Source: a virus. Taken from it: 25,727 nucleotides of DNA. The notes beneath the pieces are model-generated. The model did not search any database, was not told where the DNA came from, and worked only from the letters and a program-made list of their open reading frames with translations. A program made the position numbers and the translations under genes. The stretch spans positions 1 to 25,727 of IMG/VR virus record IMGVR_UViG_3300031706_000039; one strand, 5' to 3'. Of this stretch, positions 1 to 25,727 are shown piece after piece. The stretch's first letter is position 1. Each line of letters starts with the position of its first letter.

Positions 1-1463
1 AGTCTGTAAGTGTGGGATACCGCATTCACAAAATGGCTTTGGAATCTGAAAAAGACGGCATGGAATCCTACCGGGCAACCGATTGGGAACCATACGAAAT
101 AAGCATGGTAAGCGTGCCAGCAGACGCCGGGGTCGGTATTGGCCGTGGCGTTGATGGTGAGCATCAAACCGAAGTAACAAACATCCAAATTAAAAAACTT
201 GAGGAATCCAAAATGGATACGAAAGCACCAGAAGCCACACCCGTTGTGGATAACACATTTGCAATTGAAGATGTGCGAAAAGCCGAATTAGGCCGCATTA
301 CTGACATTGAAGCAATCGGAAACCAGCACGGTTTTGGAACTGACGCACGCGCAGCAATCACCAGCGGTCAATCTGCTAATTCGTTTCGCAGCCATGTGTT
401 GAATAACATTAGCAAGCCAGCCCCGGTTGTATCTACGGACATTGGTTTAACTGAAAAAGAAGTGCGTAATTTCTCCTTTATGCGCGCCATTCACGCTTTA
501 TCAAACCCATCGGATCGTCGTGCGCAAGAAGCGGCAGCCTTTGAATTTGAAGCGTCACGCGCAGCAGCAGATCAAATGGGCAGAACAGCCCAAGGTTTGT
601 TTGTGCCATCCGAAGTGTTAAAGCGTGATTTAAACGTGGGCACGGCGACCGCTGGCGGCAACACTGTTGCAACCGATCTTTTGTCAAACAGCTTTATTGA
701 TAGCTTAGAAAACGCAATGGTTGTTGCTGGCATGGGCGCTACTATGTTGCGCGATCTCAATGGCAACGTCGCTATTCCGCGTCAAACCAGTGGAGCAACA
801 GCTTACTGGGTTGCTGAATCTGCCGCTGTTACTGAAAGCCAGGCAGCATTCGATCAAGTAACAATGTCACCCAAAACGGTTGGTGCGTTCTCTGATATTA
901 GCCGCAAATTGTTGCTACAAAGTTCAATCGACATTGAAGGTTTTGTGCGTAATGACCTGGCAATGCGCTTGGCTATGGCGATTGACCTATCTGCAATCGC
1001 TGGTACTGGTTCTAGCAACCAGCCCACTGGCATTTTGGCCACCACTGGCATTGGCGCGAAAACCTTTGCAGCGGCCGGCAATCCAACATTTGGCGAAATG
1101 GTCGATGTTGAAAGTCAGGTTTCAATTGATAACGCTTTGTTTGGTTCTTTGGGCTATGTCTCAACAGCCGCCATGGCGGGTGCCATGAAGCAAAAAGCGA
1201 AGGATGCCGGGTCGGGTCAATTCGTAATGGCTAACAACCAGGTGAACGGCTACAACATGGCCGTGACTAATCAAATGACGGCTAATACCGTTCTATTTGG
1301 TAACTGGGCAGATTTGATTATTGGCATGTGGGGCGGCCTCGACATTAACGTCGATACCTCTACTGGTTCAGCCTCAGGCACGGTCCGCGTGGTTTGTATG
1401 CAGGATGTTGACATTGCAGTTCGCCATGCTCAATCGTTCGCTAAAGGCTCTGGTGGTTCTTAA
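1..1463 (+). CDS. Prohead protease-major capsid protein fusion (5' truncated)
   Basis: The reading frame is open to the left edge (first full codon at base 3), so the true start lies outside the window. The first ~45 residues look like the end of an S78/HK97-type prohead protease, with the motif WEPYEISMVSVPADAGVGIGR-like around residues 25-45. A charged linker or delta-like scaffold region follows to about residue 190, and then an HK97-fold capsid domain (Phage_capsid family) with an AIPRQTSG strand, the AYWVAESAAVTES segment and a conserved GTGSSNQPTGIL motif. Fused proteases cut themselves and the scaffold region from the shell protein during head maturation. The catalytic residues are upstream and not visible. 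The capsid call is secure; that protease and capsid are one polypeptide is seen directly as one uninterrupted frame. Confidence 0.93.
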   Translation, partial: SVSVGYRIHKMALESEKDGMESYRATDWEPYEISMVSVPADAGVGIGRGVDGEHQTEVTNIQIKKLEESKMDTKAPEATPVVDNTFAIEDVRKAELGRITDIEAIGNQHGFGTDARAAITSGQSANSFRSHVLNNISKPAPVVSTDIGLTEKEVRNFSFMRAIHALSNPSDRRAQEAAAFEFEASRAAADQMGRTAQGLFVPSEVLKRDLNVGTATAGGNTVATDLLSNSFIDSLENAMVVAGMGATMLRDLNGNVAIPRQTSGATAYWVAESAAVTESQAAFDQVTMSPKTVGAFSDISRKLLLQSSIDIEGFVRNDLAMRLAMAIDLSAIAGTGSSNQPTGILATTGIGAKTFAAAGNPTFGEMVDVESQVSIDNALFGSLGYVSTAAMAGAMKQKAKDAGSGQFVMANNQVNGYNMAVTNQMTANTVLFGNWADLIIGMWGGLDINVDTSTGSASGTVRVVCMQDVDIAVRHAQSFAKGSGGS

Positions 1464-1476
1464 ACCCTAGACCCTG

Positions 1477-1503
1477 GGGCGGGGTAACACCCGCCCATTT
1501 TTA
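1477..1503 (+). terminator. Terminator after the capsid gene
   Basis: GGGCGGG (1477-1483) pairs perfectly with CCCGCCC (1490-1496) across a 6-nt loop, followed by ATTTTT. It sits 13 nt past the capsid stop. It probably acts as a partial terminator or 3' end stabiliser that keeps capsid mRNA more abundant than the downstream head and tail genes. Confidence 0.75.
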
Positions 1504-1526
1504 ACCAGGTAATAATTTAACCAGGT
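1501..1526 (+). repeat. Tandem 10-bp repeat before the small head gene
   Basis: TTAACCAGGT occurs at 1501-1510 and again at 1517-1526. The second copy is 7 nt from the ATG at 1534, and its AGGTG can serve as the Shine-Dalgarno. The first copy has the same AGG but no start codon. Its function is unknown; a slippage duplication of the ribosome-binding region is the simplest explanation. Confidence 0.6.
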
Positions 1527-1533
1527 GAATAAG

Positions 1534-1701
1534 ATGAAAGTTAAGATTTTAAACACGACCGCAGCAAGCGGAACAGATTTGTTAGCCGGTTCAGTCGCCG
1601 AAGTCAGCGACCAGGACGGGCAGACGTTAATACGCATGGGCAAGGCAGAGGCATATACAGCGCCAGCCACAGCCACGAAAGCAGCAAAGAAAAAGGCGTA
1701 A
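1534..1701 (+). CDS. Small head-associated protein, 55 aa
   Basis: This short frame lies in the gap after the capsid gene, with a start at ATG 1534 and AGGTGAATAAG just upstream. The protein starts MKVKILNTTAASGT, continues with a compact beta-rich stretch (LLAGSVAEVSDQDGQ), and ends in an Ala/Lys-rich tail (TKAAKKKA). Short proteins with this MKVxIL...G...V..vs..dg..Li..GkAe layout are common right after phage capsid genes and are usually annotated as hypothetical (DUF7302-like) or head-completion proteins. It ends 3 nt before the next start. A role in the head is inferred from position. The frame, start and spacing support a real gene. Confidence 0.7.
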   Translation: MKVKILNTTAASGTDLLAGSVAEVSDQDGQTLIRMGKAEAYTAPATATKAAKKKA

Positions 1702-1704
1702 ACC

Positions 1705-1983
1705 ATGGCTTTTGTTGAAGATTTTGAAGCGTTTTTTGATACCGAAGATTTTGCAGTAATTGCAACCTTTTCGGGCACCAGCGTTTCAGGAATATTTGAT
1801 GAAAGTTTTATGGAAGTGCAAGGCGTTGAGGGATTCCACCCGGTCTTTACATGCGCCCAGGCCGATGTTTCGAGCGTGGCCCATGGTGATTCTATAACAA
1901 TCGGTGGTGTGGTGTTCCATGTTCAAGGCGTACAAAGGGATGGCACAGGAATGGTCGCCTTAATCTTAGAGGATCAAACCTAA
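1705..1983 (+). CDS. Head-tail joining protein (gpFII-like)
   Basis: The protein is 92 aa, begins MAFVEDFEAFFDTEDFAV, and contains a ...ATFSG..VSGIFDESF... segment, a central ADVSSVAHGDSITIGG beta region, and a VQRDGTGMVALILE C terminus. This pattern matches the small phage head-tail joining/attachment proteins of the lambda FII type, which sit at the portal vertex and receive the tail. Size and location after the capsid gene agree. Its stop overlaps the next start (TAATG). The family assignment comes from motif recognition only. Confidence 0.75.
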   Translation: MAFVEDFEAFFDTEDFAVIATFSGTSVSGIFDESFMEVQGVEGFHPVFTCAQADVSSVAHGDSITIGGVVFHVQGVQRDGTGMVALILEDQT

Positions 1984-2420
1984 TGGCGCACGCACGCCAG
2001 CAAATACGCGCCCAGTTGGTGACGACATTAACGGGCCTAACATCAACCGGCAACCGGGTCTTTGATCGGCCTGTTTTTTCTTATGCCGTTTTGCCAGCTT
2101 TAACCATCTATGCCGACCGAGACACAGTAGACGAGGATTTAAGCAGCAAAACTAGAAATTGGCATAATTTACAGCTAAGAGTTGAGGCCAGGGCCAAAGC
2201 AAAAGAGGGCGTCGAAGACTTAATTGACACTATTTGCGCGGAAATAGAAACAGCGATTTACGCAGACATCACACTAAACGGCAAAGTGGTCGAGGTTTAT
2301 TTGGAAGACACCGGCATAGAGTACAGCACAGAACAAGAAAAACCCCTTGCCCTGGCGACTTTAACCTTTACGGCAGTGTATAGAATTGCGCCAGGTGCGC
2401 CCAATACTTTGGCGAACTAA
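1983..2420 (+). CDS. Tail terminator-like protein (gpU-type)
   Basis: The 145-aa product starts MAHARQQIRAQLVTTLTGL and includes the pattern RVFDRPVFSYAVLPALTIYADRDTV (residues ~25-50), an LQLRVEARAKA strand, and a C terminus ALATLTFTAVYR. This is typical of the neck/tail-completion proteins that cap the tail tube and set its end (lambda gpU/gpZ functional class). It is translationally coupled to the preceding gene by a 1-nt overlap, and its TAA stop is also the first bases of a regulatory-looking repeat. The alternative label is minor tail protein Z-like; a neck or tail-completion role is likely from gene order. Confidence 0.65.
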   Translation: MAHARQQIRAQLVTTLTGLTSTGNRVFDRPVFSYAVLPALTIYADRDTVDEDLSSKTRNWHNLQLRVEARAKAKEGVEDLIDTICAEIETAIYADITLNGKVVEVYLEDTGIEYSTEQEKPLALATLTFTAVYRIAPGAPNTLAN

Positions 2421-2470
2421 TGCTATTCAAACCGAACAAAATAGCCAATTAATGCTATTTAAACCGAACA
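2420..2470 (+). repeat. Repeat pair ATGCTATTNAAACCGAACA, late-operon copies
   Basis: Two 19-bp copies occur at 2420-2438 (N=C) and 2452-2470 (N=T), 32 bp apart start to start, and the match continues with AAA. The first begins at the last base of the upstream stop codon; the second ends 16 nt before the ATG at 2487. The same 19-mer occurs twice more, on the other strand, at 23695-23747. Each pair points toward the gene it precedes. It is not a palindrome and not a clear sigma-70 promoter. Candidate roles: binding site for a phage regulator, or a translational operator. Confidence 0.8.
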
Positions 2471-2486
2471 AAAGTGAGGTACACAA

Positions 2487-2621
2487 ATGTTGATGTACAA
2501 AAATGATCAGGTTGTAGACACGCACGCCAGCCAAATTCAAACGATGAAAAACCGTGGCTGGAGCGATAAAGCGCCGGCCGCAAAACCAAAGAAAGTAACT
2601 AAAACTAAGGAGGCCAACTAA
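2487..2621 (+). CDS. Small basic protein before the tail tube, 44 aa
   Basis: The frame starts at ATG 2487 with GTGAGG as Shine-Dalgarno and overlaps the tail tube start by one base (TAATG). The product begins MLMYKNDQVVDTHASQIQ and ends in a Lys/Pro/Ala-rich stretch (KAPAAKPKKVTKTK). Its middle (DTHASQIQTMKNRGWSDK) resembles the small proteins that sometimes follow capsid or precede tube genes. I do not recognise a defined family. A head or tail accessory role is inferred only from position and coupling to the tube gene. It is preceded by the 19-bp repeat pair, so its expression may be specifically controlled. Confidence 0.6.
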   Translation: MLMYKNDQVVDTHASQIQTMKNRGWSDKAPAAKPKKVTKTKEAN

Positions 2622-3010
2622 TGGCTAATCACGCAGCTACAGCCGGCCTGGTAAAAATCGGGTCCACCACAATCGGCGAATTACGTTCGTATTCGTTATC
2701 AGAGACAGCCGGGACCATCGAAGATACCACCCTTGGTGATAGCTCTAAAACCTACAAAGCAGGGCAAACCACGTTTAGTGGCTCTTGCGAAATGTTTTGG
2801 GATGAGGGCGACGCCGGGCAAAACGCGGTCACCATTGGAGCTTCCTTGGTGTTAAATCTTTTCCCAGAAGGATCGGCAAACGGCGATTATTTTGCGACGG
2901 GAAGCGCCATTGTCACGGAAATCGGTGTCAGTGCCGCAATTGATGGAATGGTCGAACAGACGTTTAGTTTCACTGGTTCGGGCGCTCTAACCTGGGCAGC
3001 CGTTTCCTAA
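2621..3010 (+). CDS. Major tail protein (tail tube)
   Basis: The 129-aa protein starts MANHAATAGLVKIGSTTIGEL and has the tube-protein layout: an N-terminal strand, a loop with IEDTTLGDSSKTYKAG, a beta strand TFSGSCEMFWDEGD, and a C-terminal strand with VEQTFSFTGSGALTW. Tail tube proteins polymerise as hexameric rings around the tape measure. A very good Shine-Dalgarno (AAGGAGG, 2607-2613) lies inside the preceding gene, as expected for an abundant structural protein. It is followed by an elaborately folded leader that probably lowers expression of the next gene. At 129 aa it is slightly short for the family but complete. Confidence 0.85.
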   Translation: MANHAATAGLVKIGSTTIGELRSYSLSETAGTIEDTTLGDSSKTYKAGQTTFSGSCEMFWDEGDAGQNAVTIGASLVLNLFPEGSANGDYFATGSAIVTEIGVSAAIDGMVEQTFSFTGSGALTWAAVS

Positions 3011-3015
3011 CCAGT

Positions 3016-3104
3016 TTAGCGGCTAGGGCTTTGGCCTGAAACAGCGTTTTCCCCGATGCGTTCGCCGCTAATTAATCGGGGGTTTTAAATAATCGGGGAA
3101 TTTT
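3016..3104 (+). promoter_or_regulatory. Structured leader/attenuator before gene G
   Basis: TTAGCGGC (3016-3023) pairs perfectly with GCCGCTAA (3064-3071). CCCCGAT (3051-3057) can pair with ATCGGGG at 3075-3081, which is followed by GTTTT (terminator-like), or with a second ATCGGGG at 3092-3098, which contains the Shine-Dalgarno of the next gene. TAATCGGGG-n-TTTTA occurs twice at 17-bp spacing. The alternatives exclude each other, so the leader could set the tube:chaperone ratio by termination and/or SD sequestration. Sequence facts are direct; the switching is inferred. Confidence 0.55.
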
Positions 3105-3461
3105 ATGAGTAATATTTTAGAGGTAGCAAAGACGCAATTTAGGGACCGCATGAGCGGCAAATTGCAATTTTCCAACGTGCCAGAATGGTTGGTCGATGGA
3201 AAAGAAACCGTCATTTATTACAAACCGTCTATGAATTTTAAGGACCAGGGCGAAGTTTTAAAATTGCATGGTGAAGGAAAGCAAGCCGAAGCCGTGGCCA
3301 TGACGTTTATTTTGAGAGCCATGGACCAAGACGGCACCAAATTATTTAAGCGCAGCAACATGACCGAACTAATGAGACAGATTGACCCGGACATTATCAG
3401 CCGCGTGGTTTCAGAAATGGGCGGCGACGACCCAGAATTTGAGGATGCAATAAAAAACTAA
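3105..3461 (+). CDS. Tail assembly chaperone G
   Basis: The 118-aa product starts MSNILEVAKTQF and contains EWLVDGKETVIYYKPSMNFKD-type and FILRAMDQDGTKLFKRSNMTEL segments. These are typical of small tail assembly chaperones located between tail tube and tape measure. Chaperone G coats the tape measure during tail assembly and is absent from the virion. The start at ATG 3105 has GGGGA 5-6 nt upstream, within the second copy of the duplicated leader element. The last sense codons (ATA AAA AAC) form a slippery heptamer immediately before the TAA, allowing a longer GT protein. Confidence 0.8.
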   Translation: MSNILEVAKTQFRDRMSGKLQFSNVPEWLVDGKETVIYYKPSMNFKDQGEVLKLHGEGKQAEAVAMTFILRAMDQDGTKLFKRSNMTELMRQIDPDIISRVVSEMGGDDPEFEDAIKN

Positions 3462-3595
3462 AACAGGACCATGATTTAAGGTTCGCCATGATGTTGGCCG
3501 AACACCTCCACAAAACCCTGGGGGAAATCATGGACCTGGATACCGACGAAATTATACTCTGGGCAGCGTTTTTGGAATTGAAAAATGGCAAATAA
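3105..3595 (+). CDS. Tail assembly chaperone GT, -1 frameshift product
   Basis: Reading shifts by -1 at A AAA AAC (3452-3458), the last seven bases before the G stop. It then continues CTA AAA CAG GAC... for 45 codons to TAA at 3593-3595, giving about 163 aa. The extension contains LRFAMMLAEHLHKTLGEIM and DTDEIILWAAFLELKNGK, a T-domain-like sequence with conserved aromatic and acidic residues. In lambda and relatives G and GT are made at a fixed ratio; GT binds the tape measure and recruits tube subunits. The T frame has no suitable independent start and overlaps the tape measure start by 11 nt. The frameshift is inferred from the canonical heptamer and conserved gene order. Confidence 0.8.
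3452..3458 (+). other. -1 programmed frameshift slippery site A AAA AAC
   Basis: The heptamer has the X XXY YYZ form and is in phase with gene G (ATA AAA AAC TAA). Both tRNAs can re-pair after slipping back one base. The stop codon directly follows the site, which is an additional stimulator in several known frameshift systems. I did not identify a clear downstream pseudoknot. Confidence 0.8.
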
Positions 3596-5483
3596 AGACA
3601 TAAAAATCAAGATTAAGGCGGTTAACAAAACCCGCCGTGCTTTTATGGCTGTTACCGCTGGACTAGGCGGTATTGCCAAAGCAGCCTTTTCTATGAAAAC
3701 CGCCATAGGTTTGGCTGCCGGCGCCCTGGGTATTGGTTTCTTAATTAAACGCTCGATGGATGCCACGGACGAACTGGCCAAAACAGCCAGGGCGATTGGT
3801 CTATCAGTCACAGAGTTGCAGCGGTTCCAATATGCCGCCGAATTGGGCGGCGTGGAAAGCAAGGCACTAAACAAAGCCATGCAAAAACTGGCCATTAATA
3901 TATCCGATGTGGCTGGCGGTACTGGCGAAGCCAAAGACGCGTTTGAACGCTATGGAATATCTGCCAAAAATGCCGACGGTTCAACCCGAAGCGTTTCCGA
4001 TGTGATGGGCCAAGCGGCAACCGCCCTGGAAGGAATGACCAACAAAACCGACCGGGCATCATTTGTTTATGACCTATTCGGTGCCAGGGGTGCCAAAGTC
4101 ATTAACATGCTCCAGGATGGCAAAGCCGCCATGGAAGCCATGAAAGCCGAAGCCGATAGCTTGGGCCTAGTAATGTCGGGCGCGCTTATCCAGGGCGTGG
4201 AGGATGCCAATGACGCGATTTTACGTTTGACCAGCTACCTGGGGAATGTGTTTCACCGTGTGGTTGCTTCCCTGGCTCCAATTATTACCGAAGCGACCGA
4301 CGCTTTGCGTAATTTTGTCCAAATGAAAATTGATGATTCTGGTGGTATCGCGCAGTTCTCGCGTGAAATTGCCGTAAATGTTGTAAAAGCCTCCCGGTCA
4401 ATGGTTAAGGCATTTACAGCCGTAACCAATTCAATTATTAGGTTTTCTAATGCACTTGGAAGTGCCACAAATATTTATGAAAAAATGTTCGGCGACAAAA
4501 GAACGATTGAGTCAATAAATAAAGAAATAGCCAGCACAGTTCAGCACATTGAAATGCTTGCAAATATAAGCAAAGGAAATGTTCCTTTGATAGCATCACA
4601 AGCCCCACAGGTTGCAAAATTAGAGTTAACAATATTAGCTCTTAAGGAATTAATATCGACCGGGGAAGTTTTAAGCACGAATCCGATAACACCACAAATT
4701 GATGATTCCGCAGCCCTAGAAATCCTTGATAGTTTGGAAGCCAGGTTATCAAAAATAACCGACAGTAACGTAATTACAGACGTAAGCACGACAGGTTCAA
4801 CATTAGTCGATCTAACCCCAAAACCTACCGCCGACAAACACGCGCGGGAATACGAAAATGCCTTAGATCATGATCGACGGATGGTTGAATTTCGCAAAAA
4901 AATTGCTGCGCGTGAAGAAATGGAACGAAATAAATCGATTGAGTTAACACATCAATATTTAGCCAAACAATCAGCGATGCAAAAAGCGGGAAAGAGAAAG
5001 GATTTTGGTGATCTAAAAGAGGAAGGAAAAAACACTTTAGCAGCGTTGAGCGGAAACTTTAAAGCGGCTTTTGATTTGAATAAATCATTTGCATTAAAAG
5101 ATGCATTAATTAATACCTATAAATCAGTTTCAACAGCCCTGTCTTCTTCACCTTTTCCATTAAACTTGGGGTTTGCTGCAATTGCTTTAGCTAACGGCAT
5201 GGCTCAAGTGCAATCGATTCGCTCCACTCAATTCCGTGCAAATGGTGGACCCATGAGCGCCGGCAGCCCATACATTGTGGGTGAGCGTGGACCCGAATTA
5301 GTGGTGCCCAACCAGGCTGCAAACGTGGTTCCTAATAGCCAGCTTGGCGGAGGAAATTTCACCATCAATATTAGCGCAAATGACACCGCCGGGTTCGATG
5401 AATTATTGACCAAACGGCGCGGCACGTTAATGAATATTATCAATCAGTCATTAAATGAGCGCGGGAGGCCGGCACTAGCATGA
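3585..5483 (+). CDS. Tail tape measure protein
   Basis: The 632-aa protein is long, Ala-rich and helical. A hydrophobic segment occupies residues ~25-55 (GLGGIAKAAFSMKTAIGLAAG followed by ALGIGFLIKRSM). A TP901-type region TDELAKTARAIGLSVTELQRF follows around residues 60-85. The C-terminal hallmark is RANGGPMSAGSPYIVGERGPELVVP, seen near the end of many tape measures. The middle has coiled-coil-like charged stretches (residues ~420-470). It sets tail length: at roughly 0.15 nm per residue a tail near 95 nm would be expected, a rule-of-thumb estimate. The start at ATG 3585 lies inside the end of the T frame. A Walker motif or peptidoglycan hydrolase domain is not evident. Confidence 0.92.
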   Translation: MANKDIKIKIKAVNKTRRAFMAVTAGLGGIAKAAFSMKTAIGLAAGALGIGFLIKRSMDATDELAKTARAIGLSVTELQRFQYAAELGGVESKALNKAMQKLAINISDVAGGTGEAKDAFERYGISAKNADGSTRSVSDVMGQAATALEGMTNKTDRASFVYDLFGARGAKVINMLQDGKAAMEAMKAEADSLGLVMSGALIQGVEDANDAILRLTSYLGNVFHRVVASLAPIITEATDALRNFVQMKIDDSGGIAQFSREIAVNVVKASRSMVKAFTAVTNSIIRFSNALGSATNIYEKMFGDKRTIESINKEIASTVQHIEMLANISKGNVPLIASQAPQVAKLELTILALKELISTGEVLSTNPITPQIDDSAALEILDSLEARLSKITDSNVITDVSTTGSTLVDLTPKPTADKHAREYENALDHDRRMVEFRKKIAAREEMERNKSIELTHQYLAKQSAMQKAGKRKDFGDLKEEGKNTLAALSGNFKAAFDLNKSFALKDALINTYKSVSTALSSSPFPLNLGFAAIALANGMAQVQSIRSTQFRANGGPMSAGSPYIVGERGPELVVPNQAANVVPNSQLGGGNFTINISANDTAGFDELLTKRRGTLMNIINQSLNERGRPALA

Positions 5484-6052
5484 GTTATCCCACAACCCCA
5501 AAGTTTAACGCTATAAATCTACAATCGGAAAGCCCGACTTTATTTTCTGAAACGGTCAGCGGTCGTATGCAAAGCCGAAAGATTAGTGGACAAAAATGGA
5601 CGTTTACGGCTACTTACCCGCCATTAACCAGGACCGAGTTTAACCCCGTTTTTGCGTTTACAGTTTTGCAAAGTGGACGCCATGGAGTGTTTACAGTAAC
5701 ACCGACAGAGATAAGCACTAGCAGCGGCAACCCCAGTGGCACGGTGACGTGTTCGGCGGCTGCCCTGGGCGCTACGTCGGTCACAATCGCAGGGCTTACA
5801 GGGGCTTTAAAAGCCGGTGACGTGGTTAAGTTTTCAGGCCATGACAAAGTTTATATGCTGACCGCCGACCGCTCTGGCAATGGTGCAATGGCCTTTACGC
5901 CGGCATTAATAACAGCCGTCACAACGTCAGACACAGTTATTTATATTAATGTGCCTTTTACAGTTAGATTAGCCAATGATGTGCAAGGTTATCAACTAGG
6001 CGCTGGCATGTTTTACAAATACGAAGTCGATTTTATAGAGTCTTTGTCATGA
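5480..6052 (+). CDS. Minor tail protein, distal tail region
   Basis: The 190-aa product overlaps the tape measure stop by 4 nt (ATGA). It begins MSYPTTPKFNAINLQSESP and includes a SRKISGQKWTFTATYPPLTR motif (residues ~32-52). This is characteristic of the small proteins between tape measure and tail tip genes in many siphoviruses, a position filled in lambda by gpM. The C-terminal half is beta-rich and ends FYKYEVDFIESLS. No catalytic motif is visible. A role at the tail tip or distal tail is inferred from gene order and the motif. Confidence 0.65.
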   Translation: MSYPTTPKFNAINLQSESPTLFSETVSGRMQSRKISGQKWTFTATYPPLTRTEFNPVFAFTVLQSGRHGVFTVTPTEISTSSGNPSGTVTCSAAALGATSVTIAGLTGALKAGDVVKFSGHDKVYMLTADRSGNGAMAFTPALITAVTTSDTVIYINVPFTVRLANDVQGYQLGAGMFYKYEVDFIESLS

Positions 6053-6603
6053 GCAGGGGTATTCATTCAGACGTAATAACAGAGCTAGCCAAAGACGCTT
6101 TTAATATGGCGCACTTAGTTAGTATTGATTTTTCAACCCCTGTTTATTTAACTGATTACTCCCACGACATTGTTTTTAGCAATAATACATATAGCTCTAG
6201 CAGTCATCTTTTGGGAATGGCTGATGTTAACGAAACCTCAGACGCACAAATAGGCACTTTCACTATTAACCTGTCCGGTGTAAATCAGACATTTATTGCA
6301 ATATTACTTAGTGAAAATTACATCGATCGTGGCGTGGTGATAAGCCGAGCAATTTTAAATAGTGCTGGTGCAATAATTGGCGTTCCAATCCCCCTATACA
6401 AAGGTCGTATAGATGGCTTTGCGATTAAAGATGATAAAAGCACAAGCCAGATTAATCTATCAACCGCCTCGCACTGGTCAGACTTTGAGAAAGAAAGTGG
6501 TCGCCGAACAAATCATAACAGCCAGCAAATATTTTTCCCTGGCGACAAAGGATTTGAGTTTGCATCTAGCGCCGTAAAAGATATTAAGTGGGGGCGCAAA
6601 TAA
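6049..6603 (+). CDS. Minor tail protein (gpL/DUF2163-like position)
   Basis: The 184-aa product overlaps its upstream neighbour by 4 nt and its downstream neighbour by 1 nt. It starts MSRGIHSDVITELAKDAFN and has the segment HLVSIDFSTPVYLTDYSHDI, then a beta-rich region with YKGRIDGF and STASHWSDFEKESGRRTN. The D-x-P-x-x-L-T and GRTN-like segments resemble tail-tip proteins of the DUF2163/gpL-like class that bind the hub. No NlpC/P60 peptidase gene follows, unlike in lambda (gpK); the tip protein comes next. Function is inferred mostly from order. Confidence 0.6.
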   Translation: MSRGIHSDVITELAKDAFNMAHLVSIDFSTPVYLTDYSHDIVFSNNTYSSSSHLLGMADVNETSDAQIGTFTINLSGVNQTFIAILLSENYIDRGVVISRAILNSAGAIIGVPIPLYKGRIDGFAIKDDKSTSQINLSTASHWSDFEKESGRRTNHNSQQIFFPGDKGFEFASSAVKDIKWGRK

Positions 6604-9344
6604 TGGGTTTCTTTATTAGTTTAATTGCCTCAGTTGTTGCATCTTGGTTAACGACTGCAATAATTTCTAGCAAATCTCAACGCGAAAGAGAATCAGAATC
6701 AGGTACAAAAGTTAATAAGCAGTCTAATATTTCTCAATTACCGGTTGTTTATGGCGAAAGAAAGATTTCGGGCACTCGCGTATTTGTGGCATCCAGCGGT
6801 AGTGACAACACATATTTATATATTATCCTGGCACTTTGTGAGGGTGAAATAAACAGCATAGGCGATGTCTATATAGATGATAAATTAAGCACAGATTTTT
6901 CTAGTGGCTTAGTTAATATTACTAAATATTTAGGCACGGACACTCAAGCAGCGGACTCTATTTTTGTCAACGCATCGATTGGCTGGACAGGAAACCACAC
7001 TTTAAAAGGCGTTGCCTATTTGGCGGTTAGGCTAAAATGGAATGCTGATGCTTTTAGTGGCATACCCAACATTGAAGCAGTGGTTAAAGGCCGTAAAATC
7101 TATAATGGTTCAACAATTGCGTACAGTACAAACCCAGCTTGGGTTCTGCGCGACTATTTAACCAACAGTCGATTTGGAAAGGCACTGCCGGCTAGCTTTA
7201 TTAATGATGCTCAGTTTTCTGCCGCTGCCACAAAATGCGATGCCATGGTGACACCCTATACAGGCGGCACACAGCAAAAGATTTTTGAATGTAATGTCAT
7301 ACTAAAAACCGATCAAACAGTTTTGCAAAATACCAAAATTATATTGTCAGGTTTTAGAGCTTTGATGCCATACCAAAATGGCAAATACGGCGTAATAGTC
7401 GAGGATCAAGGGTCGAGCAGCTTTGCTTTTAACGAAAAAAACATTGCTGGAAGTCTGAGCATTCAGGGTGTAACAAAAAAGGCCCGGTTTAACCGAGTTA
7501 CAGCCGTTTTTGATAATCCTAACGCTAATTGGCAGAGTGACCAAATACAATACCCTGAATCTGGCAGTACAGAAGCCGCCCAATATCTCTTAGCCGATGG
7601 CGGTGTTGAGCTAGAGGCGAGAATAAATTTAAACACCGTTACTAATGTATACATGGCTCAAGACATTGCGGAAATTACATTAAAAAGAAGCCGGATCGGT
7701 CTATCGTGTAAGTTCACAGCAACCAGTGAGGCTTTAAATTGTGCAGTCGGCGACATTGTAGACGTTACGCATTCAACCCCTGGATGGTCTGCAAAGACTT
7801 TCCGCGTTAATGCTCTTTCGTTAAAAATGGATGGTACTGTCTCGGTTGAATTAATCGAACATCAAGATAGCATCTATCCGTGGTCAACCAAGACCGCAGC
7901 GCAAAACATACCAGGCACAAACTTACCTAATCCTTTTTCTGTTGCTGCCCCATTGCCTAATAATATAACCGAAGAGTTATACACCACGGTTAACTCAAAA
8001 GGCACACAATCCAGAGCGTTTTTTTCTTGGGCCGCACCCAATGATGCCTTTGTCGTTGCGTATGAGGCAGAGTACAAAATAAACGGCGCGGCAAATTATA
8101 TATTTATTGGCGTAACCAGCGCATTAGAGGCGAGAATCGATGACATACCAGCGGGGCAATATGATTTTCGAGTTAGGTCAATAAACTCTATGGGGGCAAA
8201 ATCTTCTTATGCCTCTATAAATAACAAAACGATCTCAGGGTTAACCGCTGTACCCGGCGACGTTAATAATTTTTCTATCCGGGCACTTGATGGGCAATGT
8301 CATTTAAGCTGGGCAAGAATAACAGATTTAGACGTAATTAATGGCGGGTATGTTCGCATACGTCACAGCCCATTAATAGCAAACGCGACCTGGGAAGATG
8401 GGCAAGACATTGGCGAAGCCATTGCCGGCAGCCAAACCGCAACCGTTTTGCCACTATTGGCCGGCACATACATGGCCAAAGCGGTGGACGAAGGTGGGCG
8501 ATTTAGCACAACGGCAAAATACGCCGTAACCACGGTGCCTAACATTATCGACTTTAATGCAGTAGTAACAGCCACGGAAAACCCGTCATTTTCTGGTGCG
8601 AAAAACAATATGATCGTGGTTAATAACATTTTAAAACTTGAAGGTTCCCCGCGTTTTTTATTAACCGAGGCTAGTGATTTTTTGATTGCAGAAGATGGCA
8701 AAAAGTTAACGCGCGAAATTGGCGATGTTGGAGTAATTGAAAGCAGCGGGTCTTATTATTTTGCAAATTCGCTTGATTTAGGCTCAATTTATACAAGCCG
8801 ACTTACTGCCAAAATTAATTCTTCCGTGTCGCTTGTTTCAGATTTAATTGATTACAGAATAGCAAATATAGATACCTGGCAAAATTTCGATGGTGCATCC
8901 AGTGATGCAATTACGGCAATTTTAGAATTAAGAACCACGGCAAACAACCCCGCATCAAATCCAACATGGACAGATTGGGCACCGTTTTTAGTAGGCGATT
9001 ATCACGCCAGGGCATACGAGTTTAGGGTGATGGTTACTAATACAGATTCAACTTTTAACATTAATATTACCACTCTAGCTGTAACGGTTGATATGCCCGA
9101 CCGGGTGGAAAAAGCCAGCGATTTATCGGTGTCTGCAAGCAGTACAGCCGTTTCATTTGGCAGCAATTTTAAAGCGGTCCCCGTCATTGGCGTGACAATG
9201 AACGATTCAAATAGCGGCGATTACTTTAGGGTTACAAGCAAAGCGCGAACTGGTTTTACGGTCCAGTGTTTTAATTCATCTAACACAGGCATTGCAAGGT
9301 CTATTAACTGGCAAGCAATTGGCTATGGCAAAGAGGCAGCATAA
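6603..9344 (+). CDS. Tail tip attachment protein (gpJ-like)
   Basis: I chose ATG 6603, overlapping the upstream stop as TAATG, over an in-frame upstream ATG at 6588 that would extend further into the previous gene. The 913-aa product opens with a hydrophobic segment (FFISLIASVVASWLTTAII), then LPVVYGERKISGTRVFVASS and YIILALCEGEINSIGDVYID, hallmarks of the host-specificity protein J family. A fibronectin type III-like domain lies around residues 450-550 (YDFRVRSINSMGAKSSYA), with further beta-sandwich modules after it. J-type proteins form the conical tip and recognise the receptor; the C terminus is usually the variable specificity region. No gpI or gpK homologue is seen next to it, so the tail tip set is compact. 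Confidence 0.82.
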   Translation: MGFFISLIASVVASWLTTAIISSKSQRERESESGTKVNKQSNISQLPVVYGERKISGTRVFVASSGSDNTYLYIILALCEGEINSIGDVYIDDKLSTDFSSGLVNITKYLGTDTQAADSIFVNASIGWTGNHTLKGVAYLAVRLKWNADAFSGIPNIEAVVKGRKIYNGSTIAYSTNPAWVLRDYLTNSRFGKALPASFINDAQFSAAATKCDAMVTPYTGGTQQKIFECNVILKTDQTVLQNTKIILSGFRALMPYQNGKYGVIVEDQGSSSFAFNEKNIAGSLSIQGVTKKARFNRVTAVFDNPNANWQSDQIQYPESGSTEAAQYLLADGGVELEARINLNTVTNVYMAQDIAEITLKRSRIGLSCKFTATSEALNCAVGDIVDVTHSTPGWSAKTFRVNALSLKMDGTVSVELIEHQDSIYPWSTKTAAQNIPGTNLPNPFSVAAPLPNNITEELYTTVNSKGTQSRAFFSWAAPNDAFVVAYEAEYKINGAANYIFIGVTSALEARIDDIPAGQYDFRVRSINSMGAKSSYASINNKTISGLTAVPGDVNNFSIRALDGQCHLSWARITDLDVINGGYVRIRHSPLIANATWEDGQDIGEAIAGSQTATVLPLLAGTYMAKAVDEGGRFSTTAKYAVTTVPNIIDFNAVVTATENPSFSGAKNNMIVVNNILKLEGSPRFLLTEASDFLIAEDGKKLTREIGDVGVIESSGSYYFANSLDLGSIYTSRLTAKINSSVSLVSDLIDYRIANIDTWQNFDGASSDAITAILELRTTANNPASNPTWTDWAPFLVGDYHARAYEFRVMVTNTDSTFNINITTLAVTVDMPDRVEKASDLSVSASSTAVSFGSNFKAVPVIGVTMNDSNSGDYFRVTSKARTGFTVQCFNSSNTGIARSINWQAIGYGKEAA

Positions 9345-10240
9345 TGGCACAGCATGATTATGATATAGCAAACGGGACCGGCGCAGCCGTCAGGACTGAC
9401 ATTAATAACGTCTTGGACGCGGTGGTTAGCCAAAACAGCGGAAGCAGCGCACCAAGCACAACTTATAGTTATCAACAGTGGGCAGATACTTCCGCAGGGC
9501 TGTTAAAGATTCGCAACGGCGCGAACAATGCCTGGGTAACAGTAGGCACATTAGATGCTGCAAACCTTGGCCTAGCCACACTAGCCAGCCCGACATTGAC
9601 CGGCAACCCTAAATCAGTGACGCCAGCAACCGGAGACAATGATACTAGCATTGCTACAACCGCCTTTGTAAAAACATTGGTCGATTCAGCAGTAGCAGCG
9701 GCAGTGGGTAATTTGACGGATGCCCAAATGCCAGCAGGGTCAGTTTTACAAGTGAAAGCCTTTTACCATGATGGTATTGACGATTCATCATCTTCTACCC
9801 ATGTGTTTGGTGGATTAACTGGAACAATTACACCCTCAAGCTCATCAAATAAAATACTTGTAACCATGAATGTCAACTGCGAAACAGTAACAGCTTTTGG
9901 TAAAGTTCCATTTATGGTTACAGCCTTTAGGGGGTCGGGTTCTAAAGGGGCAGCAGCAACAGGGACTAATTTAGCCCCGTCTAACAGTTCAGCAAATGGG
10001 GGTTGGCCGCATGGGGCGTTCGCGGATAATGTTCGCGGAATGGCCGCTTATGATCCAGATGGGGGAAGTGGATCAGGCAGTTCAGATGGAACTGTGTCGT
10101 TGAGCGCCTTAGACTCTCCAAATAGTACATCAAGCGTAGGCTATACAGTTGCGGGTCGCAGCAGCGCGAACAGTGGGACATTTAGGATGGGTGGTCGTGC
10201 AGCACAATCATCAATGATACTAATGGAAATTAAGGGCTAA
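9344..10240 (+). CDS. Tail fibre-like protein, 298 aa
   Basis: It starts MAQHDYDIANGTGAAVRTD, overlapping the J-like stop by one base. The N-terminal module (..VLDAVVSQNSGSSAPSTTY...QWADTSAGLLKIRNGANNAW) is one I recognise from fibres of marine phages and presumably joins the fibre to the tail. A short repeat region with SPTLTGNPKSVTPATGDNDT and IATTAFV follows, which is the classic fibre shaft motif. The C-terminal half is Gly/Ser-rich with beta-strand character (GGSGSGSSDGTVSLSAL) and probably forms the distal domain. No chaperone domain or peptidase is evident. Confidence 0.75.
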   Translation: MAQHDYDIANGTGAAVRTDINNVLDAVVSQNSGSSAPSTTYSYQQWADTSAGLLKIRNGANNAWVTVGTLDAANLGLATLASPTLTGNPKSVTPATGDNDTSIATTAFVKTLVDSAVAAAVGNLTDAQMPAGSVLQVKAFYHDGIDDSSSSTHVFGGLTGTITPSSSSNKILVTMNVNCETVTAFGKVPFMVTAFRGSGSKGAAATGTNLAPSNSSANGGWPHGAFADNVRGMAAYDPDGGSGSGSSDGTVSLSALDSPNSTSSVGYTVAGRSSANSGTFRMGGRAAQSSMILMEIKG

Positions 10241-10243
10241 ATC

Positions 10244-12133
10244 ATGGCAGACGTAAAAATAAGCGAATTACCAGCACTCACTTCACCCGACGGTGCCGAA
10301 GAGTTAGTTGTTAATGATGGTGGCACGACTAAAAAAATCACCATAGCCAACGCAACATCGGCGAGCCTGGCTAAGGCGGGGGGCACGATGACAGGCGCGC
10401 TTACAGTTAATAATACTGCAACTGCTAATGGTCTGACCGCCACCTCAACCACTACCAGCGGAAACTTACGGGTACAGAACAGCGCTTCAGGTGCAACAGC
10501 ATCCGATGGTGTCCTACTGCAATCCAACTCTAACGCTGCGTATCTTTGGAACTATGAATCTGGTGATATGATTTTTGCAACTGCTAACGCAGAAGCCATG
10601 AGATTATCTTCTGGAAAAGTTGGCGTAGGAGCCACGGCTCCAGCTACAGATATTCACGTTAAAACCTCCACCGCTGGAGCCATAACTTCAGGAGCAGCGC
10701 GTCAGGGTTCTGTAATTAGATTAGAGCATGACGCTAATTGGGAATCTGGCTACACTGGAGGAGATTTCTTAGGGGGTGTGGAGTTTTATTCAGGCGACGA
10801 TACTACAGGAGAGGGCGTAAGAACAGCCATAAAGACCACTGTTGACGGCCCGTACAATCAAAACAGTTTAGCATTTTACACGGCACCATCAGTCAGTCTT
10901 CCTATTCAACAACGTATGGTTATAGACCCTTCTGGAAATGTTGGTATTGGTGTAACTCCAGCTACTTGGCATAGTAATTATGATGTTTTACAGATGGGTG
11001 AGCAGACTATGCTATACGCCCATGCTGATGGTATAGGTAATGATTCAGCAACGTATTTAGGCACTAACGTCTATGAGAATAGTGGTGCTAAATATTTACG
11101 CACTGATAAATCATCACTTTATAGGCAGCAGTCTGGTAAACATGACTTTTATGTAGCCCCATCAGGAGCAGCAGGTTCAGCGATAAGCTGGACTACTGCG
11201 ATGACTGTTGCTAACACTGGACTCGTTGGTATCGGCGGTACACCTACACAACCTTTACATGTCACAAAGGAAATAGCTGGCTATCAAACTTATCTAAATA
11301 ATGATAATGGTGCTGGTCAAGGATTAAAAGTAAGGATTAAAGCTAACGATTCTGGAAACTTCAATATACTAGATTTAGTATCCGCTTCTAGTGGCTCTGA
11401 CGTATCAGCTATGGTCGTCCGTGATGATGGCAACGTAGGTATTGGCACTGCCTCTCCATCAGTAAAGTTACAGACTGAGCTACAGCGATCAACTGTTTTT
11501 AACGCTGCAAATTACACTACTTGGGCTGATATTCTTTGTAGAAACCAGTTGGATACTGACAACATTGCGACAGGCATTGGATTTATACCTGATGGGCAAA
11601 ACTACACCAACGGGGCATCTGGCATTGCTGCCGTGGCTGGTACAGGCGATAGTGAAAGCTCATTGGTTGTTATTACGAGACCTAATGGAGCAGTTGCTAG
11701 AGAATCTGCACGTTTCCAATCAAGCGGTGGCATATCATTCAACGGAGACACAGCAGCAGCTAATGCCCTAGATGATTATGAAGAGGGTACTTGGACTGCT
11801 GTAGATGTCTCTGGCGGGAATCTTACTTTTGGTAACACAGGGTCTAGGTATGTAAAGATAGGAAGATTGGTTCATGTGAACATCTTCTTTACTTTCCCTG
11901 CAAACAGTCAAGGCTCCGATTGTCTTATCGGAGGACTGCCTTTTGCAGCAGAATCGGGTAATAACTATTCATACTTAACAGGCCGTAGTGCTTCGGGTGG
12001 AGTAATTTGTCAAGTAAACGCTGGCGATATTAAGTTTGATATTAGATTAGCGGGTTCCGACACGTCTAAACTAAACTCACAAATGTCTGGCTCACATATC
12101 CTTATAAGCGGCACTTACTACGCAGCATCATAA
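10244..12133 (+). CDS. Tail fibre protein, 629 aa, VGIG repeats
   Basis: It begins MADVKISELPALTSPDGAEE, an anchor motif common in marine phage fibres, then has an AKAGGTMTGALTVN shaft unit. Repeated V-G-I-G/VGVG-x-x-P units occur at about residues 126, 232, 350 and 400, each following a DxxGN or similar turn, as in trimeric intramolecular-chaperone-type fibres. The C terminus (DDYEEGTWTAVDVSGGNL, ..RYVKIGRLVHVNIFF) matches a fibre head domain I know from many marine viruses; no S74 peptidase is visible. It probably binds host surface glycans. It lies 3 nt after the previous gene, so two fibre proteins are co-expressed. Confidence 0.78.
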   Translation: MADVKISELPALTSPDGAEELVVNDGGTTKKITIANATSASLAKAGGTMTGALTVNNTATANGLTATSTTTSGNLRVQNSASGATASDGVLLQSNSNAAYLWNYESGDMIFATANAEAMRLSSGKVGVGATAPATDIHVKTSTAGAITSGAARQGSVIRLEHDANWESGYTGGDFLGGVEFYSGDDTTGEGVRTAIKTTVDGPYNQNSLAFYTAPSVSLPIQQRMVIDPSGNVGIGVTPATWHSNYDVLQMGEQTMLYAHADGIGNDSATYLGTNVYENSGAKYLRTDKSSLYRQQSGKHDFYVAPSGAAGSAISWTTAMTVANTGLVGIGGTPTQPLHVTKEIAGYQTYLNNDNGAGQGLKVRIKANDSGNFNILDLVSASSGSDVSAMVVRDDGNVGIGTASPSVKLQTELQRSTVFNAANYTTWADILCRNQLDTDNIATGIGFIPDGQNYTNGASGIAAVAGTGDSESSLVVITRPNGAVARESARFQSSGGISFNGDTAAANALDDYEEGTWTAVDVSGGNLTFGNTGSRYVKIGRLVHVNIFFTFPANSQGSDCLIGGLPFAAESGNNYSYLTGRSASGGVICQVNAGDIKFDIRLAGSDTSKLNSQMSGSHILISGTYYAAS

Positions 12134-12142
12134 CCTAATTAT

Positions 12143-12160
12143 CTAGCATGGAATTGCTAG
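12143..12160 (+). other. Small hairpin before gene at 12173
   Basis: CTAGCA (12143-12148) and TGCTAG (12155-12160) form a perfect 6-bp stem with a 6-nt loop. GGAG follows at once and is the Shine-Dalgarno of the next gene. There is no U-run, so it is more likely a message-stability or translation element than a terminator. Confidence 0.4.
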
Positions 12161-12172
12161 TGGAGAAGTAAC

Positions 12173-12424
12173 ATGGCACTAACTAAAGAAGTAATCGTAG
12201 ATAAAATCGAAGTCCTAGAAAACGGCACAGTTCAAGTGCGAACAGCCACACGAGTATTAGAAGATGGTGTAGCACTCTCCTCATCTTTCCATCGTCACGT
12301 ATGCGCGCCAGATTGTGACACTACAGGTGAAGATGCCAAGGTAATTGCTATCTGTGCAGCAGTACATACCGATGCTGTTGTATCAGCTTACGCAGCGGCA
12401 CAAGCAGCCGCAGCCCCAGAATAG
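12173..12424 (+). CDS. Hypothetical tail-region protein, 83 aa
   Basis: The start ATG 12173 is supported by GGAGAAGTAAC upstream. The protein begins MALTKEVIVDKIEVLENGTV and includes QVRTATRVLEDGVALSSSFHR, an acidic region with two Cys around RHVCAPDCDTTGED, and an Ala-rich helix at the end (AYAAAQAAAAPE). Small proteins of this form, with IEVLENG..QVR.aT.v.EDG and the H-R-H-V-x-x-P-x-D segment, often follow fibre genes in marine phages and are of unknown role. It may be a fibre accessory or assembly factor. No enzyme motif or membrane segment is present. Confidence 0.6.
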   Translation: MALTKEVIVDKIEVLENGTVQVRTATRVLEDGVALSSSFHRHVCAPDCDTTGEDAKVIAICAAVHTDAVVSAYAAAQAAAAPE

Positions 12425-12435
12425 GAGAATAGCCA

Positions 12436-12465
12436 ATGAGTAACTCAAGAGAAATAAATGCGTAG
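12436..12465 (+). CDS. Possible leader peptide, 9 aa
   Basis: A short frame (MSNSREINA) starts at ATG 12436 with AGGAG about 8 nt upstream. It ends with TAG at 12463-12465, overlapping the next gene's ATG (12458) by 8 nt as ATGCGTAG. The next gene has no good Shine-Dalgarno of its own, so it may be translated by coupling through this leader. The frame is too short to be tested by composition. Confidence 0.3.
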   Translation: MSNSREINA

Positions 12466-13000
12466 GTTGCTTTGGCTTGCCGTGTTGTTGCCTGTAATGG
12501 CTACTGCTGCTGACCCTATTGTCACTGATTCAACCAGTAATTCTACGGTTAGTAGTAAGTCGGCGACAACTACAACGATAAGGACTAATCCGCCATCAGC
12601 TATCTCGCCATCTATTAACGCGAGCAACTCAGATTTGTGCGCCATCGGGGTGAGTGGTGCAGTACAGACGCAGATCATCGGCATTAGCACAGGCCAAGCC
12701 TATAGAGATGCCAATTGCGAGCGATTAAAGATCAGTAAAATTCTTTTCGATATGGGAATGAAAGTGGCGGCAGTTAGCGTGATGTGTCAGGACTTTAGAG
12801 TCTTTGATGCCATGTTGAAGGCAGGCACACCATGCCCAATCAAAGGCAAGATAGGAACAGAAGCCAAAGCTCTATGGGTGGAGAATGAAGATGAGATACC
12901 AACTAAAGAAGAAATTACAACGATGGACAGGGGCAAGTTCTTGGACAATCTTTGGGCTGGCATTCTTGGTATGGGTGTTTTTGCTATCTTCTTACTCTAA
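12458..13000 (+). CDS. Secreted membrane-anchored protein, 180 aa
   Basis: Residues 1-18 (MRRLLWLAVLLPVMATAA) form a signal peptide with a likely cut after ATA-A. A Ser/Thr-rich segment follows (TDSTSNSTVSSKSATTTT), then INPSINASN-type and SDLCAIGVSGAVQTQIIGIS sequence, a second domain with two Cys (DANCERLKISK, SVMCQDFRVFDAML), and a short hydrophobic C terminus (WAGILGMGVFAIFLL) that is probably a membrane anchor. I recognise the family from marine phage genomes, where it sits upstream of lysis genes; its function is not established. Four cysteines could make disulfides in the periplasm. Its last 116 nt overlap the next gene in another frame. Confidence 0.7.
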   Translation: MRRLLWLAVLLPVMATAADPIVTDSTSNSTVSSKSATTTTIRTNPPSAISPSINASNSDLCAIGVSGAVQTQIIGISTGQAYRDANCERLKISKILFDMGMKVAAVSVMCQDFRVFDAMLKAGTPCPIKGKIGTEAKALWVENEDEIPTKEEITTMDRGKFLDNLWAGILGMGVFAIFLL

Positions 13001-14330
13001 CGCTGACGCGCCTGTAATAGAGTACGAGATACCAGACGATGGATGGGTAGAGGTTCCACTAGGATTCACCTTTCCATTTTACGGTAACAATTACATTACC
13101 AGCTTCATGTTTGCTAACGGAGTTGTTGGCTTCTTAGAGCCTCAGTACGATGGGTTTTGTTGCGAGGGTGTTGACCTAGATCACTATACTGGTTCGCGCT
13201 TCAACTATACCATTATGCCGTTCCATACGGACTTAATTAACACTGGGCGAGGACGCTTCTACAGCCAAGGTGACGCTACATACCAAAAGTATATTTGGAA
13301 GAATTTATCTGAGTATTACGATGAAGCCACAGATAATACGTTTGACCTGACTATTTACCCAGCAGGCAATATACAAATGACGTATGAGAAGTTGGATATA
13401 AAGAATCATAACGTGACTGTTGGAATAGTAGGCGATAGAAGTTTAGGCGAGTACGAGCAATGGTTTTACAACGAAATACAAGAACATGGCGCAGTCTATT
13501 GGGACAGCCAAGGATCTCAGCCAATAGTGATACCAGAGGGCAATAGTATATGTAGTGCCGAGCCAATGAGTTCATTGATTTGCAACTACTACCCCGAAGC
13601 CTACGCTGAGTACATATACAACCAGAGCTGTGCAGAAAGCCCATTGTATGACATAGGTTGCGATGGGTATCAGCAGGCGTATTTGGATCAGCAGTGCGAT
13701 ATTGATTCTAGTTACAGCGTGTCATGCCCTAATTACTATCTCACGACCGTAGTTGAGGAAGAGACTGAAGTGGCTTATATACCGCCTGTACAGGTAGTGA
13801 TGCCAGAAGTTGTCATAGTGGCAACAGTTGTACAAGAAACTGTAAAAGTAGAAGTTCAGGAAGTTGCAGAAATAGAGGTTGTAGAAGACCCTCAAGTAGA
13901 CATTATTGAAGAGGTCGAGGCTGAACTAGCAGAGGAACTTGCAGCAATAGAACCAGAACTGGAAGTTGTCAAGGAAGTTGCAGAAATAGAGGCTGTTCAG
14001 GAAGTTCAAGAGCCTACTAAGACAGAGAAGAAACAATCGAAAGAACAGAAGATGCGAGCCATCATTTCCAACAAGCTCAAGTCTTTAGCTAAAGAGATTG
14101 GTGAGGCTACCAGCTTACAGGCTCAGAAGGATTTGCAAAATTATATCATTGCTTTGCTAGGGTATAACTCAGGATTCAATAAAGGCATAGCCTTAGTCGA
14201 TGCTCCGTTCTATGAGTACGAAGTGGTTTATGTAGATAAAAAGATTCCCGAAAACCAGCGCGGTCTCCGCAATGGCCTAGCGAATCAAATACTACACAAC
14301 AAGTTGGTGGATTTGCAATGGCAGAAATAG
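12885..14330 (+). CDS. Secreted NIDO-like, Cys-repeat protein, 481 aa
   Basis: The start at ATG 12885 has GGAG 7 nt upstream. A basic N terminus (MKMRYQLKKKLQRW) and a hydrophobic stretch (FGLAFLVWVFLLSSYSNADA) give a long signal peptide. The mature part has a NIDO/adhesin-like beta domain (LGFTFPFYGNNYITSF, IMPFHTDLI; residues ~45-190), then Cys-rich repeats C-x(n)-Y-x-x-A-Y-x(n)-C with PLYDIGCDGYQQAYLDQQC, an acidic Val/Glu-rich linker (~285-390) and a conserved C-terminal domain (YIIALLGYNSGF, NKLVDLQWQK). I recognise this arrangement from marine phages; its role is unknown. It may be an envelope-exposed protein made at lysis, a host-surface modifier or a virion decoration. Confidence 0.7.
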   Translation: MKMRYQLKKKLQRWTGASSWTIFGLAFLVWVFLLSSYSNADAPVIEYEIPDDGWVEVPLGFTFPFYGNNYITSFMFANGVVGFLEPQYDGFCCEGVDLDHYTGSRFNYTIMPFHTDLINTGRGRFYSQGDATYQKYIWKNLSEYYDEATDNTFDLTIYPAGNIQMTYEKLDIKNHNVTVGIVGDRSLGEYEQWFYNEIQEHGAVYWDSQGSQPIVIPEGNSICSAEPMSSLICNYYPEAYAEYIYNQSCAESPLYDIGCDGYQQAYLDQQCDIDSSYSVSCPNYYLTTVVEEETEVAYIPPVQVVMPEVVIVATVVQETVKVEVQEVAEIEVVEDPQVDIIEEVEAELAEELAAIEPELEVVKEVAEIEAVQEVQEPTKTEKKQSKEQKMRAIISNKLKSLAKEIGEATSLQAQKDLQNYIIALLGYNSGFNKGIALVDAPFYEYEVVYVDKKIPENQRGLRNGLANQILHNKLVDLQWQK

Positions 14331-14902
14331 AGTACGGCGGCGTCAAGCTAGGTGGTAGCAAGTTACTTTTAATAGTACCGCTTTTAGGCACCATTATTGG
14401 TGGAGTGTACGGTGGCTTTGAGGCTTATCAAAAATACCTGGATATGGAGGCGCGTATAAGTGAGTTTGTCACGCCGGACCTATCTGACTACGACAAGCGC
14501 ATCGCTGTCATGGATGGGAGATTCGCCATTGTAGATGCTCACATGGAGTTTGTTAGCAAAGAAATTAATTTATTTAAGGGTGAAATATCCTCGATTAAGG
14601 ATGCTACAGAAAAACATTACATTACGCTAAAGGAACTTAAACAATCCATGCGTGATGATATTAACCGCCAGGAAAAAATCATCGATAAGGTTGAAGACGA
14701 AATCGCCAAGATAGAAGACGACGTTAGAGCCACTATTGATATTGCTGATGGCCGCTTTGAAGGTAAACGCGACCAACTCCAAAACGATTACGAACAAAAG
14801 TCAGACTCTATAAGAACTGATGTAGAACGTAAATTAACCGACCTTGAAGCCCGGTTGAATAAAAAGTTACAACGAGCATTAGATAACCCACTCGCAAATT
14901 AG
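14318..14902 (+). CDS. Membrane-anchored coiled-coil protein, 194 aa
   Basis: It overlaps the upstream gene by 13 nt. One membrane segment occupies residues ~15-36 (KLLLIVPLLGTIIGGVYGG), after a short cytoplasmic N terminus MAEIEYGGVKLGGS. The rest is a long charged coiled coil with heptad-like spacing (EKHYITLKELKQSMRDD, NRQEKIIDKVEDEIAKIEDD), ending in the signature RALDNPLAN. I know this sequence type from marine phages between a secreted protein and the lysozyme. A membrane anchor plus rigid coil next to holin and endolysin suits a spanin-like or envelope-bridging role, but it has no lipobox and no identified partner, so that is inference. Confidence 0.7.
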   Translation: MAEIEYGGVKLGGSKLLLIVPLLGTIIGGVYGGFEAYQKYLDMEARISEFVTPDLSDYDKRIAVMDGRFAIVDAHMEFVSKEINLFKGEISSIKDATEKHYITLKELKQSMRDDINRQEKIIDKVEDEIAKIEDDVRATIDIADGRFEGKRDQLQNDYEQKSDSIRTDVERKLTDLEARLNKKLQRALDNPLAN

Positions 14903-14913
14903 GAAACAATACG

Positions 14914-15093
14914 ATGAACGACCGACCATTAACTGACGCAGAGAAAGACGAAATTGCCGAGCTTGCTGCTGATAAAGCGTATCAAAGATTTTATGCCGTA
15001 GTGGGCGAGTCAATTGTCAAAAAAGCAATATGGGTCTTAGGCGCTGGCGCATTTGCAGTATGGATTTATTTAAACGGAGATATGCCAAAATGA
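14914..15093 (+). CDS. Small lysis-cassette membrane protein, 59 aa
   Basis: The short frame runs from ATG 14914 (AGGAAACAATACG upstream) to TGA at 15091-15093, overlapping the lysozyme start as ATGA. The N-terminal half is charged and helical (TDAEKDEIAELAADKAYQRF), followed by one membrane segment (KKAIWVLGAGAFAVWIYL). This layout recalls small single-span holins or holin regulators seen beside the endolysin in marine phages. Since a separate multi-span holin candidate follows, this could be an antiholin or pinholin-like partner. The frame, spacing and coupling support a real gene; the precise role is uncertain. Confidence 0.7.
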   Translation: MNDRPLTDAEKDEIAELAADKAYQRFYAVVGESIVKKAIWVLGAGAFAVWIYLNGDMPK

Positions 15094-15509
15094 GAAAAAT
15101 TATAGAAATGTTGAAAAAACATGAAGGTGTTGAGACACACGCTTATAAGTGTACTAGCAACAAAATAACTTTGGGCGTTGGACGAAATATTGATAAATCT
15201 GGGGGATTAGGCTTGTCTATCCCTGAAATAGATTACCTTTTGTCAAACGATGTAAAAAGAGTCAGTGAAGAATTAATCCTAGCGTTCTCCTGGTTCTCTG
15301 AATTAGATAAAGTTCGCAAAGATGCAATGATTGATATGTGTTTTAACATGGGCCTACCTCGGTTGAGTAAGTTTAAAAACTCACTAGCAGCTATGGCGAA
15401 TGGCGACTATGACATTGCAGCAATAGAGTTCTTGGATTCAAACTGGGCCAAGCAAGTAGGAAGCCGATCAATAACCATTACAGACATGATTCGATCAGGG
15501 GAATATTAA
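15090..15509 (+). CDS. Endolysin, T4-type lysozyme (GH24)
   Basis: The start at ATG 15090 overlaps the upstream stop and gives a 139-aa protein; an in-frame ATG farther upstream would lengthen it into the previous gene. It cleaves peptidoglycan glycan strands. The catalytic Glu is E12 in KKHEGVETHAY, with C21 where T4 lysozyme has Asp20 and T27 where it has Thr26 (E-x8-C-x5-T), the known E/C/T variant. Other family motifs are ITLGVGRN, a MIDMCFNMG segment and the C-terminal WAKQVGSRS. No signal peptide or signal-anchor-release segment is present, so release to the periplasm should depend on a holin. Confidence 0.9.
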   Translation: MRKIIEMLKKHEGVETHAYKCTSNKITLGVGRNIDKSGGLGLSIPEIDYLLSNDVKRVSEELILAFSWFSELDKVRKDAMIDMCFNMGLPRLSKFKNSLAAMANGDYDIAAIEFLDSNWAKQVGSRSITITDMIRSGEY

Positions 15510-15510
15510 A

Positions 15511-15882
15511 ATGTTGGCATTAATTAAAACGTTAGCGGGGGTAGGTGGCACTTTTCTCCAGGGTAAAATGGACAACAAAAAAGCTGAGATCGAGGGGCGA
15601 AATAATGCCATCCAGGAGAAGCTAAAACAAACGGGCACCTGGGATGAAATACACGCGAAAAATAGCGGTGAAAGCTGGAAAGACGAATATTTTACTTTGC
15701 TTTTTTCTATCCCCTTGGTGCTGGCTTTTATACCCCCAGCGGTACCTTTTGTGGAGCAAGGTTTTAGGGTTTTGGATATGATGCCCGATTGGTATAAGCA
15801 AGCATTGGCGGTCCTGGTTGCTGCGTCAGTTGGTTATCAAAAGCTAACACAGCTATTCACTAAAAAAGCGGGTGGAAAATAA
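15511..15882 (+). CDS. Holin (GTA-type 3TM family likely)
   Basis: The 123-aa protein starts just after the lysozyme stop. A hydrophobic N terminus (ALIKTLAGVGGTFLQG), a charged amphipathic middle (MDNKKAEIEGRNNAIQEKLKQ), and two strong membrane segments (FTLLFSIPLVLAFIPPAV and WYKQALAVLVAASVGYQ) are visible. The core SWKDEYFTLLFSIPLVLAFIP matches the pattern of the 3TM gene-transfer-agent release/phage holin family. Such proteins open the inner membrane for endolysin. It is the last late gene before attP. Its C terminus is basic (LFTKKAGGK). The two-holin possibility (with the 59-aa gene) is open. Confidence 0.8.
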   Translation: MLALIKTLAGVGGTFLQGKMDNKKAEIEGRNNAIQEKLKQTGTWDEIHAKNSGESWKDEYFTLLFSIPLVLAFIPPAVPFVEQGFRVLDMMPDWYKQALAVLVAASVGYQKLTQLFTKKAGGK

Positions 15883-15934
15883 TTAAATTAATTAGCTATT
15901 GACTAGGGCGGGGGCTATCTTTAGAATGCGCCCA
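15881..15934 (+). promoter_or_regulatory. Stable-RNA-type promoter facing attP
   Basis: TTGACT (15899-15904), a 17-bp spacer and TAGAAT (15922-15927) form a near-consensus sigma-70 promoter. An AT-rich stretch directly upstream (AATTAAATTAATTAGCTA) looks like an UP element, and GCGCCC directly follows the -10, the GC-rich discriminator typical of rRNA and tRNA promoters under stringent control. It points rightward across the attachment core, with no phage gene downstream on this strand before the terminator at 16141. Confidence 0.75.
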
Positions 15935-16077
15935 GCAGTAACAAGCAAGACGAAGTTGGGTTGCAAAACTCGTTTGTAAGTCATTGTTTTTATTACTCGC
16001 TGTTTGTAGGTATTTGAACGTTTGATTGTTTATTAATGTTGTTTACAATCAAAGACTTAGGCCATATACTGGTTGTG

Positions 16078-16123
16078 CTTTCTAAGCCGTGGGTCGAGGG
16101 TTCGAATCCTTCAGGGCGTACCA
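16078..16123 (+). other. attP core: 3' half of tRNA-Arg(UCU)
   Basis: From the anticodon loop (TTTCTAA, 16079-16085, anticodon TCT) through the 3' anticodon stem, T arm (GAGGG-TTCGAAT-CCTTC, 16096-16112), acceptor strand AGGGCGT, discriminator A and encoded CCA (16121-16123), the sequence is a normal tRNA-Arg. Upstream there is no D arm or matching 5' acceptor strand, so this is not an intact tRNA. Such identity blocks restore the host tRNA upon integration. Left of about 16077 the anticodon stem fails to pair, marking the core edge. Confidence 0.88.
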
Positions 16124-16140
16124 CAAACCGCCTATATATC

Positions 16141-16163
16141 AAGAGCTTACAGGCTCTTTTTTT
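16141..16163 (+). terminator. tRNA terminator carried by attP
   Basis: AAGAGC (16141-16146), a 6-nt loop, and GCTCTT (16153-16158) followed by a T-run. It stands 18 nt past the CCA and would terminate the reconstituted host tRNA-Arg after integration. Confidence 0.82.
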
Positions 16164-16263
16164 ATGCCTTAAATTTGGGTTGCAATAAGGTTGCAATAAG
16201 GTTGCAAAACCCACGGCTAAAAAAAGGCCACTTATCAAAGCAGCCCAGGGGGAAACAAGGCGT

Positions 16264-17427
16264 TTATGCCTTGAATTTTGCCAGGCTAAACCCGTCTAAA
16301 TCTACCTCCATCCACTTAATGTCTTTGTGTCTGGCGCTATAATTATCGGTCTGTTTAGCCGTCGAATGGCCAGCCAGATGTTGAGGCAAACACCCCTGTT
16401 TTTCATGCTCATGTATTGCCAACGCGCGCCCCTGGTGAAAGCCTGGACGCTTGCCCATTGGCAAGTCGTTATAAAATCCAGTTACGTCGTCGCGCAAGCG
16501 TTTAAACTCTTTGGTTAAATAGTCTTTATCAATGTAGCTAAAATGTTGTCCAGACGCCTTTTTTCGAGCCGTCACTTTTTCCGGCTTGCGGTGGATTAGG
16601 TAGGGAGAAATAATATTAACTCGCCCCTGGCTAATTGGCCGCTCTAAGACTTCGCCCAATTCTGGCGTTATTTTAATGGCCAAATAACTGGTGTCATATT
16701 TGTGGGTTTTTTGCTGTACCACATACAATATGCCGTCTTTTATATTGTCTTTTTCCATGTTGCAAATGTCACCCCGGCGTTGAGTGGTGAGCATACAAAT
16801 ATCCATGGCCTTTTGCATCCAGGGTTCAGCCGCGTTATAGATTGCGCTCCAGCCGTCCTTTGTGTGGCGCTCCACTTCGGGTTCCTTGCCAATTTTTAGG
16901 CAGGGCGACGCAGGGTTGGTGTCCAGTTCGCCTTTGGTCCGGCCATAATCAATAGTAACCAGGAGGACTTTTAAAGTCTTGTCTCGCTCCCTGGCGTGCC
17001 CGGCGTTTTCTTCCGGGTCGTAAATACCATCTAAAAATTCAGATATGGCCAGGGTGGTTAATTGGCGACAGCCCCAGCCGTCAAAGTAGGCTTTAATCTT
17101 TTTATGAGCGCCGCGAATTTCAGCAATAGTGGATTTTGCCAATAACTTTTTGCCGGTCCCGTTTGATTTATACGCCAAGTAGGCGTCGCATAATGCCGCC
17201 AGGCTGGTTGAAGGGTGCAATACTGAATCGACTATTGAAGTGGACCCCACCAGCTTATCATTGAGCGTTTTTGCCGCTGCAATTGCGCTTTGTTTATCCG
17301 ACCCCATACCGTGGAATTTCTTGGTGATGGGGTGCTTATAGCGATAGGACAAACTGCCTTTGCCGTTACTGGTTTCATAAAGGTTAACTGGTAGCCGCTG
17401 GGTTGCTTTTGATTCCCGATAACGCAT
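16264..17427 (-). CDS. int: Tyrosine recombinase integrase (lambda-type)
   Basis: The 387-aa protein catalyses site-specific insertion at the tRNA-Arg-derived core next to its 3' end. The N-terminal ~60 residues (RLPVNLYETSNGKGSLSYRY..KKFHGMGSDKQSA) match the lambda Int arm-binding domain, a core-binding domain follows (~75-180), and the catalytic domain shows R217 (TTQRRGD), K240/243, H331-x-x-R334 (FHQGR), H354 (AGHS) and the nucleophile Y363 (DNYSAR). The start at ATG 17427 has GAGGTAATATT upstream. It lies 9 nt past the excisionase stop, so it is the last gene of the leftward operon. The gene is complete and looks functional. Confidence 0.95.
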   Translation of the reverse strand: MRYRESKATQRLPVNLYETSNGKGSLSYRYKHPITKKFHGMGSDKQSAIAAAKTLNDKLVGSTSIVDSVLHPSTSLAALCDAYLAYKSNGTGKKLLAKSTIAEIRGAHKKIKAYFDGWGCRQLTTLAISEFLDGIYDPEENAGHARERDKTLKVLLVTIDYGRTKGELDTNPASPCLKIGKEPEVERHTKDGWSAIYNAAEPWMQKAMDICMLTTQRRGDICNMEKDNIKDGILYVVQQKTHKYDTSYLAIKITPELGEVLERPISQGRVNIISPYLIHRKPEKVTARKKASGQHFSYIDKDYLTKEFKRLRDDVTGFYNDLPMGKRPGFHQGRALAIHEHEKQGCLPQHLAGHSTAKQTDNYSARHKDIKWMEVDLDGFSLAKFKA

Positions 17428-17436
17428 AATATTACC

Positions 17437-17652
17437 TCAACTGTTTAGCACCCTATTTACCAGATCGGCATGTGGGTTTTGGTAAGCATAACTTACAGCA
17501 TGGCCATTAGCAATATAATAAACGCCACCCATTTTGACGCCTTTAATTTTACCCTGGTTAATCCAGTTCCGAACAGTGTAGACACTGGGAGCCGAGCCAG
17601 GGGCAAATTGATGTTTTAGATACTCTGGAATAGTCATTAATTTTTCATTCAT
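17437..17652 (-). CDS. xis: Excisionase-like DNA-binding protein
   Basis: The 71-aa product (start ATG 17652) begins MNEKLMTIPEYLKHQFAPGS and has a winged-helix/MerR-like fold pattern: LKHQF...PSVYTVRNWINQGKIKGVKMGGVYYI, typical of lambda-type excisionases (PF07825-like), which bend attR DNA and direct excision. It lies directly before int. The start is ambiguous: an upstream in-frame TTG (17673) would add 7 residues; neither has a good Shine-Dalgarno. A degenerate copy of the 19-bp repeat (15/19 matches, TTGCTATTGAGAACTAACA on the minus strand) covers exactly this start region. Confidence 0.78.
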   Translation of the reverse strand: MNEKLMTIPEYLKHQFAPGSAPSVYTVRNWINQGKIKGVKMGGVYYIANGHAVSYAYQNPHADLVNRVLNS

Positions 17653-17681
17653 GTTGTTAGTTCTCAATAGCAATATTAGGT

Positions 17682-19298
17682 TTAAAAAGGTAATTCTTCT
17701 CGATATTCAGAAAAGTCATAACGGGTAATGTTTGGGTATTTTTCGCTCTCTTTAACGCGGATAGAAAACGGAATGGTGCTGTTTCCAACATTGTCCAAAA
17801 TAGCGTCGGTGGTATGGTCCTGCAATGTTGGAAAATGAGCAGTTATCCACTCGCGCGCTTTGTTAGCCGCATACCCACCATGAGCCGGGCAAACCCAGGT
17901 CGAAAAGTCACCGCCGCTGGTGCAATAAGTTACCCGGACCGAATCGGGTTTGCCTTGCTTTTTGTGTCTAGCAATATTCACATCATTGACGTTATGCCAT
18001 TGGTGTTTCTTAACGATAGGCAAAGCCAAATCCACCAATAAAGCGGCCGTGCTGGCGGTTTGGTCATGGGTTATATCGCGCGGGAATCGGTGGCCACATT
18101 CGGGGCATTTAGTGCAAGACGCGGCCATTATTGTTTTACACGTCGGGCACGTCCTAGACGGTGGTATTGCCTTGCTTCCCTTTGCCTTTTGTTCGCCTTG
18201 TGGATTAAGCGCGTTAATGGGTCCGTGGCGTTGAGTGTTGCCGCCAAAGTCTAGGACCAGGCAATCGTTTTTACTTTCAGCCAGGCGCATCCCACGGCCG
18301 CACATTTGAACATAAAGCCCCTGGCTTTGAGTGGGGCGCAAAAAGACCAGCATATCAATTGCCGGCGCATCAAAGCCGGTCGTCAGCACGTCGCAATTGG
18401 TCAGGCATTGAATGTGCCCGGCTTTGAATCGCTCCAGGATATAATCGCGCTCGTCGGTCGGCGTGGCCCCGGTAATTGTCGCCGTGCTAATGCCATGCTC
18501 TGCAATAATTTCGGCCATCTTTTCGGCATGATTAACACCGGTACAAAAGATCAGCCAGGATTTGCGCTGGCGGCCATAGGCTAGAATTTCAACTAATACC
18601 ATTCTTGCCAGGGCGTCATTATCGGTCAGCGCGTGCAATTGATCGGTTTTGTAATCACCCGCCCTGGTGTTAATTTCTGAAAGATCGAATTCATTATCCA
18701 TGGCCTTTGGCACCAGGGGCGATAAATACCCATCGTTAACCAGGCGCATAACGTCAACGTCATATGCCAGGTCGGTAAATAATCTATCATCACCATCAAT
18801 GAGTGAACCAGAGTTAAGCCGGTATGGTGTCGCTGTTAATCCCACGACGCGGATTTTAGAATTAATCACGCCCATGGTTTTTAAAAATCGTAAATACATT
18901 CCCATGCCCGATTTTGGAACCAAGTGGCATTCGTCGATAATGATTAGATCAATATGGCCAATTTCGGTGGCTCGTTTGTGGACCGATTGGATACCGGCAA
19001 AAATAATGTCGTGGTCCGTATCGCGTCGGTTTAGCCCGGCCGAATAAATACCCGCCGGGGCGTCAGGCCAAAGCGTCATTAATTTCTCGTAATTTTGTGA
19101 AATCAATTCTTTTACATGGGTTAGCAAAAGCACTCTTTGCCCTGGCCATTGCTGAATTAATCCGCGTATAAATTCGCCGGCGATCACCGATTTACCGGCC
19201 GCCGTTGGAAGCACCAGGATAGGGTGCCCGGTCGCGTTTTCTTCAAAATATGAATAAAGGGCGTCGATCGCATCCTTTTGATAATCGCGTAATTGCAT
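17682..19298 (-). CDS. SF2 DEAD/DEAH-type helicase with zinc-binding Cys
   Basis: The start was set at ATG 19298 (MQLRDYQKDAIDAL, SD GGAAGG), giving 538 aa; an upstream in-frame start would extend into the previous gene. Motifs are Q/DYQK at residues 4-8, Walker A PTAAGKS (31-37), DECH box (122-125), GLTATPYR (153-160), TTGFDAP and QMCGRGMRL (motifs V/VI). A Cys cluster (CPTCKTI, CTKCPECGH) near residue 385 probably binds zinc. The C-terminal ~130 residues are a further domain of unknown role. It resembles the phage RecG/Rad25-like or restriction-subunit-like helicases and could act in replication, recombination or defence evasion. Confidence 0.85.
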   Translation of the reverse strand: MQLRDYQKDAIDALYSYFEENATGHPILVLPTAAGKSVIAGEFIRGLIQQWPGQRVLLLTHVKELISQNYEKLMTLWPDAPAGIYSAGLNRRDTDHDIIFAGIQSVHKRATEIGHIDLIIIDECHLVPKSGMGMYLRFLKTMGVINSKIRVVGLTATPYRLNSGSLIDGDDRLFTDLAYDVDVMRLVNDGYLSPLVPKAMDNEFDLSEINTRAGDYKTDQLHALTDNDALARMVLVEILAYGRQRKSWLIFCTGVNHAEKMAEIIAEHGISTATITGATPTDERDYILERFKAGHIQCLTNCDVLTTGFDAPAIDMLVFLRPTQSQGLYVQMCGRGMRLAESKNDCLVLDFGGNTQRHGPINALNPQGEQKAKGSKAIPPSRTCPTCKTIMAASCTKCPECGHRFPRDITHDQTASTAALLVDLALPIVKKHQWHNVNDVNIARHKKQGKPDSVRVTYCTSGGDFSTWVCPAHGGYAANKAREWITAHFPTLQDHTTDAILDNVGNSTIPFSIRVKESEKYPNITRYDFSEYREELPF

Positions 19299-19299
19299 A

Positions 19300-19599
19300 T
19301 TACCTTCCCGTATAAAGGGGCTGATACCCTGGCTTCTCAAAACCAAAGCGCGTGGTTAAAAATGGGCAATAACTTCCACCGGCTTTTTTCCGCGCTAAAG
19401 CCTCGGCTTTTTTGCCAGAACGTAATAACTTTTGTATTACTAAATCAGATATCCCCAAGCGGTGGGCCTTGCTCATTACAGCCTGTAACGGCCGGCCCAT
19501 TTCTTTTGAAATCACGCGCACGGTTTTTAAGTGGTAGTTATCCTGGAGGTAAATCAACTCGTTTTCGCTCCACATTCTGCGTTCCCTTGTGCTAATCAT
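19300..19599 (-). CDS. SANT/Myb-like DNA-binding protein, 99 aa
   Basis: The start at ATG 19599 has GGAGG upstream and overlaps the previous stop by 8 nt (ATGATTAG); an upstream TTG is a poorer start. Residues ~8-50 (MWSENELIYLQDNYHLKTVR, ISKEMGRPLQAVMSKAHRL) form one SANT/Myb-type helix-turn-helix repeat of the kind common in phages, with W..eEl..L...y. The rest is basic (KLLRSGKKAEALARKK) and ends near the helicase start. It probably binds DNA as a regulator or recombination/packaging accessory. Its sequence resembles the next upstream gene, so the two are likely paralogues. Confidence 0.65.
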   Translation of the reverse strand: MISTRERRMWSENELIYLQDNYHLKTVRVISKEMGRPLQAVMSKAHRLGISDLVIQKLLRSGKKAEALARKKAGGSYCPFLTTRFGFEKPGYQPLYTGR

Positions 19600-19978
19600 G
19601 TTTTGCTTTTCCTCCAATTTTACCGGTTAAAAATGGGTTAAAATGTGCTTGAAAAAGATCGTTATAAACAAGATCAAACTGCGATTCTTTACTAAAAATC
19701 AAATTGCACCGGTTGTGTATTGCGGCCTTAGATCGTCCTAGTTCTTTGGCTAAAGCAGCGGTTGGCATTTTTCCAACATTGGCAGCCAAATAACTATGAT
19801 CTTTTTGCGACCAGCGTTTTTTCGAGCCAACCTTTGCAATGCCAAGCCTTAAAGCCCGATCTTTTATTGCACCTTTAGTGCGGTCCATTTCAACAGCCAA
19901 TAACTCGTTTTTTAAAGTGCTGTAACTTTTTCGTAAATAATTATCTTCTTTTTCGGTCCATCGTTTTAAAGCCATCAT
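19592..19978 (-). CDS. Two-repeat SANT/Myb-like DNA-binding protein
   Basis: The 128-aa product begins MMALKRWTEKEDNYLRKSY. Two repeats are visible: residues 6-45 (RWTEKEDNYLRKSYSTLKN..GAIKDRALRLGI) and ~53-92 (KRWSQKDHSYLAANVGKMPT..SKAAIHNRCNLI), each with W-[ts]-x-k-[ed]-x-x-Y-L at the start and a helix at the end ending R.l. The start overlaps the methyltransferase stop as ATGA. It is the stronger of the two Myb-like proteins in the pair. The target is unknown; possibly regulation of the leftward operon or helicase loading. Confidence 0.7.
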   Translation of the reverse strand: MMALKRWTEKEDNYLRKSYSTLKNELLAVEMDRTKGAIKDRALRLGIAKVGSKKRWSQKDHSYLAANVGKMPTAALAKELGRSKAAIHNRCNLIFSKESQFDLVYNDLFQAHFNPFLTGKIGGKAKHD

Positions 19979-20880
19979 TTCTCGACCCCAAATTCCATAA
20001 ATGCTTTGATCACTTCGGCCGCGACTTGCGGGACAATGGCGTTACCCGCTCCCCGCAATATGCCCACTCTATTGGATACCCCATCAGCCAAAGGGAAAAG
20101 CGCGGGTTCAGTGGGGGCTGGACGGGCCTTTCCGTCCCGGCAATAGATGAATCTGCTATCAAAAAAGCCTGAGTTGGTACGCTGTCCGTTCTCACTCGAC
20201 CCGTCGGGCTGCCGAATATGTAATTTTCCATGTTCCCCGTGCATTTGTAGTCTCGCGTCGTCGGCGTGGCCCATGCTCCCATTTCCACCGTTGAAGCTAT
20301 CGCCCCAAGCCCGTTTTGATTGTTCTCTCGGTAACGGTTGCACGCTTTCGACCCGTCCGAAAACATCGGTGTTGGCCAATTTGTTAGCGACGTACCACAA
20401 GCGATCTCTTTTTTGCGGTGCGCCGATGCTACAAGCTGGCAAAACTGCCATTGCGCTGGAGTAGTTTTGGTTTTCCAAGTCTGTTTGTAAATCATCGAAC
20501 CATCCGTGCCTAATTGCGCTTGCAACTTGTTCGCCAAAGACTGTTGGAGGCGCTTGCTCTCTAATGAGATCGAAAAAGGCTGGCCAGAGGTGTCGTTCGT
20601 CGCTGGTTCCTTTTTGATTTCCAGCAACGCTAAATGGCTGGCAAGGTGGTGAGCCGGTCCAAACAGGTCTATCGTCTGGCCAACCGGCAAGTCTAAGGGC
20701 AATTGACCAGCCGCCAATTCCAGCGAAAAAGTGGCATTGGGTAAACTCTGAAAGGTCACTCGGTATGATTTCGGTAATACTTCGCTCATCGACTACTCCA
20801 GGGGCTATTAATCCGTCTTTTATTAATTCCCTTAACCAATTAGCGGCAAAGGGGTCAAACTCGTTGTAATAAGCGGTCAT
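19975..20880 (-). CDS. Cytosine-5 DNA methyltransferase (Dcm-type)
   Basis: The 301-aa enzyme methylates cytosine C5 in phage or host DNA. Motif I HFFAGIGGWS (residues 50-59), catalytic Cys C80 in GSPPCQPFS (motif IV), FGEQV (115-119, the ENV-equivalent Glu), QKRDR (156-160, motif VIII) and LRGAGNAIVPQ (motif X) are all present and in order. The target-recognition region lies at about 170-255. There is no matching endonuclease nearby, so it is an orphan, likely a restriction-evasion or regulatory enzyme. The stop overlaps the Myb-like start, and its start overlaps the nuclease stop (ATGA). A long second ORF lies inside it. Confidence 0.9.
   Translation of the reverse strand: MTAYYNEFDPFAANWLRELIKDGLIAPGVVDERSITEIIPSDLSEFTQCHFFAGIGGWSIALRLAGWPDDRPVWTGSPPCQPFSVAGNQKGTSDERHLWPAFFDLIREQAPPTVFGEQVASAIRHGWFDDLQTDLENQNYSSAMAVLPACSIGAPQKRDRLWYVANKLANTDVFGRVESVQPLPREQSKRAWGDSFNGGNGSMGHADDARLQMHGEHGKLHIRQPDGSSENGQRTNSGFFDSRFIYCRDGKARPAPTEPALFPLADGVSNRVGILRGAGNAIVPQVAAEVIKAFMEFGVEK
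20010..20789 (-). other. Overlapping 259-codon ORF inside the methyltransferase
   Basis: The frame is +1 relative to the methyltransferase and covers 780 of its 906 bp. Its ATG (20789) has GGAG with a 6-nt spacer. The protein contains segments I recognise from a family of database proteins overlapping phage dcm genes: QTIDLFGPAHHLASH, KQTWKTKTTPAQW, NWPTPMFSDGSK, WATPTTRDYK and LNPRFSLWLMGYPIEWA. Part of this conservation may be a shadow of the methyltransferase motifs in the other frame. The SD and the length of the open frame argue for translation; no function is known. Confidence 0.4.
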
Positions 20881-21929
20881 TTACTATCGTCCTTTATAAA
20901 TTCACCATTAAAGGTGGCGCGTAGGCTATCAACACCAGAGTCACCAAGAAGCGCAGCCGGGGCAGATTGCAATTCATTGCTGGTATATGATTTATCGCCT
21001 TTTTCGCCATTGTAAAATTCCACGCCATCAATCTTTTTGTACTTAACCCAATTATTAGGGGCATCCATATCCACCATTTCATGCGGAACTAGGTGATGGT
21101 TGTATAAGTGTTTTTTGCACCCGGCGCGCTGGTCGTCGGTGCTGATTGGCTTATCATGAAAAAGACAGCGCCACCCGCCTTGGTCCATATCAACATGGGC
21201 GTGAATACACGTCCGGCAATTCACCTGGGGCAATTCGTCACGGTGGCACACGTCTTGGTGGTCGCAGAATTTGCATTTGAAAAAGTCTTTTCTGGTACTT
21301 ATGCCAGGCGGTGGCTCGTCGGTTGCAATGATCGTCCGGGCCTTTTCGACCAGCGCCAAAGCATCCTCCTGGTTATATTCAAATCTTTCGGTATACAGTT
21401 CGTCGGTGTCTTTACTGACTGCCATATACATGGCGCGCTCTAGGCCCAAGCCGTGCATATAAACTTGCATTTGGGCGTAATGTTCCGGCTTTGATTCGCG
21501 CACGCCTTGCTTTTTGAGCAGCGCAAACGATTTATGGTTATGGGTTTTAAATTCCAGTAAATGGGCTTTGTTAGGTGATTCTGGCAGCCCTTTGGCCACC
21601 CCGTCACAAGAGCCAGCAAAATGGCCGCCGTGCCAATTTACGGAAAATTGTTTTTGATTTTGATCTACTGCCCAGACTTGAACATCAATCGACATAAGAT
21701 CACGAATAAAATAATTCTCCTCGTCGTGGCCGCGCTTAAATAGGCGCAGCACGCGCCCAGGGAAGTTGGGCACGGTGGCCCAGCGGAAGCCATACCACAG
21801 CGCCCGGTTGCACTCGCGGCCGATCATTGATGCGCCAAGATGGGCGCGGCTTGATTCAACATGATTGGTTTCAAACTTTCGATAAATCGTTTCGATCGTG
21901 CTGTTATACGGTTGTGGTATGGTCGCCAT
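20877..21929 (-). CDS. Cas4/RecB-like PD-(D/E)XK exonuclease
   Basis: ATG 21929 (MATIPQPYN, GGGGA 7 nt upstream) follows 4 nt after the previous stop and was preferred over an upstream start that overlaps it. The 350-aa protein has the Cas4-type layout: Cys40 (MIGRECNRALWYGF), active-site D109 (GSCDG), E126-x-K128 (LLEFKTH), Q/Y motif (YAQMQVYMHG, ~151-160), and C219/C222/C228 (FKCKFCDHQDVCH), which with Cys40 would form the 4Fe-4S site. A second Cys set (C238, C241, C255, C271) may bind zinc. It probably resects DNA ends in recombination together with the Sak4-like ATPase and DUF669 protein. Confidence 0.85.
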   Translation of the reverse strand: MATIPQPYNSTIETIYRKFETNHVESSRAHLGASMIGRECNRALWYGFRWATVPNFPGRVLRLFKRGHDEENYFIRDLMSIDVQVWAVDQNQKQFSVNWHGGHFAGSCDGVAKGLPESPNKAHLLEFKTHNHKSFALLKKQGVRESKPEHYAQMQVYMHGLGLERAMYMAVSKDTDELYTERFEYNQEDALALVEKARTIIATDEPPPGISTRKDFFKCKFCDHQDVCHRDELPQVNCRTCIHAHVDMDQGGWRCLFHDKPISTDDQRAGCKKHLYNHHLVPHEMVDMDAPNNWVKYKKIDGVEFYNGEKGDKSYTSNELQSAPAALLGDSGVDSLRATFNGEFIKDDSK

Positions 21930-21933
21930 TACA

Positions 21934-22410
21934 TTATCCCCAGGGTGGCGCGGCAACAGTCGCGGTTGGTGGTGGAGTCGGTCGGCCCATCATTGGTGCA
22001 GCCGTGGGTTGGTTAGCGGCAGGAGTAGTAAATGACACATCATTAGATGGCTCATATCCGTCGCTCTGGCTAATTTTTAAGCCCATCACAAATGGTTTTC
22101 CGTGCATTTCGTTAGTGTCGCCAAATTTAGGCGGCAGCCCCAAATTGCTCAATAATATGGCCAAATCTTTGCGGCCACGGTCTTGGGTATCAGGGTTGGG
22201 GTTGACAATATTTAGGCGGTGCCAAACTTTGCGATTAACATATTTGCCGTCTAATACCTGGCAAACAAGTTCTAAGTATTTGCCGGTGCCAGCTTTTGTG
22301 TCTTTAATCGTTGATTCAATCACCATGGCGTTGTATTTGCCTTGTGGTAATGGCTCAAAACCACGATTATCGGACGTGTCAATACCTGTTGCATCAAAAG
22401 AAAATTGCAT
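21934..22410 (-). CDS. DUF669 family protein (likely ssDNA-binding)
   Basis: The 158-aa product begins MQFSFDATGIDTSDNRGFEP and has the DUF669 pattern PLPQGKYNAMVIESTIKDTK, GTGKYLELVCQVLDGKYVNR and RLNIVNPN. The C-terminal ~45 residues are Pro/Thr/Ala-rich and flexible. DUF669 proteins recur next to Sak4-type recombinases and are thought to serve as phage ssDNA-binding proteins. The start at ATG 22410 has AAAGG upstream. Position between ATPase and nuclease fits a three-part recombination or replication module. Confidence 0.8.
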   Translation of the reverse strand: MQFSFDATGIDTSDNRGFEPLPQGKYNAMVIESTIKDTKAGTGKYLELVCQVLDGKYVNRKVWHRLNIVNPNPDTQDRGRKDLAILLSNLGLPPKFGDTNEMHGKPFVMGLKISQSDGYEPSNDVSFTTPAANQPTAAPMMGRPTPPPTATVAAPPWG

Positions 22411-22424
22411 TTTTACTACCTTTT

Positions 22425-23102
22425 TTAGTTACGGATTTTTGTGGCAATGTTTGCCAGGGTGGGGAATTCATACGGGTCTAATTTGCCTGATCGGTCTTTA
22501 GCTTCGTATTGAATATCGCGTGAAGTTTGAAGGGACCGCTCAATAACACCATCGGCGTTTTTGGTCAGTCGCAAACAAAAAACTTCATCAAAGAAATAAG
22601 CCAACGATTGCGCTAGGCGTGCGCCAGGCATCGAGGGCATGAAGAGTAGGGTATTGGCATGATCGTCGTTTACCCGGTCCATTTTGGCCGTCATAACCAC
22701 GTTAGTTTTTAGATCGCGGAACGAGCGAATAAGCGCCGTCATTTGATCTATTAGGGCACCATACGCCTGGCGAGGGTCTTTTGTTTTTTCCTTTTCACTA
22801 ATTAAAACGACTTCTGCAATTTCGCTTATTGAGTCTAAACAGACCCATTTATACGGGTGGTCGCCTTTGAGGTGCGCGTAAATTTCAAAAACGTCATCTA
22901 GTGACGTTACAACGCAAATATCCACATGGTCGGCGTGTTGGATGGACAATAAGCCACCCTCGGCGCTGATGATTAGCGTTTTTTCACCTTCGGGGGCAGT
23001 GGTACAAAATACCGTTTTGCCAGCGCCAGCGGGGCCATATATCAAAACCTTAATGCCGTTTTGCAATGCTGCATCTTTGGCGCTTATTAATTTAATAGCC
23101 AT
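22425..23102 (-). CDS. Sak4-like RecA-fold ATPase
   Basis: The 225-aa protein is of the AAA_24/Sak4 family of phage single-strand annealing or strand-exchange ATPases. Walker A is GPAGAGKT (residues 23-30) and Walker B is KWVCLDSIS (D90). A central region ALIDQMTALIRSFRDLKTNV and TAKMDRVNDDHAN carries the sensor-like loop. The start overlaps the upstream stop (TAATG). In related phages Sak4 works with a DUF669-type ssDNA-binding protein and a nuclease, all present here in the same operon. Confidence 0.85.
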   Translation of the reverse strand: MAIKLISAKDAALQNGIKVLIYGPAGAGKTVFCTTAPEGEKTLIISAEGGLLSIQHADHVDICVVTSLDDVFEIYAHLKGDHPYKWVCLDSISEIAEVVLISEKEKTKDPRQAYGALIDQMTALIRSFRDLKTNVVMTAKMDRVNDDHANTLLFMPSMPGARLAQSLAYFFDEVFCLRLTKNADGVIERSLQTSRDIQYEAKDRSGKLDPYEFPTLANIATKIRN

Positions 23103-23506
23103 TACGCTGCATCCTCCACAAGCTCAACGGTAACAGCGACTTTTGCTGGCTTGGCGATTACCGCCCGGCTAATTTCGTTGTAATATTCCGGCTCGTTTAG
23201 TTCGATGTGGCGTAATGCTTTCACGTCAATGGTGGGTTTGTAGCTAAATACTTTGCTTAAAATCGCTTCGGGCATTTTCTGTTTAAGTAGGTCCAGCGCG
23301 TCGAAATCAATTCGACGGGTGACTTTGCCAACCGTTTTGATTTTAAAATACTTGCCAGATTCGCTAGTCGTTCCTTCGTCTTTAACGCCAGCTAGATCAA
23401 TAATGTGAAGTTCGGCGTTTAACACTTCTTGTTTGATTAACTCCATTCGGTTTTTTGCCTCCTGGAGTGTAAAAGCCGCTTGGTCAATTTCTGTGGGTGA
23501 GTGCAT
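23102..23506 (-). CDS. Conserved early protein (DUF7173-like)
   Basis: The 134-aa product starts MHSPTEIDQAAFTLQEAKNR with AAGGAAAAAAT as Shine-Dalgarno. An N-terminal helix (LIKQEVLNAELHIIDLAGVKDE), then GTTSESGKYFKIKTVGKVTRRID, a helix (DALDLLKQKMPE), then FSYKPTIDVKALRHIELNEP and a final KPAKVAVTVELVEDA strand. This pattern is familiar from small proteins preceding Sak4-type ATPases and is usually annotated as DUF7173 or hypothetical. No catalytic motif is visible. Its coupling to the ATPase suggests a partner of the recombination module. Confidence 0.7.
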   Translation of the reverse strand: MHSPTEIDQAAFTLQEAKNRMELIKQEVLNAELHIIDLAGVKDEGTTSESGKYFKIKTVGKVTRRIDFDALDLLKQKMPEAILSKVFSYKPTIDVKALRHIELNEPEYYNEISRAVIAKPAKVAVTVELVEDAA

Positions 23507-23516
23507 ATTTTTTCCT

Positions 23517-23582
23517 TTAAATTAATCCGACTAACATTTGGCCCGCGATTAGGACCGTTAAAAAAAGTAAAGCCTCGCTCAT
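23517..23582 (-). CDS. Membrane micropeptide, 21 aa
   Basis: ATG 23582 overlaps the stop of the 32-aa frame (ATGA). The product MSEALLFLTVLIAGQMLVGLI is hydrophobic throughout, enough for one membrane span. It lies 10 nt before the DUF7173-like gene. A frame this short cannot be tested statistically; tight coupling at both ends is the main support. Confidence 0.4.
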   Translation of the reverse strand: MSEALLFLTVLIAGQMLVGLI

Positions 23583-23677
23583 GATAAAACCCCAACAAAC
23601 CACCAGACCGTACACACGACGAAAATGGCACCGCCTAATAAGTTAAATAACAAACGTTCTGTTTTGGTGTTTTGCAT
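23579..23677 (-). CDS. Membrane micropeptide, 32 aa
   Basis: ATG 23677 has AAGGAACTGCT directly upstream, a good Shine-Dalgarno, and is the first gene after the repeat pair. A charged start (MQNTKTERLLFN) precedes a clear membrane segment (LLGGAIFVVCTVWWFVGVL). Together with the next 21-aa frame it forms a coupled pair at the head of the leftward operon. Roles such as superinfection exclusion or membrane modulation are possible but unsupported. Confidence 0.5.
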   Translation of the reverse strand: MQNTKTERLLFNLLGGAIFVVCTVWWFVGVLS

Positions 23678-23694
23678 AGCAGTTCCTTTTTAAA

Positions 23695-23747
23695 TGTTCG
23701 GTTTCAATAGCATTTCTAATAAAACTAATGTTCGGTTTCAATAGCAT
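23695..23747 (-). repeat. Repeat pair ATGCTATTNAAACCGAACA, early-operon copies
   Basis: Two identical 19-bp copies (N=G) read on the minus strand at 23729-23747 and 23695-23713, 34 bp apart. The second ends 17 nt before the ATG of the first leftward gene, the same distance (16-17 nt) as in the other pair at 2420-2470. The first copy also supplies TTGAAA, which with TAGAAA 17 bp further forms a weak sigma-70-like promoter. Confidence 0.8.
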
Positions 23748-23759
23748 GAGGGGCTAAAA

Positions 23760-23814
23760 AAACTGGCCTATAAAGTTTTTATGCTAAAAATCAGCAATCA
23801 ACCTTGGCCAGTTT
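23760..23814. terminator. Bidirectional long-loop terminator
   Basis: AAACTGGCC (23760-23768) pairs perfectly with GGCCAGTTT (23806-23814). A T-run follows on each strand. The 37-nt loop contains a nested hairpin TTTTTA-TGC-TAAAAA (23776-23790) and the stop codon of the 53-codon gene. On the minus strand it separates that gene from the rest of the leftward operon. Confidence 0.7.
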
Positions 23815-23959
23815 GTTTTTTTACCTTGTTTATTATCTTTAATATCGTTTTTTCGTCAAATTTACAGATTAAATCTAAGGCTAAAACGGTATTTTCATCT
23901 GTTAAATCTAGTTTTTGTGATATTCCTTTCAAAGTTTTAATATCTGAATTAAATTCCAT
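23798..23959 (-). CDS. Early small protein in the lambda N position, 53 aa
   Basis: The frame runs from ATG 23959 (AAGGA 10 nt upstream) to TGA 23798-23800. The protein begins MEFNSDIKTLKGISQKLDL, with acidic helical stretches (TDENTVLALDLICKF, TILKIINKVKKQTGQG). It is not Arg-rich, so it is not a recognisable N. It has its own promoter with a perfect operator (23982-24033), is the first gene of the leftward transcript, and ends in a terminator. It could be an antiterminator, an antirepressor or a modulator of the repressor. No known family is recognised. Confidence 0.65.
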   Translation of the reverse strand: MEFNSDIKTLKGISQKLDLTDENTVLALDLICKFDEKTILKIINKVKKQTGQG

Positions 23960-23981
23960 TAATTGTATATCCTTGTTTTGG

Positions 23982-24033
23982 TGTAAGTTTTACTTACAGA
24001 TCAGAATATACACAAACACCGATTTGGACGCAA
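23982..24033 (-). promoter_or_regulatory. Leftward early promoter with operator (PL-like)
   Basis: On the minus strand TTGCGT (24033-24028), a 17-bp spacer and TATATT (24010-24005) are followed at the expected start by TGTAAGTAAAACTTACA (23998-23982), a perfect inverted repeat of ACTTACA with 3-bp spacer. The same half-site occurs at the rightward promoter. The repressor or Cro-like protein probably binds here to block the 53-codon gene. Confidence 0.75.
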
Positions 24034-24080
24034 CAGCATTTGTAAATTTATTACAAATTATCATGCCTAAACTAAAAAAT

Positions 24081-24095
24081 TAGGAATTATTCCTA
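24081..24095. other. Perfect palindrome TAGGAAT-T-ATTCCTA
   Basis: A 7-bp inverted repeat with a single-base spacer lies upstream of the leftward promoter, unlike the ACTTACA operators. It could bind a different (host or phage) regulator. No second copy was noticed in the window. Confidence 0.4.
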
Positions 24096-24118
24096 GAAAC
24101 ATTTAAAACAACCAGGCA

Positions 24119-24148
24119 CAAAAAAACCCCAAAAAAGGGGCTTTTTCT
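24119..24148 (-). terminator. Terminator after the repressor gene
   Basis: CCCC-AAAAAA-GGGG (24127-24140) with A/T-rich flanks gives a stem with U-runs on both sides. On the minus strand it reads GCCCC-TTTTTT-GGGGTTTTTTT directly after the repressor stop. Confidence 0.8.
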
Positions 24149-24159
24149 TATTTTTAATA

Positions 24160-24507
24160 TTATTCGTAACTATCCATCATCATGCGAATAGCGGTTATCT
24201 GTTCTGGTGTTAATTCACCAAGTCTATGGCTAATCGCTTCTATATCTTTAATTGTCTTTCCAAAGTTTTCGGGCATTGATCGGTCATTATCATCCATTAA
24301 CCAGTGCAAGGGGGCACCAGTGACAATGGCTAATTTTCTAAGGCGGGTTCGGGTTGGTTCGTTTCGGACTTCTGGGTCGTTTGATTCCCACAAGCTAACA
24401 GCCGGGCGCGATACGTCCAGCACGTCAGCTAATTGTTGTTGGGTCATTTTTACATGTGATCTGGCAGCTTTTATTTTGTGGTGAAGAACATCTGAATTTT
24501 TAGGCAT
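24160..24507 (-). CDS. Short XRE-family repressor (CI-like), no peptidase
   Basis: I chose ATG 24507 (GGAG 9 nt upstream, 8-nt overlap ATGCCTAA with the upstream gene); an upstream ATG (24546) would overlap that gene by 47 nt. Residues ~8-65 form an HTH_3 domain: KIKAARSHVKMTQQQLADVLD-VSRPAVSLWES. After it a short helical tail follows (EAISHRLGELTPEQI). There is no LexA-like S24 peptidase, so RecA-driven self-cleavage of the type used by lambda CI cannot apply. Position between divergent promoters fits the prophage repressor. Confidence 0.82.
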   Translation of the reverse strand: MPKNSDVLHHKIKAARSHVKMTQQQLADVLDVSRPAVSLWESNDPEVRNEPTRTRLRKLAIVTGAPLHWLMDDNDRSMPENFGKTIKDIEAISHRLGELTPEQITAIRMMMDSYE

Positions 24508-24748
24508 TGGTGTTCGCTCCAGTTGGTGGGCCGTTAATCTCGTCATTGCTTCCCTTCATTATTCGTGCCCAAGTATCAAGCAAACGAGTAAATCCAAAAA
24601 TTTGTATCCGAGCATATTGTGGCATGATTGATGACATGCAGTCGGTGAATATAAGGTGCCAGGAATAGTTTTCGCGCATCCAGGCCAATTTCTTTGCGCG
24701 ATTGTTCGGCAAGTTTTCAACTGTTAAATTTTTATTAGTGTTTAGCAT
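24500..24748 (-). CDS. Hypothetical protein co-transcribed with the repressor, 82 aa
   Basis: ATG 24748 (GGAGGCTAT upstream) is preferred over a longer frame reaching 24844, which would cover promoter sequence. The product starts MLNTNKNLTVENLPNNRAKK and contains an aromatic-rich middle (WMRENYSWHLIFTDCM, MPQYARIQIFGFTRLLDTW). I do not recognise a family. As the first gene from the repressor promoter and coupled to the repressor, it may help set lysogeny (cofactor, antitoxin-like or superinfection gene). Composition is not unlike its neighbours. Confidence 0.6.
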   Translation of the reverse strand: MLNTNKNLTVENLPNNRAKKLAWMRENYSWHLIFTDCMSSIMPQYARIQIFGFTRLLDTWARIMKGSNDEINGPPTGANTNA

Positions 24749-24782
24749 ATAGCCTCCAAAGGCATGATTGCCTTGTGGTGCA

Positions 24783-24822
24783 ATAGTATACCCAGACTTA
24801 ATGAATGTAAAGTTATGCTTAC
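24783..24822 (-). promoter_or_regulatory. Repressor promoter with overlapping operator
   Basis: On the minus strand TTTACA (24811-24806), 17-bp spacer, TACTAT (24788-24783). A degenerate operator, GGTAAGCATAACTTTACA (24822-24805), overlaps the -35, so the repressor could regulate its own synthesis. It differs from the other operators by one extra base between half-sites, suggesting weaker binding. Confidence 0.7.
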
Positions 24823-24861
24823 CAAAGCTGATAAAAATAACCAAGCGCGCTTTTAGAACTT

Positions 24862-24890
24862 TTTACACAATGGTAATTAAAACTTACAAT
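24862..24890 (+). promoter_or_regulatory. Rightward early promoter with operator (PR-like)
   Basis: TTTACA (24862-24867), a 17-bp spacer and TACAAT (24885-24890). An operator GGTAATTAAAACTTACA (24872-24888) covers the spacer and most of the -10, so binding would block the promoter. A further perfect palindrome, AAGCGCGCTT (24843-24852), lies between the divergent promoters. Confidence 0.78.
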
Positions 24891-24930
24891 CTGTTCAAAT
24901 CAAGAAACGACAGATTAGAGTTTTAATATC

Positions 24931-25182
24931 ATGGCGAGAAAAAGAAAAGTATTAACTGGCAAAGACAAAATGGCAGATTTTACAAAATCAGCGATTGCTT
25001 TTGCGGGTGGTCCAGCCGCTTTAGCTCGGCACATTCGCGCTGAAGGGCACACCATTACCACTCAAGCAATTAGTCAATGGGAATTAGTTCCTGGTGAGCG
25101 GGTTTTATTGGTTGAAAAAGCAGCTAAAGAAAAAGTTAACCGTTATCAAATGCGGCCAGACGTTTTCGGTGATAACCAATGA
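24931..25182 (+). CDS. Cro/YdaS-like transcriptional regulator
   Basis: The 83-aa protein starts MARKRKVLTGKDKMADFTKS and includes AIAFAGGPAALARHI, TTQAISQWELVPGERVLLVE and KAAKEKVNRYQMRPDVF. This is the YdaS/Cro-like helix-turn-helix pattern: GGxxaLAr...iT.qAISqWe.VP..R...vE. It is the first rightward gene and probably represses the repressor promoter to commit to lytic growth. The Shine-Dalgarno is weak; a second in-frame ATG exists at residue 14. Its stop overlaps the next start by ATGA. Confidence 0.8.
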   Translation: MARKRKVLTGKDKMADFTKSAIAFAGGPAALARHIRAEGHTITTQAISQWELVPGERVLLVEKAAKEKVNRYQMRPDVFGDNQ

Positions 25183-25727
25183 TCCGTTACACACTGTTCC
25201 CTAGTGTAAAAAATAGCATTGGCACAAATGCAGTCAGGCCTTGGCCAGAGTTTGTAAAAGATCATTTAAGCGATCACCAGGTAATAAACAACAAAGACGC
25301 CGGGCTAATGTATAGCGGCGCGGTGTATTCCATGGACCCGCCCAAACGCGGTGATGCCAACGTTGATTCAATGTCAATGATGGTCGTGGATTATGACAAT
25401 TCACAAGGCATTGGCCTTGATTCTAAATGCAGCGGTTTACCCACATTACCTCAGGACGTTGAGCCAGAACTGGCCGGCAATGCTTACGCGTTTCACTCAA
25501 CGCACAGCCAGAGTAAAGATTGGCCCAGGTGGCGCTTGGTGATTCCTTTTGATCGTTTAGTCAGTCGGACCGAATGGCCGATTGTTTTTAATTATGTGTA
25601 TGAGCGCATTTTAGGTTCAGACACCAACATAGATACCACTTGCAAAGATTTAAGCAGGGCGTATTGGCAACCAGCTTGCACAAAGGACACCATCGACGTG
25701 GCGTTTACTGGATACCAGGAGGGCGAA
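25179..25727 (+). CDS. Primase/polymerase-like replication protein (3' truncated)
   Basis: 183 residues are present and the frame is open to the right edge. The start ATG 25179 overlaps the upstream stop as ATGA. Segments MMVVDYDNSQG, AYAFHSTHSQSKDWPRWRLV and IPFDRLVSRTEW match the archaeo-eukaryotic primase-like (prim-pol) N-terminal fold of phage replication proteins: an acidic metal site (VVDYD), H-S-T, and R-W-R-L-V-P-x-D-R. Such proteins often carry a C-terminal helicase domain, which would lie beyond the window. Replication initiation is the likely role. Confidence 0.72.
   Translation, partial: MIRYTLFPSVKNSIGTNAVRPWPEFVKDHLSDHQVINNKDAGLMYSGAVYSMDPPKRGDANVDSMSMMVVDYDNSQGIGLDSKCSGLPTLPQDVEPELAGNAYAFHSTHSQSKDWPRWRLVIPFDRLVSRTEWPIVFNYVYERILGSDTNIDTTCKDLSRAYWQPACTKDTIDVAFTGYQEGE

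Follow-up and report, generated by a model that had tools for sequence, protein, structure and literature searches.

A candidate replacement promoter for host tRNA genes beside the attachment site of a marine phage

The attachment region of the marine phage in virus record IMGVR_UViG_3300031706_000039 holds a sigma70-type promoter (15,899-15,933) directed at an attachment core that is identical to part of a host tRNA-Arg(UCU) gene. The arrangement of the locus makes it probable that this element is a replacement promoter, which would transcribe the host tRNA genes that integration severs from their own promoter. That phages can integrate into tRNA genes is generally put down to their rebuilding the tRNA that they enter. 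Rebuilding, by itself, leaves the downstream genes of a tRNA operon unaccounted for, and the present locus offers a concrete answer in the form of a phage-borne stable-RNA promoter that would serve the only tRNA-His of the host. The initial annotation had proposed that the phage replaces the transcription that it interrupts, and this proposal is supported by the context of the host operon, by the distribution of the promoter among phages, and by junctions reconstructed in silico.

Organization of the attachment region

The window, that is, the whole 25,727-nt stretch of DNA that was analysed, corresponds to a 25.7-kb virus record in which a rightward block, which includes tail genes and an endolysin-like gene and closes with a short gene, is followed by the attachment region and then by a leftward integrase gene. 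The features of the region are the following.

15,511-15,882, + strand: gene that ends the rightward late block, with a product of 123 aa, PHROG 2524, function unknown, common to the sister phages used as contrast
15,883-15,896, + strand: AT-rich, UP-like stretch 5' of the -35 box, read from the sequence; AT-rich in relatives, with 6 of 14 columns invariant
15,899-15,927, + strand: sigma70-type promoter TTGACT-N17-TAGAAT, from consensus and matrix scans; hexamer regions invariant in seven phages
15,928-15,933, + strand: G+C-rich discriminator GCGCCC, resembling host tRNA promoters; a GCC-G-rich variant in the other subgroup
15,934-16,076, + strand: untranslated leader from the presumed start to the core; conserved RNA structure not found; a 10-nt indel between subgroups
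15,959-15,969, + strand: putative left arm-type integrase site GGTTGCAAAAC, from a repeat search; invariant in seven phages
16,021-16,053, no strand assigned: palindrome TTTGATTGT-15-ACAATCAAA, partly conserved
16,077-16,123, + strand: attP core, a 47-bp exact match to the host tRNA-Arg(UCU) gene from anticodon loop to CCA
16,141-16,165, + strand: phage-borne intrinsic terminator (hairpin 16,141-16,158 and T-run)
16,178-16,210, + strand: three putative right arm-type integrase repeats GGTTGCAAWAM, from a repeat search
16,264-17,427, - strand: tyrosine integrase with a lambda-type arm-binding domain, from profile and PHROG matches

In the profile search of the integrase, the arm-binding domain PF09003 scored above the cut-off and PF00589 slightly below it (E 1.4e-5), and the PHROG match is to an integrase. 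The gene adjoins the core, to the left of which lies one repeat of the GGTTGCAAAAC type and to the right three, in keeping with the arm sites of a tyrosine-integrase attP. The core matches the 3' part of the tRNA over 47 identical base pairs, so that integration would rebuild the gene. The terminator differs between phages by paired changes (GAGC/GCTC versus GACC/GGTC) that preserve its hairpin, and the only listed rightward ORF nearby, at 16,073-16,342, overlaps the tRNA part and the terminator. The palindrome at 16,021-16,053 was discarded as a terminator as it lacks a T-run, and is likely an accessory element of the attachment site. A 16-nt inverted repeat (88%) was also noted, in which 16,079-16,094, at the anticodon-side end of the core, pairs with 16,209-16,224, just 3' of the third right repeat.

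Build and conservation of the promoter

Promoters of stable RNAs (rRNA and tRNA) have near-consensus hexamers, a spacer of 16-18 nt and a G+C-rich discriminator, and their strong activity is regulated by growth rate and ppGpp. The sequence features of this class are all found in the window, where TTGACT (15,899-15,904), a 17-nt spacer, TAGAAT (15,922-15,927) and GCGCCC (15,928-15,933) follow one another, preceded by an AT-rich stretch that starts directly 3' of the stop codon of the ORF at 15,511-15,882. These elements, spanning 15,883-15,933, are those that the initial annotation had described, and the orientation is as claimed, since the promoter reads rightward toward the core with no phage gene in between. 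The further claim of a textbook stable-RNA build also holds for the window, with the correction that GCGCCC is limited to some of the group and the other members carry GCCGTGG or GCCGTTG. In the genomes that contain the core, tRNA promoters are typically TTGAC(A/T)-N17-TAATAT or similar and thus share their build with the phage promoter. Their discriminators (for example, GCGCCCC, TCGCGCC, ACGCACC and GCGCACT) are of the N-CGC type, as is that of the phage (GCGCCCA). A promoter of such a build would suit expression at the level of tRNAs.

The promoter match alone proves little, because a consensus scan of 3 kb returned 8 promoter-like sites against 6.3 expected. With a simple weight matrix built from general knowledge, which was used for all promoter scores, only one site on the + strand of the whole window outscores the promoter; the highest score belongs to TTTACA-17-TATACT (16,042-16,070), a site near the core that is not conserved in relatives. 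Scans of IMG/VR provided 12 loci whose integrase is related (74-100% identical) and 19 that share the adjoining late gene. In seven distinct phage left arms, 21 of the 22 columns around both hexamers, which make up the conserved blocks TATTGACTAG and TCTTTANAATGC, are invariant, versus 49% of columns region-wide, a result with a probability of about 1e-5 when 22 regional columns are resampled at random and the relatedness of the phages is ignored. In the central spacer, none of 11 columns is invariant in the seven phages, and the spacer length is constant. It is this pattern of conservation in aligned sequences, rather than the consensus match, that is the real evidence for the putative promoter. 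A further IMG/VR scan with the promoter pattern matched 12 contigs, with the core lying 149-159 nt downstream in all but one, which ends first; the promoter was found in every related phage at the tRNA-Arg site whose left flank is in the sequence. Two of the attP regions (L021 and L022) have nearly identical left arms joined to a core and right arm of different variants, as if related phages had swapped arms by recombination at the core.

The host tRNA operon

Exact matches to the core occur in genomes of Oceanospirillaceae/Pseudomonadales, and the identical core points to these bacteria as the probable hosts of the phage. The initial annotation relied on there being genes downstream of the host tRNA-Arg(UCU), and such genes are present. 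In each of the six family genomes that contain the core, tRNA-Pro, tRNA-Arg and tRNA-His are clustered, and tRNA-Leu is added in five, so that tRNA-Arg is an internal gene of an operon Pro-Arg-His(-Leu), with tRNA-His directly downstream of it in each case. When one such operon (L003) was scanned whole, one sigma70-type promoter was found 5' of tRNA-Pro and one terminator 3' of tRNA-Leu. In the Arg-His spacers of L002-L004 nothing promoter-like was found, the scores being 2.3-6.4 versus 13.0-13.3 for the phage promoter. An order-wide pattern scan for Arg-His spacers was abandoned, being noisy and missing even the known host.

Each of the six genomes contains one full copy of tRNA-His, two of them with weak partial matches (76-83%) elsewhere, and a single near-identical copy of tRNA-Leu(UAG) is present in five genomes; these copy numbers depend on completeness, the genomes being mostly draft assemblies. 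As tRNA-His is downstream in the operon and single-copy, insertion in tRNA-Arg would cut the promoter from the sole tRNA-His. At another locus (L151:291-338, in G099:C25), a decayed 3' half of tRNA-His lies between repeats CAC-TNNATCCAA(G/C)T and is probably what remains of the attachment site of an element since lost.

Predicted consequences of integration

When integration was carried out in silico, one host operon became two complete transcription units. At attL, ARAGORN recognized intact tRNA-Pro and tRNA-Arg genes, followed by the phage terminator, in agreement with the earlier claim that the host would keep its tRNA-Arg with a phage-borne terminator. At attR, the phage promoter precedes an intact tRNA-His, which lies 236 nt downstream of the expected start, and then tRNA-Leu; a search of this in-silico junction for a terminator-like hairpin between the promoter and the two tRNA genes found none. 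At the level of sequence, what is expected of promoter-supplying elements is seen in the operon context and the in-silico attR, namely host genes cut from their promoter and a phage promoter that reads into them.

The mechanism that these junctions suggest would begin with integration of the phage into tRNA-Arg, the second gene of the host operon Pro-Arg-His-Leu. At attL, the host promoter would then drive tRNA-Pro and the restored tRNA-Arg, with transcription stopping at the phage-borne terminator. At attR, the phage promoter would start about 236 nt 5' of tRNA-His, read through the leftover 3' part of tRNA-Arg, and transcribe tRNA-His and tRNA-Leu, which would have lost their own promoter. 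In this scheme we infer that the promoter is active, that the leader is read through, that tRNA-His is processed out of the new transcript, and that the lysogen needs the promoter. When 116 family and 391 order genomes were searched with the integrase, no lysogen was recovered and the hits were distant integrases only (33-41%), which, where a tRNA was found alongside, neighbour tRNA-Pro(GGG) or tRNA-Val(GAC); a scan of viral contigs for attR junctions found none.

Phages at other tRNA sites

In sister phages with the same final late gene but an attP in another tRNA gene, the promoter is missing from the corresponding position, whether the target is tRNA-Leu (L030, L031, L033) or tRNA-Ala(GGC) (L028, L034). 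Two of them, L030 (score 11.2) and L034 (11.9), have weak promoter-like sites. Other contigs with attP in tRNA-Leu also have low promoter scores. The tRNA-Leu gene is the last of the host operon, and tRNA-Ala(GGC) stands alone in both hosts examined, with a convergent gene following in the one that has enough flank. The presence or absence of the promoter may represent one evolutionary event rather than repeated selection, because it is passed on together with the int-attP module.

We favour, with some reserve, a broader view, according to which phages carry an attP cassette that splits operons: a replacement terminator flanks the core on one side, and a stable-RNA promoter that mimics those of the host flanks it on the other. 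With such a cassette, phages could insert within essential tRNA operons, and where the target gene lies in its operon would determine whether the promoter is present. This rule can be surveyed across genomes, as a promoter is expected at tRNA targets internal to an operon and not at last or solitary ones.

Two further groups of viral contigs were noted. In marine contigs with attP in tRNA-His (L124-L149, e.g., L127 near 1891), no promoter as strong as that of the window was found, and the aligned left arms share a weaker conserved motif; about 145 nt 5' of the core, all of them have a weak -35 and a box that reads TATAGT or TATGAT. The tRNA-Pro sites found in viral contigs are all complete tRNA genes.

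Alternative roles of the promoter

In the circular form of the phage, promoter and terminator are in the right order, which makes a phage small RNA possible. The initial annotation had indeed foreseen an RNA of ~230 nt, and the predicted span of 15,934-16,165 gives about 232 nt, since the terminator at 16,141-16,165 follows the core and would define the 3' end. It is unlikely, in our judgement, that such an RNA, acting as a regulator or as a tRNA-fragment decoy in the circular or replicating form, is what the promoter is for, with transcription of host tRNA genes being incidental. The whole 232-nt RNA folds somewhat better than shuffled sequences (z -2.3), but the leader without the tRNA half and the terminator does not (z -0.35), the aligned leaders of relatives have essentially no covariation term, and a 10-nt indel separates them. 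A reading of the leader as a structured RNA thus found no support in the fold scores and the alignment. A phage small RNA would, in addition, leave unexplained why sister phages with other attachment sites are devoid of the promoter.

Very unlikely, too, is a role in recombination, by which transcription across attP would tune the access or direction of the integrase and the downstream host genes would be irrelevant. The location of the promoter in the left arm, beside an arm-type integrase repeat, and its restriction to this int-attP module would fit such a role, which nevertheless predicts neither a discriminator like those of host tRNA promoters nor the match with an internal operon position. 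Finally, the promoter might be a passive remnant, picked up from a host tRNA gene by imprecise excision and now functionless. This would account for the likeness to host tRNA promoters, in a region where similar consensus matches are common, but is highly improbable, as fixed hexamers and spacer length around a fully diverged spacer interior are the signature of selection on a promoter. Supply of transcription to the host tRNA genes thus remains the preferred role.

Relation to known systems

Promoter supply to interrupted genes is already known. In particular, the element IMEVchUSA3, integrated at dusA, has been shown experimentally to provide a promoter for the cut-off host gene, and the dusA-island literature states that ICE SXT does likewise at prfC (PMC4482086, PMC8409611). 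Like dusA islands and prophages and SXT, the window phage would give a new promoter to host genes severed from their own. In those systems, the element inserts at the 5' end of a protein-coding gene and replaces its promoter and N-terminus, whereas here, as far as can be read from the DNA, the core rebuilds a tRNA and a stable-RNA-type promoter would serve the next genes of the operon. In the open-access literature searched, no account was found of a phage promoter that serves the tRNA genes downstream of it, and a stable-RNA promoter for an essential tRNA operon looks like a new variation on a known theme.

Typical of tRNA-dependent lysogeny are a phage-encoded tRNA of the disrupted isotype and a short core that leaves the host tRNA unrestored. 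In mycobacteriophages with this type of lysogeny, such as Fionnbharth, the tRNA that is disrupted is replaced by a tRNA gene that the phage carries (PMC10865867). The window phage would similarly be a temperate phage that offsets the damage of integration to an essential host tRNA function, but by other means: no tRNA gene, and hence none of the same isotype, was found in the window, a record that may be incomplete, tRNA-Arg is rebuilt by the 47-bp core, and the compensation would consist of a promoter. Salmonella phage epsilon34 (P22-like) likewise combines a tyrosine integrase with an attP that matches the 3' end of the same tRNA, argU, but has no comparable rightward promoter 5' of the core (best score 8.6). 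In Haemophilus phage HP1, compared by its attP region alone, a complete tRNA-Lys lies beside an apparent 3' part of tRNA-Leu, as expected for a target within a tRNA cluster, so that HP1 carries a copy of the neighbouring tRNA gene where the window phage carries a promoter. This complete tRNA-Lys gene (L109:356-431) is not annotated as a tRNA in the HP1 record.
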